Shown here: one piece after another, positions 1 through 64,000 of the stretch
Layout of the letters: each line of letters opens with the position of its first letter
How positions within the stretch are numbered: position 1 is the first letter of the stretch
Origin: Snodgrassella alvi
GTDB lineage: Bacteria; Pseudomonadota; Gammaproteobacteria; Burkholderiales; Neisseriaceae
Length of the DNA stretch: 64,000 nt
Direction of reading: 5' to 3'
NCBI RefSeq assembly: GCF_040741455.2
Contig: NZ_CP160328.2
Span: 992,001-1,056,000, forward strand
Program-made: the position numbers and the translations under genes
The notes under the pieces: generated by a model
What the model was told of the DNA's origin: nothing
The model's database searches: none
Seen by the model: only the letters and a program-made list of their open reading frames with translations

Positions 1-209
1 CAGTACTAAAAGTTCAGAAAAAAGCAGAAATCAATTTACATCTTTCGGGCAAGGACATTCATATTGATTGTGTAGACAATGATATGTATGCAGCTATTGA
101 CTGTCTTATGGATAAACTAGATCGCGCCGTGATTAAATATAAGGAGAAAAAGCAGCCTTCCCGTGAGACACCAGAAATCGTGGCTGACACTATTAAAGAA
201 ACAGACTAG
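1..209 (+). CDS. hpf: Ribosome hibernation promoting factor (3' end only)
   Basis: The open frame starting at base 3 gives the last 68 residues of a HPF/RaiA-type protein; the 5' part lies outside the window. These proteins bind the 30S decoding region and help form inactive ribosome dimers in stationary phase. Visible family features are the alternating strand [20 protein letters not shown], the helix [19 protein letters not shown] and a charged tail ending in ETD before TAG at 207-209. The short tail suggests the short HPF form rather than the long one. A strong hairpin terminator follows within 30 bases, so this is the end of its transcript. Confidence 0.85.
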
Positions 210-236
210 CTGGCCGCCCCTCTTTCTCTATCAGAA

Positions 237-266
237 AACTGCATTATTGTTAATAATGCAGTTTTT
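237..266 (+). terminator. Terminator after hpf
   Basis: A perfect 12-bp stem (237-248 with 252-263) and a three-base loop are followed by a T-run. It lies 28 bases after the hpf stop codon. Confidence 0.85.
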
Positions 267-406
267 CCACCAGACTGTCTTCTCACTGATATAATTAATA
301 CAGTAATAATATATTGTTGACTTTCTATACATTCGCCAGCAATATAGCAATATAATGAAGAGTTAATACACACGATAAATCTATTTTCTTACAAAGAGGC
401 ATATAT

Positions 407-610
407 ATGAAATCTAAAATGAAAACATTAGCTGTAATAGCCGCAGTAGCAGCATCTCTTTCTGCCTGTGCAGATATGACTCCGGCTCAGCGTCACACTG
501 CCGAAGGTGCAGTAGTAGGTGGTATAGCTGGTAACCTGATGGGCAAAGACACAGGTGCCACCTTAGGTGGTGCTGCATTGGGCGGCGTAATTGGCAGCCA
601 GATTAAATAA
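407..610 (+). CDS. Small glycine-zipper lipoprotein
   Basis: The 67-residue product has a lipoprotein signal with lipobox LSAC, so the mature protein would begin at Cys21. The rest is a glycine-zipper segment (GAVVGGIAGNLMG and GATLGGAALGGVIG), the pattern of the glycine-zipper/OsmB-like outer-membrane lipoproteins. An AGAGG box sits about nine bases before the ATG at 407; a second ATG at 419 would give a shorter signal. The gene is monocistronic with its own terminator. Exact function is unknown; an envelope-stress or membrane-associated role is typical of the family. Confidence 0.75.
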   Translation: MKSKMKTLAVIAAVAASLSACADMTPAQRHTAEGAVVGGIAGNLMGKDTGATLGGAALGGVIGSQIK

Positions 611-629
611 GCAAGTACGAAATGGATAA

Positions 630-656
630 AGCCTGCTGTTCTAGCAGGCTTTTTTT
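630..656. terminator. Terminator after the glycine-zipper lipoprotein
   Basis: An 8-bp stem (630-637 with 643-650) has a five-base loop and a seven-T run on the plus strand. The A-rich 5' flank may also let it stop the minus-strand gene ending at 676. Confidence 0.85.
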
Positions 657-675
657 ATATTCTGACAAATTCAGA

Positions 676-2241
676 TTATTCTGGTTCAGGAAGTTCAATT
701 TTGCTGATGCGTACTCTTTCCAGCCGATGTCCGTCCTTGCTTAAAACCTCAAAACGATAACCGGCATAATCAATGGTATCCCCCGCATCCGGAATATCCT
801 GCATTTCTTCCATTATCAGTCCGGCTACTGTGTGATATTCGGCATCTTCCGGCAAAGTTGGCAAATGCAGATGCTGAGCCAATATTGCATATTCAAGGCT
901 GCCATCTACCGTGACACTTTTGTCAGCATTTTGCTGAATACTTGGCGCATCAGCACGCTCATACTCTTCTGGAAAATCACCGGCAATGGTTTCCATTAAA
1001 TCCTTCATGCTCACAAGTCCGAGTACGGCACCAAATTCATCCACCACCAGTGCAATATCGGCACTGCGTGAGCGGAACAATTCCATGGCATCCAGCACAG
1101 TACTGCTGTCTGGTAAAACCAGTGGTTGACGCAGTGCGGCCTGTATATTCAGTGCTTCACCTTTGAGTAGCTGATTCAGAAGATCTTTTTTATTAACAAA
1201 ACCCAGCGGTTCATCAATACCGGCTTTGCCAACCACCACCAGTCTTGAAAAAGGTGTGTCTTGTAACTGCTGATGCTGCTGCTCACGCGTTTGCGATAAA
1301 TCCAGCCGCTCGATATCACTGCGCGGCGTCATCACACCCATGATGGGGCGCTCAGCCAGCGTCAGCACACTCCGAATCATGGATTTCTCATTTTCTTCGA
1401 AATGCTCATCATCTTCGGTTGGGGTACCATTCTTGGCCAGCTCCTTTTCACGCAGCCCCATCATACCCAGCACACTGTCTGCGGTACGGTAGCGCCACGA
1501 ACGGCCGATCATATCGTTACGACGGGTATTTCGCGTAGAAATCTGGTTGAAAATCTCAATTAGTATGGAGAAAGCAATGGCCGCATACAAATAGCCTTTG
1601 GGAATTTCAAAATGTAGACCTTCTGCAATCAGACTGAAGCCAATCATCAGCAAAAAACCAAGACATAACATCACCACAGTAGGATGACGGTTTACAAACT
1701 CGGTAAGCGGACCACTAGCCCATATCATCATCCCCATCGCGATTATCACAGCCATCATAGCCACAGTGATATGTTGTACCATCGCGACAGCAGTAATCAC
1801 AGAATCAAGTGAAAAGACTGCGTCCAGTACCACTATTTGTAAAACCACACTCCAGAAACTGGCATAGACAGCCACATTGGTAATCGAAGCCATAGCGGTA
1901 TGGCCTTCAAGGCGTTCATGTAACTCAGTGGTGGCCTTGTACAGCAAAAACAATCCACCGCCGAACATAATTAAGTCCTTAACCGATATACCAAAACCTC
2001 CGATATGCACAAACGGCTTCGTCAGGGTGATGATAAATGACATCAGTGCCAGCATCACAATCCGTATCAGTACGGCTAGAGTAAGGCCGGCGATACGAGC
2101 ATGGTCACGCTGTTTCGGACTGGCTTTATTCGCCAAAATAGCCACAAATACCAGATTGTCGACACCTAAAACAATTTCCAGAATTACTAGGGTAATTAGT
2201 CCCACCCACGTGGCCGGTTCTCCCAACCAGCTAAAATCCAT
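676..2241 (-). CDS. TerC-family membrane protein with CBS and CorC domains (YoaE/YegH-like)
   Basis: The 521-residue product starts with a TerC-type integral membrane domain (about residues 1-240, seven hydrophobic segments). It carries the acidic motifs EIVLGVDNLVF and DAVFSLDSVITA that mark the family and probably bind metal. Two CBS repeats follow (about 300-415), then a CorC/HlyC transporter-associated domain (about 430-515). This architecture and length match E. coli YoaE/YegH. Family members are linked to metal-ion export or loading of exported metalloproteins, but the substrate is not known. The gene is monocistronic and minus-strand, with a DUS-like hairpin just upstream of its start. 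Confidence 0.88.
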   Translation of the reverse strand: MDFSWLGEPATWVGLITLVILEIVLGVDNLVFVAILANKASPKQRDHARIAGLTLAVLIRIVMLALMSFIITLTKPFVHIGGFGISVKDLIMFGGGLFLLYKATTELHERLEGHTAMASITNVAVYASFWSVVLQIVVLDAVFSLDSVITAVAMVQHITVAMMAVIIAMGMMIWASGPLTEFVNRHPTVVMLCLGFLLMIGFSLIAEGLHFEIPKGYLYAAIAFSILIEIFNQISTRNTRRNDMIGRSWRYRTADSVLGMMGLREKELAKNGTPTEDDEHFEENEKSMIRSVLTLAERPIMGVMTPRSDIERLDLSQTREQQHQQLQDTPFSRLVVVGKAGIDEPLGFVNKKDLLNQLLKGEALNIQAALRQPLVLPDSSTVLDAMELFRSRSADIALVVDEFGAVLGLVSMKDLMETIAGDFPEEYERADAPSIQQNADKSVTVDGSLEYAILAQHLHLPTLPEDAEYHTVAGLIMEEMQDIPDAGDTIDYAGYRFEVLSKDGHRLERVRISKIELPEPE

Positions 2242-2268
2242 TTTCTTTTCCTATACGTTAAACGGAAA

Positions 2269-2300
2269 CAGGCAGCCTGCTGCACGAGCAAAGCTGCCTG
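2269..2300. repeat. DUS-like inverted repeat in the terC-like leader
   Basis: CAGGCAGC (2269-2276) is complementary to GCTGCCTG (2293-2300). The right arm plus AA gives GCTGCCTGAA, the 10-base core of the Simonsiella-type DNA uptake sequence. There is no clear T-run, so a terminator role is uncertain. Confidence 0.55.
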
Positions 2301-2516
2301 AAAATCAGAGAAAACCAGTCTACACGCACACTCTTGCGGCCCGAGACCCCGTCTTTCATCTGAACATTTCCTAAAAATAAACTTCTTATCAGTTTAGCAG
2401 TATGCAACAAAAAATCAAGTACCACACCATTAATCCGGCGTTAACATCTGTTTTCGAAGCCGAATCAGACTTAAAAACATGGTATGCTACAGCCTTATTT
2501 TCATATTTTGTCACTC

Positions 2517-3167
2517 ATGAATCTGTTTCGTCACGCCCGTTTCTATACTACTGTTAATCATTTAAAAGACCTGCCAGACACACCTGCAGAAATCGCTTTT
2601 GTTGGCCGAAGCAATGCAGGCAAATCCAGCGCCATTAATACTCTCACTAACCACACGCGTCTGGCCTACGTTTCCAAAACGCCAGGACGTACGCAACATA
2701 TAAACTTTTTCGAACTGACAAACGGCGGGTATATGGTAGATTTACCCGGCTACGGATATGCTCAGGTACCAGAAGCAGTACGCAGACACTGGGTCAGTTT
2801 ACTGGGAGATTATCTACAGACACGGACTCAGCTTATTGGGCTAATTCTAATTATGGATGCACGCCATCCTCTGAAAGAGCTAGACAAACAGATGCTGGAT
2901 TTTTTCGCCGTAACCAATCGTCCCGTGCATATTCTTTTATCCAAGGCTGATAAATTATCCAAAAATGAGCAAATTAAAACTTTAGCCTGTGTCAGAAAAG
3001 CGTTACAACCATACATTGTTCGCCAGCAAGTTTCGGTACAACTTTTTTCCAGCCTAAAAAAGCAAGGTATGGAGGAAGTTAATCAGATTGCTGCAAGCTG
3101 GTTTGCTCAGAATGCTACCCTGCCAGCAATTGAAACCGAAACACCTGCCTCCAAGGCAGGCAAGTAA
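2517..3167 (+). CDS. engB: Ribosome biogenesis GTPase EngB/YsxC (YihA)
   Basis: EngB is an essential TRAFAC-class GTPase that assists late 50S assembly. All G motifs are visible: G1 [10 protein letters not shown]2/switch I with [12 protein letters not shown]3 DLPGYGYA, G4 LSKADK (a TKxD-type motif) and G5 near FSSLKKQG. I chose the ATG at 2517 (MNLFRHARF), which gives 216 residues and matches the family's N-terminus; the frame opens 11 codons earlier without better support. It is monocistronic, and its 3' end shares a strong bidirectional terminator with misS. Confidence 0.95.
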
Positions 3168-3246
3168 TTGATGTGCTTCAAGACAAACTTACACTAAAGC
3201 TAGAAAATTCTTCAGCTCAACCAGAAATATTAAGCAATTAGACACA

Positions 3247-3285
3247 AAGCCGGATAAAGACTGTTACTTTATCCGGCTTAATTTT
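3247..3285. terminator. Bidirectional terminator between engB and misS
   Basis: A perfect 13-bp stem (3247-3259 with 3267-3279) has a seven-base loop. AT-rich tracts on both sides serve the convergent genes. Confidence 0.85.
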
Positions 3286-3299
3286 TCAGTAATATATTA

Positions 3300-4709
3300 T
3301 CAACTTTTATTCTTCTGTCGATTCCGGTTTCTACTTGGTGTAAATTTAGGCAGCAAAAAATGCATACTCAGGCCTTTTGGCTGTTGATTATCTGCGTATA
3401 TCTTGCCATGGTGGCGATCAATAATATGTTTGGTTAGAGCCAGACCAAGCCCCGTTCCTGGCTTATTGGCACTGCTGTCCGCCCGATAAAAAGCAGTAAA
3501 AATATGCGGCAGCTGGTTTTCAGCAACCCCCGGACCATTATCACTAATATCCACCTGCCATTGCTGCTTACCGCCCTCATGCAGATGAATTTTGATTTCA
3601 CTACCATCTGGGCTGTAATTTATTGCATTACGAACAACATTATCAAAGGCGCGGTACAAATAGCTTTCGTTTGCCTTCACCATTGCCGTATCCGGAATAT
3701 CACACTGCCAAGATAAAGTCTGTTGATGTTGCATAGCTACCGCTTGATTGTCTTCAACAATCTGCTTGATAACTGGCACCAAGGCTAGCGGTTCCAGCGT
3801 TATAGGTAAATCAGACGTTTCCAGTCGAGACAGAGTGAGTAGTTCACCAACCAGCAAATCCATACGTCCAAGTTCACTTTCCAGCCGCTGTAAATGCTGT
3901 TCTTGCTTCTGTGGCTGTACCTGTATCAAGCCAATAATTGCCTGCATGCGAGCCAGTGGCGAACGCATTTCATGCGAAACGTGATGCAGCAAATGGCGTT
4001 CTTTTTCCACCAGCTTTTGCAATTTATCCGCCATATTGTCAAATTGCACTGCCAATGAATAAAGTTCATCACGTCGTTCTGATAGCTGATGTGACACACG
4101 TGTCTGTAGATTGCCATGAGCCAGCCGATCCATACCCCGCCACAACACACGAATTGGCTGGGTAATATTATTGGCCAAAATATATGCCGTAAGCAGACCA
4201 ACAATAATAATAAAGCTGAGAATTATAAATTCGTGCCAAACCGGTGCAATCGGCAAACCGGGAATAAAAAACGGGCTAGGCGGACGTGGTGTACGCTCAT
4301 GATTCCAGCCGCGAATCATAAACAGATATTCCTCGCCAAGAGAATTATAGGATATCTGCACCAGTTTTGAATTAGGATGCGACAAGGCAAACTCATGAGC
4401 CTTATCAATGTCCTCAGGGTCTATAGGACGGCCAAGAATATCATTTTTGTTATCACCGGTAATAACATAAAGATTTTCACCGCCCGGACTGTTTCCCCAT
4501 TCCAACAATTGCTCACGAATACCGGCATCACCACGTGCTTGAAAGGCATTCATGGTACTGCTGAGCAAATTTTCTTCAAAATTTCGCTGTTGCTTGAAGC
4601 GGGTCTCAGCAAGCGTATTCTGCACCAGCCAAAAAGAAGAGCTGGCCACAAAAATCGCACAAACAATCACTGCGCAGAATGTAGCAAATATACGGGGAAA
4701 CAGTTTCAT
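3300..4709 (-). CDS. misS: Sensor histidine kinase, MisS/CpxA type
   Basis: This 469-residue inner-membrane kinase has an N-terminal TM helix (about 8-30), a periplasmic sensor loop, a second TM (about 160-180), HAMP (about 180-235), HisKA with the phospho-acceptor in HHVSHEMRSPLARM, and HATPase_c with N box (NVVRNAINYS), G1 (DNGPGV) and G2 (GTGLGLAL). The periplasmic loop is CpxA-like. It follows misR and matches the meningococcal MisR/MisS pair, which monitors the envelope. No Shine-Dalgarno is visible before the ATG: a hairpin ends nine bases upstream and an in-frame TAA lies two codons before it. Confidence 0.88.
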   Translation of the reverse strand: MKLFPRIFATFCAVIVCAIFVASSSFWLVQNTLAETRFKQQRNFEENLLSSTMNAFQARGDAGIREQLLEWGNSPGGENLYVITGDNKNDILGRPIDPEDIDKAHEFALSHPNSKLVQISYNSLGEEYLFMIRGWNHERTPRPPSPFFIPGLPIAPVWHEFIILSFIIIVGLLTAYILANNITQPIRVLWRGMDRLAHGNLQTRVSHQLSERRDELYSLAVQFDNMADKLQKLVEKERHLLHHVSHEMRSPLARMQAIIGLIQVQPQKQEQHLQRLESELGRMDLLVGELLTLSRLETSDLPITLEPLALVPVIKQIVEDNQAVAMQHQQTLSWQCDIPDTAMVKANESYLYRAFDNVVRNAINYSPDGSEIKIHLHEGGKQQWQVDISDNGPGVAENQLPHIFTAFYRADSSANKPGTGLGLALTKHIIDRHHGKIYADNQQPKGLSMHFLLPKFTPSRNRNRQKNKS

Positions 4710-4717
4710 AATTTAAA

Positions 4718-4741
4718 ACAGGCTGTTTAACAACAGCCTGT
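4718..4741 (-). promoter_or_regulatory. Intercistronic hairpin between misR and misS
   Basis: A perfect 10-bp stem (4718-4727 with 4732-4741) and a four-base loop lie in the 40-base gap between misR and misS. On the minus strand TTTTAAATT and then the misS ATG follow. It could be a partial terminator or a block on misS ribosome binding. Confidence 0.6.
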
Positions 4742-4749
4742 ATTCTGGT

Positions 4750-5433
4750 TCAGTTTTTAACAAACAGATAACCCAGACCACGTACAGTCTGAATCAGACT
4801 AGCATTGCCCAGCTTATGCCGGATACTAGAAATATGTACATCAATACTGCGGTCAAATTTGGCCAGTTTTCGATCCAGCGCTTCCAAAGACAAAGTTTCC
4901 TTACTTACCACTTGTCCTGCGTGGCGCATTAGTACTTCAAGCAGATTGAATTCTGTGCTGGTCAGCTCTAGTGGTTCTTCATCAATGGTAACCTGACGTT
5001 TGGCCGGATACAGCACCACCCCACTGGCTGAAATACTGTTAGGAATTCCATTCTGATCATTGTCTTGACTCTGGTGTGTACGACGTAAAATGGCATTGAT
5101 TCGAGCCAATAATTCGCGAGGCTGGCAGGGTTTTGGTACATAATCGTCTGCACCCATTTCCAGACCTATAATTCGATCAATATCGTCGCCTTTAGCAGTC
5201 AACATAATAATTGGAATCTTACTTTGTACACGTACCGTTTTCAGCACATCCAAACCGTTCATTTTCGGCATCATGGAATCCAATACCACCACATCGTACT
5301 GACCAGTTAAAATTTCTTTCACACCTGCTTCGCCATCGGCAACACGACTCACTTCCAGCCCTTCAGCTGTCAAATATTCTGTGAGTAACTCTGTCAACAA
5401 ATTATCGTCATCTATTAATAACACACGATTCAT
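4750..5433 (-). CDS. misR: OmpR-family response regulator, MisR/CpxR type
   Basis: The 227-residue product has a receiver domain (about 1-118) with the acidic pair DDD at 8-10, phospho-acceptor Asp in VVLDSMMP, Thr in MLTAK and Lys in PKPCQPREL. A winged-helix effector domain follows (about 132-226; ELTSTEFNLLEVLM and RGLGYLF). It is the partner of the kinase just downstream and closely resembles Neisseria MisR and enteric CpxR, which control envelope-stress and outer-membrane genes. The 162-base upstream gap should contain the promoter, but I do not see a clear one. Confidence 0.92.
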   Translation of the reverse strand: MNRVLLIDDDNLLTELLTEYLTAEGLEVSRVADGEAGVKEILTGQYDVVVLDSMMPKMNGLDVLKTVRVQSKIPIIMLTAKGDDIDRIIGLEMGADDYVPKPCQPRELLARINAILRRTHQSQDNDQNGIPNSISASGVVLYPAKRQVTIDEEPLELTSTEFNLLEVLMRHAGQVVSKETLSLEALDRKLAKFDRSIDVHISSIRHKLGNASLIQTVRGLGYLFVKN

Positions 5434-5595
5434 ATCATCCTCCTAAATGGAAGTGCACATTCTGTATTGACTACAGACGTATTTACTATATTTACACTTG
5501 ATATCTTAACATGTAGGTTGGAATTATCTTTACAATAGCAAGGCTTTTGCTCACTTTTTCATTAAAAACCACAATGTTAAATATCTGTCTGAACA

Positions 5596-7404
5596 CTACA
5601 TACAATTCATTTTCAGCGCACTTTGCTGCTGATATTTCAGACAATCCTGCTGCATTTGTTGTATTGCTGCGACGGAATATGGTTGATTTCTGATTCTGCT
5701 TATAAAACTAGGAATCATTCCGGGATAGTAATGACTTACCTCTGTAAACCAGTCATGAGCAGCCGTTTTTTGCTGTGCCTGCTCAAGGTAAAGTCCACGT
5801 ATAAATGTGTTGCTGTAAGGTCGATATCTTCCCGCCAACAATGCCGCTTGTTTACCACATAATGGTAAAAAAGAATCAGTAACATTCAGTTTTTCGATAA
5901 CAGCCATGTCAACATAATAACGCATAAAGTACATATGCTTACGCAAATTATGCAATCTGCTCATTTGCTCAGCCTGCGCTATCTGACCATTAGCACGAAC
6001 TTTTAAAAATTGTTGATACAGCAGCATTTGCCAGATCATCATCAACATGGCGATTAAAGCCAGAATCGCTCCAGCCTGATTGGAGAACTTAGAAACAGGC
6101 CGACAGGATTTTGTTAATTGAGCGCTCGTAATCGGTGTCAATGCCATAAATAGAACAAATATAGCAAGAAAATAGCTATACCAAAGCGGATATTCCAACA
6201 TACTGTGGCATAAAGAAACCAATATCATACTTACTAAAACAATTGAAGCCGGATTAAATCCCTTGCGTAGATGTGGCCAGATCACCAAAGCAAAACAAGC
6301 CAACACAATTAACAGACCAGTAACACCGGTTTCTGCCAATAGCTGTAACACCAGATTGTGGCAGTGTGTAAATAGCACCGTGTTTTCATATTGGCGGAAA
6401 CCATTCGGATACACATCTGCAATTGCAAATCCCTGATAGGCATAGCTACCCCAGCCATAACCAAACCATGGGGCACTTTTAAAAATTAACCATGCCTTAT
6501 GCCACTCCATATGGCGCCCTGACTGAGCAAACCCACCCTGCTCCAGCCGAGCAGTACCAGACTGAAAACTAATATGAAGAAAAAAATCAAACAGTGGGCT
6601 CAATACCAGTTGAAACAGCAATACCAAGCCAATGGCAATAGCCAGTTTCATTAAAAAACGATTAGCAGCAGAACCCGCACGCCAACGCCAGAAAAACAGT
6701 GATAACCCGATAACCAGCACATACAGAATAATCGTACGAGAACCAATCAGCCCCATTACACCGGTAAACCAAAATAGCAATGGCCACACCACCCATTTCG
6801 GCAGGCGTCGCTGTTGCCACAAAAAACACAAAGCCAGCACGCCCCACATCAGGTAATGTCCTAGATGATTGCGCTGAGCTAGCTGACCATAAATATAATG
6901 ATTTCCTGGTCCACGCAATATTCCCGGAATCCAGCTATTTACACCCACAAACTGCATTAAACATACTAGAGACTGTAATAGCACCCCCAGTACCAACGCC
7001 ATAGCCAAAATCGTAACAGCCTGAGTCTGGCCGATGCGAATAACCCATCCACGCGCCGCCCAAGCAAGTATAGCCATTACCACAAAAACTAATGCGGTCA
7101 GGTCGGACTGACTAGCATATGTAAGATTCATTACTCGTGCCTGAATCACAAGCAATAGTGCCAACACCAACAGTACAATACTACTGTTGGGCAATGAAAA
7201 TTTGGTTTTGCGAGTCAGTACCGTCAGCCCAGCAAGACATAGCACAAAAAATAATGTTCCTGTTTCCAGATAAAAACTAGACAGGGTACCCACGCGCCAG
7301 CTCGACATAAACGGCACAATGCACAGCGACAACATTCCCAACCACCAGACCCATGTAGCAGAGCGGTAAATATTCGAACACGAATCAATTGGCGACTGAT
7401 CCAT
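5596..7404 (-). CDS. pglL: PglL-type O-oligosaccharyltransferase (Wzy/WaaL superfamily)
   Basis: A polytopic membrane protein of about 602 residues with roughly a dozen TM segments and a C-terminal periplasmic tail. The family's periplasmic loops are visible: GNHYIYGQLAQRNHLGHYL and the later FTHCHNLVLQLLAETG, with the His residues used by PglL/WaaL ligases. PglL moves lipid-linked glycan to Ser of pilin and other periplasmic proteins. The ATG at 7404 is preferred because GGAG lies seven bases upstream; the ATG at 7416 overlaps that box. A WaaL or Wzy role cannot be excluded, but length and loops favour PglL. Confidence 0.8.
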   Translation of the reverse strand: MDQSPIDSCSNIYRSATWVWWLGMLSLCIVPFMSSWRVGTLSSFYLETGTLFFVLCLAGLTVLTRKTKFSLPNSSIVLLVLALLLVIQARVMNLTYASQSDLTALVFVVMAILAWAARGWVIRIGQTQAVTILAMALVLGVLLQSLVCLMQFVGVNSWIPGILRGPGNHYIYGQLAQRNHLGHYLMWGVLALCFLWQQRRLPKWVVWPLLFWFTGVMGLIGSRTIILYVLVIGLSLFFWRWRAGSAANRFLMKLAIAIGLVLLFQLVLSPLFDFFLHISFQSGTARLEQGGFAQSGRHMEWHKAWLIFKSAPWFGYGWGSYAYQGFAIADVYPNGFRQYENTVLFTHCHNLVLQLLAETGVTGLLIVLACFALVIWPHLRKGFNPASIVLVSMILVSLCHSMLEYPLWYSYFLAIFVLFMALTPITSAQLTKSCRPVSKFSNQAGAILALIAMLMMIWQMLLYQQFLKVRANGQIAQAEQMSRLHNLRKHMYFMRYYVDMAVIEKLNVTDSFLPLCGKQAALLAGRYRPYSNTFIRGLYLEQAQQKTAAHDWFTEVSHYYPGMIPSFISRIRNQPYSVAAIQQMQQDCLKYQQQSALKMNCM

Positions 7405-7450
7405 ACAATTCTCCATCGAACAACGTCGTTAACTGTCTTGAATTTATTTA

Positions 7451-7488
7451 TAAACAGGCTGCCTGAAAATGTTCAGGCAGCCTGTTTA
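7451..7488. terminator. Inverted DUS pair forming the end-of-operon hairpin after tatC
   Basis: A perfect 17-bp stem (7451-7467 with 7472-7488) and four-base loop. Each arm contains AGGCTGCCTGAA (7456-7467 on plus, 7472-7483 on minus), identical to the Simonsiella-dialect 12-mer uptake sequence as I recall it. The position after tatC fits the Neisseriaceae habit of using inverted DUS as terminators. The T-run on the minus strand is weak (TTTATAAAT). Confidence 0.75.
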
Positions 7489-7507
7489 TTTCAGTATAAA
7501 AATTAAT

Positions 7508-8290
7508 TTATTGTCTTTGTACCGGATATGATAAAGAGGACTTTTTCTTATCACTGCCAACACAACGACAAACCAAAATCCCGATTTCATAAAGAAAAAT
7601 TAAAGGGATCGCAAGTAGCGTTTGTGACAGAATATCTGGCGGTGTAACCACTGCCGCCACGACAAATGCACCAACCACAACATAAGGGCGAGCTTTTTTC
7701 AACTGAAGCACAGATACTACCCCTATTCTGTTTAACAGAATTACCAGTACCGGAACTTCAAATGTTACTCCAAATGCCACAAACATACCTAATATAAAAG
7801 ACAGATATTTGTCGATATCGGTAGCCATGCTTACCCCAACAGGTGTAATACCAGTCAGAAAACGGAAAATAACTGGGAAAACCAGATAATAGGCAAATGC
7901 CATTCCCAGAGTAAACAAAAAGACACTGGCAATTAATAGAGGCAGTATCAAACGTTTTTCATGACGATAAAGGCCAGGAGCTATAAAGGCCCAGACTTGA
8001 TATAACGTATGTGGCAATGTTAGTAAAAAAGCAGCCATCATTGTCACCTTCAAAGGTACAAAAAATGGCGCAATCACTTCGGTTGCTATCATATGCTGTC
8101 CAGCTGGCAGATTCACCATCAAGGGTTCTGCAACAAAAATATATATTTTCTGTGCAAAAGGCACCATAATCGCAAAGCATAACAATAGAATAGCCAGAAT
8201 CCACATCACACGGCGACGTAATTCCAACAGGTGATCTATCAGTGTCAATTCAGTATTTTCATCTACCGGCATTACTATTACTCTGCTCAT
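7508..8290 (-). CDS. tatC: Sec-independent translocase subunit TatC
   Basis: The 260-residue product has six TM segments and the TatC signatures HLLELRRRVM at the N-terminus and FEVPVLVILLNRIG plus RPYVVVGAFVVAAVVTPPD later. TatC is the core receptor that binds twin-arginine signal peptides. The ATG at 8290 directly abuts the tatB stop (TAAATG), so translation is probably coupled. A second in-frame ATG six codons in (MPVDENTEL) is closer to the usual family start. It is the last gene of the his-tat run and is followed by the DUS hairpin. Confidence 0.96.
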   Translation of the reverse strand: MSRVIVMPVDENTELTLIDHLLELRRRVMWILAILLLCFAIMVPFAQKIYIFVAEPLMVNLPAGQHMIATEVIAPFFVPLKVTMMAAFLLTLPHTLYQVWAFIAPGLYRHEKRLILPLLIASVFLFTLGMAFAYYLVFPVIFRFLTGITPVGVSMATDIDKYLSFILGMFVAFGVTFEVPVLVILLNRIGVVSVLQLKKARPYVVVGAFVVAAVVTPPDILSQTLLAIPLIFLYEIGILVCRCVGSDKKKSSLSYPVQRQ

Positions 8291-8767
8291 TTATCCGTGC
8301 CGGCGTATACGCAATTTAGGCGTAATACGATGTCGGGGACGCATATCGCGCCGGCGTTGTATCGCCTGCCGATGCAGCGAAACCCGATGCACCAGCGGAG
8401 CATCAGACAAATTGGTACCACTGTAGTGCAGTGGCTCGAAAAGGTTCATCTTGGTTTCGGTCTCTGCTGCTTCATCAGTAGCGATCTGACGTTTTAATGC
8501 ATCTACCTCACCACGTATACTACGTACATTATTATTAACATCAAGCTCAAATGACCGCGCAGCGGCCTCAATACTGTCACGTGCTTGTCTAAATTCTGCT
8601 ACCCCAGTCTGCTCGCTTAGTTCGGTTTTAACATTATTGATGAAATTCTGAATACGCCCCACCCAGAGACCAGCACTGCGTGCCACCTTAGGTAGACGTT
8701 CCGGCCCCAGAACCACCAGAGCCACTACCGCAATCAGCAGAATCTCTCCAAAACCCAAACCAAACAT
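8291..8767 (-). CDS. tatB: Sec-independent translocase subunit TatB
   Basis: The 158-residue product has the family's N-terminal helix and hinge (MFGLGFGEILLIAVVALVVLGPERLP), then an amphipathic helix to about residue 110. TatB forms the substrate-recognition complex with TatC. Its last 35 residues are strongly basic, rich in Arg and His (HRQAIQRRR, RPRHR, RIRRHG), unlike the acidic or proline-rich tail of most TatB proteins. tatA ends nine bases upstream and tatC follows with no gap. Confidence 0.94.
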   Translation of the reverse strand: MFGLGFGEILLIAVVALVVLGPERLPKVARSAGLWVGRIQNFINNVKTELSEQTGVAEFRQARDSIEAAARSFELDVNNNVRSIRGEVDALKRQIATDEAAETETKMNLFEPLHYSGTNLSDAPLVHRVSLHRQAIQRRRDMRPRHRITPKLRIRRHG

Positions 8768-8776
8768 AAATACCTT

Positions 8777-8977
8777 CTAAACTTTACTATCGTCTTTATT
8801 ATGTTCGATTACATCATCTTTTTTCTGTGCTTCACGATCACTTTCATTCAGACCCTGTTTAAAATCATGTACAGCACCGCCCAGATCTTTACCAATATTA
8901 CGTAACTTTTTGGTACCGAAAATCAGTACTACAATCAGCAATACCACTGCCCAGTGCCAAATTGAAAAACTACCCAT
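8777..8977 (-). CDS. tatA: Sec-independent translocase subunit TatA
   Basis: The 66-residue pore-forming Tat subunit has one N-terminal TM ([19 protein letters not shown]) with the conserved FGTKKL hinge. An amphipathic helix ([18 protein letters not shown]) and a charged tail follow. An AAAGGAAAAGC Shine-Dalgarno stretch precedes the ATG. It is first of the three tat genes and lies 85 bases downstream of hisE. Confidence 0.95.
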
Positions 8978-9062
8978 GATGCTTTTCCTTTACCTCAACT
9001 ACTTAAAAAACATGCGCCCGCCGTATGAAGACAGCAGCGCATATTAAGAAATTTGGTTGCAA

Positions 9063-9413
9063 TTACTGCGGCTGACGACTGGCTTTTTCAGCCAATCCAG
9101 ACACATGCTGTCGCTGTTGTAACTCCTGTAAAACTTCTTCTACGCGAATCTGATGATAGGTCAGCAATACCATAGTATGAAACCAGACATCAGCTACTTC
9201 CTTAATCAAATGATGCTTGTCACCGTCCTTGGAAGCCATCAGCACCTCGCCTGCTTCCTCGATAACTTTCTTCAAAATTTTATCTTCACCACTTTGTAAT
9301 AACTGAGCTACATAAGAAGTCTGTGGCGAAGCCCCGCGTCTGGAATCCAGCACATCAGCTAATTCAGTTAAAATCATGGCTACATCTGCTGCAACCGGCT
9401 TAGTTGTCATCAT
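9063..9413 (-). CDS. hisE: Phosphoribosyl-ATP pyrophosphatase
   Basis: HisE hydrolyses phosphoribosyl-ATP to phosphoribosyl-AMP, step two of histidine synthesis. The 116-residue MazG-like fold shows the metal-binding pattern IEEAGEVLMASKDGDKHHLIKE and EVADVWFH. The N-terminus is MMTTKP; AGAGA lies upstream and either Met could start. HisE and HisI are separate genes here, not fused as in enterics. hisI ends 12 bases upstream. Confidence 0.96.
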   Translation of the reverse strand: MMTTKPVAADVAMILTELADVLDSRRGASPQTSYVAQLLQSGEDKILKKVIEEAGEVLMASKDGDKHHLIKEVADVWFHTMVLLTYHQIRVEEVLQELQQRQHVSGLAEKASRQPQ

Positions 9414-9425
9414 GTTCTCTTTATT

Positions 9426-9839
9426 TTATTTATGTTTCTGAGCGCACTCAGACTGGGTATATATTTCATTTTCTGATTTAATAACAGGATCGGTACTTAT
9501 CCAGTCATTATTCCGATAAATGCGGTAAAAACAGCTAGCATGTCCGGTGTGGCAGGCAATACCACCCTGCTGTTCAACCAGCAAAACTAGCGCGTCACCG
9601 TCACAATCCAAACGCAGCTCATATACCTTTTGCGTATGCCCAGACTCTTCACCTTTCATCCACTGCCTCTGTCGTGAGCGGCTGTAATAATGTGCAAAAC
9701 CAGTAGCAACAGTCTGTCTCAACGCTTCGGCATTCATCCATGCCACCATCAGCACGCGCAAAGTGCGCCTGTCCTGAACCACAGCGCAGACCAATCCTTT
9801 ATCATTCCACTTTACCGCATCCAAAAGCGTATTGATCAC
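9426..9839 (-). CDS. hisI: Phosphoribosyl-AMP cyclohydrolase
   Basis: HisI opens the adenine ring of phosphoribosyl-AMP (step three of histidine synthesis) using zinc. The 137-residue product has [21 protein letters not shown], the metal site [14 protein letters not shown] and the Cys-rich [12 protein letters not shown]. Its length is typical of stand-alone HisI with a slightly long C-tail. It lies 49 bases after hisF and 12 before hisE in the same operon. Confidence 0.96.
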
Positions 9840-9888
9840 AACTATTGTCCTTATTTTCTAACAGACATTCAACCTATATATAGACAAA

Positions 9889-10656
9889 TTAAATACGCAT
9901 TTCAATACCAGCCTGCTGCATGGCTAATTTAGCGTCATGAATCCGTACTTCACCAAAATGAAAAATGCTTGCTGCAAGTACCGCATCAGCATACCCCATC
10001 TGCACACCTTCAATCAGATGCTCAATATTGCCAACACCGCCCGAAGCGATTACTGGCACACTGACAGCATTACTTACCGATTGGGTAAGTGGTATATTGA
10101 AACCAGCTTTAGTTCCATCTCTATCCATGCTGGTTAGCAAAATTTCCCCTGCTCCACGCATGGCCATATTTTTCGCCCATTCCACTGCATCAAGTCCCGT
10201 TTGACGCCTGCCACCATGGGTAAAAACTTCCCAGCGTGAATTTTCAGCATCCACTGCTTTAGCATCCAGGGCCACAACAATTGCCTGATTGCCAAAAAAA
10301 GCACTGGCCTCATTAACAAGGTCTGGATTGCTGACAGCGGCTGTGTTAATTGAAACCTTATCTGCACCGGCATTCAGAAGGCGGCGGATATCTTCAACAC
10401 TGCGCACACCACCTCCTACAGTCAGCGGAATAAATACCTTACTAGCTACCGCTTCGATAACATGCAAAATCGTATCGCGATTATCTGAGCTAGCAGTGAT
10501 ATCAAGAAAAGTAAGTTCATCCGCCCCCTCATCATTATAGCGCTGGGCAATTTCCACTGGATTACCGGCATCGCGCAGGGAGATAAAATTAATCCCTTTC
10601 ACAACACGCCCATTGTCCACATCCAGACACGGAATAATGCGTTTGGCTAAAGCCAT
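9889..10656 (-). CDS. hisF: Imidazole glycerol phosphate synthase, cyclase subunit
   Basis: The 255-residue TIM barrel takes ammonia from HisH and converts PRFAR to imidazole glycerol phosphate and AICAR. The catalytic Asp residues are visible in [14 protein letters not shown] (Asp11) and [10 protein letters not shown], and the phosphate loops are [32 protein letters not shown] and VIASGGVGN. Full length. It lies directly downstream of a small membrane-protein gene that separates it from hisA. Confidence 0.98.
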
Positions 10657-10689
10657 AATGCCATCTTTCTCAGCTAAACTATATGGTAA

Positions 10690-11016
10690 TTATTTTATCC
10701 AGTGCTCAACCAGAGCAGGAATATTTAATTGTAAATAGTAATAGATAACGCCGACTACAATCGAATAAATAAGCGCACTGATGGTACCCAGTGCAACAAT
10801 ATCAAACAGCCAAATTGCGATAAAGACAAAAAACCATTGCACAATCCAGCCTAAAAGCCATGCACTATTCACATCCGGCCATGCATGTTGCATAATACAG
10901 TTAATCCCTATCATCGCAATGATATAAATGCTGGTTTCAAAAAAAATCTGCCTTGACCGATTCATGCTAAGAACCAACCACAATGCCAAAATCAGGGAAC
11001 TTAATATATTAATCAT
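10690..11016 (-). CDS. Hypothetical small membrane protein inside the his operon
   Basis: I do not recognise this 108-residue protein. It is almost wholly hydrophobic, with three to four predicted TM segments (about 1-17, 28-48, 53-72, 77-98) and a Lys at the C-terminus. It lies in the same orientation as, and 34 bases before, hisF, with 148 bases separating it from hisA upstream, so it is probably co-transcribed with the histidine genes. Base composition is more AT-rich than its neighbours. No enzymatic motif is seen. Confidence 0.6.
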   Translation of the reverse strand: MINILSSLILALWLVLSMNRSRQIFFETSIYIIAMIGINCIMQHAWPDVNSAWLLGWIVQWFFVFIAIWLFDIVALGTISALIYSIVVGVIYYYLQLNIPALVEHWIK

Positions 11017-11164
11017 TACTCGGTCTCCATAAGTACTGTAAGGTTATTGTTAAATAAAATATTCAGCTTATCTATCACCTAGCAACTCTGATCAAAATAT
11101 ACAGATACTTTACAGCTACAGCATAAAACTGAATGCAGATATTTTGATGCACATAAAATGAGAA

Positions 11165-11905
11165 CTAGTGTTCGTACTGATCCGCTATTTTCTGTGCTGT
11201 TGCCAAATCGAGCGTACCTTCATAAATAGCACGCCCAACAATGGCTCCGGCAATGCCATCCTTTGCGACAGCACACAGGGCTTCCACATCCGCCAAATCA
11301 GTTACCCCACCAGAAGCAATAATGGGTATAGATGTCTGTTGAGCCAATTTGACTGTGGCATCAATGTTGACCCCGCTCATCATGCCATCACGGCCGATAT
11401 CCGTATAAATAATACTATTTACACCATCATCAGCAAAACGTTTGGCCAGCTCTGTTACCTGAAAATCTGTTATCTTCGCCCAGCCGTCTGTTGCCACCAT
11501 CCCATTTTTTGCATCAATTCCAACAATAATTTGCCCGGGAAAGGCAGCACAAGCCTGACGCACAAATTGCGGGTTGTTTACCGCAGCAGTACCAATAATG
11601 ACGTAGCTCAAACCCAGCTGCAAATAGCGTTCTATTGTATGCAAATCACGAATTCCACCTCCAAGCTGCACCGGCACATTATCTGCCACCTGTTTCAGTA
11701 TATCTTTGATTGCGGTCATGTTTTCTGGTTTTCCGGCAAACGCCCCATCCAAATCCACCAGATGCAAGCGGCGAGCTCCTTGGGCACACCAGCTCAAAGC
11801 CATCTGTGCAGGATCATCAGAAAATACGGTGGCCCGCTCCATCAGGCCTTGTTGTAAGCGCACACACTGTCCGCCCTTTAAATCAATTGCAGGAATCAAT
11901 AACAT
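11165..11905 (-). CDS. hisA: Phosphoribosylformimino-AICAR ribotide isomerase
   Basis: HisA performs the Amadori isomerisation of ProFAR to PRFAR. The TIM barrel has catalytic Asp8 ([17 protein letters not shown]) and the second Asp in [14 protein letters not shown], with phosphate-binding VQLGGGIRD and IIASGGVTD. The ATG at 11905 gives 246 residues, the usual length. The frame extends 21 codons further and would overlap hisH, but that extension has no family similarity. Confidence 0.97.
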
Positions 11906-11954
11906 ATTAAATTCACATAATCTAGACGAGTTGAAAACAGATACTTTAAGGACA

Positions 11955-12602
11955 CTACTGCGTACCATCCCACTTTAAAAAATTACCTAGCAACTGCAAA
12001 CCCGCCACATGGCTTTTCTCTGTATGAAACTGTGTGGCAAATACATTATCTCTGCCCACGATACAGGCAAAATCTTCACCATAATCTGACATACCCAATA
12101 CCAGAGATGATTCCTGCGGCGCCAAATAATAGCTATGTACAAAATAAAACCATTCATTCTGCGATATACCGGCAAATAAAGGGTGCTGCTGAGTCTGATG
12201 AACACGGTTCCAGCCCATATGCGGTATTTTCAGCGGCCGATTATTCACAGCTACAATGGATTGAAACCGCTTAACACAACCAGGAAACCAGCCCAAGCCG
12301 GATGTATTACCTTCTTCGCTGTGTTCAAACAGTAGCTGCGCACCAACACAGATACCGAAAAACGGTTTACGCTGCAATCCATCCATTAATGCTTCTGCCA
12401 AACCGCTTTTCAGCAAAGCTGCCATACAATCTGGCATGGCACCCTGTCCGGGAAAAATTATTTTGTCTGCTGCATAAACCTCATCCGGTTCAGACGTCAG
12501 CATAATTTCAGCCTTAATCTGCTGTAACTGACCAGCCGCCTGAACTGATTTCAGCACCGAATGCAGATTACCCATACCATAATTGACAATAGCTACTTTC
12601 AT
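11955..12602 (-). CDS. hisH: Imidazole glycerol phosphate synthase, glutaminase subunit
   Basis: HisH is a class I glutamine amidotransferase that feeds ammonia to HisF. The nucleophile elbow [12 protein letters not shown] (Cys) and the His-Glu pair in [13 protein letters not shown] are visible, as is the oxyanion PGQGAMPD loop. The ATG at 12602 ([12 protein letters not shown]) fits the family and gives 215 residues; the frame runs 34 codons further upstream through the hairpin at 12670-12699 and is not supported. First gene of the his-tat run. Confidence 0.97.
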
Positions 12603-12669
12603 TTTCACATCTTTATCAGAATTTACTGTATTAACTTTAAGCAAGGTAATCCGGAATTTGGTTAAAAAT

Positions 12670-12699
12670 AACGGGCTGTATGCAAATAAACAGCCCGTT
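12670..12699 (-). terminator. Terminator between the ABC-like gene and hisH
   Basis: A perfect 10-bp stem (12670-12679 with 12690-12699) is followed on the minus strand by ATTTTTAAC. It ends the transcript of the gene at 12750-13457 and isolates the his operon. Confidence 0.75.
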
Positions 12700-12749
12700 A
12701 TCATACCTTAAACCAAGTTAACTGAAAATCTGAAACCAAACCATTCTCA

Positions 12750-13457
12750 TTATACGTAGCTAAAATTCCAAAGTGGAAAGAAACCACTTTCTTCCTTTAG
12801 CATCTCCATAGGTTCGGCTTCCACATTACTTTCTACATTATTATCTTGTCGACAAGCCAATTCTTTCACATCCAGCTCACTGGCTAAAACCAGTCCATCC
12901 ATCAGCAATGCTTTCATCACTGTCTGCAAATCAACATCCCTGTCTGCTTCAGCATGCTGCTGCATCGCTTTATTCAACAAAATGACTTGTGGCCGCACAC
13001 ATAAACTGCGCGCCACCGCTACTAGAAACTGTTCACCAGCGGATAAATCTGCCGGAAATTTCAATGCCTGACGATATAAACCCACCTGAGACAGATAATT
13101 TAATGCTTTACTATGCGCTTCTAAACGATCCAGATGCAATACTTTCATTTGCATCAATGTCAGATTATCGACCACATTCAAATGCGGAAACAGATCAGCA
13201 TGTTGCCACACTCTCACTATCTTAGTTATAGCATCATGAGACTGATCAGTTTGCAAATCGACCTGCATTAATTTGTCTAAATAATATTCAGATTCAAAAT
13301 CAGGCTGAAAACTAGCCTGAGTTTCATACTTCATATTCTCAGCATCGTTGTGCTGCCAATATTGGATAGGCCTTACATCAATTACCATTACATCATCATT
13401 CATTTGTCTACCTTGCTCTAAATCAAGGTCATTACATATTCCAATCAGCTTATCCAT
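12750..13457 (-). CDS. Degenerate amino-acid ABC transporter ATPase-like protein
   Basis: The 235-residue product aligns by eye with the second half of GlnQ-type polar amino-acid ABC ATPases. The Q-loop region is VWQHADLFPHLNVVDNLTLM, the helical part follows, and a changed signature LSAGEQFLVAVARSL replaces LSGGQQQRVAIARAL. Walker A is absent, and the Walker B segment reads VILLNKAM instead of the usual LLFDEP, so it cannot be a normal ATPase. I place the start at ATG 13457 (MDKLIGICN), with AGG upstream; the frame continues 32 codons upstream through a hydrophobic stretch and could give a membrane anchor. No permease or binding protein is adjacent. Confidence 0.65.
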   Translation of the reverse strand: MDKLIGICNDLDLEQGRQMNDDVMVIDVRPIQYWQHNDAENMKYETQASFQPDFESEYYLDKLMQVDLQTDQSHDAITKIVRVWQHADLFPHLNVVDNLTLMQMKVLHLDRLEAHSKALNYLSQVGLYRQALKFPADLSAGEQFLVAVARSLCVRPQVILLNKAMQQHAEADRDVDLQTVMKALLMDGLVLASELDVKELACRQDNNVESNVEAEPMEMLKEESGFFPLWNFSYV

Positions 13458-13750
13458 ATCCGAACCTGTCAGACTGGCAATAAAAAAAATTACTAAAACA
13501 ACCATCAGACCCGACAGATACACACTATCACAAAAAAACAAAAAAATACACAAATAAAAGAATATTCATAAATGTTAATTATAAAAAATTTTATTTGCAC
13601 AACAAATTGAATAAAAACATTATTATACTTATAACGATGTTTACAATAACACCTTATCTGTTCTTTCAAAGCAATAAATCACATAAGCAGGATTAAAAAA
13701 TAATCCGCTAATGTACACTCATTAACGGATTATTGAAATCAAACTAATAT

Positions 13751-14344
13751 TTATGCAGTCAAAGTACCCTTAGTAGAAGGCATTACTCCAGCCATACGCT
13801 CATCCGCAGCTACAGCCATACGCAGAGCACGACCAAACGCTTTGAAAATTGTTTCAGCCTGATGATGCGCATTCACACCACGCAAATTATCAATATGCAG
13901 CGTGATCATTGCATGATTGACCAGTCCATGAAAAAATTCACTAAACAAATCAACATCAAAGCGTCCAATTAACGCACGGGTAAATTTAACGTTATACACC
14001 AGTCCCGGTCGTCCCGATAAATCAACCACGACACGGCTTAGCGATTCATCCAGCGGCACATAACTGTATCCATAGCGGGCAATTCCACATTTATCGCCTA
14101 ACGCCTGCTTCAGTGCCTGCCCCAGAGCAATACCAATATCTTCAACAGTATGATGGTCATCAATGTGCACATCACCGCGACAGCGGATATCCAAATCAAT
14201 TAAACCATGACGGGCAATCTGATCAAGCATATGCTCCAGAAAAGGCACTCCCGTATCAAACCTGCCTACACCAGTACCATCAAGATTTAAACTTATCTGA
14301 ATTTTCGTTTCACTGGTATTCCGTGTAATCTTCGCAGTTCGCAT
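13751..14344 (-). CDS. hisB: Imidazoleglycerol-phosphate dehydratase
   Basis: HisB removes water from imidazole glycerol phosphate using two manganese ions. The stand-alone form (197 residues) shows the metal motifs [33 protein letters not shown] and [14 protein letters not shown]. The ATG at 14344 has GGA at eight bases; the upstream ATGs would destroy that box. There is no fused histidinol-phosphatase domain, unlike E. coli. It is separate from the main his operon, with the ABC-like gene in between. Confidence 0.97.
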
Positions 14345-14585
14345 GCAATTTTCCATCCGCAGAATCATTGATAAGCTTGCGGGCGTATATTGCCAGCAGC
14401 ATCCCTCTATTTACCGCCACAATCTATACCAAGTCCTGCCCGCAGGCAAGGCCAATCAGCCATTTTTAAATAGCCAATCAACAATTCAGCCCCTGTAACA
14501 GCAAATATTATTATCATCAAGTCACCCTTGCTTTCGACCAGCTTGACTACATATTAAAAATTGTTCAATTGCATTAAGTCTAACC

Positions 14586-15548
14586 ATGAGTCAAACCAGC
14601 CATTACCAGCTCGAACCCATAGATAACACTGCCTTGCAACGCCTGTGTGGCGTTCTGGATCAACATATTGCCAGTCTGGGCAAAGCACTGAATCTGGAAA
14701 TTACCCGCCGCTTTGACCATTTCACTTTAACCGGCACTCAAATCACACAAGGAATCAACGCATTGGAGAGTCTAGCCACGATTGCACGCCAACGCGACCT
14801 AAATGACAGCGATATCCAGCTGGCTGCTGTAGAGGCCAAAACCACCACCCACCCTGAAACCAATCATCAAGAACCCAAAACTTGGACCCTGCGTACTCGC
14901 CGCGGTAACATTGGCGGCCGTACCCCGCGGCAGAACGGCTACATACAGGCCTTATTAAAACACGATGTAGTATTTGGATTAGGTCCTGCAGGTACCGGTA
15001 AAACCTATCTGGCAGTAGCAGCAGCTGTCGATGCCATCGAAAAACATCAAGTAGAACGAATTGTACTGGTACGGCCTGCCGTAGAAGCAGGTGAAAAGCT
15101 CGGTTTTCTGCCCGGTGATCTGACACAGAAAGTCGATCCCTATCTGCGCCCCTTATATGATGCTCTTTACGACCTGATGGGCTTTGACCGCGTCACTAAA
15201 CTACTTGAAAAAGGCTTGATTGAAATTGCTCCTCTCGCTTATATGCGCGGGCGTACACTAAACGGAGCTTACATCATTCTGGACGAAGCACAAAACACCA
15301 CACCGGAACAGATGAAAATGTTTCTTACCCGTATTGGATTTGGTGCCAAGGCTGCTATAACCGGTGATACCAGCCAAATTGATTTACCTAAAAATATCAA
15401 AAGCGGCCTGAAAGATGCCCGTGAAAAGCTCAGCAATATTGACGGCATCTATTTTCATGTATTCACCAGTGAAGATGTTGTACGCCATCCATTGGTACAG
15501 AAAATTGTCGATGCCTACGAAGCCGCTGCGGAAAACGAACTCCGATAA
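14586..15548 (+). CDS. ybeZ: PhoH-like ATPase (YbeZ/PhoL)
   Basis: The 320-residue product has an N-terminal KH-like segment (about 1-75) and a PhoH P-loop ATPase domain. Walker A is GPAGTGKT at 133-140 and Walker B is YIILDEAQN, with [16 protein letters not shown] and [10 protein letters not shown] between and after. YbeZ acts with the RNase YbeY in ribosome and RNA quality control. ybeY normally follows immediately; here the next gene, nine bases on, is a short-chain dehydrogenase. Confidence 0.92.
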
Positions 15549-15557
15549 GGTCATCAC

Positions 15558-16397
15558 ATGCAAAAAAACATTCTGATTACCGGCTGCTCCAGCGGCATTG
15601 GCTACGCCACCGCCAAATTATTACGCCAAGACAACTGGCGAGTTTATACCAGTTGCCGCAGCGCTGAAGATGTTGCACGTTTACGTGCAGAAGGTTTTCA
15701 CTGCCTCCAGCTGGATATTACCAGCGATGAACAAATACAAACCGCTTTTGATACAGTACTGAGTGAATTCGGACATCTGGATGCGCTATTCTGCAATGCC
15801 GGCTACGGACAAACTGGTGCCGCTGAGGACATCAGCCGCACAGCTTTGCATGAACAGTTTAATACCAATGTATTCGGTACATGGCAATGCATCAATGTTG
15901 CCATGAAAATATTTCGGCGTCAGCAATACGGCCGTATACTGGTTAATTCCAGCATACTTGGATATGCAGCTATGCCGTGGCGTAGTGCCTACAACAGCTC
16001 AAAATTTGCACTGGAAGGACTATGCGATACTCTACGCTTGGAAACCCATGCGAGCGGTATTTATATCAGTCTTCTCGAACCCGGACCTATAGCCACACGT
16101 TTTCGACCCAATGCGCTGGTTAAATTCAAACAGTACATTGATGTAGAGAACAGCGTTCATCGTGCTGCCTATCAGGCTCAACTCAACCGCTTGCAAGCTA
16201 CAAGCAGCGTCGCTCCCTTTACATTAACGGCGGAGCAATGTGCCAGCGTTTGTGCGCGCGCCCTGAATGCCCACAAACCTAAAGCTCGCTATCCGGTTAC
16301 CGTACCGGCACATCTTTTCTGGTATTTAAAAAAAATTTTTCCTATCACGTGGCTGGACTGGCTTTGTCGTAAAGCCGTCAGTAAACAGGGGAAGTAA
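15558..16397 (+). CDS. Short-chain dehydrogenase/reductase
   Basis: This classical SDR has 279 residues. The NAD(P)-binding motif is TGCSSGIG near the N-terminus, then CNAGYG, catalytic Ser in LVNSSILG and YNSSK for the Tyr-Lys pair, then LEPGPIATRF. The Arg/Ser-rich segment CRSAEDVARL after strand 2 suggests NADP. The C-terminal extension (LFWYLKKIFPITWLDWL) is hydrophobic and may touch the membrane, as in YbbO-like aldehyde reductases. Substrate unknown. It starts nine bases after ybeZ and is probably translated from the same mRNA. Confidence 0.85.
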   Translation: MQKNILITGCSSGIGYATAKLLRQDNWRVYTSCRSAEDVARLRAEGFHCLQLDITSDEQIQTAFDTVLSEFGHLDALFCNAGYGQTGAAEDISRTALHEQFNTNVFGTWQCINVAMKIFRRQQYGRILVNSSILGYAAMPWRSAYNSSKFALEGLCDTLRLETHASGIYISLLEPGPIATRFRPNALVKFKQYIDVENSVHRAAYQAQLNRLQATSSVAPFTLTAEQCASVCARALNAHKPKARYPVTVPAHLFWYLKKIFPITWLDWLCRKAVSKQGK

Positions 16398-16457
16398 CAG
16401 CTCTTCAATCTGCCTGAAACAGGCCATACCAAAAATTCAGAACAACACAATAGTACG

Positions 16458-17078
16458 ATGACAGAACCAGCTACAACGCCAACATTATCCCGTAAAGGCC
16501 GTAATACCAAAATTGCGCTTATCCGCAGCGGCGTAGAAGCCATGACCACATACGGCTACAACAGTGCAAATATTGAAAGCATACTTAAAAAAGTAGGCGT
16601 CCCCAAAGGCTCTTTTTATTATTATTTCAAAAGCAAAGAAGAATTTGGCTATGCCATACTCAATTACTATAATAGTTTTTTTACCAAAAAACTACAACAG
16701 CACTTACTCAACGAAAACATTTCTTCTGCACTAGCCAGAATCAAGGCATTCTGTACAGATGCCAGAAACAGCATGTCTGAATACCATTTCAACCGCGGCT
16801 GCCTAGTTGGTGAGCTAATGCAGGACGAATGCTTGCTTCCGCCGGATTACCCCGCTTTACTCAGCAATATTTTACACAACTGGCAGCACCTCATCGCCAG
16901 CTGCTTACGGTTGGCCCAGCAGCAACATGAAATAAACCAGCAAACAGACTGCAACCAACTGGCGTGTTTCTTTTGGCTGGGTTGGGAAGGAGCAGTCAGC
17001 CGAGCCAAACTGCTGAAAAATGCCAAACCACTAGACACATTTACCCAACAGTTTTTCAATTTAATCAAATCCGCCTAA
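16458..17078 (+). CDS. acuR: TetR-family regulator, AcuR/NemR-like
   Basis: The 206-residue product has an N-terminal TetR helix-turn-helix (about 18-62; NIESILKKVGVPKGSFYYYFKSKEEFG) and an all-helical ligand domain. The conserved block FNRGCLVGELMQDE contains a Cys (CLVG) like the AcuR/NemR group, which sense acrylate or reactive electrophiles. It sits immediately upstream of an AcuI-like reductase, with a TetR-type palindrome between them, so it most likely represses that gene. It is separated from the SDR by 60 bases. Confidence 0.82.
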   Translation: MTEPATTPTLSRKGRNTKIALIRSGVEAMTTYGYNSANIESILKKVGVPKGSFYYYFKSKEEFGYAILNYYNSFFTKKLQQHLLNENISSALARIKAFCTDARNSMSEYHFNRGCLVGELMQDECLLPPDYPALLSNILHNWQHLIASCLRLAQQQHEINQQTDCNQLACFFWLGWEGAVSRAKLLKNAKPLDTFTQQFFNLIKSA

Positions 17079-17154
17079 CGCACCCCAGCTGCCAGCCACA
17101 TTAGCTACTTCAACACGTCTTTTTCGCTTTAACCAAACCAACCGCATTGACCAA

Positions 17155-17204
17155 TTGCTCATTACTGACAACCAGCCTATAATCAAAATTAGACCATCCG
17201 TCTA
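17155..17204 (+). promoter_or_regulatory. Promoter and operator of the acuI-like gene
   Basis: TTGCTC (17155-17160), 17 bases and TATAAT (17178-17183) form a good sigma-70 promoter. The inverted repeat TAGAC-N5-GTCTA (17190-17204) lies on the expected start site, where a TetR-family repressor would block transcription. The upstream TTGACC at 17147 is spaced too far from the -10. Confidence 0.7.
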
Positions 17205-17229
17205 GTTACCCCCTAAAAGGCATAATGTC

Positions 17230-18222
17230 ATGTTATCCAAGGCCATATTCTTAGAAAAAACTGAAAACGATTTTTCCTGTAGCATCCAACAAATCAGAGA
17301 AGAAAATCTGCTACAACAAACAGGCGATACCCTGATACAAATTCAGTTTTCTAGTCTGAACTATAAAGATGCTCTGGCCATCACTAATAGCGGCCCCATA
17401 GTAAGGCAATGGCCGATGGTACCCGGCATAGACGGTGCCGGTACCATTATTCGCAGCAGCAGCGAGCACTTTAAAGCTGGAGATCGCGTCATCTTAAACG
17501 GCTGGGGCTGTGGCGAAACCCATTGGGGCTGTCTGAGTCAGTATGCCTATCTTAAATCAGACTGGCTTATCCCCTTACCAGCCGGCTTAAGCACCCAGCA
17601 AGCCATGATGATCGGTACGGCCGGATATACAGCCGCCCTTTGTGTTCAACGCATCATCAAACATGGCATTACTCCAGAACATGGCAACATTCTTATTACT
17701 GGCGCCACAGGAGGTGTCGGTTCCGTTGCCATTATGTTACTGGCTCAATTAGGCTATACCCTCACCGCTGCTACCAGCAAAATCAGTAACACCGATTACC
17801 TACAACAATTAGGCGTACACCACTTCATTGACAGTAAAACACTGGCCAGTGCAGAAAAACCATTACAAAAACAACAATGGGCAGCTGCTATAGATGTACT
17901 CGGTTCACACAGCTTGGCTAACATCTGTGCCCAGACTCAATATGGCGGTATCGTAACCGCATGCGGTCTGGCTCAGGGCATGGATTTACCGGCCACAGTA
18001 GCCCCTTTCATACTTAGAGGCATTACTCTAGCCGGTATCGACAGCGTTATGGCACCTTACTCTCAACGCATAGCAGCATGGGATTTTCTGGCCAAACATC
18101 TGAATACACAGCAACTACAGCACATTGCCCACACTATCAGCCTGAATGAGTGCCCTGAAACCGCTCAAGACATCATTAAAGGCAAAATCAGAGGTCGGTT
18201 TATCGTTGATGTAAACCTCTAA
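17230..18222 (+). CDS. acuI: Acrylyl-CoA reductase (NADPH), AcuI/YhdH type
   Basis: This medium-chain (zinc-less) oxidoreductase has 330 residues. The N-terminal GroES-like domain carries SSLNYKDALAITNSGPIVRQWPMVPGIDGAG split by loops as in YhdH, and the Rossmann part has ITGATGGVGSVAIMLLAQLGY followed by the Ser-Lys (TSKISN) that favours NADPH. AcuI reduces acryloyl-CoA to propanoyl-CoA and protects against this electrophile. The operator just upstream and the adjacent acuR support induction by acrylate-like compounds. Confidence 0.9.
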   Translation: MLSKAIFLEKTENDFSCSIQQIREENLLQQTGDTLIQIQFSSLNYKDALAITNSGPIVRQWPMVPGIDGAGTIIRSSSEHFKAGDRVILNGWGCGETHWGCLSQYAYLKSDWLIPLPAGLSTQQAMMIGTAGYTAALCVQRIIKHGITPEHGNILITGATGGVGSVAIMLLAQLGYTLTAATSKISNTDYLQQLGVHHFIDSKTLASAEKPLQKQQWAAAIDVLGSHSLANICAQTQYGGIVTACGLAQGMDLPATVAPFILRGITLAGIDSVMAPYSQRIAAWDFLAKHLNTQQLQHIAHTISLNECPETAQDIIKGKIRGRFIVDVNL

Positions 18223-18373
18223 CCAGACAAAACCAGCCCGCTGCTCGTAACTGGATCTAGACCAAAATCCAGCCGCACCGATATCCGGAGAAAAAAACCA
18301 TTTTGCGTAAGGCAATGCTAAAATAACCACAATCAACCGATAACATACACACCCAACACACCATTCCTTATCA

Positions 18374-18982
18374 ATGAACCCGCCTACCGTCTACCTTGCT
18401 TCCGGCAGCCCCCGTCGGTATGAAATCCTCACCAATCTTGGCTACCATGTATTGCGGTTGCCCGCAGAGATTGATGAAACGCCCTACCCAGACGAAAACG
18501 CCACTAAATATGTGCAGCGCATGGCACGTATGAAAAACAGTGCAGCACTCAGTACATGGCACCAGACACAGCAACAGCCACCGGAATTTCCGCTGATCAG
18601 CGCCGACACCACCGTTAGCCTGAATAACCTCATTCTGGGCAAACCAGTCAACACCGACGATGCGGCACGCATGCTCAAACTACTTTCAGGCTGCCAGCAT
18701 CAGGTACATACCGCCGTTTCCATCTACTGGCACAACCAAACCCTGCACAGCCTGCAAACCAGCACTGTACACTTTGCACCCTTACAGGATGAACAGATTA
18801 CTGCTTACATTGCCAGCGGTGAACCACTGGACAAAGCCGGAGCCTATGGCATCCAGGGGCTGGGCGGAATGCTGGTTCAGCACATCAGCGGTAGCTTTAC
18901 CGGTATCATGGGCTTACCCGTTTATGAAACCACCCAGCTACTCAACCAATGCGGCTGCACTCCACTTACCAATCCAGATTAA
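18374..18982 (+). CDS. maf: Maf-family nucleoside triphosphate pyrophosphatase (YhdE type)
   Basis: The 202-residue product has the Maf signature YLASGSPRRYEIL, the catalytic/metal block ISADTTVSLNNLILGKP and the C-terminal DKAGAYGIQGLGG and GSFTGIMGLP. These match the YhdE (dTTP/UTP) subgroup rather than YceF. Maf proteins hydrolyse noncanonical or modified NTPs and affect septation. A second, YceF-type Maf is at 61917-62507. The gene follows acuI by 151 bases and precedes a small lipoprotein by 23. Confidence 0.93.
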   Translation: MNPPTVYLASGSPRRYEILTNLGYHVLRLPAEIDETPYPDENATKYVQRMARMKNSAALSTWHQTQQQPPEFPLISADTTVSLNNLILGKPVNTDDAARMLKLLSGCQHQVHTAVSIYWHNQTLHSLQTSTVHFAPLQDEQITAYIASGEPLDKAGAYGIQGLGGMLVQHISGSFTGIMGLPVYETTQLLNQCGCTPLTNPD

Positions 18983-19005
18983 TCCACACAATATCTATAT
19001 TCATC

Positions 19006-19248
19006 ATGAAAATACTGCCTTTACTACCTATTTTCGCCATTACCAGTCTGGCTGCCTGCTCACACCATGAAAATTATCGCAGCGCCAGTGAAGCTGCAGC
19101 CATCACCGCCTCCGATGTCCAAAACGCTCACCTTGAAGCTACCACTACTCTCGACCGGATTGCTGATGAAACTGCCTCAGATAGCATTATCCCATCAACC
19201 TCTGTCAATTCTTCCCGACCAGCCTCTATACCTCAGCAACCAAACTAG
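19006..19248 (+). CDS. Small hypothetical lipoprotein
   Basis: The 80-residue product has a signal peptide MKILPLLPIFAITSLAAC, with lipobox SLAAC and the modified Cys at 18. The mature part is short, polar and Ala/Ser/Thr-rich with no recognisable domain (SASEAAAITASDVQNAHLEA). The frame starts earlier, but ATG 19006 is the only start that gives a signal peptide. It lies 23 bases after maf and may be co-transcribed. Function unknown. Confidence 0.6.
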   Translation: MKILPLLPIFAITSLAACSHHENYRSASEAAAITASDVQNAHLEATTTLDRIADETASDSIIPSTSVNSSRPASIPQQPN

Positions 19249-19456
19249 ACAACTCCCAGCTATACTTACCCACCTAAAATTATCCAAACGCATATTGACT
19301 GCGCAACGATCTCACCCATTCACCTGCAATTAATAACAATGATTCAGAATAATCAAAAAATCACAAAACCGGTTAGCTTACATCAACAGAAGTAATATCC
19401 AACAGCATAACCCACATAAAAACAAATCATTATCAGCAAGCTACAGCTAGATACAA

Positions 19457-19509
19457 TTGACGCAGAAAAATCACAACCCTACCATTCTTGATTAAATAAC
19501 TTAATCAAG
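19457..19509 (+). promoter_or_regulatory. Promoter and palindromic operator touching the umuD start codon
   Basis: A perfect 9-bp inverted repeat, CTTGATTAA (19487-19495) and TTAATCAAG (19501-19509) with five bases between, ends exactly at the ATG at 19510. A possible promoter is TTGACG (19457-19462), 17 bases, TACCAT (19480-19485), which puts the start site inside the palindrome. No Shine-Dalgarno is present in this stretch. The repeat is not the E. coli LexA box (CTGT-N8-ACAG). I read it as a repressor site; it could also act as an mRNA hairpin. Confidence 0.6.
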
Positions 19510-20133
19510 ATGAGCATATTAGTGGTTGATACAACAGCAAAATCCAACACACACGGTGGTAGCAGAACCGGCGCTGGACGCAAAGCCAGAATTGCCGGAC
19601 CAAAAATAGTTAAACGCATCCCCGTCAGCCTAATACCAACAGTAGAGCACCTGATTGATCAGCTGGCTGACAGTCCATTACAACCAGCACAACATCTACC
19701 ACTCGACTGCTGGAAAATAGCCAGCGACCTCAGCCAGCTAAGCATTCCACTGGCCACAGAAACTATTCCTGCCGGCTTCCCCAGCCCGGCAGAACCATAC
19801 ATCAGCGACTATCTGGATTTCAACCAGTACCTGATCAAAAATCAGGCCGCTACCATTGCCGTACGCTGCGGCGGAGACTCCATGCACGATGCCGGCATCA
19901 GTCGTGACGACCTACTAATCATCGACCGCTCCCTCACCCCTAAACACCGCGACATTGTCATGGCCGATTTAGGTAACGAATTCACCATCAAACGCCTGCA
20001 CAGACTCGACAACGGCAACGTCGAACTGCATTCCGAAAACAGCAGCCAATCCTATCCCAACTTCAGCTTTAGCGAAGGCGACACCCTCGCCATCGTCGGC
20101 GTCGTCACCTATGTCATCAAACACGTCCGCTAA
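19510..20133 (+). CDS. umuD: UmuD-like self-cleaving polymerase V subunit with N-terminal extension
   Basis: This S24/LexA-type protein has 207 residues (E. coli UmuD is 139). The C-terminal peptidase domain has Ser124 in CGGDSMHDAG and Lys161 in FTIKRL as the Ser-Lys dyad, and an Ala88-Gly89 cleavage site in TIPAGFPSP. Residues 1-85 are extra: a basic GGSRTGAGRKARIAGPK stretch, then KRIPVSLIPTVEHLIDQL, a strand-helix pattern like ribbon-helix-helix DNA-binding segments. UmuD normally activates UmuC after RecA-stimulated cleavage; the extension suggests a repressor role as well (inference). First gene of a three-gene operon, ten bases before the next. Confidence 0.85.
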   Translation: MSILVVDTTAKSNTHGGSRTGAGRKARIAGPKIVKRIPVSLIPTVEHLIDQLADSPLQPAQHLPLDCWKIASDLSQLSIPLATETIPAGFPSPAEPYISDYLDFNQYLIKNQAATIAVRCGGDSMHDAGISRDDLLIIDRSLTPKHRDIVMADLGNEFTIKRLHRLDNGNVELHSENSSQSYPNFSFSEGDTLAIVGVVTYVIKHVR

Positions 20134-20143
20134 CCCATAAACC

Positions 20144-21535
20144 ATGTACTCAGATCAGCAACTCGCCTTTGTCGACATCGAAACCACCGGCGGCCGCACC
20201 ACCAGCGACCGCATAACCGAAATCGCTGTCGTCTATACTGAAGCCGGCCAACAGCAGCTCTTCCATACCCTGCTTAACCCCGGCACCAGCATTCCACCTT
20301 TTATTCAAGCGCTCACCGGCATCAGCAACCAAATGGTAGAACAGGCACCATACTTTAATAACGAAATTGCCAGCCAGCTTGCCACCATCTTCAAAGATCG
20401 CATCTTCGTTGCCCACAACGTACGCTTTGATTACGGCTTCATTAAAGCCGCCTTCAAACGACTCGGCCACACCTTTAATCCGCAGCAACTGTGTACCGTC
20501 AAACTGTCACGCCTGCTCTATCCCGAACACAAACATCACGGCCTAGACAAAATCATCGCCCGCCACAAAATCGACATGCACAACCGTCACCGTGCCTTTG
20601 CCGATGCCCGTGCCATCTACGACTTCTGGCAGCAACTCAAACACAACTTTTCAGCCGACACCCTGCAACAGGCCTGCAAAACCATCATGCAGCGCCCCAG
20701 TCTGCCCGCCCACCTCCACAGCGACATCCTGAAAAACATCCGCGACGATTACGGCGTATACCTCATATACGGCGACAACGACCTGCCCCTGTATATCGGC
20801 AAAAGCAAACAAGTCAAAACCCGCCTGCTGAGCCACTTCAACCAGGATGTGCACAACAGCAAAGAAATGAGCCTGTCACAACAGGCCAGAAAAATAGACA
20901 TCATCCCCTGTAGCGGCGAACTGGATGCCTTGCTAACCGAATCAGCACAAATCAAACAGCGTCAACCCATCCTTAACCGCCGCCTGCGCCGCCAGAAAGA
21001 CCTGTTTAGCTTCAGGGTCGACACCAATGCGCACGGCTACGACACCTTGAGTATCGTCCCCATGCGCCATGTTCTACTTAACCAGCAGCAGCGCTACTAC
21101 GGCCTGTTTCACAGTAAAAGCGATGCCCAGAAAACCATCAACAGCACCATCAGCAGCACCGACCTGTGCCTGCAAACCCTCGGTATCGAAAAAGGCAGCA
21201 GCAACCGCCCCTGTTTCCGCCACCAGCTACACCAGTGCAGCGGCGCCTGTGTCCACAAAATCAGCGCCGACATGCACAACCTCAAACTGGCATTGGCCTT
21301 ACAAAAAATCAAACTGGCCGCTTGGCCATTTAATCACTACGCCTACGTCAAAGAAAAACAGAAATACCACATCTTCCATCACTGGATTTATCTGGGTAGC
21401 GCCAGCAATAGCGACGAACTGCACACCATCCTCAGCCAACCACAAGGCCAGCTGGATCGCGACGTCTACCAGATCATCCAGCAACACAAACACCGCCTGC
21501 AAACCCTGAACCCCTCCCATGTTTGCCCTGATTGA
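20144..21535 (+). CDS. DnaQ-like exonuclease fused to GIY-YIG endonuclease domain
   Basis: A 463-residue two-nuclease fusion. Residues 1-170 are a DEDDh 3'-5' exonuclease: Asp11 and Glu13 (VDIETTGG), Asp96 (AHNVRFDYGF), His149 and Asp154 (HRAFADARA). Residues 198-285 are a GIY-YIG domain like UvrC/Cho: GVYLIYG with YIGKSKQVKTRLLSH, and Glu266 (LLTESAQIK) and Asn278. A Cys-containing segment follows (PCFRHQLHQCSGACVHK, about 358-375), recalling the UvrC Cys cluster. It is sandwiched in the umuD-umuC operon and overlaps umuC by 17 bases. Role unproven; DNA-damage incision or trimming coupled to translesion synthesis is likely. Confidence 0.85.
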   Translation: MYSDQQLAFVDIETTGGRTTSDRITEIAVVYTEAGQQQLFHTLLNPGTSIPPFIQALTGISNQMVEQAPYFNNEIASQLATIFKDRIFVAHNVRFDYGFIKAAFKRLGHTFNPQQLCTVKLSRLLYPEHKHHGLDKIIARHKIDMHNRHRAFADARAIYDFWQQLKHNFSADTLQQACKTIMQRPSLPAHLHSDILKNIRDDYGVYLIYGDNDLPLYIGKSKQVKTRLLSHFNQDVHNSKEMSLSQQARKIDIIPCSGELDALLTESAQIKQRQPILNRRLRRQKDLFSFRVDTNAHGYDTLSIVPMRHVLLNQQQRYYGLFHSKSDAQKTINSTISSTDLCLQTLGIEKGSSNRPCFRHQLHQCSGACVHKISADMHNLKLALALQKIKLAAWPFNHYAYVKEKQKYHIFHHWIYLGSASNSDELHTILSQPQGQLDRDVYQIIQQHKHRLQTLNPSHVCPD

Positions 21536-22787
21536 CGGCAATAACTTCTATTGCTCCTGCGAAAGAGTTTACCGCCCCGAGCTCAGACAACAGCCCATCA
21601 TCGTACTCAGTAACAACGACGGCTGCGTCATCTCACGTTCCAACGAAGCCAAAGACATAGGCATCAAAATGGGCGTACCCTACTTTCAGATTCAGCATCT
21701 CATACAACAAGGCAAACTAACCGTTTTTTCATCCAACTACGAACTGTATGCCGACCTATCACGGCGCATGATGAGCACCATCGCTTCCCTTGTGCCCGCC
21801 ATCGAAATCTACTCCATCGACGAATGCTTTGCCGACCTGCAAGGACTAAGCAACCTGCACCAGATTGGACACAACATCCGCAACCGCATCCAGCAATGGG
21901 TTGGCATACCCACCTGCGTCGGCATTGCCCCCACCCGAACACTGGCCAAATTCTGTAACCACCTAGCCAAACGCCACCGCCACCATTTCAACGGCGTTGT
22001 CGTCTGGACAGACTGGAGTCACAACATCCAGAAACGTGCCCTTGCCAGCGAACCCGTCACCGAAATCTGGGGTATTGGCCGCCGAATCGGCCACAAACTA
22101 GCCGCACAGGGTATCCACACCGCCCTTGACTTCATCAACGCCCACACTCCCACCCTGCGCAAACAGTTTGGCGTTGTACTCGAACGTACCCAGCGCGAAA
22201 TGCAGGGTATCCCCTGTAGCGAACTTATCATTGAAGAAGCCAACCGCCAGAACATCGTACGCAGCCGCAGCTTCGGCAGAATGGTCACCAGCCTCGAAGG
22301 TCTGCAAGCAGCCATCAGCCACCACATCACCGCTGGCGCCGCCAAACTGCGCGAACAGCATAGTCAGGCACATATCATCGGCGTATTTATCTACACCAAC
22401 CGCTTCCGCCACGACCTGCCCCAATACAATGGCTACCAATTCATCAAACTGCCACATGCCAGCGCCGACAGCATCACCCTGAATCGCATCGCCCAGAATT
22501 TACTGCGCCGCATCTACCGCCCCGGCTACGAATACAAAAAATGCGGCATCGAACTGGGCGGCATCGAACCAACACATCACTTCCAACAACTGGATTTACT
22601 CTGCCCCAGCCAACACAACCACCGCCCCGAACTGATGGTCGCATGGGACAACATCACCAACCACTACGGCCGCAATAGCATCCAACTGGGTAGCGAACTG
22701 CAATCCAACCACTGGCTCATGACCCGTGCCCAACTTAGCCCCTGCTACACCACTCAGATAACTGACTTAGCTGTAATCACCAGTTAA
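21519..22787 (+). CDS. umuC: Y-family DNA polymerase V catalytic subunit UmuC
   Basis: The 422-residue product is a full-length Y-family polymerase. Catalytic acidic residues are Asp6 (FALIDGNNFY) and Asp101/Glu102 (YSIDECFADL). The steric-gate region (NFYCSCERV), helix-hairpin-helix (EIWGIGRRIGHKL) and little-finger domain are present, and a clamp-binding motif QQLDLL lies near residue 357, where UmuC usually has QLNLF. It performs error-prone bypass of lesions with UmuD'. The start overlaps the preceding nuclease gene by 17 bases, implying coupled translation. Confidence 0.95.
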   Translation: MFALIDGNNFYCSCERVYRPELRQQPIIVLSNNDGCVISRSNEAKDIGIKMGVPYFQIQHLIQQGKLTVFSSNYELYADLSRRMMSTIASLVPAIEIYSIDECFADLQGLSNLHQIGHNIRNRIQQWVGIPTCVGIAPTRTLAKFCNHLAKRHRHHFNGVVVWTDWSHNIQKRALASEPVTEIWGIGRRIGHKLAAQGIHTALDFINAHTPTLRKQFGVVLERTQREMQGIPCSELIIEEANRQNIVRSRSFGRMVTSLEGLQAAISHHITAGAAKLREQHSQAHIIGVFIYTNRFRHDLPQYNGYQFIKLPHASADSITLNRIAQNLLRRIYRPGYEYKKCGIELGGIEPTHHFQQLDLLCPSQHNHRPELMVAWDNITNHYGRNSIQLGSELQSNHWLMTRAQLSPCYTTQITDLAVITS

Positions 22788-23533
22788 AAATACACACGAA
22801 TTAAACCATAGTAAATTTTTATATAAAAATAACTAAATATCAGCTTATCTAGCAATACAGCAATAATTTATTTAAACAAATTCTATAACTGGGAAATCTG
22901 TGCAATAAATGCCTTTTAAATTTGGCTAATCTGGAACCTTCTATTTTTTGTTTCACACTCCCTGAGCATCAGAATCCACCATCCCGCATTCTAAAAAATT
23001 TCCAAATTTCTTTATTCCGTTAAATATTCATCTCAATTTTCTAGTCCAGAAATCTTGATTCATTAAGAAAAAGAAGAATAAGTACAACATACTAATACCA
23101 AAAACATTCAGGTACGTAAAATCACAGTTTTTCCGGATCAGAAAACAATATCCGGTTTACTTGGCAAGACAAACGCATAAAACATGAACCAAGAAGCATT
23201 TTCTACAACTATTTACACACCAAAATTTCCAGTTCGGTATTTTGCCCTGATGTGTGACAAATAGAAGGAGTACTTAACGAGAGAGTGAACAGCCATAGCT
23301 AAACAGTATTAATAAAATTTAAATACCCTCACTTAATAACAGAAGCCAACAGACCGTCTTAATTCCTACATTAAAAGATATTGAAACAGTCACAAAAGCT
23401 TATAAAATGAGTCTATTTTCTACAGACTTCTTCTAAGCAGAAGAGTATTTAATATTATTGCTTGTAAAAAATCAGAAGAGTTATTATTTGATCTTATGAG
23501 ATATCATCAATAACCACAATTTAAACATCATAT
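22788..23533. other. Gene-free AT-rich stretch
   Basis: 746 bases between umuC and the nicotinamidase gene. It is AT-rich with no reading frame of useful length on either strand and no clear terminator or RNA. It marks the change from C-rich operon DNA to the AT-rich accessory block. Confidence 0.6.
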
Positions 23534-24079
23534 ATGAAAGCACTGATTTCAATCGATTACACCAATGACTTTATCGCAACAGACGGCGCGCTTACAACCG
23601 GAAAAGCCGGACAATCAATTGAAAACGCGATGGTGAATTTAACCAAAACCTTTATGGAACAGGGAGATTTCGTAGTATTTGCCATAGATGCACACAAAGC
23701 AGATGATAATTATCACCCTGAAAACAAACTTTTCCCACCACATAATGTCATCGGTACTCAGGGGCAAGAATTGTATGGCGTACTCAAACAACTATACAGA
23801 CAAAATCAAACCAACCCACAAGTATACTGGCTGAATAAACGCCATTATTCCGCTTTCAGCGGCACCGATCTGGATATACGCTTGCGCGAAAGAAATATTA
23901 CCGAAATACATTTAACCGGTGTATGCACCGATATCTGTGTGCTACATACCGCCGTAGATGCCTATAATCTGAACTATAAAATAGTCATACATCAGAGTGC
24001 CGTTGCCAGCTTCGATTCTATCGGTCATGAGTGGGCATTAAAACATTTTCAAAACACTTTAGGTGCAACTATTGTATGA
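23534..24079 (+). CDS. pncA: Nicotinamidase, Bacillus-type (isochorismatase fold)
   Basis: The 181-residue cysteine hydrolase has the triad Asp8 (SIDYTNDF), Lys102 (NKRHYSAFSGTDL) and Cys135 (GVCTDICVLHTAVDAYN). Likely metal ligands are Asp52, His54 and His61. The blocks RLRERNITE, LFPPHNVIGTQGQELYG and AVASF near the C-terminus resemble, from memory, Bacillus PncA (YueJ) more than proteobacterial PncA. Nicotinamidase converts nicotinamide to nicotinate for NAD salvage. It is isolated, flanked by 746 and 233 gene-free bases. Other isochorismatase-like hydrolase functions remain possible. Confidence 0.82.
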   Translation: MKALISIDYTNDFIATDGALTTGKAGQSIENAMVNLTKTFMEQGDFVVFAIDAHKADDNYHPENKLFPPHNVIGTQGQELYGVLKQLYRQNQTNPQVYWLNKRHYSAFSGTDLDIRLRERNITEIHLTGVCTDICVLHTAVDAYNLNYKIVIHQSAVASFDSIGHEWALKHFQNTLGATIV

Positions 24080-24312
24080 TGATTTAATTTTGATAACTGA
24101 AATTAAAAGGAATAAACTAATATATTTCTAAAATAAGAGAAAATTATAACAATACTATTAAGTATAAGTGATGAAACTAATAAATATGTATAATTATATA
24201 ATGTATTGTTTTATATATATGGACATATATTAATTTTTAACTTAATCTATTATTTATTGGCAATTAGTATTTAATTATTTTAGTAACACTAAGATAATAA
24301 GGAAAACAGGAT

Positions 24313-25635
24313 TTGAACAAATATAATTTACATCTATTAATTATATCCATATTTTTAATACCATTATCTATCTATTTAGTTTATCCAGGCATAATATATG
24401 GCGACACATATAATCAATATTATCAAGCGTTGACCAATAACTATGAAGATTGGCACCCTCCAATATTAAGCCATATATGGCGCATTCTGTTAATTACAAC
24501 AGGTACTAAGTATTCTTTATATGCTATATTAATTATTATCAATAGTCTTTCACTGGTATTATTATTATCAAACTTAAAAAAAAGGTACGTTGTACTACTT
24601 TATTTAATTTTATATTTTTCACCTTTATTTTTTAGTTATTTTGGCTGGGTTTATAAAGACTTTTTTCTTGCAACATTAATATTATTGATTAGTGGACTAT
24701 TACCAATATATCTAAAGCATAAAAATATAATATTTAGAATTATATTAATACTTTTGTTAATCTTCACCTCTCTTTTTAGGGCAAATGCAGCTTTCATAAC
24801 TGCTCCAATAATAATGTATTTAGCTTTTTCCAATTGGAATAAAAAAATCATATGTTATTCTGTTTTATTATCTATTTTATTAGTTTTAGTTCAAAGTCCA
24901 ATAAACCATACAATACTTAAAGCACATAAAAATTATCCAATAATATCCCTAAAAGTATTTGATATTTCAGGCATATCTCATTTTAGCAAAATAAATTACT
25001 TTCCTATTGGTCTTTCAGATCATGAGAAAGATATGGTACTGGGAAAATGTTATTCGTCAGAATTATGGGATAACTATGCAGGATGGGGAAAATGTAGTTT
25101 TCTTCTCAACAAATTAAATAGTGGTAATAATATAAAATCTGTCAATGAGTTACTGACAAAACAATGGATAGCTTCTATTAAGAAACATCCATATTATTAT
25201 ATTAAGCATCGTATCAGTCATTTTATAATATTTCTCACAAACCATAATTCATATGGATATGGTTTAGATTTGGGCTTTTACGATGCTAGCAAAGATAACG
25301 AAAAAACTTATGAACCTAAATCCCAAAAATTTGAATCCATTTATAAAAAAATATTTTTGAATAAAAATAGCTTATTCTCCTATACGCTTAGTGGTCTTCC
25401 ATGGCTATTAGTCTTAATCATATTATTTATAAAAACATTTAAGAAAAATTTTGATTTTAATTCACAACACTATAAATTGATTAATTGTCTTTGCTTTTCC
25501 GGTATTTTTTATATAGGAATGTATTTGTTTATTGGTGTTGCCAGTGACTTAAGATATTTATTACCATCTCAGTATTTAGGCATAGCAGCAATAATATATT
25601 TTTATACTTATAAAATAAAGGATACAAAGAAATGA
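24313..25635 (+). CDS. Polytopic membrane protein, probable GT-C-type glycosyltransferase
   Basis: A 440-residue hydrophobic protein with about nine to eleven TM segments. The first periplasmic loop has an acidic/aromatic motif (YPGIIYGDTYNQYYQALTNN, then EDWHPP), as in GT-C enzymes that use polyprenyl-phosphate sugars, and the C-terminal YLFIGVASDLRYLLPSQYLG has the usual Arg-Tyr. The start is TTG at 24313, preceded by GGAAAACAGGA. It overlaps the next gene by four bases (ATGA), a polyprenyl-phosphate GT2, which would supply the donor. GC content is much lower than the rest of the window. The acceptor (protein, lipid or polysaccharide) is unknown. Confidence 0.65.
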   Translation: MNKYNLHLLIISIFLIPLSIYLVYPGIIYGDTYNQYYQALTNNYEDWHPPILSHIWRILLITTGTKYSLYAILIIINSLSLVLLLSNLKKRYVVLLYLILYFSPLFFSYFGWVYKDFFLATLILLISGLLPIYLKHKNIIFRIILILLLIFTSLFRANAAFITAPIIMYLAFSNWNKKIICYSVLLSILLVLVQSPINHTILKAHKNYPIISLKVFDISGISHFSKINYFPIGLSDHEKDMVLGKCYSSELWDNYAGWGKCSFLLNKLNSGNNIKSVNELLTKQWIASIKKHPYYYIKHRISHFIIFLTNHNSYGYGLDLGFYDASKDNEKTYEPKSQKFESIYKKIFLNKNSLFSYTLSGLPWLLVLIILFIKTFKKNFDFNSQHYKLINCLCFSGIFYIGMYLFIGVASDLRYLLPSQYLGIAAIIYFYTYKIKDTKK

Positions 25636-26537
25636 ATGTGGCAGTCTTAATACCATGTTATAACGAAGCCATTACTATTGAAAAAGTTATAAATGATTTT
25701 CGTAAGGCCGTCCCCAACTCAACTATTTATGTTTATGATAACAATTCATCTGATGGTACAAAAGAAATTGCAAAAAATACTGGAGCCTTGGTTAAAGAAG
25801 AATATATTCAAGGAAAAGGAGCTGTAATCAGAAAAATGTTCGTAGATATTGATGCGGACTACTATATCATGGTTGACGGTGATGATACATATGATGCCCA
25901 AATAGCGCCAAAAATGTTGGAATTAGCTATACAAAACAACTATGATTTAGTTAATGCTATTAGAATAGAAACTGAAAATAATGCTTATAGGTCAGGTCAT
26001 AAACTTGGTAATAAAGTAATCACGGGAGCAGTAAAAATATTATTTGGCAATCGAGTTCATGATATGCTATCAGGATATAAAATTTTTTCTAAGCGATTTG
26101 TAAAGTCATTTCCTGCAAATGAAAAAGGCTTTGCAATTGAAACTGAAATAGCCATACATGCTCTCCAATTGAATGTAGCTATTGGACATATTGAAGCTCC
26201 TTATAAAGGAAGACCAGAAGGCTCTACGAGTAAATTAAATACCTACAAAGACGGTATGCGCATCTTAATGCTGATCATCAAATTATGTAAACATGAAAGG
26301 CCATTATTATTATTCGGTTTTATTTCAACGATATTCATAATAATATCGCTTATATTATTCACTCCAATTTTAATTAATTACTATAATACTGGTTTAGTTC
26401 CAAGATTTCCTACATTAATAACATCTATAGGAATTGGAATTGTAGGTATTATTACTTTTTTTTCTGGACTTATTTTAAATACAGTCACCAAAGGTATAAA
26501 AGAACTTAAATACTTGTGTTTTTTAAATGTTAAATAA
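25632..26537 (+). CDS. GT2 family glycosyltransferase, polyprenyl-phosphate type
   Basis: The 301-residue product has a DPM/DPG synthase-like GT-A domain: IPCYNEAITIEKV, DNNSSDGTKEIA, the metal motif MVDGDDTYDA (DxD), and DMLSGYKIFSKRFVKSFPANEKGF for the acceptor side. Two C-terminal TM helices (about 225-285) follow. Such enzymes move a sugar from a nucleotide donor to undecaprenyl phosphate. The four-base overlap with the GT-C-like gene makes a donor-synthase/transferase pair the likely arrangement. Low GC and isolation point to acquired DNA. Confidence 0.85.
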   Translation: MNVAVLIPCYNEAITIEKVINDFRKAVPNSTIYVYDNNSSDGTKEIAKNTGALVKEEYIQGKGAVIRKMFVDIDADYYIMVDGDDTYDAQIAPKMLELAIQNNYDLVNAIRIETENNAYRSGHKLGNKVITGAVKILFGNRVHDMLSGYKIFSKRFVKSFPANEKGFAIETEIAIHALQLNVAIGHIEAPYKGRPEGSTSKLNTYKDGMRILMLIIKLCKHERPLLLFGFISTIFIIISLILFTPILINYYNTGLVPRFPTLITSIGIGIVGIITFFSGLILNTVTKGIKELKYLCFLNVK

Positions 26538-26564
26538 ATTATAAAATTTATAAATGAAATAAAA

Positions 26565-26592
26565 ATTCAGGTAGCTTCTTAGCTACCTGAAT
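26565..26592 (+). terminator. Terminator after the glycosyltransferase pair (DUS-like core)
   Basis: A perfect 12-bp stem (26565-26576 with 26581-26592) with loop TCTT. Each arm contains GCTACCTGAA, the core of the Eikenella-type uptake sequence, which differs from the GCTGCCTGAA seen at 2293 and 7458. There is no strong T-run after it. Confidence 0.65.
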
Positions 26593-27243
26593 AATAAGAA
26601 TACACTTAATATAATTAAAAATTAAATATTATTCTTTAAATAAACTTAAAAATTTATTAGAACAAACCTATCTATTTGCTTATTTTGTAAACATAGATCT
26701 AAATAATTATGATGAATGATAAAGTTAATACATAAAAAATAAAATTTATTTCTCTCAGTAGTAATACGATAAATTTCAATAAATGCTTTTTATCAAAAAT
26801 CAACCCAATATTTTTATTATTCCGATGCATTGAGTACATTCAAACATTACTTATTCCAATATATTTTAAGAATAGCTGAACAATGAAATAATTATATTTA
26901 ATGTGTAATTTTTATTATAAAACAATAATTTTTACGTGTTAGGTCAATTAAACCCACATATTTAAAACCAATTAAAATTAACTATATAATTATTTAAATC
27001 AATCAATACAATCGAAAATATCTTCCGAAGACAATGGCCAGAAATCAAAGTAAATTTTTTTTGTCCTAACGAAATCAGATAGCTTTATACAATATTCATA
27101 AGTACTCTTCTTTAAAAAATATGAATATTTGCCGAATTACTGGCAACTGATCACAGCATAATTATTGATATACATTAGACAGAATAAATAATAAACAGAA
27201 TTTGAAAACAAAAAAGCCAACATTAAATATGTTGGCAGTAATT
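26593..27243. other. Gene-free, very AT-rich stretch up to tRNA-Lys
   Basis: About 650 bases with no plausible gene. It lies between the AT-rich accessory genes and the tRNA pair, where an integration remnant might be expected. I see no integrase and no exact repeat of the tRNA 3' end. Confidence 0.6.
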
Positions 27244-27319
27244 TGGTGGGTCGTGAGCGATTCGAACGCTCGACCAACGGATTAAAAGTCCGCTGCTCTA
27301 CCGACTGAGCTAACGACCC
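27244..27319 (-). tRNA. tRNA-Lys (TTT)
   Basis: On the minus strand a 76-base cloverleaf starts GGGTCGTTAGCTCAG. The anticodon loop is CTTTTAA (TTT), the T-loop TTCGAAT, and CCA is encoded (complement of 27244-27246). It is two bases downstream of tRNA-Asn, so the two are co-transcribed. Confidence 0.97.
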
Positions 27320-27321
27320 TT

Positions 27322-27397
27322 TGGCTCCCCGACCAGGGCTCGAACCTGGGACCTGCGGATTAACAGTCCGTCGCTCTACCGACTGAGCTATCAGGGA
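27322..27397 (-). tRNA. tRNA-Asn (GTT)
   Basis: On the minus strand a 76-base cloverleaf starts TCCCTGATAGCTCAG. The anticodon loop is CTGTTAA (GTT), the T-loop TTCGAGC, and CCA is encoded. It is first of the two-tRNA transcript. Confidence 0.97.
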
Positions 27398-27409
27398 AAG
27401 GAAGAGCGA

Positions 27410-27438
27410 ATTATAGGTGGCGTTGCGCACTTCGTCAA
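27410..27438 (-). promoter_or_regulatory. Promoter of the tRNA-Asn/tRNA-Lys operon
   Basis: On the minus strand TTGACG (27438-27433), 17 bases and TATAAT (27415-27410) make a near-consensus sigma-70 promoter, followed by GC-containing bases up to tRNA-Asn. Confidence 0.85.
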
Positions 27439-27998
27439 CCCTTTCGTTCTAAATAGACATTATCTTTAATGCAAACCACTGGAAATAATATACATTTAAT
27501 TTTTGAATTTCATAAAACATGGGAAGTATTCATGTGTAAAAGCTGATGGATTAACTGAATAACTATTGAGTGTAATTTAAGAAAATATTTTGAAAGAAAT
27601 TTAGCCGGTTTCTGATAGCAGATTTCATATTTAAACAGCACTGTTGTATTAATATATTGAATTGAATTGATTTGGTTCAGAATAAAAGATTTTTGCCAAG
27701 CTAAAATTTTGGCAAATATAAAACCGGCTGTAACCATACGTACTCAAAATCAGCCAAAATTAACTGTCGAATTTTCATACCCTAATGTGTGATAATTTTG
27801 CTAATTTTTTGAAATTAATATGAATAGTCAGCAAAGCCGGTTCAATAAAGGCAGTATTCAATTTCTATATGTGGGTTAATGTTCCAATTATTGAGACATT
27901 AGATAACGATGCACTGAGACCAAACCAATTTTCTTTTTCCAGCCACATACATTTTACTCTACAAATAACTCAACTTTTCGTATTCTATTATGCTAATA
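27439..27998. other. Gene-free stretch between tRNA promoter and exonuclease III
   Basis: About 560 AT-rich bases. A 75-codon minus-strand frame (27510-27737) has no start signal or family features and is not called. The phrase GCCGGTTT occurs in both orientations (near 27604 and 27724), a weak inverted repeat. Confidence 0.5.
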
Positions 27999-28769
27999 CT
28001 ATGGATAGGCGTAATCCACAATCAGAGGAGCATGATCAGAAAACTTAACATCTTTGTAGATGCTTGCTTGCTGCGCACAGGCTGCCAGATTTGGGGTGGC
28101 CAAATGATAGTCTATACGCCAGCCTACATCTTTTGCATAAGCCTGCCCTCTATTGCTCCACCATGTGTAACCGGGTATTTCCGGATACAAGGTGCGCCAG
28201 ATATCGACCCAGCCCAGTTCATTGATTACTTGACTTAGCCACTGGCGCTCTTCCGGCAAGAAACCTGAATTCTTCAGATTACCCCGCCAGTTTTTTATAT
28301 CAATATTTTGATGAGCTATATTCCAGTCACCGCAAATCAGAATATCTCGTTGTGATGTCTGCAAGTCTCGCAGTATTGGCAGAAATTTATCCATAAAACA
28401 AAACTTAGCCTTCTGTCGCTCTTCTGAACTACTGCCAGAAGGCATATATAATGAAATAACTGTCAATTGACCAAAATCTGCACGCACGTATCGGCCTTCT
28501 TTGTCAAAATCCTCCCAACCTAATCCAATTTGAATAGCATCCGGCTGCTGTTTACTATATATAGCCACACCACTGTAACCTCGTTTAAGAGCGGTATGCC
28601 ACGCCCCATGCATGCCCAGTGGATGCTTCATCTCTTCTGTCATATCAGCTTCCTGCGCCTTTAGTTCCTGTACACACACGATATCTGCCTGAGCCAGAGC
28701 AAGATAGTCAATAAAACCTTTACTGGTGGCAGAACGTATTCCATTAACGTTGGCAGAAATGATGCGCAT
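27999..28769 (-). CDS. xth: Exonuclease III / AP endonuclease family
   Basis: The 256-residue product shows the metal and catalytic motifs of the ExoIII/APE family: SANVNGIRSA, VCVQELKAQ (Glu), LYMPSG, CGDWNIAH (Asp-Asn), VGWRIDYHLA and SDHAPLIVDY (Asp-His). It cleaves abasic sites in base-excision repair. I prefer the second ATG (28769): AGGA is seven bases before it but only one before the first ATG. Neisseria has two family members (NApe, NExo); I cannot say which this corresponds to. The transcript is divergent from pyrE. Confidence 0.94.
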   Translation of the reverse strand: MRIISANVNGIRSATSKGFIDYLALAQADIVCVQELKAQEADMTEEMKHPLGMHGAWHTALKRGYSGVAIYSKQQPDAIQIGLGWEDFDKEGRYVRADFGQLTVISLYMPSGSSSEERQKAKFCFMDKFLPILRDLQTSQRDILICGDWNIAHQNIDIKNWRGNLKNSGFLPEERQWLSQVINELGWVDIWRTLYPEIPGYTWWSNRGQAYAKDVGWRIDYHLATPNLAACAQQASIYKDVKFSDHAPLIVDYAYP

Positions 28770-28843
28770 CCGCATGTCCTTTCGTTTGATGATAAAATTT
28801 AAAGCTTAAGTTTTTGTATTCCATTTTATCATTAAGGATAGTT

Positions 28844-29482
28844 ATGTCTGATTTTCGTCAGGATTTTCTGCATTTTGCCTTGCAACAGAAGGTTTTAAAA
28901 TTTGGCCAGTTTACTACTAAAGCGGGCAGACAAACGCCCTATTTTTTCAATGCCGGTCTCTTTAATGATGGCTATAGTATTTTGCATCTGGCACGGTTTT
29001 ATGCTCGTTCTATTCTGGAAAGCAAAATTGAATTTGATATGCTGTTCGGACCAGCCTATAAAGGCATTATTCTGGCTGCGGCAACGGCGATGATGCTGGC
29101 AGAACGAGGACGTAATGTACCTTACGCATATAACCGTAAAGAAGCCAAAGATCATGGTGAAGGTGGTGTATTAGTTGGTGCACCTTTACAGGGGCGCGTA
29201 CTGATTATTGATGATGTCATTTCAGCTGGTACTTCGGTTCGTGAGTCGGTAACAATTATTCAGCGTGAAGGGGCAACTGCTGCCGGAGTAGCCATTGCAC
29301 TGGACCGAATGGAAAAAGGCCAAGGTATGCAATCTGCTGTTCAGGAAGTACAGCAGCAATATCAGATTCCAGTGTTGGCTATCGCTACTCTGGATGATTT
29401 GCTTCGTCTATTGGAAAATGATTCAGCTTTGGCTAGTTTTCATCAGCCGGTGACTGAATACAGACAGCAATATGGTGTGTAA
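28844..29482 (+). CDS. pyrE: Orotate phosphoribosyltransferase
   Basis: PyrE makes orotidine monophosphate from orotate and PRPP. The 212-residue product has GQFTTKAGRQTPYFFNAGLF, FGPAYKGIILA, the flexible loop YNRKEAKDHGEGG and the PRPP motif VLIIDDVISAGTSVRES. ATG 28844 has AAGGATAG upstream; the frame's earlier start ten codons before has none. The short intergenic space to the divergent exonuclease III gene holds both promoters. Confidence 0.97.
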   Translation: MSDFRQDFLHFALQQKVLKFGQFTTKAGRQTPYFFNAGLFNDGYSILHLARFYARSILESKIEFDMLFGPAYKGIILAAATAMMLAERGRNVPYAYNRKEAKDHGEGGVLVGAPLQGRVLIIDDVISAGTSVRESVTIIQREGATAAGVAIALDRMEKGQGMQSAVQEVQQQYQIPVLAIATLDDLLRLLENDSALASFHQPVTEYRQQYGV

Positions 29483-29572
29483 AATTTGTCTGGTTCTAGC
29501 AAAAAGGATTGCATGAATGATTCATACAATCTTATGTTTACAATTTGATTATCTTTAGCTGGTATTGACCAG

Positions 29573-30142
29573 ATGAATGTTGAACAATTACTTAGTCATT
29601 ATGGCTATATGGCCATCTTTATTGGCAGTATTCTTGAAGGTGAAACCATTTTGACCTTGGCTGGCTTTTTTGTGCATAAGGGTTATCTGCTATTTTTACC
29701 TTCTATATTATGTGCTGCCGGTGGTGGTATGCTGGGAGACCAGTTGTGTTTTTTTCTTGGTCGCTATTATGGTACGCGTCTAATACAACATTTTCCTAAA
29801 TTGGATCCAATGGTACGGAAAACTGACCGACTTCTTTGTAAACATAGTTCATTGATTATTGTTGGGGTACGTTTTATGTATGGACTGCGGATCGCTGGTC
29901 CCATAGCCATTGGTATGAGCAAAGTACCTTTCCGCCGCTTTATTCTGCTTAATTTACTGGGCGCATTGATCTGGGCAACTATAATAGTAAGTTTCGGCTA
30001 TGTATTCGGACAATCTGCACAGTGGTTGTTTACTCAGTTTGAGCAATATACTGAAATTGCTTTAGTTGTTGCTCTGTTGATAGCTGCAATAGTTCTGGCT
30101 GTTTATCTTTATATTAAACATCGGCACAGTAAACAAGACTGA
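29573..30142 (+). CDS. DedA-family membrane protein
   Basis: The 189-residue product has the DedA (SNARE-associated/VTT) features: re-entrant motifs FIGSILEGETILTLAGFFVHKG and GDQLCFFLGRYYG, then FMYGLRIAGPIAIGMSKVPFRRFILLNLLGALIWA with the conserved Arg and Gly. A C-terminal TM precedes KHRHSK. DedA proteins act as undecaprenyl-phosphate or phospholipid scramblases/flippases. Conserved Glu (EGE) and Asp (GD) are present. It lies 90 bases after pyrE. Confidence 0.92.
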   Translation: MNVEQLLSHYGYMAIFIGSILEGETILTLAGFFVHKGYLLFLPSILCAAGGGMLGDQLCFFLGRYYGTRLIQHFPKLDPMVRKTDRLLCKHSSLIIVGVRFMYGLRIAGPIAIGMSKVPFRRFILLNLLGALIWATIIVSFGYVFGQSAQWLFTQFEQYTEIALVVALLIAAIVLAVYLYIKHRHSKQD

Positions 30143-30240
30143 TTTATTTTTCGCTAAGCAGGTGTATGCAACCTATATAAAATGTTTAACTTGAATAATT
30201 GATTGATTCAAATTTTTTTTCAATATAAGTAAGTAAGTAA

Positions 30241-30268
30241 GAAAAAACCCGCATCAGCGGGTTTTTTC
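30241..30268. terminator. Bidirectional terminator between dedA and porin 1
   Basis: A perfect 12-bp stem (30241-30252 with 30257-30268), with A-run and T-run on opposite sides and a four-base loop, serves both convergent genes. An AAGT repeat of about four units lies just before it (30226-30241). Confidence 0.9.
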
Positions 30269-30294
30269 TTCTAAATTCAGATTCTAAACCTAAA

Positions 30295-31413
30295 TTAGAA
30301 TGTGTGTTTTAAGCCTACACCAAAGGCGGTAGTTTTGTCTTTACCATTACTTTCGCCGTTACCTTCGCGCAACCAGCCTGCTTGTACGTTAGCGGTTGTA
30401 CTTTTAGAGAATGCATAGTCAGCACCAAGTACAACCTGATCGTATTTGGTATTTTTCTCTTTGGTACCGTTGATTTTTACATCCCAGCCATGGACATAGG
30501 AAATTTTCGGGAAAATATTACCAAAGTAGTAGCCTACTGTCAGAGCAGCTTCCTGACCCTGATTGTCCATAGTCAAGCGATGGTCACCAACATCAACTTT
30601 TTCTTTTGTAGCCGGATCTACGATACTCAGATTGTTCAGGCCACGGAAGTAAGAGCTGGTATTTTTGGTGTATTGATAGCCCACACCAACAAATAAGTTG
30701 TTAGCATCGTAACCGCCTTCAATACGGTGTACCTGTCCATCTTTCATATCTTTTTTTAGACCATCTACTTTAACAGCAGAGTTTTTCAGGTAATCAAAAC
30801 CATATTTTGCAAAATAACCAGCATTCTGATAATTCACTCCAACACTATATTTATCGCCGGAGCCAATACCATGATCGTATTCAGCATTGCGATCGCCGCC
30901 ATTAACGTTATCGCGTGGAGAATATAAAGCGCTTAATTTGAAGCCAGCAAACTCTGGAGAATTGTAAGCAATACCTACATAACGTGCTCCAGTACGGGTA
31001 AATTTACCCAAACCTAAAACCTGGTTGTTGTATTCCCAAGGATCCACTGCATCCATATTGGCCTTCATGGCATTACTGATGCGACCAGCTCGGACCGTAC
31101 CGAAATCCCCTTGCAATCCGATGAAAGAGTCACGGTTAGCCCAACCATCAGCTTTACCATCATTGTTACCCAAATGAATAGCAGATTCTACCTGCCAAAT
31201 AGCTTTCAGACCGTTACCTAAATCATCAGAGCCTTTAAAGCCAATTCTTGAACCATAGTCAGCAATACCATTCTGGTATGGACCACGGCTTTCTCCGCTG
31301 GTTTTAGTGGAAGAAGTTTCATAGCCTGCTTTCATTTGGCCGTACAAAATAACCTCTGCCATAGCAGCAACCGGTAATGTAGTTAAAGCTAAAGCAATCA
31401 GGGTTTTTTTCAT
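30295..31413 (-). CDS. Neisserial-type outer membrane porin, copy 1
   Basis: The 372-residue product has signal peptide MKKTLIALALTTLPVAAMA cleaved before EVILYGQ, then a 16-stranded beta-barrel of the Gram-negative porin (PorA/PorB) family. Features include the aligned GFKGSDDLGNGLKAIWQVES, LGLGKFTRTGARYVG and a C-terminal strand ending in Phe (AFGVGLKHTF) for BAM recognition. The ATG at 31413 has AGGAA at seven bases. A very similar copy follows upstream at 32346-33464, about 930 bases away; the mature sequences differ mostly in a few scattered residues. Confidence 0.95.
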   Translation of the reverse strand: MKKTLIALALTTLPVAAMAEVILYGQMKAGYETSSTKTSGESRGPYQNGIADYGSRIGFKGSDDLGNGLKAIWQVESAIHLGNNDGKADGWANRDSFIGLQGDFGTVRAGRISNAMKANMDAVDPWEYNNQVLGLGKFTRTGARYVGIAYNSPEFAGFKLSALYSPRDNVNGGDRNAEYDHGIGSGDKYSVGVNYQNAGYFAKYGFDYLKNSAVKVDGLKKDMKDGQVHRIEGGYDANNLFVGVGYQYTKNTSSYFRGLNNLSIVDPATKEKVDVGDHRLTMDNQGQEAALTVGYYFGNIFPKISYVHGWDVKINGTKEKNTKYDQVVLGADYAFSKSTTANVQAGWLREGNGESNGKDKTTAFGVGLKHTF

Positions 31414-31448
31414 TACTGTATTCCTAGTTTCAACGTCAATAATACAAA

Positions 31449-31478
31449 CCTCAAAAACCAAATGAAGCACTTTTGAAG
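31449..31478 (-). promoter_or_regulatory. Leader hairpin of porin 1
   Basis: On the minus strand CTTCAAAAG can pair with the end of GGTTTTTGAGG around a TGCTTCATTT loop, about 35 bases before the start codon. The same structure, with two pairs changed but still paired, occurs before porin 2. Confidence 0.55.
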
Positions 31479-32260
31479 TTTTAGATCAATCGTCAAAATG
31501 ACGAGTGTGCGGAATATAAAGGTCGGATATTAAAAAAGCAAACCTTCAGATTTGATTTCGAGCATGAGAAAATTCTACTGGTAACTGATTAAGTAAAATA
31601 CGTATAAATAAATATCAGAAATGTTTTTAAATAGTCGTAATAACCTTTGAATTGATATTTAGATGCACTGATTCATGCATTATGTTCACACTAATCACCA
31701 TCTGAAGTATATTTTTAGATATTTGAAAATTTTTATTTAGAAAAGTCAGTTACAACACTTTTATTACGGTTTTTGATAAGCAATATTGAATCTTTAGCTG
31801 ATACCTAGGCATATATTAAAACTACAAAGTGCTTATCAGAAAATTCTTATTTATAAATCGTTGCTGATGATTAACTATTCAACATAAATTTGTAGATTGC
31901 AATTTTTATTACATATTAGTAAGTAAAATTGATTGAGGAAGAAATATATTCTCTTTAATTGACAATATAAAAATTAAATATCCCAGTACAGAAGATAATG
32001 ACCATTCAGATGAATGATTTACATGAAAAATCATTAAATATACATAGACACTTTCTTATTGTACTAATGATTTTATATTGATGTTACAGTACAGCCTTTA
32101 AGTGTGGATAGGCTTTTCTATTTTCAAAATTCTAATCAATATTTATTCTTATATTACTTGATGAATATAACAACTACTAATGAATAAAGAAACTATTCGA
32201 TCTACTATGCTCTACAATAGATATTCTGACTGATAGATTTAATAAATAAATTTTATATAA
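31479..32260. other. Gene-free AT-rich stretch between the porins
   Basis: About 780 bases with no plausible gene. It must contain the promoter of porin 1. No long repeat with the other porin leader beyond the proximal 75 bases is evident. Confidence 0.5.
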
Positions 32261-32312
32261 ATTAATCCCCGACTAAGAACAGTTTTTAAGTGTTCTACTG
32301 TCGGGGATTAAT
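32261..32312 (-). terminator. Large hairpin after porin 2
   Basis: A 13-bp outer stem (32261-32273 with 32300-32312) encloses an inner AGAACA/TGTTCT stem. It lies 33 bases after the porin 2 stop. The T-run is weak, so the structure may mainly protect the abundant mRNA's 3' end. Confidence 0.7.
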
Positions 32313-32345
32313 TTTAAATACTAATCAGTATGTATTAACAACCAA

Positions 32346-33464
32346 TTAGAAAGTGTGTTTCAAGCCAACACCAAAGGCAGTAGTTTTGTCTTTACCTAAG
32401 CCTTCGCCGTTACCTTCACGCAACCAACCAGCCTGTACATTAGCGGTAGTGCGTTTAGAGAAGTCATAGTCAGCACCTAACACAACCTGATCGTATTTAG
32501 TGTTTTTCTCTTTAGTACCATTAACTTTTACATCCCAGCCATGAGCATAAGAGATTTTCGGGAAAATGTTACCAAAGTGGTAGCCAACAGTCAGAGCGGC
32601 TTCCTGACCCTGATTGTCTTCAGTCAGTTTGTGATCACCAACATCAAGTTTTTCTTTAGTAGTTGGGTTAACGATACTCAGATCATTCAAACCACGGAAG
32701 TAAGAACTGGTATTTTTGGTGTACTGATAGCCAACACCAACAAACAAGTTGTTAGCATCGTAGCCACCTTCAACACGGTGAACCTGACCATCTTTCAGGT
32801 CTGATTTCAAACCATCTAATTTAACAGCAGAGTTTTTCAGGTAGTCAAAACCGTATTTAGCATAGAAACCAGAGTTGTGGTAGTTCAAACCAGCACTGTA
32901 TTTGTCACCAGAACCGATACCACGCTCGTATTCTGCGTTACGATCGCCACCATTCACGTTGTCACGTGGAGAGTACAAAACGTTGAAGCTGAAACCAGCC
33001 CATTCTGGAGAATCATAGGCGACACCAACATAACGGGCATCGGTACGGGTGAATTTACCCAGACCTAATGCTTCATTGTTATATTCCCAAGCATCTACAA
33101 CGTCCATATTAGCGTTAATGGCATTGCTGATACGACCAGCACGGATAGTACCGAAATCAGTTTGCAGACCTATGAAAGAGTCACGGTTAGCCCAGCCATC
33201 AGAACCGCCATCACTATTACCCAAATGAATACGGGATTCTACCTGCCAGATAGCTTTCAAGCCATGGCCAAGGTCTTCAGAACCTTTGAAGCCGATACGT
33301 GAACCATAGTCACCAATACCATTCTGGTATGGGCCACGTGATTCACCGCTAGATTTAGTAGAAGAAACTTCATAGCCTGCTTTCATTTGGCCATACAAAA
33401 CAACCTCAGCCATAGCGGCAACCGGCAAAGTGGTCAAAGCCAAAGCAATCAGGGTTTTTTTCAT
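32346..33464 (-). CDS. Neisserial-type outer membrane porin, copy 2
   Basis: A 372-residue paralogue of the porin at 30295-31413, with the same signal peptide, length and C-terminal Phe. Differences cluster in a few loops (GIGDYGSRIGFKGSEDLGHG, NSDGGSDGWANRD, AYDSPEWAGFSFNVLYSP). Most loops are conserved, so this is a recent duplication rather than a PorA/PorB-type division. The ATG at 33464 has AGGAAT upstream. Codon choice is strongly biased, consistent with a major outer-membrane protein. Confidence 0.95.
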   Translation of the reverse strand: MKKTLIALALTTLPVAAMAEVVLYGQMKAGYEVSSTKSSGESRGPYQNGIGDYGSRIGFKGSEDLGHGLKAIWQVESRIHLGNSDGGSDGWANRDSFIGLQTDFGTIRAGRISNAINANMDVVDAWEYNNEALGLGKFTRTDARYVGVAYDSPEWAGFSFNVLYSPRDNVNGGDRNAEYERGIGSGDKYSAGLNYHNSGFYAKYGFDYLKNSAVKLDGLKSDLKDGQVHRVEGGYDANNLFVGVGYQYTKNTSSYFRGLNDLSIVNPTTKEKLDVGDHKLTEDNQGQEAALTVGYHFGNIFPKISYAHGWDVKVNGTKEKNTKYDQVVLGADYDFSKRTTANVQAGWLREGNGEGLGKDKTTAFGVGLKHTF

Positions 33465-33497
33465 TGCTGTATTCCTTTTCTATGTCGAAAAAACAAA

Positions 33498-33527
33498 CTT
33501 CAAAAACCTAATGAAGAGCTTTTAAAG
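33498..33527 (-). promoter_or_regulatory. Leader hairpin of porin 2
   Basis: CTTTAAAAG can pair with TTTTTGAAG around CTCTTCATTAGG on the minus strand, 34 bases before the start. Its position and loop sequence match the porin 1 leader. Confidence 0.55.
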
Positions 33528-33895
33528 TTTTGCATTAATCGCCGCGTTAGCGATTTCATGGCTGTCAATATAATGCTTTAGTTGCAAAAAAACAAATTCA
33601 TTTGCAAACACACAACACTTTTAGCAACCTGTACCGCGACAAATAACAGTTAATCCACTATATAATTCAATAAAATCATATATTTATTTTGATAATAATA
33701 CATTAAAATAATTTATTATTCTTTTTTAAAGTGTTGTAGTTTTTCAACACATTAATTGAAATAAATAATCATATTGGGCAGTTGGCATGTTATGAATCAG
33801 ACAAATCTTATGTATTTTGCTACTGATTTTATCACTAGGTAGTTTTCACCATACTTTTAACTACCAAAATCGTCAACCCATAAAGACACGCCGAA
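33528..33895. other. Gene-free stretch upstream of porin 2
   Basis: 368 AT-rich bases. A TTGACA (minus strand, 33568-33563) could be a -35 element of porin 2, but I see no convincing -10 at the right distance. Confidence 0.4.
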
Positions 33896-33935
33896 ATTCT
33901 GCCCGTTTCGCTAAGTCTTATTAAACGAGCAGAAT
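33896..33935 (-). terminator. Hairpin after rne
   Basis: ATTCTGC and CGTTT (33896-33908, one unpaired base) pair with AAACG and GCAGAAT (33923-33935). It sits 30 bases past the rne stop codon. The T-run is weak. Confidence 0.6.
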
Positions 33936-33964
33936 TAAGATTATCAAGTTCAAGATAAACAAAT

Positions 33965-36703
33965 CTATATTCTAGTTTCAATCTGTTCCAGTTTGACAGG
34001 TGTACCTTGCACTGCGTCTGGTTGACTCTGTAATCTATCTTTGCGTCGTAATTTAGATTGAGTGGAACTTTCACTATTATCGGAGACAATAATATTTGTA
34101 CTGGTTTCAACCAGTATCAGCCCACCCAATTCGGCAATTTGAGACAATTCTATTTCTGCTGTTTCAGGGATGCTTACAATCAACTGATCGGCTTCTGGCT
34201 GTTTAGTTTGTACGGTAGATGCTGTGCCTAATTTTACCGGTTTATCAGAGGTCGCAGAATACTGAACTGACTCCATCTGAGCCAGAACATGAGTAATCAC
34301 ATTCTTAGCTTGTGCTACTGCCCGCTGTACCAAGATATTGTCATCTATATACGGATGAGCTGACTGAACTGAGCAATCAGCAGCTTGATTTCCAATATTT
34401 TCAGGATGAAGTACGTGCTCAGTAGTCTGCAGCACTTGCGCAGCTATAGCATGGATATCAATATTGCGGCTGATTTTACGTGCTGAAATGATGTAGCTGC
34501 GTTTTTTCTTACCATTCTGTCGCCGGCTGTTTTTATCATGTCGTGATTTATGGCGTTCATTTTTTGCCTCTCCGCCCGACAAGGTAATAATCAAGGGATC
34601 AGTTGTCTGAGTTTCGTCAATTATTTCAACATTATTTACTTGCTGGGCTGGAACTTCATTTTTGCCAGAAGTACGCTGACGACGACGGCGAGAATTATTT
34701 TGCTCATGCCTGATACTACTGCTTTCCTGACTGATTTCGGATGACGTTTCCGTCTGAGATAAATCATATTTGTCAGAACGTTTTTCTTCACGACGATTAC
34801 GCTGCTCATTTGCAGTACGAACTGCCGCTATGTGAGTTGCTTGTGTTTTATTTTCAGAATAATGCTCGCTTTTTTTAGCTATTTCGGCATTTTTAGAGAG
34901 ACGGCTAGTGCGCGACTGTCGGCGTTCGTGTGGCTGATTTTTCTGCTGTCTGGATTTAATAGTTCTTTCAGCATGAGAAGCACTTGGCGAAACTGGAACG
35001 GCTGGTTTTGCACTGAAAAGATTACCCAGCCATCCTGAAAGTTTTTTCCACATACCCGGTGCAGTATCTTTTTCTACAACTACCTTCTCAATAACCGGAG
35101 CCGGCTGGGTATGATGTATCCCTTTCACTGCTGCTTCAGGTCTAACAGGTTTGTTCTGTCCAATTGAAAATGGTAGTTCACCAATGTTTTCAGGTTCCTG
35201 CACTTGATGGTAACTGGGAACTGTATTTTCTTCTATGTTATCAGTACGAACACGTATAACACTGTAATGCGGGTTTTCGAGATGAATATTCGGAATCAGT
35301 AACACGCATACATCCAGCCGCTCTTCCAATCCGAATAACTCAGCACGCTTTTCATTTAAGAGAAAAGTAGCCACATCTACCGGTACCTGTACGCGTACTT
35401 CGGCAGTGTTATCTTTCATTGATTCTTCCTGAATGATGCGGAGAATATGTAATGCTGTTGATTCAATACTACGAATGGAACCAGTACCGGCACAGCGCGG
35501 GCAAATGGTATGGCTACTTTCACCAAGAGAAGGCTTCAGACGTTGTCGCGATAATTCCATTAAACCAAAACGCGACAACTTAGCCATCTGTACCCGTGCA
35601 CGATCTTTTTTCAAGGCTTCGCGCAAGGTGGTTTCAACATCACGCTGGTTTTTACTATTTTCCATGTCTATGAAGTCAATCACAACTAATCCGCCAAGAT
35701 CACGTACGCGCATCTGACGGGCAACTTCTTCGGCTGCCTCCATATTAGTTTTGAATGCTGTGTCTTCTATATCTGCTCCACGGGTGGCTCGGGCAGAGTT
35801 TACATCAATGGAGACTAACGCTTCAGTATGATCAATGACGATGGCACCACCGGACGGGAGGGCAACTTCACGGGAAAAAGCAGACTCAATCTGCTGTTCT
35901 ATCTGAAAACGAGAAAAAAGCGGAGTATGGTCAGTATAATGACGTAAGCGACTAATATATGCCGGCATCACATAGGACATGAACTCACGGATCTGATCAT
36001 ATACTTCCTGCGAATCAATCAGTATTTCTCCAATATCAGGCTGGAAGTAATCGCGTATGGCACGAATAAGTAGTGAGCTTTCCATAAACAGCAGATAAGG
36101 TTTGTTGTGCTGTTGTGCGGCCTGCTCAATGGCTCGCCATAGCTGTACCAGATAATTTAAATCCCATTGCAATTCTTCTGTACTGCGACCAATACCGGCA
36201 GTACGTGCAATCAGACTCATACCACGCGGGGTATCCAGCTCACTCATAGCCTGCTTGAGTTCCTGCCGATCTTCACCTTCAATTCGGCGTGACACACCAC
36301 CACCTCGAGGATTATTGGGCATCAATACCAGATAGCGTCCGGCCAGGCTAATAAAAGTGGTTAGCGCTGCACCTTTGTTCCCTCGCTCATCCTTTTCCAC
36401 TTGTACAATGACTTCTACGCCTTCGGACAAGACATCCTGTATACGAGCCCGTCCACCTTCATAATTCTGAAAATAGCTGCGCGATATTTCCTTGAATGGT
36501 AAAAAACCATGGCGATCTGTGCCATAGTCAACGAAACAAGCCTCCAGTGAAGGTTCAATGCGAGTAATGATACCTTTGTAGATATTGCCTTTACGCTGTT
36601 CCTTACCCAGTGTTTCGATGTCAAGATCAAGTAGACTTTGTCCATCTACAATAGCCACGCGCAATTCTTCTGCCTGCGTGGCATTGAATAACATTCGTTT
36701 CAT
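33965..36703 (-). CDS. rne: Ribonuclease E
   Basis: The 912-residue product has the catalytic half at about 1-520: S1 domain ([27 protein letters not shown]), 5' sensor, and DNase I-like domain with Asp residues in [13 protein letters not shown] and [11 protein letters not shown] Zn-link CPRCAG follows. The C-terminal half is disordered, rich in Arg, Lys and Gln with an Arg cluster ([11 protein letters not shown]), for RNA and degradosome binding. RNase E starts most mRNA decay and processes rRNA and tRNA. GAGG lies five bases before ATG 36703 but inside a hairpin. rluC is divergent upstream, as in E. coli. Confidence 0.97.
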
Positions 36704-36708
36704 GAATA

Positions 36709-36731
36709 CCTCGTTATGTGCACTGACGAGG
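36709..36731 (-). promoter_or_regulatory. Hairpin sequestering the rne Shine-Dalgarno
   Basis: On the minus strand CCTCGT (36731-36726) pairs with ACGAGG (36714-36709). The latter contains the GAGG ribosome-binding site five bases before the rne ATG. The 11-base loop contains GTGCAC. It could permit translation control or cleavage by RNase E itself. Confidence 0.65.
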
Positions 36732-36888
36732 CGTTGTAATTAGTATTTGACACCCGTAGCCTTGCCAGATTGTTTTATATACGGCAAATTAAGCAGGCTT
36801 TCATCATAAAGAAGGTATAAAGAGCGTTTTGACTATTCAGTATCATTATGCTTTCTGAACAGCATGTACTGGATAATTTTACAAACAA

Positions 36889-37065
36889 TCCAAGCACTTA
36901 ATCGGGGGAGCCAGTCTTCTGTTATTCAGTCAGGTGCTTGGGCTCAGTAGCGGCTGCGTTATCCGGTTTTGTCCTGCCCGATGACGTCTGAAGCCGTGGC
37001 TTGCCACCTGATGGAGTCAAACTTAATCACTAACCCTTGCTGCCGAGGGCTGGTCAGCAACATGG
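36889..37065. ncRNA. Structured GC-rich intergenic region between rne and rluC
   Basis: This stretch is GC-rich against AT-rich surroundings and dense in pairings. CCAAGCAC (36890-36897) pairs with GTGCTTGG (about 36943-36950), TCAGGTG with CACCTGA, ATCGGG with CCCGAT, and GTGGCTTGCCAC folds on itself. It has no convincing reading frame. It may be part of a long rne 5' leader (minus strand) or an independent RNA; the strand is not determined. Confidence 0.45.
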
Positions 37066-37267
37066 GGAAATACGCCTGCAACAGTGCGTTTTTCCAGTAA
37101 ATACGTTAACATTTCATTGTTTGCAGCCAAAAAACGATTACATGCGTTTTTCAGCTCCGGGCCAAATGCGCCTTTTTTATGGTTCAGTCTTGCTTGCCGT
37201 GAATACTTACGGCGAAAACAACTGATGACTTTTATTTATTTATAAAAGCTTACGGATTATAAGCAAT

Positions 37268-38257
37268 ATGACGGTTTTAAGCAAAGATTCAGTGCAGTTT
37301 TTATCTGTCGGTGCCGAAAGTGCTGGACAGCGACTAGATAATTATTTGATACGGGAATTAAAAGGTGTGCCAAAGAGTCATATACAGCGCATCATCCGCA
37401 GTGGTGAGGTTCGTTTGAACAAAAAACGCTGCAAAGGAACTGACCGAATTGCCGTTAACGATGAAATCCGTTTACCACCCATTCGTGTTGCCGACAGAAT
37501 GGCTTGCCCTGATTATTTAGCAATTCCAGCACATGAATTTGAAATCATTTATGAAGACGATGTTTTGCTGGTTATAAACAAACCATCCGGCGTCGCGGTT
37601 CATGGTGGTAGCGGCGTTAGTTTTGGTGTTATTGAGCAGCTGCGCCGTGCCCGTCCTGATGCACGTTATCTGGAACTGGTACACCGGCTGGATAAAGACA
37701 CTAGCGGATTGCTTATGATTGCGAAAAAACGCAGTGCTTTGGTTAAGTTGCACGAATCAATCAGACAAAACCATCCACACAAGGTCTATCAGGCACTTTC
37801 AGTTGGATTTTGGCCAGAAAAAGTACAACATGTAAAACTCCCTCTTATAAAATACACTGGGGTTCAGGGTGAAAAAATGGTACGTGTTACCGGCAATAAT
37901 CAGGAAGGTCAGCGTGCACATACTCTGTTTCGTGTACTGCAAAGGTTTGCAGGACAGCAGCTATACGCTACAGGAATTAAATCTCTTACCTTGATGGAAG
38001 CTACGTTGAAAACAGGCCGCACTCATCAAATACGTGTACATATGCAATCGCAACAGTGTCCGATTGCTGGTGATGAACGCTATGGAGATTATCAAATAAA
38101 CAAACGCCTGCAAAAAGCAGGGTTGAAAAGAATGTTTTTACATGCATCTGAATTAACACTTCCTCATCCGGTCAGTGGCGATATATTACAACTTATCGCC
38201 CCTTTACCAGATGAGTTACAACAGTTTTTGCTCAGTTTACCATCTGCTCCAGATTAG
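37268..38257 (+). CDS. rluC: 23S rRNA pseudouridine synthase RluC
   Basis: The 329-residue product has an N-terminal S4 domain (about 15-75; QRLDNYLIRELKGVPKSHIQRIIRSGEVRLN) and a RluA-family catalytic domain with the Asp in LVHRLDKDTSGLLMIAK, followed by GRTHQIRVHM. RluC modifies U955, U2504 and U2580 (E. coli numbering) in 23S rRNA. Divergent position opposite rne and an S4 domain separate it from RluD-like paralogues. Confidence 0.94.
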   Translation: MTVLSKDSVQFLSVGAESAGQRLDNYLIRELKGVPKSHIQRIIRSGEVRLNKKRCKGTDRIAVNDEIRLPPIRVADRMACPDYLAIPAHEFEIIYEDDVLLVINKPSGVAVHGGSGVSFGVIEQLRRARPDARYLELVHRLDKDTSGLLMIAKKRSALVKLHESIRQNHPHKVYQALSVGFWPEKVQHVKLPLIKYTGVQGEKMVRVTGNNQEGQRAHTLFRVLQRFAGQQLYATGIKSLTLMEATLKTGRTHQIRVHMQSQQCPIAGDERYGDYQINKRLQKAGLKRMFLHASELTLPHPVSGDILQLIAPLPDELQQFLLSLPSAPD

Positions 38258-38291
38258 GATTATCCGCCCACATTTAAACCGATTTCGGTTT

Positions 38292-39173
38292 TTAAAATGT
38301 TTGCTGTTGTAACCAATTTTTAAGCTGAGCACCGCATTTGTCATGTCGCAGGCTGTATTCTATAAATGTTTTCATATAACCAAGCTTATCGCCGCAGTCA
38401 TGTGAATAGCCCTGTATAACAAATGCATCTACTGCTTCCTGCTGCATTAATGCAGCTATAGCATCAGTCAGCTGAATTTCACCACCTGCCCCAGGCAATG
38501 TTTTTTCCAGTAGCGGCCAGATACTGGCAGAAAGAACGTAGCGGCCAACGACAGCCATATCAGATGGAGCCTCTTCCAGCGCAGGTTTTTCAATAATGGC
38601 TGTCATAGCTATACTACATCCTTCCTCGGCCTGTTGCTGATGACAATCCACTATACCGTACTTGTTTACTTCACTCAGCGGCACGCGCTCAACCATAATC
38701 TGGCTACGTTGTGTTTCTCTGAAATGCTTTACCATCGCTGCCAGATTATCTGATGCCAGATTGCAGGCACTTTCATCTATGAGTACATCCGGCAGTAAGA
38801 CGGCAAATGGTTCGTTACCAATCACAGAACGCGCACACAGCATAGCATGACCCAGTCCTTTTGCTTTACTTTGTCGTACCTGAATAATTTGAACATCAGG
38901 AGGCAGCACGGCACGGGTTTCTGCCAGTAACGCAGTTTTACCCTTGTTCTGTAACTGCGTTTCCAACTCAAACGCAGTATCGAAATGATTTTCAATTGCG
39001 GTTTTAGAAGCATGGTTAACCAGCACAATTTGCTTAATACCCGCTTGTGCACATTCCTTTACGATATACTGAATTAACGGTTTGTCTGCCACCGTTAGCA
39101 TTTCTTTAGGGATGGCTTTTGTAGCCGGCAACATTCGAGTTCCTAAACCAGCAACTGGGATAACTGCTTTCAT
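38292..39173 (-). CDS. galU: UTP-glucose-1-phosphate uridylyltransferase
   Basis: GalU makes UDP-glucose for LPS/LOS and glycan synthesis. The 293-residue product has the nucleotidyltransferase motif [39 protein letters not shown] and the QLTDAIAAL region. ATG 39173 is chosen (MKAVIPVAG); an upstream in-frame ATG four codons earlier overlaps the GGA/AAAGAG ribosome-binding stretch. It ends 34 bases from rluC in convergent orientation, without a marked hairpin between. Confidence 0.95.
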
Positions 39174-39327
39174 CTCTTTTTCCATTCTTGCAAATCAATC
39201 ACTTATATGACATTCACGAGGATAACGATTTGTATTCAACTTATAATATAAATACTGTTATATATTATCTGAATAATAAGTAATTTTTATTGGTTGAAAA
39301 TTTTTCGCGGTTAAATATATAGTACAA

Positions 39328-40974
39328 CTATTTATTATCCAATTCAGTCAATACAGTAAACACCTCTGCCACAGCCACTGCACCCGGATCAGGTACACTG
39401 ACTAGATTCTGTTTGTTAACATAAGATGAACGCCCAGCTCCGGCTTTATGCATATCTGCGGTTTTATCAGCACCCTCTCTAGCAGCCTGTACCGAAGCCT
39501 TAATACCATGTTGTTGCCAGCTTTGCAAAGCCGGCTGTAAAGCATCAATCAAAGTACGGTCACCTAAATCGGCACCGCCATAATGTTTCATCTGTGTCAG
39601 CCCGTTTAACAATGCTTCTATCAGCGTACTTCCCTTTTGTAAATGCTGTCCGGCAGCAGTGAAGAAAATCGACATCAGCACCCCGCTTGACCCCCCCATG
39701 ACTACTGCAAGTCGCTCACCGATACACAGTAATAACTGTGGCAAATCGTTAAGTGGCAACTGCTGCTGTGTCAGCTGTTGTGCTATAGCATGAGCACCAT
39801 GCGCAAAAGTGGTACCTGTATCACCATCACCTACTTTAGCATCCAATGCATTAAGTCGACTTTCCAGTCCAATGAGTTTATCTGTTATGGCTGTAATACA
39901 AGCAGCAGCCAAAGCATTTTCAGATGGCTTGTATTCAGACTGCTTTAATACGGGCTGGCAGGTAAGCTTTTTTAAAGGTTTTAAAGCAACCGGCTTCTGC
40001 CATCCTTGTGTTTCTACCGGAGCATTCAGTGCCTGAACAAAATAATCATTTAATCTGAGTACAGAAAGGGAGAAACCTTTCATATCCAGCGATGTAACCA
40101 TCGGAGCAGGACCAATCAGCCAATCAGTCTGCTCACTGATCGAGGAATGTGCTACTTCACGCGTTAGCAAAGCCATTTCCAGAGATGACACTCCACCGAG
40201 ATTATTGATCAAAACGGCAAAACGCCCCTTACCAGCCGAATGCTGTAAAGACTTCACCAAATTATCGATAAGAATTTTGCTGTTTTGAGTATTAACCACC
40301 GACGCACCGGGTTCACCATGTATACCTAATCCAAGCTCTACCTGCCCGTCTTTGATCCGTGTTTCTTCCATATAGTCTGGCAGATGACAGGTTTGCATGG
40401 CCAGACCCAGACTCCAAAGATTATCACAAGCCTGTTGAGCCAATGCGCGAACCTGTGCTAGTGACTTTCCTTCCTCAGCAGCATAGCCTGCAATTTTGTG
40501 AACGAGCACCGTGCCTGCCACACCGCGTGGCTGGCGATTTTCCGGCAGGGAAATATCGTCAGCCACAATGACCATTTCCACTTTCAAGCCATGGCTTTTG
40601 GCTTTTTCTGCTGCCAGTCCAAAATTTAATCTGTCCCCAGTATAATTTTTCACAATCAGCAAACAACCCTGTTCACCAGTGACAGCTACAATGGCGTTAA
40701 ACACAGCATCAACACTCGGGGAAGCAAACAAATCACCGCATACAGCCGCCGTTAACATACCTTTGCCCACAAACCCAGCATGAGCCGGTTCATGTCCCGA
40801 ACCACCGCCGGAAATTACAGCTACACGGCTTTTATCCCAGTCATTGCGAGCCACTATTCTGATAGCCGGATCAGTATCCAGCTTGACAAGATTGCCATGT
40901 GGTGCAGAAATCACCAAACCTTCAATGGCTTCATCAATTAATTGTTTACGATTGTTAAAAAAGAATCTGGACAT
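39328..40974 (-). CDS. ATP-dependent dihydroxyacetone kinase (DhaK-DhaL fusion)
   Basis: The 548-residue single-chain kinase has a DhaK domain (about 1-330) with GGGSGHEPAHAGFVGKGML, NYTGDRLNFG and the covalent substrate His in GIHGEPG, and a DhaL domain (about 350-545) with the Mg/ATP loop KVGDGDTGTTFAHGA, GGSSGVLMS and GDRTLIDAL. This is the Citrobacter/eukaryote-type enzyme, not the PTS-dependent split form. It phosphorylates dihydroxyacetone (and glyceraldehyde) into glycolysis. No glycerol dehydrogenase or regulator is adjacent, and it is probably transcribed alone. Confidence 0.94.
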   Translation of the reverse strand: MSRFFFNNRKQLIDEAIEGLVISAPHGNLVKLDTDPAIRIVARNDWDKSRVAVISGGGSGHEPAHAGFVGKGMLTAAVCGDLFASPSVDAVFNAIVAVTGEQGCLLIVKNYTGDRLNFGLAAEKAKSHGLKVEMVIVADDISLPENRQPRGVAGTVLVHKIAGYAAEEGKSLAQVRALAQQACDNLWSLGLAMQTCHLPDYMEETRIKDGQVELGLGIHGEPGASVVNTQNSKILIDNLVKSLQHSAGKGRFAVLINNLGGVSSLEMALLTREVAHSSISEQTDWLIGPAPMVTSLDMKGFSLSVLRLNDYFVQALNAPVETQGWQKPVALKPLKKLTCQPVLKQSEYKPSENALAAACITAITDKLIGLESRLNALDAKVGDGDTGTTFAHGAHAIAQQLTQQQLPLNDLPQLLLCIGERLAVVMGGSSGVLMSIFFTAAGQHLQKGSTLIEALLNGLTQMKHYGGADLGDRTLIDALQPALQSWQQHGIKASVQAAREGADKTADMHKAGAGRSSYVNKQNLVSVPDPGAVAVAEVFTVLTELDNK

Positions 40975-41426
40975 GATTTTCCAAAATGATTATGAGTATA
41001 GACAACAGGCAATATTCGAATCAAAAAATTCATAAGGTCGAAAAAAATATTTACTGCTTTCCTTATATCAAACTTCATCGGCATTTAAAGCAAGACTCTT
41101 ATCAAAGATAGATATATAAATTTAATATACTGAATCCATTTTTTCTGCCACAGTAGTATCTTGCTTTAATTTATATTGCCTTTTTTAAGCGGCGGTTCCA
41201 AATTTAACTGTGCTGACACGCTGTTTGCAAGACTATTATAATGTACGGCGATAGCAGGATAAAGTTTAGCCTGCAATCCAAACACGACAAAAGCATACTA
41301 AAAAAATAAAATTCGGCTATAATTTTACTTATAACTGATTTAAATGATTGGATAATAGTGAATGAAACGGCTTAGCCTAATCATTTAACTACACATACAT
41401 CAGCACCAAAACCTGAGAATAAGCAG
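40975..41426. other. Divergent promoter region between dihydroxyacetone kinase and sppA
   Basis: 452 AT-rich bases with no convincing gene. Promoters of both divergent genes must lie here; no strong operator or riboswitch is visible. Confidence 0.5.
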
Positions 41427-42386
41427 ATGAAAATCAATATTAAAGGATCAGAACCAGCTGGTTCAACGCCCGAGGGCAGCAGCTGGGAACGCAATTTACT
41501 AGAAAAACTATTGCTTGAAGTATATCGTGAGCAGCGGCGTAATCGAATCTGGCGCTGGTTCTGGCGTCTTCTATGGCTTCTGATTTTTATCTTGATAATT
41601 ATTGCTTCTTCTGGCAGCAGCAAACCAACCGGTGCCCATACAGCGGTTATTAATTTGGAAGGCACCATCAGCAGTGACAATAATCAGGCCGATTTATTAC
41701 GTAAAAGCCTGAAAGAAGTGTATAAGAACAAAAATGTCAAAGGAATTATTATTCGTGCTAATAGCCCCGGCGGCTCCCCGGTTATTTCCAGCATCGCATA
41801 TGAAGAAATTCGATATTTTAAAGCCAAACATGCCAGCATACCTTTATATGTTGTAACTGAAGATATGTGTGCTTCCGGTTGTTACTACATTGCCAGTGCC
41901 GCAGATAAAATCTATGCAGACCCGTCTAGTTTGGTCGGCAGTATTGGAGTAATTGGCAGCAGTTTTGATTTTACGGGATTGATTGATAAACTGGGCATTA
42001 AACGCCGAGTTAAAATTGCCGGCAGTAATAAAGATATGGGTGACCCTTTTGTTCCCGAAACACCGGAACAGGCACAAATCTGGCAACAGATGTTGAGCAG
42101 CATCCATGAACAGTTTATTCAGGCTGTACAACAGGGAAGAGGCAAACGTTTGAAAATTGCTGAAAACCCAGATATCTTCAGTGGCCGTGCGTATACTGGA
42201 GAAGAAGCCAAAAAAGTGGGACTGATAGACGATTTTGGCAATGTTTATACTGTCGCACGTGATGTAATCGGTGCACCTGATTTAGTAGATTACACTGCTG
42301 AAACCAGCTGGGAAAAACGTTTCAGCAAAAGTATTGGCAGCACTATGCTGCAAAACATCCGCGGCATGACTGATCAGCCTTGGTAA
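41427..42386 (+). CDS. sppA: S49 family signal peptide peptidase (SppA-like)
   Basis: The 319-residue product has one TM near 44-61 (RLLWLLIFILIIIASS) and a periplasmic S49 protease domain: INLEGTIS, NSPGGSPVISS, catalytic Ser in DMCASGCYYIASAADKIYADP, then SLVGSIGVIGSSF with the downstream Lys in LIDKLGIKRR region. It degrades signal peptides left in the membrane. The length is that of the short (36K-type, homotetrameric) SppA rather than the 67K E. coli form. It has its own terminator. Confidence 0.9.
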   Translation: MKINIKGSEPAGSTPEGSSWERNLLEKLLLEVYREQRRNRIWRWFWRLLWLLIFILIIIASSGSSKPTGAHTAVINLEGTISSDNNQADLLRKSLKEVYKNKNVKGIIIRANSPGGSPVISSIAYEEIRYFKAKHASIPLYVVTEDMCASGCYYIASAADKIYADPSSLVGSIGVIGSSFDFTGLIDKLGIKRRVKIAGSNKDMGDPFVPETPEQAQIWQQMLSSIHEQFIQAVQQGRGKRLKIAENPDIFSGRAYTGEEAKKVGLIDDFGNVYTVARDVIGAPDLVDYTAETSWEKRFSKSIGSTMLQNIRGMTDQPW

Positions 42387-42428
42387 ATGCCATTAGATAT
42401 AATTGCAAATCTTTTGTAAAAAAATTAT

Positions 42429-42479
42429 GCCCGTTTATGTTCGCCACAATTATTGATAAACATAAACGGGCAATTTTTT
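42429..42479 (+). terminator. Terminator after sppA
   Basis: An 11-bp stem (42429-42439 with 42461-42471) with a 21-base loop is followed by a T-run, 42 bases after the stop codon. Confidence 0.8.
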
Positions 42480-42670
42480 AAGCGTATCCTGATTAATACA
42501 ACAGGCAATTTCTTTTTCAAACATGCGCTTTGTATCACCAGCCAGCTAACTTGAAATATACCTAATTAAATGATTTATTTCACCAACACATACTGAATTT
42601 AATTGTTTTCCACTCGAATTGATAGAGTTGTTGGTTATAATATTTCTCCACCTTATCCAGCATCAATATC

Positions 42671-43723
42671 ATGTATTCGCTTATAAAATCTTTGTTATTC
42701 CGACTGGATCCGGAAAAGACCCATTATCTGTCATTGAAATGTTTACAGCTGCTACATCGTTATCACTGCGGTTTTTTGCTGACAGACGGGCAAGCTTCTG
42801 CCAATAACAATCAAAGCACCAGAACAGACAGCAATTTAATAGACTTAATGGGTTTGACTTTACCCAATCCGGTGGGATTAGCGGCTGGTCTGGATAAAAA
42901 TGGTGAGTATATTGATGCACTGTCAATGTTGGGTTTTGGCTTTATCGAAGTTGGCACCGTTACACCGCTACCACAGGCAGGCAACCCCAAACCGCGTTTA
43001 TTCCGGTTACCAGAACATCAGGCTATCATTAATCGCATGGGCTTTAATAACTATGGTATCGATACCCTGATTGATAACATTGTAAACAGCCAATATCGTG
43101 GCATACTAGGAATTAACATTGGAAAAAATGCTGCCACTCCCATAGACAAAGCCACTGATGATTATCTAATCTGTCTTGAAAAAGCCTATCCTTATGCTAG
43201 TTATATAACTGTAAATATTTCATCCCCCAATACACGCAATTTACGCAGTCTGCAAAGTGCCAGCGAATTGGACAGACTCCTGAATCATTTAAAAAACCGG
43301 CAGGCGCAGTTAGCAACGCGTCACAGCCGTTATGTCCCCATTGCTGTTAAAATTGCACCAGACCTGACTGAAGACCAAATTACTGCATTAGCAGATGTAG
43401 CATTAGCCACCCAGATTGACGGCATTATTGCCACAAATACCACTATAGATAAAACGATGCTGGGTAAGCATCGATATGCACAAGAAACTGGAGGATTATC
43501 CGGTCGTCCAGTGCAACCACAAAGTAATCAGGTATTACGCCACCTATCTGCGCTGCTTGAAGGGAAGATTCCTCTTATCGGTGTAGGCGGAATTAACACT
43601 GGCGCCGATGCAGCTGAAAAAATCAGCCTTGGTGCCACTGCAATACAGCTGTATTCCGGCCTGATATTTCGTGGCCCCAAGCTCATCAATGAATGTATTC
43701 GTGCGTGCAGTAAGCTAAATTAG
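42671..43723 (+). CDS. pyrD: Dihydroorotate dehydrogenase (quinone)
   Basis: The class 2 enzyme (350 residues) has an N-terminal membrane-associated helix pair (MYSLIKSLLFRLDPEKTH). FMN-binding motifs follow: NPVGLAAGLDKNGE, EVGTVTPLPQAGNPKPRLFR, INIGKN, VNISSPNTRNLR with catalytic Ser, and GVGGINTG. PyrD oxidises dihydroorotate using ubiquinone. The start ATG 42671 fits the family N-terminus. It is separated from sppA by a terminator. Confidence 0.96.
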   Translation: MYSLIKSLLFRLDPEKTHYLSLKCLQLLHRYHCGFLLTDGQASANNNQSTRTDSNLIDLMGLTLPNPVGLAAGLDKNGEYIDALSMLGFGFIEVGTVTPLPQAGNPKPRLFRLPEHQAIINRMGFNNYGIDTLIDNIVNSQYRGILGINIGKNAATPIDKATDDYLICLEKAYPYASYITVNISSPNTRNLRSLQSASELDRLLNHLKNRQAQLATRHSRYVPIAVKIAPDLTEDQITALADVALATQIDGIIATNTTIDKTMLGKHRYAQETGGLSGRPVQPQSNQVLRHLSALLEGKIPLIGVGGINTGADAAEKISLGATAIQLYSGLIFRGPKLINECIRACSKLN

Positions 43724-43940
43724 AGACCCAACAGATTAATATTATTTATTTCGCTTCAATATGTATTCTTGTTTTACATGTTGGTAAAGCATGATCACGA
43801 AAACCTGCTCTGCCCCATTACAGAATTATGTCGTTTTCGTGCATTGAATTTGCTGATAGCTGTCTTTCTGCAGCTGCGTTTGGCATGACGCTTGTGCTGC
43901 GCTATGATATTAGTCATAAGCAAGTATTCGCCCAGATTAC

Positions 43941-43979
43941 TTTGCACAGTCCTGTAGACAATTATCAGGACTGTACAAA
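43941..43979 (+). promoter_or_regulatory. Hairpin in the rng leader
   Basis: TTTG, a mismatch and ACAGTCCTG (43941-43954) pair with CAGGACTGT, a mismatch and CAAA (43966-43979). The 3' arm ends 33 bases before the rng start. There is no T-run, so it is more likely a leader structure than a terminator. Confidence 0.55.
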
Positions 43980-44011
43980 GTGATTTGATTAAATTGAAAG
44001 CCCTATCTATC

Positions 44012-45508
44012 ATGCATAACAGCGACATATCGCTGCCGAAGGATATCCAGCGGCCGGCTGAAGCGGTATTGGTAAATATTACTCCGAAAGAAACCCGTGT
44101 AGCCGTTATGGAAGAAAGCAGCTTGTGTGAAATTCACATTGAGCGCAACTGTGGTCATGGCCTGGTTGGTAATATTTATAAAGGAATTGTGCGCCGCGTA
44201 TTACCTGGCATGCAAAGTGCTTTTATTGACATTGGCCTTGAGCGAGCAGCTTTTCTGCATATTGTCGATGTACTGGAACAGCGCCAGAAACCTGAACAAC
44301 CTTTACGCATCGAACATATTTTGCATGAAGGTCAGAATATAGTGGTACAGGTTATTAAAGACCCTATCAACACCAAAGGAGCACGCCTGTCCACACAGAT
44401 ATCATTAGCTGGACGCTTTCTTGTACACCTACCTCAGGATCAGCATATCGGTATTTCACAGCGCATTGAGGATGAAGAAGAACGTAATCAATTAAGAGAA
44501 CGTTTGGAAAATTTGTTACCGGATGGTGCCGGTCATGGCTACATTATCCGTACTAGTGCAGAAAACGCTACTGATGCAGAATTGCAGTCTGATATCAATT
44601 ATTTAACCAAACGCTGGCAAAATATTCAGCAACTGGCTAAAACCAGTGCGCCCGAAACATTGTTATATCAGGATCTGCCTTTGTCACTGCGTGTACTACG
44701 AGACATGTACAGCGACAATATTGATAAAATAATTGTTGACTCAAGAGTCAATTATGAGTTGATGTGTGAATTTGCTACCAATTATTCTCAAGGTGCACTG
44801 GATAAACTGCAATTATTCCAGAATGATAGCCCCTTGTTTGAAGCTTACAATATTGAAGCAAGAATCACACAGGCTTTGCAGCCACGCGTTAACCTTAACT
44901 TTGGTGGTTATATCATTATTGAGCCTACCGAAGCCATGACCACTATTGACGTAAATACCGGCGGATTTGTCGGTGCACGCAATTTTGAAGAAACTATCTT
45001 CAAAACCAATCTTGAAGCCTGCCATGTTATCGCACGCGAACTGAGATTGCGCAATCTAGGTGGCATCATTATCATAGACTTCATTGACATGGCTGATGAA
45101 GCACATCAGCAGGAAATTCTCACTGAGCTGGCACAGGCACTGGCGTACGACCGCACCCGTGTCACTCTGAATGGTTTTACCAGTCTGGGACTGGTAGAAC
45201 TTACACGTAAGCGCACGCGTGAAAATCTGGCCCAAATCCTGTGTGAACCTTGTCCTACCTGTCAAGGGCGCGGCCGCCTTAAAACCGCACAAACTATTTG
45301 CTATGAAATTCAGAGGGAAATTATACGGGAATCCCGACGCGTGAATGCACAGGAGATACGTATACTGGCCGCTCCGAGTGTAATTGATTTGTTTCTAGAT
45401 GAAGAAGCACAGTCATTGCAATGCTTAAGTAAATTCATCGGCCAACCGATTACGCTAGCTGTAGAGACCACATACAATCAGGAACAATATGATATTGTTC
45501 TGCAATAG
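44012..45508 (+). CDS. rng: Ribonuclease G
   Basis: The 498-residue RNase E/G-family protein lacks the long C-terminal tail of rne. S1 part: LVGNIYKGIVRRVLPGMQSAFIDIG. Catalytic Asp residues: TTIDVNTGGFVG and IIIDFIDMADE. Zn-link: CPTCQGRG. RNase G matures the 16S rRNA 5' end and acts on some mRNAs. ATG 44012 (MHNSDISLPKD) is chosen over TTG 43985; neither has a good Shine-Dalgarno. The usual partner maf is not adjacent; the neighbours are pyrD and cysE. Confidence 0.95.
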   Translation: MHNSDISLPKDIQRPAEAVLVNITPKETRVAVMEESSLCEIHIERNCGHGLVGNIYKGIVRRVLPGMQSAFIDIGLERAAFLHIVDVLEQRQKPEQPLRIEHILHEGQNIVVQVIKDPINTKGARLSTQISLAGRFLVHLPQDQHIGISQRIEDEEERNQLRERLENLLPDGAGHGYIIRTSAENATDAELQSDINYLTKRWQNIQQLAKTSAPETLLYQDLPLSLRVLRDMYSDNIDKIIVDSRVNYELMCEFATNYSQGALDKLQLFQNDSPLFEAYNIEARITQALQPRVNLNFGGYIIIEPTEAMTTIDVNTGGFVGARNFEETIFKTNLEACHVIARELRLRNLGGIIIIDFIDMADEAHQQEILTELAQALAYDRTRVTLNGFTSLGLVELTRKRTRENLAQILCEPCPTCQGRGRLKTAQTICYEIQREIIRESRRVNAQEIRILAAPSVIDLFLDEEAQSLQCLSKFIGQPITLAVETTYNQEQYDIVLQ

Positions 45509-45537
45509 AATTAATCTGCAAACGAGAAATGAGAAGT

Positions 45538-46332
45538 ATGAACTTACCTGACGCTGCACAGGCCGAAACCCTGTGGCAAACCATTCGTCGAGAAACTGAA
45601 TATGCAGTGCGCAACGAACCCATTTTGGCCAGCTTTCTGCATTTGAGCGTATTGCGACATAAAAACTTTGCCCGCATGCTCGCTTTTCATCTGTCCACCA
45701 AAATGTCCAGTGCGGTGATGGATGCGCGTGCATTGTTCGAAATATATTTGGAAGCCTTAGAGCAGGATTCGGCCATTATTCATGCAGCATTGGCGGATAT
45801 CGTAGCCTATTATGAGCGCGATCCAGCCTGCGATACTTATTCCTTGCCCTTATTGTATTACAAAGGTTTTCATGCCATTCAAACGCATCGGATAAATCAT
45901 TGGCTCTGGCAGCAAAACCGCCACACCCTTGCCTATTTCCTGCAAAACCGAGCTTCAGAAGTACTAGGAGTGGATATCCATCCCGCAGCATCAATGGGCT
46001 ATGGCATTATGATTGACCATGGAACCGGAGTGGTAATTGGTGAAACGGCTGTGCTCGGGAATAACATTTCCTTGCTACATGGCGTCACACTAGGTGGTTC
46101 CGGTAAAGAAAGCGGTGACCGGCATCCGAAAATCAGTGATGGGGTAATGATAGGAGCCAATGCATCAGTATTAGGCAATATTCGCGTACATACCTGTGCC
46201 AAAGTCGGTGCTGGCAGCGTAGTGGTCAATGATGTACCTGAATACTCTACCGTTGTTGGCGTACCTGCACGGGTTATTAGCAAAACCGATAATCATGAGA
46301 GTCCAGCACAGGAAATGGATCAGCGGATTTAA
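45538..46332 (+). CDS. cysE: Serine O-acetyltransferase
   Basis: CysE acetylates serine for cysteine synthesis. The 264-residue product has an N-terminal helical domain (about 1-140), then a left-handed beta-helix of hexapeptide repeats (IHPAASMGYGIMIDHGTGVVIGE, LHGVTLGGSGKESGDRHPKISDGVMIGANASVLGNI) with catalytic Asp/His. GAGAAGT lies right before ATG 45538; the frame's earlier ATG at 45529 overlaps that box. It follows rng by 29 bases, possibly on the same transcript. CysB, the expected regulator, is at 54746. Confidence 0.96.
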   Translation: MNLPDAAQAETLWQTIRRETEYAVRNEPILASFLHLSVLRHKNFARMLAFHLSTKMSSAVMDARALFEIYLEALEQDSAIIHAALADIVAYYERDPACDTYSLPLLYYKGFHAIQTHRINHWLWQQNRHTLAYFLQNRASEVLGVDIHPAASMGYGIMIDHGTGVVIGETAVLGNNISLLHGVTLGGSGKESGDRHPKISDGVMIGANASVLGNIRVHTCAKVGAGSVVVNDVPEYSTVVGVPARVISKTDNHESPAQEMDQRI

Positions 46333-46626
46333 TATTCAGTTTACTAGGCCTTGTTCTGCTTAGACGATAATAATTATCCGAAAAAAATATGGGTTTAATT
46401 TAGTTTTTGCCTTGATGATACTTGAATTTCATATAAAAAATTTACAGGATCTTCCTTAAATCACTTTAGTAAACTTGAATAGTCAATATTAAATATATTG
46501 AGACGAAATGTCAGTTAGTCCAGATCAAATCAGCTTTTTTCATTTTATGAATGTATATGATAAAAGCCGGTTTATTTAGATAATTTAAGCCTTAAATATT
46601 TATTTAGTATAATAAAAGCAAAGCAT

Positions 46627-46657
46627 AAAAAAACGCAAACACTGTATAGAGTTTGCG
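46627..46657 (-). terminator. Terminator of the CAT tRNA
   Basis: A 7-bp stem (46634-46640 with 46651-46657) is followed on the minus strand by seven T residues (complement of 46627-46633), directly downstream of the tRNA. Confidence 0.85.
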
Positions 46658-46664
46658 ATTAATA

Positions 46665-46741
46665 TGGTGGCGAATCAGGGATTCGAACCCCGGACACAAG
46701 GATTATGATTCCTCTGCTCTAACCGACTGAGCTAATTCGCC
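46665..46741 (-). tRNA. tRNA with CAT anticodon, probably tRNA-Met
   Basis: On the minus strand a 77-base cloverleaf starts GGCGAATTAGCTCAG. The anticodon loop is ATCATAA (CAT), the T-loop TTCGAAT, and CCA is encoded. A fully paired first acceptor pair rules out initiator type. Elongator Met is most likely; tRNA-Ile with lysidine-modified CAT is the alternative. Confidence 0.9.
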
Positions 46742-46996
46742 GTATCTCGTTTTAAGAGAGACGCAATTATACGATATTTTTTTGCGCACGCAAGCATCAT
46801 TTAAGCAAAAACTATCAAATTATTGTTTTAAAAAATAATTTTATTTAGCTTAAAGGCTTAAATTTTCTTATACCTGAAAAATTCTTGCATTGTTTGTTGT
46901 AGCAGACTTTGCCATTCTGGTCAGTGCCGCATAGGTACAGCAAAGCTTTATGTTACAATTCAGCCATTTTTATATTCTGCTATTTCAAGGAATATC

Positions 46997-48088
46997 ATGA
47001 GTTTGAAATGTGGCATTGTGGGTCTGCCCAATGTAGGCAAATCCACCCTGTTTAACGCCCTTACCCAGTCTGGCATTGAAGCTGCTAACTATCCTTTCTG
47101 TACCATCGAACCGAATGTCGGCATCGTTGAAGTACCGGACGATCGTATGGCCGAACTGTCCAAAATTGTGAATCCGAAACGGACTCAGCCGGCTATTGTA
47201 GAATTTGTTGATATTGCGGGATTGGTAGCTGGAGCCAGCAAAGGTGAAGGGCTGGGTAATCAGTTTCTGGCCAATATTCGCGAAACCGACGCCATTGTGA
47301 ACGTAGTGCGCTGCTTTGACGACGACAATATTGTGCATGTTGCCGGTAAGGTTGACCCGATTTCTGACATAGAAGTGATTGGTACGGAACTGGCACTGGC
47401 AGATCTGGCCAGTGTGGAAAAAACTATTGTTCGCGAAAGCAAACGTGCTAAATCCGGTGATAAAGAAGCACAGAAACTGGTAGCCGTCCTTGAACGTTTG
47501 CAGCAACACTTGCTAGAAGGCAAACCAGTACGCGCAGCCGGTCTGGATCAAGATGAATTAGCTCTGATTAAACCACTGTGCCTGCTCACGGTTAAGCCAG
47601 CCATGTATGTGGCCAATGTGGCCGAAGATGGCTTCGAAAACAATCCCCATCTACAGCGCCTGCAACAACTGGCCACTGAAGAAAATGCACCAGTTGTAGT
47701 TTTATGTGCAGCCATGGAAAGCGAAATAGCAGATTTGGATGAGGCTGATAAAGTAGAATTTTTAGCTGAAATGGGCTTAAAAGAACCAGGATTAAACCGC
47801 CTGATCCGCGCCGGTTATGAATTACTTGGCCTGCAAACTTATTTCACCGCCGGCGTTCAGGAAGTTAGAGCGTGGACAATCCATAAAGGCGATACAGCAC
47901 CGCAGGCAGCCGGTGTAATCCATACAGATTTTGAACGCGGATTTATTCGTGCACAGGTCATTGCCTATGATGATTTTATTGCCTGTGGCGGCGAAGCTAA
48001 AGCCAAAGAAGCCGGTAAAATGCGTGCCGAAGGTAAAGAATATATTGTCAATGACGGCGATGTTATCCATTTCTTGTTCAACGTCTGA
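46997..48088 (+). CDS. ychF: Ribosome-associated ATPase/GTPase YchF (OLA1 family)
   Basis: The 363-residue OBG-superfamily P-loop protein has G1 GLPNVGKST (9-17), G3 [17 protein letters not shown] and [10 protein letters not shown] at the position of the NKxD motif (an altered G4, as usual for YchF, which prefers ATP). A coiled-coil middle and a TGS domain at the C-terminus ([20 protein letters not shown]) follow. It binds ribosomes and acts in stress responses. The SD AAGGA lies before ATG 46997. Monocistronic with a terminator. Confidence 0.97.
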
Positions 48089-48109
48089 CCTAATTCATAA
48101 CCATTCACG

Positions 48110-48133
48110 AACAGCCCGTCAGGGCTGTTTTTT
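48110..48133 (+). terminator. Terminator after ychF
   Basis: A perfect 8-bp stem (48110-48117 with 48122-48129) with loop GTCA is followed by a T-run. Confidence 0.9.
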
Positions 48134-48437
48134 CGACCAGCTAAAACGCGATCCATCAGATAGACATTAGCTGTTTTATCATGTCTTGCTAGCAACGATA
48201 ATGAAATATGCTTTTATCAATCATACTCAACTGAAGAATAATCAATTTATAGTAGGTACAAATGCACTGGCAAACAAATCGTGTAAAATAAAGCATCATT
48301 ATTAATCAGCTAATCAGAAAACAGGCTGTCTGGCCAAATTGGGCATATTCGATTAAAGATATATGCCATTTCGAAATTCAGATAACCAACATTTCCCTGT
48401 TTCAGACAACTTTTATTTGAAAGTATAAATTTTTACC
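48134..48437. other. Gene-free stretch upstream of tyrS
   Basis: About 300 bases without a gene. It contains AGGCTGTCTGG near 48323, a decayed uptake-sequence-like match, and no T-box or other recognisable leader. Confidence 0.4.
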
Positions 48438-51096
<2,659 letters not shown>

Positions 51097-51111
51097 TATT
51101 TATTAAGCTTT

Positions 51112-51147
51112 AAACCGGATAGTGTTGGTTTACTATCCGGTTTTTAT
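51112..51147 (+). terminator. Terminator after argG
   Basis: A perfect 12-bp stem (51112-51123 with 51132-51143) with an eight-base loop, then T-rich bases. Confidence 0.9.
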
Positions 51148-51353
51148 TTTTACCTGCAATCATTTGCACCAGAATAGAACCTAGTATCTTAACCAACATA
51201 ATTTGAAGATTTAAAAATTTTGTTTTAATACATTAAGACGATCAATTTCTGTAAGTAAATGTTTTAAATCAAGCTTGCAGCACTTCATAAGCTTATAGAC
51301 TTACATTTGAGAGATAAATAGAAAATTACGCTTCAGAACGAACCATTATCAAT

Positions 51354-51373
51354 AATGATAGATATGTATCATT
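51354..51373 (+). promoter_or_regulatory. Fur-box-like palindrome upstream of the broken dioxygenase
   Basis: AATGATA (51354-51360) and TATCATT (51367-51373) form a perfect 7-bp inverted repeat six bases apart. It lies in a run of ATTATC/GATAAT-like words, 53 bases before the gene. It resembles, but does not match well over the full length, the 19-bp Fur consensus. Confidence 0.4.
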
Positions 51374-51425
51374 ACCGTATGAATCATTATATTATTTGTA
51401 TAAATACATAATGATGAGTTGATTA

Positions 51426-52103
51426 ATGAATAAAACAGAAAATTTCAGTCGCCATGGCTTTACCATCATCGAAGGGCTGATAACAGAAGACCAGCTAGCT
51501 CAAATCGAATAGCAACTAATACAATTTAAATTAACTAATGCTGGAAACCGGGAATTACTCACCCAGCCGTGGTGCCAGCAGCTAGCTGAAACATTAAAAA
51601 TGAATGCTCAGCTTGCGCCTTTGCTGCCGATCAATACTGTAGCCATACAATGTACATATTTTAAAAAAACGGCTGAAAAAAACTGGTTGGTGGCTTTACA
51701 TCAGGATTTAAGCATTCCTGTCAGACACCACTTATCCGCAAAAGGGTTTAGCGGCTGGTCTCACAAACAGAATATGCTGTTTGTACAACCGCCCATACAA
51801 TATATGGAACAATTGGTCGCAGTGAGAGTACATATTGACGATTGCTTACATGAGCATGGGCCACTGAAAGTGGTTGCAGGTACACACCGTGATGGAAAAA
51901 TAGCAGAAGCAGATTTGCCTCGGATTCGCGACCAAATAGGTGAGCAGGAATGTACAGTAGTGAAAAGAGATGCAGTAATCATGCGTCCACTTATCGTACA
52001 TTCATCTTCTAAAGCAATCCAGACCAATGGAAGAAGGGTGTTACATTTTTTATTTGCGCCCGCCACACTGGCTGAAACCATTCCGTTTGAATTCTGTGTC
52101 TGA
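51426..52103 (+). pseudogene. Phytanoyl-CoA dioxygenase (PhyH)-like gene with an internal amber codon
   Basis: From ATG 51426 the frame reads MNKTENFSRHGFTIIEGLIT and so on for 28 codons, meets TAG at 51510-51512, then continues in the same frame to 52103. The downstream part holds the non-heme iron 2-oxoglutarate oxygenase features: iron ligands HxD in ALHQDLSIPV, a distal His in LIVHSSS and RRVLHFLF. Without the stop it would be 225 residues, close to small PhyH proteins. A single CAG/GAG/AAG-to-TAG change is the simplest explanation; a start at ATG 51600 could still make a 167-residue fragment containing both iron motifs. Confidence 0.8.
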
Positions 52104-52383
52104 GCATTGATTAATCACAAAATAAAGCAACCAAATTAATGCAATAAAATTTGATTTTTGTGCAGTAAATACCAGACCCATTCTTTTATTTATTTTCTAC
52201 TCTTCATAATCAGCCTTGATTAAGCAAAAATATTGTATTTATTTCAAAAATACAATTTGAGTATGCTAATCAACAAAGATACACCATTGCTGATAAATTG
52301 TTTACAGCCGCAGTATCTTTCATCTGTAGGTGGATTCAGAACAGCCCATAGTTTTCTGGATTAACCCATAACAGCATAAATTT

Positions 52384-53223
52384 TCAGATATCCGCTAAGG
52401 TACAAGTGCGTTGCCATAAAGATGTTTTACAGCGTAAATGGCCAACATAATGCAAAGGATAAATTGGTACGACAGAAGGTATATCACCACTACGCATATG
52501 AAGTAAATCTGCAGGCGCTACCCATTCAGCAGGCGTATTGGTTAGCGGCAGCCCAGCATAACGATACGCTGCTACCACAAATTGGGAGCAGAAATAGCGG
52601 TCAGAAGAAAAAGGGGTGACCTGCACCACTGCCATAGTATTCAAGCATAAATGGCGAAAGGCACGAGGTATAACGGGCAGCTCACATACTTTACGAGTAA
52701 TAGTATATGGGGTCTGTTTGGCAATACCTAGATAATTGTATTTACTACCCGCTTCAGCCTGAGCAAAAGTACGAATTTTTTCTGCCTGCAACCCGGTTAA
52801 TTGCGGATGGCGATAAACCACCAGTAAGGGGCTTTCATCCACACTTTCCGCAAGTGACATAATATGCACACCACTGCCAACAGCTTCGGCAATTTCTCCC
52901 TCTCCCAAGTATAGAAAGGCATGACTAATCGATGTATTACCAAACAGACGTAATACACGCGAATTAAAACTGGAATCGGCGGAAAATAAAATATCACCCA
53001 CTTGCAAATCCATTGGCTGCACTATAACTACGCCAGTTTGTGGAGCCGTATTCTGGCTCTGAAACTTTACTGCTACATGTTTTTTATCTCCTGTTGCATC
53101 AGGAACTCGCTGAAACTGTGCCGCACACGCCGCCAGCACACAACAGCAAATACATAAAAACAGCAATTTTGATTGTTTGAGTCCAGAACAGATTACATAT
53201 AGTTTTTGTTTTAAATTTGCCAT
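52384..53223 (-). CDS. YiiX/YaeF-like permuted papain-fold lipoprotein
   Basis: The product has a lipoprotein signal (LLFLCICCCVLAAC) and a permuted NlpC/P60 (C92-type) domain: MDLQVGDILFS, SISHAFLYLGEGEIAEAVGSGV with the catalytic His, and the Cys in SDRYFCSQFVVAAYRYAG. Such proteins are predicted envelope amidases or peptidases; the substrate is unknown. The ATG at 53223 gives a normal signal length. The frame opens at a TTG (53262) with strong GGGGAAG spacing, which would give a 14-residue longer leader, so the start is uncertain. Confidence 0.78.
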   Translation of the reverse strand: MANLKQKLYVICSGLKQSKLLFLCICCCVLAACAAQFQRVPDATGDKKHVAVKFQSQNTAPQTGVVIVQPMDLQVGDILFSADSSFNSRVLRLFGNTSISHAFLYLGEGEIAEAVGSGVHIMSLAESVDESPLLVVYRHPQLTGLQAEKIRTFAQAEAGSKYNYLGIAKQTPYTITRKVCELPVIPRAFRHLCLNTMAVVQVTPFSSDRYFCSQFVVAAYRYAGLPLTNTPAEWVAPADLLHMRSGDIPSVVPIYPLHYVGHLRCKTSLWQRTCTLADI

Positions 53224-53505
53224 TATGATGCGCAGAATTGTTACTGAAGCATTACCTATCAATGCTACTTCCCCAAAATTTATGCTTGATCAAAGCCAAT
53301 CTAAATAGGTACTTTTAAACAATACAATTAAAATCTATCAATTCTTAGTAAATACTGATTATTTTACTTTCCATAATAACATATATTTACATAAATAATT
53401 CGGTCCACTTCAAGCATTAGTTCCAATAAGATTTTTCTTAAAGGATGGTTACACGGTTCATTTTTTTATCGTTAAAACTTCATTGCTTAATTCAAACTCA
53501 AACAA

Positions 53506-53530
53506 AAAACCCTGCTCATAGCAGGGTTTT
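53506..53530. terminator. Terminator of rmpM
   Basis: A perfect 11-bp stem (53506-53516 with 53520-53530) and three-base loop, with T-runs in both directions, 22 bases past the rmpM stop codon. Confidence 0.9.
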
Positions 53531-53551
53531 TAATTACCAAAGAAGCTAAAA

Positions 53552-54280
53552 TTATTTAACTTTTTTAGCTACCATGGTGCGGATTTTAACGTCTACACGA
53601 CGGTCAGGTGCGATACATTCGATCAAAGCAGCACGTTTCTTAGCAGCTGAAACTTTTTTACCCAGTTTAGCTACTTCAGCCTGACAAGATTCGGTCATAC
53701 GAGCTTCGGATTTACCCAAGCCAACAGCAGAGATTTTCTCAGCAGGTACACCCTTAGAAACCAGATATTCAGCAACAGCATGAGCACGACGATCAGACAG
53801 AGTTTTGTTGTAAGCTTCAGAACCTTTAAAGTCTGTGTGACCTTCAACACGTACAACCTGTACGCTGCTATCAGCCAGACGGGTAGCCAATTGATTCAGA
53901 GTATCAATAGCTTCTGGACGAAGTGTAAATTTATCAAAGCCAAACAAGAAGTTAGCTGATAAAGAAACAGTTTCATCAACAAATTTCGGTGCTTCTGGAG
54001 CAGCCTGAACTACAGGGTGACCACAGTTGTTACCCAGAGTAGGATCTTTATCGTCGTTGAAACGGTTTTTCACGCACTCAGGGGTGCCATCAGCACCATT
54101 TTCACGAGTGACAAGAATTTCGCCAGTACCTTTTTCAGGAGCAGAACTGGTAGTATAGCCATTGTAAGCACCAGCAGGTTCACCGGTCCAGTCGGCACCC
54201 GGTACAACACCATTGGCAAAAGCGGCAGTTGAAGCAGCCATAGCAACAATCAATGCGCTCAATTTTAGCTGTTTGGTCAT
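53552..54280 (-). CDS. rmpM: OmpA-family peptidoglycan-binding protein, RmpM-like
   Basis: The 242-residue product has a signal peptide ending ASTAAFA before NGV, no beta-barrel domain, a Pro/Gly linker and a C-terminal OmpA domain (about 110-240). The peptidoglycan site is [20 protein letters not shown] with SDRRAHAV, and a Cys pair (ESCQAEV and [14 protein letters not shown]) suggests a disulphide. Neisserial RmpM binds peptidoglycan and stabilises porin trimers, which fits two porins in this window. A promoter with TTGACA lies upstream. Confidence 0.92.
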
Positions 54281-54401
54281 GTTATTCCCTCATCAAAAAA
54301 TTTGTTATGTGTTGATTCAGCCAGAAATAAGCCTGATCAATACACAAATACCATTTACAGGCCGCTCAAACCGGGCGGGTAGCTTGGTAAATCAGGTCTA
54401 T

Positions 54402-54431
54402 ACTATAAAAAACCGCAGCATAAACTGTCAA
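54402..54431 (-). promoter_or_regulatory. Promoter of rmpM
   Basis: On the minus strand TTGACA (54431-54426), 18 bases, TATAGT (54407-54402). It leaves a leader of about 115 bases before the ATG. The remaining 54432-54745 holds no gene. Confidence 0.7.
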
Positions 54432-54745
54432 TATGCAAACTACCAAGGCTAAGCTGCTAGACGACCCGCTTCCTAACTGTGCATCATGCCTAAAAAACAA
54501 CTTTGTGTCACTTATTTACAACTAAATTCACACCATTACGCTAATTAAGTTGCATTAAAACAACAAGGAAGCCATAGCCTGCCTGATAGGCCGCAGCAAA
54601 CGGATTAAGCTGAGAAATTGTTAAGACAACAATAAAAGTGTCTCATGTCAGAATGGGTAAATTGAGTTATGATGCAGATAAAGAAGCTTTTTTGTTGTAT
54701 TTGAGCGACAGTAGATAATGCCAAACTTAAAGGGGCAGAAACAAT

Positions 54746-55696
54746 ATGAAGCTGCAACAGTTGCGCTATGCGGTAGAAGTATATCGTCAGAATCTGAATG
54801 TATCGGAAGCAGCAGAAGTACTGTTTACTTCCCAGCCAGGGATTTCAAAACAGATTCGCATGCTGGAAGAAGAACTGGGCGTGCCACTGTTTATCCGCCA
54901 TGGTAAACGCATGGTGGCGGTAACAGCTCCGGGCAAAATTGTACTGGAAACCGCCGAGCGGGTATTGCGTGAAGTACAAAATATCAAACGCATCGGTACT
55001 GAATTTGCTGACCAAAATATTGGTTTTCTTACGATTGCCACCACTCATACCTTGGCACGATATGCATTACCAAAAGTTGTAGCGGCGTTTGTTGAACGCT
55101 ATCCTCAGGTACAGCTGAGTATTCATACTGCTAGTCCGAAAGCTATTAGCCATATGGTATTGGATGGCGAAGTGGATTTTGCCATCGGTATGGAAATGGA
55201 AGTTGAGCACCCTGAACTTCGTAAACTAAGTTGTGAAGCATGGAATCGCAGTGTAATTGTTCCAGATAATCATGCGCTGCTGAGTCTCAACCGACCATTA
55301 CGGCTGGAAGACATTGCTGCATATCCTTTGATTACCTATGATATTGCGTTTAGTGAACAATCTAAAATTGCCCGCGCTTTTACTCAGGAAGGCTGTAATA
55401 TACCTAAAGTAGCACTGGCTTCGGCTGATACCGACGTAATCAAAACCTATGTTAAACAAGGATTGGGGATTGGACTGATCGCCAGTATGGCTTTTGACAG
55501 CTTACAGGACCAAGGTCTACAGATACTGAGTGCCGAACATCTATTTGAGCCTTCATTTTCACAAATTATTCTCAGACATGATGTTTATCTTCGAGGCTTT
55601 GGCTACGAGTTTCTGACTCTGTATGCACCGCGGCTTACTCGCTCGCTGATTGAGTCTGCGCTGTATTCACCTTTTGAAGAAGATTTTTCAATTTAA
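54746..55696 (+). CDS. cysB: CysB-type LysR transcriptional regulator
   Basis: The 316-residue product has an N-terminal winged HTH (about 1-60; NVSEAAEVLFTSQPGISKQIRMLEEELG) and a periplasmic-binding-type inducer domain. It contains the CysB/Cbl ligand features TTHTLARYALP, ASADTDVIKTYVKQGLGIGLIA and TYDIAFSEQSKIARAF. CysB activates sulfate assimilation and cysteine genes in response to O-acetylserine, made by the CysE encoded at 45538. It is monocistronic and convergent with fabG across a shared terminator. Confidence 0.94.
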   Translation: MKLQQLRYAVEVYRQNLNVSEAAEVLFTSQPGISKQIRMLEEELGVPLFIRHGKRMVAVTAPGKIVLETAERVLREVQNIKRIGTEFADQNIGFLTIATTHTLARYALPKVVAAFVERYPQVQLSIHTASPKAISHMVLDGEVDFAIGMEMEVEHPELRKLSCEAWNRSVIVPDNHALLSLNRPLRLEDIAAYPLITYDIAFSEQSKIARAFTQEGCNIPKVALASADTDVIKTYVKQGLGIGLIASMAFDSLQDQGLQILSAEHLFEPSFSQIILRHDVYLRGFGYEFLTLYAPRLTRSLIESALYSPFEEDFSI

Positions 55697-55711
55697 GCAA
55701 TATTTTAAGTC

Positions 55712-55748
55712 AAAAGCCATTTTATACAGAATGTATAAAATGGCTTTT
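55712..55748. terminator. Bidirectional terminator between cysB and fabG
   Basis: A perfect 16-bp stem (55712-55727 with 55733-55748) with a five-base loop. A T-run on plus and AT-rich DNA on minus serve both genes. Confidence 0.9.
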
Positions 55749-55767
55749 TAATCACTATAATCAGCGA

Positions 55768-56511
55768 TTATGGCATCAGCATGCCTCCGTTGACATGTAT
55801 AGTCTGTCCTGTGATGTAGCGTGCTTCTTCACTAGCAAGAAACAATACCGCTGCAGCAATATCTTCAACAGTACCGAAATGATGTAATGCAGTTTGTGCG
55901 ACAAAGGAATCTCGTTGTTCCTGTGGCAGTGCCTGTGTCATATCGGTTTCAATAAAGCCCGGAGCCACACAGTTTACGGTAATACCACGCGAACCGACTT
56001 CCCGTGCCAATGATTTGCTAAATCCGACCAAACCAGCTTTGGCCGCCGCATAGTTTGTCTGACCGGCATTGCCGGTGAAACCGATTACCGAAGTCACATT
56101 GATAATACGTCCCCAGCGGGCTTTCATCATGCTGCGAGTGACAGCTTTACTGGCACGGAAAGCAGATTTGAGATTGATCTGCATGATCTCATCCCATTCG
56201 GTTTCTTTCATGCGCATCAGAAGGTTGTCACGAGTTATACCGGCATTATTTACCAGTATGGCGATATTGCCGATATTACTTTCGATATCTGCTATCAGAT
56301 TTTCAATACTGTTTTCTTCAGCGATGCGTAATTCACGCCCTTCTCCACCAAATTTAGACAGTGCTTGATTAATACTGGCTACTCCTGAAGCAGATGTGGC
56401 AGTACCAATGACTTTTGCACCTTTTTCTGCCAAAAAGCGGGCAATTGCCGCTCCAATGCCACGAGTAGCTCCAGTTACCAGTGCAACTTTTCCTGTTAAA
56501 TCCTGATTCAT
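55768..56511 (-). CDS. fabG: 3-oxoacyl-ACP reductase
   Basis: FabG reduces 3-ketoacyl-ACP with NADPH in fatty-acid elongation. The 247-residue SDR has TGATRGIGAAIA, NNAGITRD, catalytic Ser in NVTSVIGFTGN, Tyr-Lys in TNYAAAKAGLVG and VAPGFIETDM. It is last of the fab operon and lies 11 bases after fabD. No acpP or fabF follows in this window, unlike the usual order. Confidence 0.96.
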   Translation of the reverse strand: MNQDLTGKVALVTGATRGIGAAIARFLAEKGAKVIGTATSASGVASINQALSKFGGEGRELRIAEENSIENLIADIESNIGNIAILVNNAGITRDNLLMRMKETEWDEIMQINLKSAFRASKAVTRSMMKARWGRIINVTSVIGFTGNAGQTNYAAAKAGLVGFSKSLAREVGSRGITVNCVAPGFIETDMTQALPQEQRDSFVAQTALHHFGTVEDIAAAVLFLASEEARYITGQTIHVNGGMLMP

Positions 56512-56522
56512 TATTTTTTCTT

Positions 56523-57467
56523 TCAGCTAGCTGCATGTGCAGCAATAAAATTTTCAATGGTCTCAACAGTCGTAAATGCAGTACAGCTGGCACTTTTATC
56601 TATACGTTTAGTCAGACCGGCCAGTACTTTACCCGGACCACATTCTGCAAATTCGGTAATACCCTCTGTGACCATTTTGCTGACGGTTTCTGTCCAGCGT
56701 ACCGGTGAATACAACTGTTCCACCAATGCCTGCCTAATTGCTTCCGGCTCACTATGCACAGCCACATCCACGTTATGTAATACTGGAATTTGTGGTGTTT
56801 TGATTTCTGTTTGTGCCAACGCGGTAGCAAGTTTAGCCGCAGCAGGTTTCATAAGACTGCAATGTGATGGTACAGAAACCGGTAATGGCAAAGCACGTTT
56901 AGCGCCAGCTGCTTTAGCCAGCTCACAAGCGCGGTTAATTGCTTCAGTGCTACCGGCAATCACTACCTGTCCGGGCGAGTTAAAGTTCACTGCTTCGACA
57001 ACAGATCCGGACAGTTCGGTCTGTGCCTGCAGACATACTTGCCGTACACCATTATCATCCAGTCCTAGTATAGCGGCCATTGCACCTTCACCGTTCGGTA
57101 CAGCTTCCTGCATCAGCACAGCACGCAGGCGAACCAGTTTTACAGCATCTTCAAAGGCCAGACTACTGGCTGCAACCAAAGCTGTATACTCACCCAGACT
57201 ATGGCCAGCTAGCATAACAGGATTTTGGCCATGCAGCTGCTGATAAACACGCCATGTAGCGATACCTGCTGTCAGCATCAGTGGCTGGGTATTAATGGTT
57301 TCATTCAGAGCAGCAGTATCTTCGCCATTCATCAGCGCCCATAAATCCTGCTCAAGCACTGCTGAGGCTTGGTCAAATGTTTCTTTAACCACAGGCATGT
57401 CATTGAAACCGGCCATCATATTGAGACTTTGAGACCCCTGACCGGGAAAGAAAAAAGCAATACTCAT
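56523..57467 (-). CDS. fabD: Malonyl-CoA-ACP transacylase
   Basis: FabD transfers malonyl from CoA to ACP. The 314-residue product has FPGQGSQ near the N-terminus, the nucleophile Ser in LAGHSLGEYTALVAA, the Arg in VRLRAVLMQEA, and His in SVPSHCSLM. The length is typical. It lies 38 bases after a glycosyltransferase-like gene. Confidence 0.97.
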   Translation of the reverse strand: MSIAFFFPGQGSQSLNMMAGFNDMPVVKETFDQASAVLEQDLWALMNGEDTAALNETINTQPLMLTAGIATWRVYQQLHGQNPVMLAGHSLGEYTALVAASSLAFEDAVKLVRLRAVLMQEAVPNGEGAMAAILGLDDNGVRQVCLQAQTELSGSVVEAVNFNSPGQVVIAGSTEAINRACELAKAAGAKRALPLPVSVPSHCSLMKPAAAKLATALAQTEIKTPQIPVLHNVDVAVHSEPEAIRQALVEQLYSPVRWTETVSKMVTEGITEFAECGPGKVLAGLTKRIDKSASCTAFTTVETIENFIAAHAAS

Positions 57468-57505
57468 TGTTTTCCTTGATATGAATTAAACTGACTTCTG
57501 ATTAA

Positions 57506-58369
57506 TTATAAATGTGGCGGTAGGTTGGCTTGCAGAGGCTGATTATGATGCAGATACATTTTTGCTCCAGCCGGTGCACCTATTGCATAAGCCAGATTGG
57601 CTTCTAGAGTCTGGGTAAACGGCCCTTTATAGATTTTATTGCCCATATGAGTGAGATTAGATTGCGCATCTATGTAGACTTTGCCGCCTAGCTGATTCCA
57701 TAAACGGCAAAAACTGAAATCCTCAGATAAGTAACGTTTGGTCTGCGGATCAACCAAACAATCGTAAAAACGGTAGTGATAGCCCTGATTGGCTACACCA
57801 AGCGAATCAGGCTGATATTGCAGCTCAGGATAAGCTTCCATCAGACGAGTAAAAACCTGACGTTTTATCACCATAAAACCTGTCGGTGCTTCTGGTAATT
57901 CAATAAACCCTTCGTCATCAACCTCTACATGCACTTCACGATTCTCATCTTCGCGAGTGATATTAATGGTATAGCGTGTATAAGCAGCATTAAACTGCTG
58001 CTGGGTCATATGCGCATCAATACCATCAGGCGGCCAAGATTCTCGCTTGAGCGGATACACACCGGCAACAATATCACGATCAGACAGAAGCAGGCGCTGA
58101 AATGCTTCGGTTGAAAATCCGATGTCCGTATCTATCCAGCACAGATGCGTCCATTCGGAATGAGCCATAAACTCAGCAACACAGTTATTACGGGCTCGTG
58201 TAATCAGGCTTTCACCCTGATGCATGAATACCTGAAGGGGAAAACCGGCACGACTATGTGTGTCCACTAAAGCCAGTAACGATTGCACATAATTGCCGAA
58301 GTAACGGCCATCATGGCTGGGAGACATGACAACTGGATACATACTTGCTAATGCAGTTTGAGGTAGCAT
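57506..58369 (-). CDS. GT-A-fold glycosyltransferase-like protein in the fab operon
   Basis: The 287-residue soluble protein has Anp1/GT-A-like features: SLLALVDTHSRAG, SLITRARNNCVAEFMA, the DxD motif in LCWIDTDIGFSTEAF, DIVAGVYPLKR, then SEDFSFCRLWNQLGGKVYID and HMGNKIYKG. This DxD-containing scaffold transfers a sugar from a nucleotide donor or is a catalytically inert relative. The acceptor is not known. Being between fabH and fabD with gaps of 22 and 38 bases implies co-expression with lipid synthesis, perhaps for a surface glycan. Confidence 0.65.
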   Translation of the reverse strand: MLPQTALASMYPVVMSPSHDGRYFGNYVQSLLALVDTHSRAGFPLQVFMHQGESLITRARNNCVAEFMAHSEWTHLCWIDTDIGFSTEAFQRLLLSDRDIVAGVYPLKRESWPPDGIDAHMTQQQFNAAYTRYTINITREDENREVHVEVDDEGFIELPEAPTGFMVIKRQVFTRLMEAYPELQYQPDSLGVANQGYHYRFYDCLVDPQTKRYLSEDFSFCRLWNQLGGKVYIDAQSNLTHMGNKIYKGPFTQTLEANLAYAIGAPAGAKMYLHHNQPLQANLPPHL

Positions 58370-58391
58370 AATCCGACTCTGAAAAACAAGG

Positions 58392-59354
58392 TTAGTATTT
58401 CAGGGTAATGGCTCCCCAGGCGAATCCGCCTCCTATTCCTTCAAGCAGCAATGTCTGGCCATGGCGGATTCGTCCGCTTCTAATACCTTCATCAAGAGCC
58501 AGTGGGACAGATGCTGCTGAAGTATTACCCTGCTCTGACAGCGTAACAATTACTTTATCCATAGGCACTCCCAGATGGCGTGCTGTGGATTCGATAATAC
58601 GCAGATTAGCCTGATGCGGAATAATCCAGTCTATATCAGCTGGTTGCAGATTGGATTCTTCGATCACTTCTCTAGCCACATTGGCCAGTGCTTTAACTGC
58701 GAATTTATAAACTGCCTGTCCATCCATGTAGAGATATGGCGAACCTTCTATAGAACCGGCAGCAATCTTTCCCGGTGTTTGCAGAATTTGGCTATAACTG
58801 CCGTCTGCCTGTAATTTGGTACTAATGATACCACCTTCCTGTTCGGAAGCACCAAGAATCACTGCACCGGCACCGTCACCAAACAGAACACAAGTGCGCC
58901 GGTCATTCCAGTCCAGCAGCCGGCTAAATGTTTCGGCTCCGATTACCAGTGCGCGCTTCGCCATTCCACTTCTGATATAAGCGTTGGCTGTAGCCATGGC
59001 ATACATGAATCCGGCACAAACTGCCTGAACATCAAATGCCGGACAGCCGGCAATACCAAGTTTGTTTTGTACGATACAAGCGGTAGCCGGAAATGTCATA
59101 TCCGGTGTAGAAGTAGCCACGATAATCAGATCAATGTCTTTTGCACTTATGGCTGCATCGGCCAACGCTGCTTTGGCTGCAGCAACGGCCAAATCACTGG
59201 TCTGTTCATTTTCTGCGGCAATATGGCGCGCTTTAATTCCTGTTCGGGTAGCAATCCATTCATCAGAAGTATCGACGATTTTGCTCAGGTCATCATTAGT
59301 CAGCCGGCGTGCAGGCAGATAACTGCCTGTACCCAGAATATGAGCATTTAGCAT
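58392..59354 (-). CDS. fabH: Beta-ketoacyl-ACP synthase III
   Basis: FabH starts fatty-acid chains by condensing acetyl-CoA with malonyl-ACP. The 320-residue thiolase fold has the catalytic Cys in [13 protein letters not shown], His in [11 protein letters not shown] and Asn in [14 protein letters not shown] 59354 ([18 protein letters not shown]) is the family start; ten more upstream codons lack support. It lies downstream of plsX as in most proteobacteria. Confidence 0.96.
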
Positions 59355-59430
59355 GGCATAGTCTTTATTTACAACAAAGGCCACATTTTAAACAAAGTCA
59401 TTTAACTTGTCTGCCTTTGTCACAGAGTGA

Positions 59431-60456
59431 TTATTCTTCCAGTGCAGCCAGCTGCTGCGCCACACCAGCCTGAATTTTGGTGATTGAATCTGCTTTAATG
59501 GCTTTGTAAGCTTCCTGCAAGGCAAAACAGAAACCAATAGCATCGGTACCACCATGGCTTTTGATCACCACGCCACGCAGACCCAGAAAAATAGCACCGT
59601 TAAAGCGGCGCGGGTCGAGGCGGCGTTTAAATCCTTTGAGGGTAGGTAAAGCAATCAACGCAGCCAATTTGTTGTATATGCTCCGAGTGAATTCTTCCTT
59701 AACGACTGTACCAACAAATTTAACCGCACCTTCAATGCTTTTAAGCATGGCATTGCCGGTAAAGCCATCGACAACCAGCACATCCACCTCAGATGTAAAA
59801 ATAGCGTTGCCTTCTACATTGCCAACAAAATTCAAATCGCTGCGCTGTATTAGCTGGTGCGTTTCCTTTACCGTGGCATTACCCTTGATATCTTCTGTAC
59901 CCACATTGAGCAATCCCACCCGCGGTCGAGTGTTTTCAGGCGAAAGGGCGGCTACTTGCTGGCTACCTACAATGGCAAACTGTAAAAGCTGAGCACTGCT
60001 ACAATCAACGTTGGCACCCAGATCCAGTACCAGTGTCATGTGGTTATTGCGGCCAGGTAAAAACTTAGCTATTGCCGGCCGGTCAATACCGGCAATGGTT
60101 TTCAGTACAAAGCGCGCAGTTGCCATCAGAGCGCCGGTATTACCGGCTGACACAGCAGCCTGTGCCTGCCCTTCTTTAATCTGGTTTATGGCCACACGCA
60201 TGGAAGAATCTTTTTTATTTTTAAGTGCTGAAGTTGGCTCTTCATCCATACCGACGACTTCACTGGCCGGACAGATTGTAATCCGCTCCAGTGAAGCATT
60301 GGCTTTGATCAAAGCATTTCTGATTTTGGTTTCATCTCCGACCAGAATCAGTGCTGCATCAGTCTGCTGCTGTAAAAATGTCAGCGCTCCAGGAATGGTC
60401 ACATCCAATCCGAAGTCACCACCCATTGCATCTACTGCGATGGTTTTTAAGGTCAT
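59431..60456 (-). CDS. plsX: Phosphate acyltransferase PlsX
   Basis: PlsX makes acyl-phosphate from acyl-ACP for phospholipid synthesis. The 341-residue product has AVDAMGGDFGLDV, VSAGNTGALMA, VLDLGANVDCS, VGLLNVGTEDIKGN and VDGFTGNAMLKSIEG. A membrane-associated peripheral enzyme. Four bases separate its start from the preceding phosphoribosyltransferase stop, implying coupling; rpmF is one gene further up. Confidence 0.97.
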   Translation of the reverse strand: MTLKTIAVDAMGGDFGLDVTIPGALTFLQQQTDAALILVGDETKIRNALIKANASLERITICPASEVVGMDEEPTSALKNKKDSSMRVAINQIKEGQAQAAVSAGNTGALMATARFVLKTIAGIDRPAIAKFLPGRNNHMTLVLDLGANVDCSSAQLLQFAIVGSQQVAALSPENTRPRVGLLNVGTEDIKGNATVKETHQLIQRSDLNFVGNVEGNAIFTSEVDVLVVDGFTGNAMLKSIEGAVKFVGTVVKEEFTRSIYNKLAALIALPTLKGFKRRLDPRRFNGAIFLGLRGVVIKSHGGTDAIGFCFALQEAYKAIKADSITKIQAGVAQQLAALEE

Positions 60457-60459
60457 AAC

Positions 60460-60987
60460 CTATGCCTCAGGAGTTGTCTGCGCAGCTACATTTTCATAAT
60501 GCTCATCAATATCAAGGGCATCCCATGGATAGTTAATCCACCAGTCATCAACCTGAATGGCACTGTAAAAAGGTAAATCTGCTGGCAACACCCCTTTTTT
60601 GGGTTTGCGTTTTTCATGCAGCACGGCTACACCAAGCTGCTGAAATCCTTCATGCTGTAATTCACGAACACAGTATTCGAGCGTGGCTCGACTGTCGTCC
60701 ACTTCGTCAACAATCAGCAGTTTCTTGTCTTTCATTTTCTCGTCAAAGCCATTTGTCCATTGAATTTTCTGCGGACAGTCAGTTGGACGGTCATTGATAT
60801 CGTAATAAGACAATGTAACGGTATAAACAGGAATATTCAGAAAGCTACGTAAGATACGTGCCGGAATGAATCCACCGCCGCCAATAGCAATCATTGCATC
60901 GAATGATTGTCCTGATTTCTGAATTTTTTCGGCCAATTGCTTGATGGCACGATGTATGTCTTCGTAGTTATACCAGATTTTTTTCAT
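60460..60987 (-). CDS. Type I phosphoribosyltransferase (purine salvage type)
   Basis: The 175-residue PRTase has the PRPP loop LLIVDEVDDSRATLEYCV (VDEVDDS in place of the classic VDDxxxTG), the upstream AIGGGGFIPARILRSFLNIPVYTV and a C-terminal WWINYPWD. The pattern resembles xanthine/hypoxanthine-guanine PRTases of the Hpt1/archaeal sort. It links a purine base to PRPP. It is located between rpmF and plsX, a position not usual in E. coli. Substrate is an inference. Confidence 0.82.
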   Translation of the reverse strand: MKKIWYNYEDIHRAIKQLAEKIQKSGQSFDAMIAIGGGGFIPARILRSFLNIPVYTVTLSYYDINDRPTDCPQKIQWTNGFDEKMKDKKLLIVDEVDDSRATLEYCVRELQHEGFQQLGVAVLHEKRKPKKGVLPADLPFYSAIQVDDWWINYPWDALDIDEHYENVAAQTTPEA

Positions 60988-61087
60988 GGGAAACTCGAGT
61001 CAATATACAGCAGGCCGCTGATGGCTGCTGGTAAAGTGAAAGTATTATTTTAGCTGGAAAATATATCCTGCTAATTATGGATACAAA

Positions 61088-61121
61088 AAAGCCAGTGATT
61101 GCACAAGCAATGTCTGGCTTT
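61088..61121 (-). terminator. Terminator after rpmF
   Basis: AAAGCCAG (61088-61095) with CTGGCTTT (61114-61121), an inner ATTGC/GCAAT stem and a short loop, then a minus-strand T-run. It would attenuate read-through from rpmF into the PRTase/fab genes. Confidence 0.8.
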
Positions 61122-61150
61122 CATACGCTCTGAATAATCACAGATGTGAG

Positions 61151-61330
61151 TTATTCACCTTTGGCTTTAATTACCTTGCGTCCACGGTACATACCATTCG
61201 GGGAAATGTGGTGACGCAGATGTACTTCGCCGGTAGCGGTGTCAGTAGACACCTGTACAGCGGTCAGTCCGTCATGGGAACGGTGCATACCACGTTTTGA
61301 AGGTGATTTTTTGTTCTGTTGTACTGCCAT
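61151..61330 (-). CDS. rpmF: 50S ribosomal protein L32
   Basis: A 59-residue basic protein: [20 protein letters not shown], then a central [18 protein letters not shown] and RKVIKAKGE. These match L32 (bL32) of the Neisseria type, which lacks the four-Cys zinc ribbon. GGAGC lies six bases before the ATG at 61330. yceD lies 31 bases upstream, the standard yceD-rpmF arrangement. Confidence 0.97.
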
Positions 61331-61361
61331 GTTAAAGCTCCTGGAAAATTAGGTAAATTCG

Positions 61362-61865
61362 TTAGTGGCCGCTTTTCAGTCCTGCCAGTTTGGCAAATGG
61401 ATTGCCAGCGTCTTGATTGGTTTTGGTTGCCAGAGTGTGATCACAGTCTTCATGTCGCGGAGCTACCGGAATGGCCATTAAAATCTGGTCTTCCAGAAGC
61501 GCAGTCAGATTATATTCTGCACTCCATACCATGCCTTCGAGTGTTTCATCAGCGGCCATGGCCTCGTCCAATAGCTGTTCGCTGGCAAAGAGCACCACAC
61601 GCGACTGGTCATTCAGCGTCCAGGAAACAGCCTGTAAACAGCGCTGACACACCAGTTTTAGTTCACCTTCTATACTGATATCGATAAAAGGACGCTGCCA
61701 ACGGTCAATACCTCCGCTGACTTTATACTGGATAACGCCATCGCGTTGTGCTAAAAGTTCATGTGACCAGACCCGCCGATCCAGTGCTTGAAGCTGCAAT
61801 TGACCGCTGAGTTGTTGCTGTTCACGAGTGAACGTCGCCGTATCAATCAAAATAGGGTCTAACAT
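61362..61865 (-). CDS. yceD: YceD-family 23S rRNA accumulation protein (DUF177)
   Basis: The product has the DUF177 core, with Cys pair in LVCQRCLQAV (metal-like) and the late DQILMAIPVAPRHEDC with a third Cys. YceD is needed for normal 23S rRNA levels and always precedes rpmF. I used ATG 61865 (MLDPILIDTATF, 167 residues); the ATG at 61898 would add MIKLKLYHPPF, which resembles the E. coli N-terminus MQKVKLPLTLDP, so the longer form (178 residues) is a real alternative. Neither has a clear Shine-Dalgarno. Confidence 0.88.
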   Translation of the reverse strand: MLDPILIDTATFTREQQQLSGQLQLQALDRRVWSHELLAQRDGVIQYKVSGGIDRWQRPFIDISIEGELKLVCQRCLQAVSWTLNDQSRVVLFASEQLLDEAMAADETLEGMVWSAEYNLTALLEDQILMAIPVAPRHEDCDHTLATKTNQDAGNPFAKLAGLKSGH

Positions 61866-61916
61866 AAACGGCGGATGATATAATTTAAGCTTTATCATGT
61901 CAATGAGTTCGCACTT

Positions 61917-62507
61917 ATGCCGAATGAGAAAAAGCTGATTCTGGCTTCTAGTTCACGTTTTCGTCAGCAGCAGCTTAGGCAGTTGCATATCCCTTTTGAA
62001 GCGGTTAAACCTGATTTTGAAGAAACACCACTTGCGGCAGAAACCGCACCACAGACTGCATTGCGTCTGGCCGGAGGTAAAGCACAGTCACTGGCTGAGC
62101 TTTATCCGGAAGCACTGATTATCGGCTGCGATCAGGTAGCTTGGTGCCGTGAACAGCAATTAGGCAAACCTCTGACCGTGGCAAAAGCACAACAGATGCT
62201 GAAATATTTAAGTGGTCAGGAAGTGATATTTTATAGTGCACTAACTCTGCTGAATGTAGCTGAAAAGCGTCAGCATCAGCATATTGATGAAACTCGCGTG
62301 CAAATGCGCGCTCTGACTGATACACAAATTAATCATTATTTAACACTTGAAGCAGATGCAGTGTACTGTGCAGGAGCGGCAAAAAGCGAAGGACTGGGAG
62401 CACTGTTGATTAAACAGATTGACACCATTGACCCAAATGCATTGATTGGTTTACCAATTTTTCGTCTGGTGGATTTTTTGCTGGCAGAAGGTATTAATGT
62501 TCTATGA
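61917..62507 (+). CDS. yceF: Maf-family pyrophosphatase (YceF type)
   Basis: The 196-residue product has LILASSSRFRQQQL, the core IIGCDQVAWCREQQLGKPL and the C-terminal YCAGAAKSEGLGALLI with LIGLPIFRLVDF. The ACKGAGxxKSEG-like segment marks the YceF (m7GTP) subgroup and separates it from the YhdE-type Maf at 18374. It is divergent from yceD, as in many proteobacteria, and overlaps the following gene by four bases. Confidence 0.93.
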   Translation: MPNEKKLILASSSRFRQQQLRQLHIPFEAVKPDFEETPLAAETAPQTALRLAGGKAQSLAELYPEALIIGCDQVAWCREQQLGKPLTVAKAQQMLKYLSGQEVIFYSALTLLNVAEKRQHQHIDETRVQMRALTDTQINHYLTLEADAVYCAGAAKSEGLGALLIKQIDTIDPNALIGLPIFRLVDFLLAEGINVL

Positions 62508-63217
62508 GTAATCCGGTGCTTTATCTGATTCCTACACCATTGGGTACAGCAGATACGCCTTGCCTGCTGGCACATGAACGGGAATATATTGTTGATTTGA
62601 CTGATTTTGTGGTTGAAGCAGAAAAAACTGCACGGGCGCATTTAAAAGCGTTTGGTGTACATACGCCGATTCGGGAGCTGAATCTGCGTACTTTAAATGA
62701 ACATACTCTGGAACGCGATATTGCTGTTTTATTAGAGCCTTTACAGGCCGGGCGTAGTATGGGCTTACTGAGTGAAGCCGGCTGTCCAGCTGTGGCCGAT
62801 CCGGGCGCACAACTGGTTGCACTGGCTCATCAGGCTGGTTTTACGGTCATACCGCTAGTAGGCCCTTCCAGTATTATGCTGGCACTGATGGCTTCAGGAG
62901 CAAATGGTCAGTGTTTTGCATTTAAAGGTTATCTGCCGGCTGAAAAAAATGCGCGGATTGAACGGTTGCGCGTTTTGGAAAACCGTTCACGGCAGGAAAA
63001 TGAAACTCAGCTTTTTATTGAAACGCCTTACCGTAACGATGCTTTGCTTGCTGATGCTATTGCCAGCCTGCATCCTCAAACTCGTCTGTGTATTGCCGCG
63101 GATTTAACGCTGCCTACTCAAACTATTATTAGTCAGAATATTGCTAAGTGGCGCAGCATGAAAACCTTGCCAGTGCTGAAAAAAAGACCCTGTTTGTTTG
63201 TGTTGTATGCGGGCTGA
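62504..63217 (+). CDS. SAM-dependent tetrapyrrole-methylase-fold methyltransferase (RsmI-like)
   Basis: The 237-residue product has a tetrapyrrole methylase fold: N-terminal LYLIPTPLGTADTP, SMGLLSEAGCPAVADPGAQLV, IPLVGPSSIMLALMASGANGQCFAFKGYLP and FIETPYRNDALL. These are the RsmI signatures (RsmI 2'-O-methylates C1402 of 16S rRNA), but the protein lacks the C-terminal RsmI helical tail and differs in the EAGxPxxxDPG loop. It probably belongs to a paralogous group. Start overlaps yceF (ATGA). Confidence 0.82.
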   Translation: MSNPVLYLIPTPLGTADTPCLLAHEREYIVDLTDFVVEAEKTARAHLKAFGVHTPIRELNLRTLNEHTLERDIAVLLEPLQAGRSMGLLSEAGCPAVADPGAQLVALAHQAGFTVIPLVGPSSIMLALMASGANGQCFAFKGYLPAEKNARIERLRVLENRSRQENETQLFIETPYRNDALLADAIASLHPQTRLCIAADLTLPTQTIISQNIAKWRSMKTLPVLKKRPCLFVLYAG

Positions 63218-63301
63218 TAGCTGATAGACATTTTTTATCAAATTATTTCTTCACTACCCTTGTCAAGGTACATATGGCTGCCTATAATGCACAACTTATT
63301 T

Positions 63302-63378
63302 CGGAGTGTAGCGCAGCCCGGTAGCGCACCTCGTTCGGGACGAGGGGGTCGAAGGTTCGAATCCTTTCACTCCGACCA
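63302..63378 (+). tRNA. tRNA-Pro (CGG)
   Basis: A 77-base cloverleaf starts CGGAGTGTAGCGCAGCCCGG. The anticodon loop is TTCGGGA (CGG), the T-loop TTCGAAT, and CCA is encoded at the end. Confidence 0.97.
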
Positions 63379-63386
63379 GATTTCTA

Positions 63387-63420
63387 AAACCGTCTGTACC
63401 AGTGTACGGACGGTTTTTTA
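63387..63420 (+). terminator. Terminator after tRNA-Pro
   Basis: A 13-bp stem with one G-T pair (63387-63399 with 63404-63416), loop CAGT, then a T-run. Confidence 0.85.
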
Positions 63421-63709
63421 TATACACTGCAATATATGCCATTGTACTTTTATTGTAAATAATTAATCCTTCTATCTATACCAAAGTAAATTATATTATG
63501 CTGTATGGTAATAATTTTTTTTAACATATTGTTTTTATATTATTATTTATCATCCATTCTACTTGAGTAGCATATAACTGTCATTTAGTAATTAATAATG
63601 CTTTTCTGTTAAGTTATGTTGGCTTTATAATCAACAAATTATGTCTCTTATGGCTCATAATAAATTCTATACTCTGTAGTTTTTAAACACAAACCATCGA
63701 AAGATCAGT

Positions 63710-64000
63710 ATGTTACCACTCGAAATTGAGGAAATGAATCCGCCACCGAAAAAACAGCGGTGGTATCAGGTTCTTTATGTACAGGTAATAATTGCCATTA
63801 TTATTGGTATTTTACTTGGCAATTTTTTCCCCAGTGTTGGCGAAAGCATGAAGCCGTTGGGAGATGCTTTTATCAAGTTAGTTAAAATGATCATCTCACC
63901 GGTTATTTTCCTTACTGTGGTAACCGGCATCGCTGAGATGACCAATATGAAAACCATGGGACGAGTGGCCGGCAAAGCCATGGTTTATTTTCTGACCTTT
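63710..64000 (+). CDS. dctA: Dicarboxylate/amino acid:cation symporter, DctA-like (5' end only)
   Basis: The first 97 residues are visible; the gene runs past the window end. The sequence ([61 protein letters not shown]) is a sodium/proton:dicarboxylate symporter of the DAACS family, closest by eye to DctA. Two TM segments are seen. The start could be ATG 63710 or ATG 63734 (MNPPPKK); GAGG is only two bases before the second, so the first is preferred. About 290 gene-free AT-rich bases separate it from tRNA-Pro. Confidence 0.85.

Follow-up and report, generated by a model that had tools for sequence, protein, structure and literature searches.

A candidate self-repressing, UmuDAb-like UmuD at the head of a polymerase V operon in Snodgrassella alvi

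The umuD operon and the palindrome at its start codon

The window, a stretch of 64,000 nucleotides from the genome of Snodgrassella alvi, carries a forward-strand operon with the gene order umuD, nuclease, and umuC. At its head, umuD (19510–20133) encodes a protein of 207 aa with an additional N-terminal domain (NTD), a UmuDAb-like form that would act both as an S24 self-cleaving repressor and as a subunit of polymerase V (pol V). Residues 84–199 matched Peptidase_S24 (E 5.5e-25), and NCBIfam identified the protein as the autoproteolytic subunit of pol V (130.9 vs a cut-off of 110). The original prediction of an extended UmuD with an intact Ser124/Lys161 dyad and Ala88-Gly89 site was confirmed by direct reading, with Ala88-Gly89, the predicted self-cleavage bond, at 19771–19776, Ser124 at 19879–19881, and Lys161 at 19990–19992, all of them invariant in 28 of 28 aligned UmuDs (the window's UmuD included). 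Peptidase_S24 was found in every one of these 28 proteins and was the only Pfam family in the window's UmuD, with each other Pfam family occurring in at most 3 of the 28.

The second gene (20144–21535, forward strand) encodes a 463-aa fusion of a DEDD exonuclease to a GIY-YIG/Cho-like nuclease, with matches to RNase_T (7.9e-32) and GIY-YIG (5.1e-05); its best NCBIfam models, PRK07883 and excinuclease Cho, both scored under their full-length cut-offs. The third gene, umuC (21519–22787, forward strand), shares 17 bp with the nuclease gene and encodes a 422-aa Y-family DNA polymerase with IMS (9.5e-37), IMS_C, and DUF4113 domains, matching PRK03609 UmuC with an E of 6.4e-121 and 404 bits, slightly below the cut-off of 431. 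The domain matches of the 2 genes agree with the dual nuclease and UmuC that had been proposed to follow umuD.

The perfect palindrome described earlier on the umuD start codon is present as the inverted repeat TCTTGATTAA-ataac-TTAATCAAGA (19486–19510), with 10 of 10 pairs matched and the A of the umuD ATG as the final base of its right arm. It was the sole inverted repeat detected in 18900–19700 at the settings used. Within it lies the candidate operator CTTGATTAAATAACTTAATCAAG (19487–19509, no strand assigned), conserved in several Neisseriaceae genera, with the 21-bp core TTGA-TTAA-ATAAC-TTAA-TCAA (19488–19508). When the palindrome was searched for elsewhere in the genome, CTTGATTAA-N3to7-TTAATCAAG had a single location, and none of 100 shuffles of the window contained the 23-bp sequence, even with 3 mismatches allowed. 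A sigma-70-type promoter (19457–19485, forward strand), consisting of TTGACG (19457–19462), a 17-bp spacer, and TACCAT (19480–19485), was predicted directly upstream; it has 9 of 12 consensus matches and is one of 2 such sites in 19300–19600, against a shuffle mean of 0.9. The sequence from the −10 through the 21-bp core was invariant in 10 of 11 aligned sequences of the genus, the exception being L023.

The accessible text of PMC11332147 gives the UmuDAb operator as TTGA-N4-GTnAC-N4-TCAA. The window palindrome has 11 of its 12 fixed bases, the core ATAAC departing from GTnAC at one base, and a score of at least 11 of 12 within 175 bp was reached by chance in 0 of 19,847 random windows and 12 of 20,000 Markov shuffles. 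Changes to the core reduce UmuDAb binding in A. baumannii more than changes to one arm, according to the same text (PMC11332147); given this sensitivity, the ATAAC core is a point against reading the site as a UmuDAb-type operator. Among other Neisseriaceae, a 12/12 operator was found at umuD in all four g4 genomes and in one g5 genome (G053). The Snodgrassella lineage G080 (L023) has lost the GGARAGAGRK motif of the NTD and has an operator of 9/12, with the protease residues kept.

A family search for CTTGATT-N9-AATCAAG with 1 mismatch was swamped by chance matches, and exact matches alone were used, among the matches listed. In a separate search, exact TTGAT-N3-GTNAC-N3-ATCAA sites, among the matches listed up to G079, occurred only in genomes also encoding an NTD-bearing UmuD, one occurrence (G056) being intragenic. 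An 11/12 site conserved in three g4 genomes was dropped, as it falls within the gene of a 561-aa protein, which by eye we take to be ribosomal protein S1. Moraxella-type umuD genes scored 7–8/12 at first scoring; with a 23-bp template, a post hoc gain, L085, L086, L119, and L120 reached 10 and L094 reached 12, with L123 at only 9.

The N-terminal domain, LexA, and DdrR

The NTD carries the motif GGSRTGAGRK (residues 16–25; 19555–19584, forward strand), of which G16, G17, R19, G23, and R24 were invariant in all 28 aligned UmuDs from Neisseriaceae, Brackiella, and the Moraxella family, and the overall signature is GGxRxGAGRK...VKRIP. In hhalign, the NTDs of 9 Neisseriaceae matched the UmuDAb-type NTDs of 12 Moraxellaceae (the family of Moraxella cuniculi) with a probability of 98.9% and an E of 3.8e-17; this Moraxellaceae set was taken as UmuDAb because 2 of its members, L133 and L136, are 203 aa long and accompanied by a divergent DdrR-like ORF. 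PHROGs families of unknown function span the NTD, with phrog_21736 in 28 of 28 proteins, and the search for a solved structural relative of the NTD returned none, only 2 chance-level matches.

The basic segment KRIPVSLIPTVEHLIDQL noted previously in the N-terminal part of UmuD is present, but the ribbon-helix-helix likeness proposed for residues 1–85 was not supported. A single-chain AlphaFold2 model from 28 sequences (mean pLDDT 71, with residues 1–31 mostly <50) has the basic arm disordered and a single helix (39–53), with no second one; an earlier model from 8 sequences, with a pLDDT of 37, was useless.

No LexA_DNA_bind match over the cut-off was identified in any of 83 family genomes (the own genome and 82 others), and 9 of 14 control genomes had one. 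Weak sub-cut-off matches occurred in 4 of the 83, and the best in the own genome reached 13.4 bits vs a cut-off of 23.7. The genome search for lexA that the original prediction had called for is answered in this way, for the genome itself and for its family. DdrR, searched with one short query in a set holding no genome known to match it, was found in 0 of 83 family genomes, and the window has no divergent ORF of at least 60 aa directly upstream of umuD. UmuDAb works with DdrR as its corepressor, and the lack of a match in the family counts against a UmuDAb-like mechanism. DdrR is, however, described in the accessible literature as specific to Acinetobacter, and for that reason we did not count it as defining the UmuDAb-type family. 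In a tree of C-terminal domains (midpoint root, few columns, bootstrap not fully settled), the window's UmuD grouped with those of other Neisseriaceae, Brackiella, and Moraxella (100/100), and this group nested with UmuDAb-type proteins in a larger one (98/100).

Pairing of the NTD and the operator across the class

UmuDs with the NTD are spread over the class. Of the held-out umuD genes encoding it, 12 of 13 have a cognate palindrome (TTGA-N4/5-GT(n)AC-N4/5-TCAA) scoring at least 10/12, compared with 3 of 43 short umuD genes. The 12 comprise 7 of 8 loci of the Moraxella family, to which UmuDAb belongs, and all 5 held-out loci from the class's other families, three of these five sharing a genome with a discovery locus (L348 in G566; L361 and L362 in G425). 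Four of 26 held-out "short" rows (L373, L376, L377, and L378) look LexA-type by eye; without them the counts are 12/13 vs 3/39 (p 3e-8), for the class only 5/5 vs 3/22 (p 7e-4), and for targets in trans 3/8 vs 0/14 (p 0.04). The discovery set, with an operator at 18 of 25 loci, is not independent, because the 22- and 23-bp templates were derived from inspecting it. The class-wide loci are the best-scoring ones, which favors NTD-bearing rows, and rows without a score numbered 2 of 29 in the discovery set, 1 of 32 in the held-out class set, and 12 of 80 among viral rows. With three templates, 9 of 65 NTD-bearing UmuDs scored below 10/12.

On the tree, 5 supported independent pairs were available for the link between NTD and operator, on average 2.4 for it, 2.6 showing no difference, and nearly none against, which was not significant; independent contrasts are too few to tell the link from shared ancestry. 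LexA boxes of at least 7/8 were found at 1 of 22 class-wide NTD-bearing umuD genes, with no excess over shuffles. A −10 adjoins the operator in the window and in several Neisseriaceae; a general rule that the −10 abuts the operator was discarded, failing outside Neisseriaceae (it holds at 10 of 29, less often than at random positions, 0.49).

We lean, by a modest degree, toward regarding NTD-bearing UmuDs as one family throughout the class, made up of autorepressors that are cleaved upon damage and whose operators co-evolve with them. Short umuD genes in the same genomes and in phages have the same operator and would be targets in trans. The operator forms under this class-wide reading are TTGA-N4-GTnAC-N4-TCAA, TTGA-N5-GTAC-N5-TCAA, and TTGA-N5-GTnAC-N5-TCAA. 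The mutagenic-polymerase operons of many Gammaproteobacteria (by the GTDB definition, which includes beta) would then run a private SOS circuit, and UmuDAb would be merely its first known member.

A putative damage switch and its relation to known systems

Judged from sequence, the operon is likely, with a probability of roughly 0.8, to be a self-contained damage switch like that of UmuDAb, independent of LexA and working without DdrR. Comparison supports repression by UmuD of its own operon through the palindrome, without LexA, in the architecture of the operator, the homology of the NTD, the grouping of the C-terminal domain, the absence of a LexA domain over the cut-off in the family, and the loss of the NTD motif together with decay of the operator in L023; the self-repressing UmuD originally suggested is thus partly supported, its ribbon-helix-helix fold finding no support. 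Uncleaved UmuD dimers would bind the 21-bp palindrome between the −10 and the start codon, contacting DNA through the basic GGxRxGAGRK arm, the extended VKRIP segment, and helix 39–53 of the NTD, and would thereby keep umuD, the exonuclease/GIY-YIG nuclease gene, and umuC from being transcribed. RecA filaments on damaged DNA would promote self-cleavage of UmuD at Ala88-Gly89, detaching the DNA-binding part and relieving repression, and the C-terminal UmuD′-like part would join UmuC to form pol V. Binding, repression, and RecA-dependent self-cleavage are described for UmuDAb in the accessible portions of the papers, and we infer the same steps for Snodgrassella alvi.

Another repressor might occupy the palindrome, for example one of the genome's HTH/S24 regulators; the 256-aa regulator in L003, which we take to resemble NG1427, a LexA-like regulator of gonococci, is one candidate. 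S24 matches in the genome number eight, and the two inspected besides UmuD look like HTH regulators by eye. However, an L003-like protein (L041) occurs in G024, which has neither an NTD-bearing UmuD nor an exact site, and the exact sites, among the matches listed, keep to genomes with an NTD-bearing UmuD; across families the site tracks the NTD and decays where its motif is lost, and we consider a different repressor improbable. Still less probable is an NTD that serves pol V itself, for instance by holding it on DNA, with the palindrome adjacent by accident. NTD-bearing UmuDs are widespread in the class and DNA binding by the NTD is a prediction, which would suit such a role, but held-out loci also show the link to a specific operator, and the NTD of UmuDAb is needed for repression, as stated in the accessible text of PMC4807011.

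The palindrome could also work at the RNA level, as a hairpin masking the start codon, and a transcript begun upstream would indeed fold a 10-bp stem beside the AUG (−16.5 kcal/mol, z −2.6). The inferred transcription start, however, falls within the palindrome, and a transcript beginning at 19492 lacks the stem (z +0.7). In relatives, the palindrome lies at varying distances from the start codon (about −22 to −71), and the central GT(n)AC, the would-be loop, is kept in them, leaving little room for a hairpin in place of a DNA operator bound by UmuD.

The system bears on how LexA-less bacteria time their mutagenic polymerases, and a switch of pol V matters since pol V errors supply mutations and help resistance to evolve. 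Related pairings in other related bacteria suggest that UmuD-based damage control may be commoner than thought. If true, a UmuDAb-like switch in a bee-gut symbiont, together with the recurring pairing, would turn a peculiarity of Acinetobacter (Moraxellaceae) into a more general rule and would provide a testable operator for damage-inducible genes in Neisseriaceae.

Among known systems, LexA shares with the Snodgrassella UmuD the logic of an S24 self-cleaving repressor, but UmuD has no LexA_DNA_bind match and scored 51.9 vs a cut-off of 110.95 for NCBIfam lexA; the best LexA box (CTGT-N8-ACAG) upstream of umuD was 5/8, in the near-identical L076. The C-terminal S24 domain (fold match 1ay9, 43% identity) and an operon with umuC are shared with E. 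coli UmuD, which has no NTD and is repressed by LexA. The nuclease gene has the type and order of nuclease domains of the DEDD exonuclease-Cho fusions of the PRK07883 group, but its product is shorter than the models and scores well below their equivalog cut-offs (243.7 vs 495 for the best), and the gene here sits inside a umuDC operon. Other S24 proteins that have taken over a damage regulon, namely HdiR of Streptococcaceae, the LexA-like regulators of Bacteroidetes, and FddR of Francisella, are described in the accessible texts (PMC8565304, PMC13148647) as resembling phage repressors or as forming an S24 family of their own, not as UmuD-derived. The literature drawn on, in the portions accessible, was PMC11332147, PMC4807011, PMC8565304, PMC3978071, PMC9578287, and PMC13148647, and in open-access literature we found no UmuDAb-type control outside Acinetobacter/Moraxellaceae. 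The Snodgrassella system differs from UmuDAb in that no DdrR was found, the core in the window's genus is ATAAC, the operator ends on the start codon, and the operon adds a DEDD exonuclease/GIY-YIG nuclease; with UmuDAb of A. baylyi ADP1 and A. baumannii, it shares a homologous NTD, the S24 residues, the operator architecture, the predicted control of umuDC, and the lack of a recognizable LexA.

Organization of the umuD operon and its start-codon palindrome

The window sits within one 2.29-Mb contig. In its umuD operon, 3 genes follow one another head to tail. The first, umuD, spans 19510-20133; 10 bp after it begins a nuclease gene with two domains (20144-21535), a DEDD exonuclease joined to a GIY-YIG/Cho-like nuclease; the third, umuC (21519-22787), is UmuC-like across its full length and overlaps the nuclease gene by 17 bp. 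The S24 domain of UmuD spans residues 84-199. The cleavage residues are present, in agreement with the original prediction, and among named organisms the most similar UmuD is that of Snodgrassella alvi wkB298 (99% identity). The nuclease fusion was identified in 10/10 Snodgrassella full-length-umuD loci compared (L076-L084, L092), and 15 of 17 Burkholderiales-type loci with a short umuD, lacking the N-terminal domain (NTD), matched its GIY-YIG part alone; no match to this nuclease was found in loci L088, L089, L091, L093, and L096.

The perfect palindrome predicted at the umuD start codon was confirmed as an inverted repeat with 10-bp arms and a 5-base spacer, finishing on that codon. A promoter-like pair, TTGACG-17-TACCAT, lies immediately 5' of it, placing the inferred transcription start inside the palindrome, which by its sequence looks like a candidate operator. 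Full-length umuD with the NTD motif was identified in 11 of 14 Snodgrassella genomes, and TTGA-N13-TCAA was kept at the same position in all 11. In an alignment of 10 Snodgrassella upstream regions plus L023, excluding L013 from the same species as the window, the stretch from the -10 through the 21-bp core was invariant across the 10 regions, with diverged flanks. The operator bound by UmuDAb, the extended-UmuD repressor of Acinetobacter, is given in the accessible text of PMC11332147 as TTGA-N4-GTnAC-N4-TCAA. Neisseriaceae outside the genus retained the site though little other upstream sequence is alike, with TTGA-N4-GTAAC-N4-TCAA at umuD in 4/4 genomes of group g4 and in G053, ATGA-N4-GTTAC-N4-TCAA in 2 Neisseria, and a match of only 10/12 fixed bases at g7 loci L031 and L033. 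At least 11/12 fixed bases per 175 bp arose in 0/19,847 random windows and 12/20,000 Markov shuffles. The divergent neighbor of umuD was AlkB-like by eye in 3 of the 4 g4 genomes (G005, G006, and G007, not G008; loci concerned L028, L029, L091, and L197), so the operator between the 2 genes possibly serves a second repair gene there, and this alkB-like gene may be a second regulon member beside umuD.

UmuD most likely sits on the palindrome and represses its own operon. RecA filaments would set off cleavage at Ala88-Gly89, a single step that would both free the promoter and yield the pol V subunit, with the nuclease gene induced together with umuD and umuC. In genome G080 (L023, L084), UmuD kept its protease residues, the GGARAGAGRK motif was gone, and the operator was reduced to 9/12 with both arm and core altered; because this is 1 lineage, the joint loss could be chance. 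G076 had a broken umuD only, and G078 had none. The original prediction saw no lexA in the window, and the genome search extended this, with LexA_DNA_bind above cut-off in 0/83 Neisseriaceae genomes and 4 weak matches below it.

Apparent pairing of NTD and predicted operator across the class

The class-wide search covered 369 genomes, of which 50, the window's own counted, matched at E 1e-25 or better. The NTD was widespread, at 25/27 scored loci in the first batch and 5/31 in the second. None of 22 class NTD-umuD genes scored at least 11 with the 21-bp template; many carry a related start-codon palindrome, TTGA-N5-GTAC-N5-TCAA or TTGA-N5-GTnAC-N5-TCAA. Three operator templates were fixed and then scored on loci outside the template-building step. 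At least 11/12 was reached by 5/5 held-out NTD-UmuDs in the class (3 of them in discovery genomes) and 7/8 in the Moraxella family, and at least 10/12 by short UmuDs in 3/26 and 0/17 cases. This gives 12/13 versus 3/43 (Fisher p 1e-8), or 5/5 versus 3/26 in the class only (p 3e-4), both values ignoring relatedness. Upstream of 17 short betaproteobacterial UmuDs, no UmuDAb-type site was found (best 6-9 of 12).

All 3 short UmuDs with the site were in genomes also bearing an NTD-UmuD (3/8 versus 0/18 elsewhere; p 0.02, or 0.04 once 4 doubtful rows were removed), a pattern as expected for trans targets, the mode in which UmuDAb acts. Among scored viral rows, the site was present at 37/37 NTD-UmuDs and 31/31 short UmuDs. 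Among tree rows, 56/65 NTD-UmuDs and 7/46 short UmuDs had it, 5 of these 7 being Acinetobacter-type phage or plasmid genes, a few chosen out of many. The relatedness-corrected test, underpowered because it had only 5 supported independent contrasts, gave a mean of 2.4 for the pairing, 2.6 showing no difference, and nearly none against. Separately, Moraxellaceae umuD loci L130, L143, and L094 each scored 12/12 for the 23-bp operator TTGA-N5-GTnAC-N5-TCAA, which suggests that NTD and operator spacing may change jointly.

Operator-like sites in prophages and viruses

TTGA-N4-RTnAC-N4-TCAA occurred at 44 distinct places in 14 Snodgrassella genomes (11 at umuD and 33 elsewhere), versus 3 for the reversed pattern. 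Many of the 20 stretches read were prophage-like by eye, a GCCAGC/GCCGGC hairpin arm directly followed the site in 13, and sites were frequently paired around small genes or small gene cassettes. Prophage-like regions L170-L186 had 21-bp palindromes fitting the UmuDAb operator consensus, many adjoining a terminator-like hairpin and some near lysis-like genes. Prophage-type GTnAC sites were identified in 8/11 Snodgrassella genomes with an NTD-UmuD and 0/3 without; the window's own genome had 1 prophage-type site, with core ATTAC, and its prophage-like palindrome (L186) lies at G000:C1:275541-275561. A match to TTGAWTNTGTWACANAWTCAA was present in at least 120 stretches of viral contigs; among the 80 read, a UmuD-like gene began no more than 25 bp from the site in 45, and the Snodgrassella-type hairpin was seen in 15.

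The UmuD N-terminal domain and kinship with UmuDAb

A ribbon-helix-helix NTD had been proposed, and structure prediction did not reproduce the full fold: in the AlphaFold monomer model (pLDDT 71), the basic arm is disordered, the VKRIP segment is extended, and there is a single helix, at 39-53. Its Foldseek matches were mainly UmuD'/LexA C-terminal domains. The NTD core G16, G17, R19, G23, R24, and P38 was invariant in 28 aligned UmuDs. The phage family phrog_21736 (94 positions) matched residues 14-99 of the window UmuD as well as 28/28 aligned UmuDs, and may represent a UmuD N-terminal domain that phages encode on its own.

In the family to which Moraxella cuniculi belongs (159 genomes searched), UmuDAb-type proteins of 203 aa were found. 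They have CTTGAAAATGTAACTTTTTCAAG in their upstream region, along with a DdrR-like ORF in divergent orientation, and were taken to be from Acinetobacter. On the named Acinetobacter plasmid L115, CTTGATTTTGTTACAAAATCAAG lies upstream of an NTD-UmuD. Moraxellaceae and Neisseriaceae NTDs aligned over 67 columns (hhalign probability 98.9, E 3.8e-17). In the C-terminal-domain tree (114 rows, midpoint root, few columns), the window UmuD, other Neisseriaceae, Brackiella, and Moraxella formed a 100/100 group, enclosed by a 98/100 group shared with the UmuDAb-type proteins.

In the accessible parts of the literature, UmuDAb-type control is described for Acinetobacter or Moraxellaceae, and DdrR, the UmuDAb corepressor, is said, like features of the UmuDAb operator, to be unique to Acinetobacter; in the part available, one account describes other Moraxellaceae as without umuD, which the Moraxella umuD loci found here contradict. 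In the open-access literature, we found no report of a UmuDAb-type repressor in Neisseriaceae or of class-wide NTD-operator pairing. Unlike UmuDAb of Acinetobacter, which has DdrR as its partner, the Neisseriaceae system had no DdrR among matches in 83 genomes (0/83). The predicted likeness to UmuDAb was supported by NTD alignment, C-terminal-domain tree, and operator architecture: judged by sequence, the window UmuD is a UmuDAb relative, and the Neisseriaceae umuD palindrome shares the TTGA-N4-GTnAC-N4-TCAA architecture of the UmuDAb operator.
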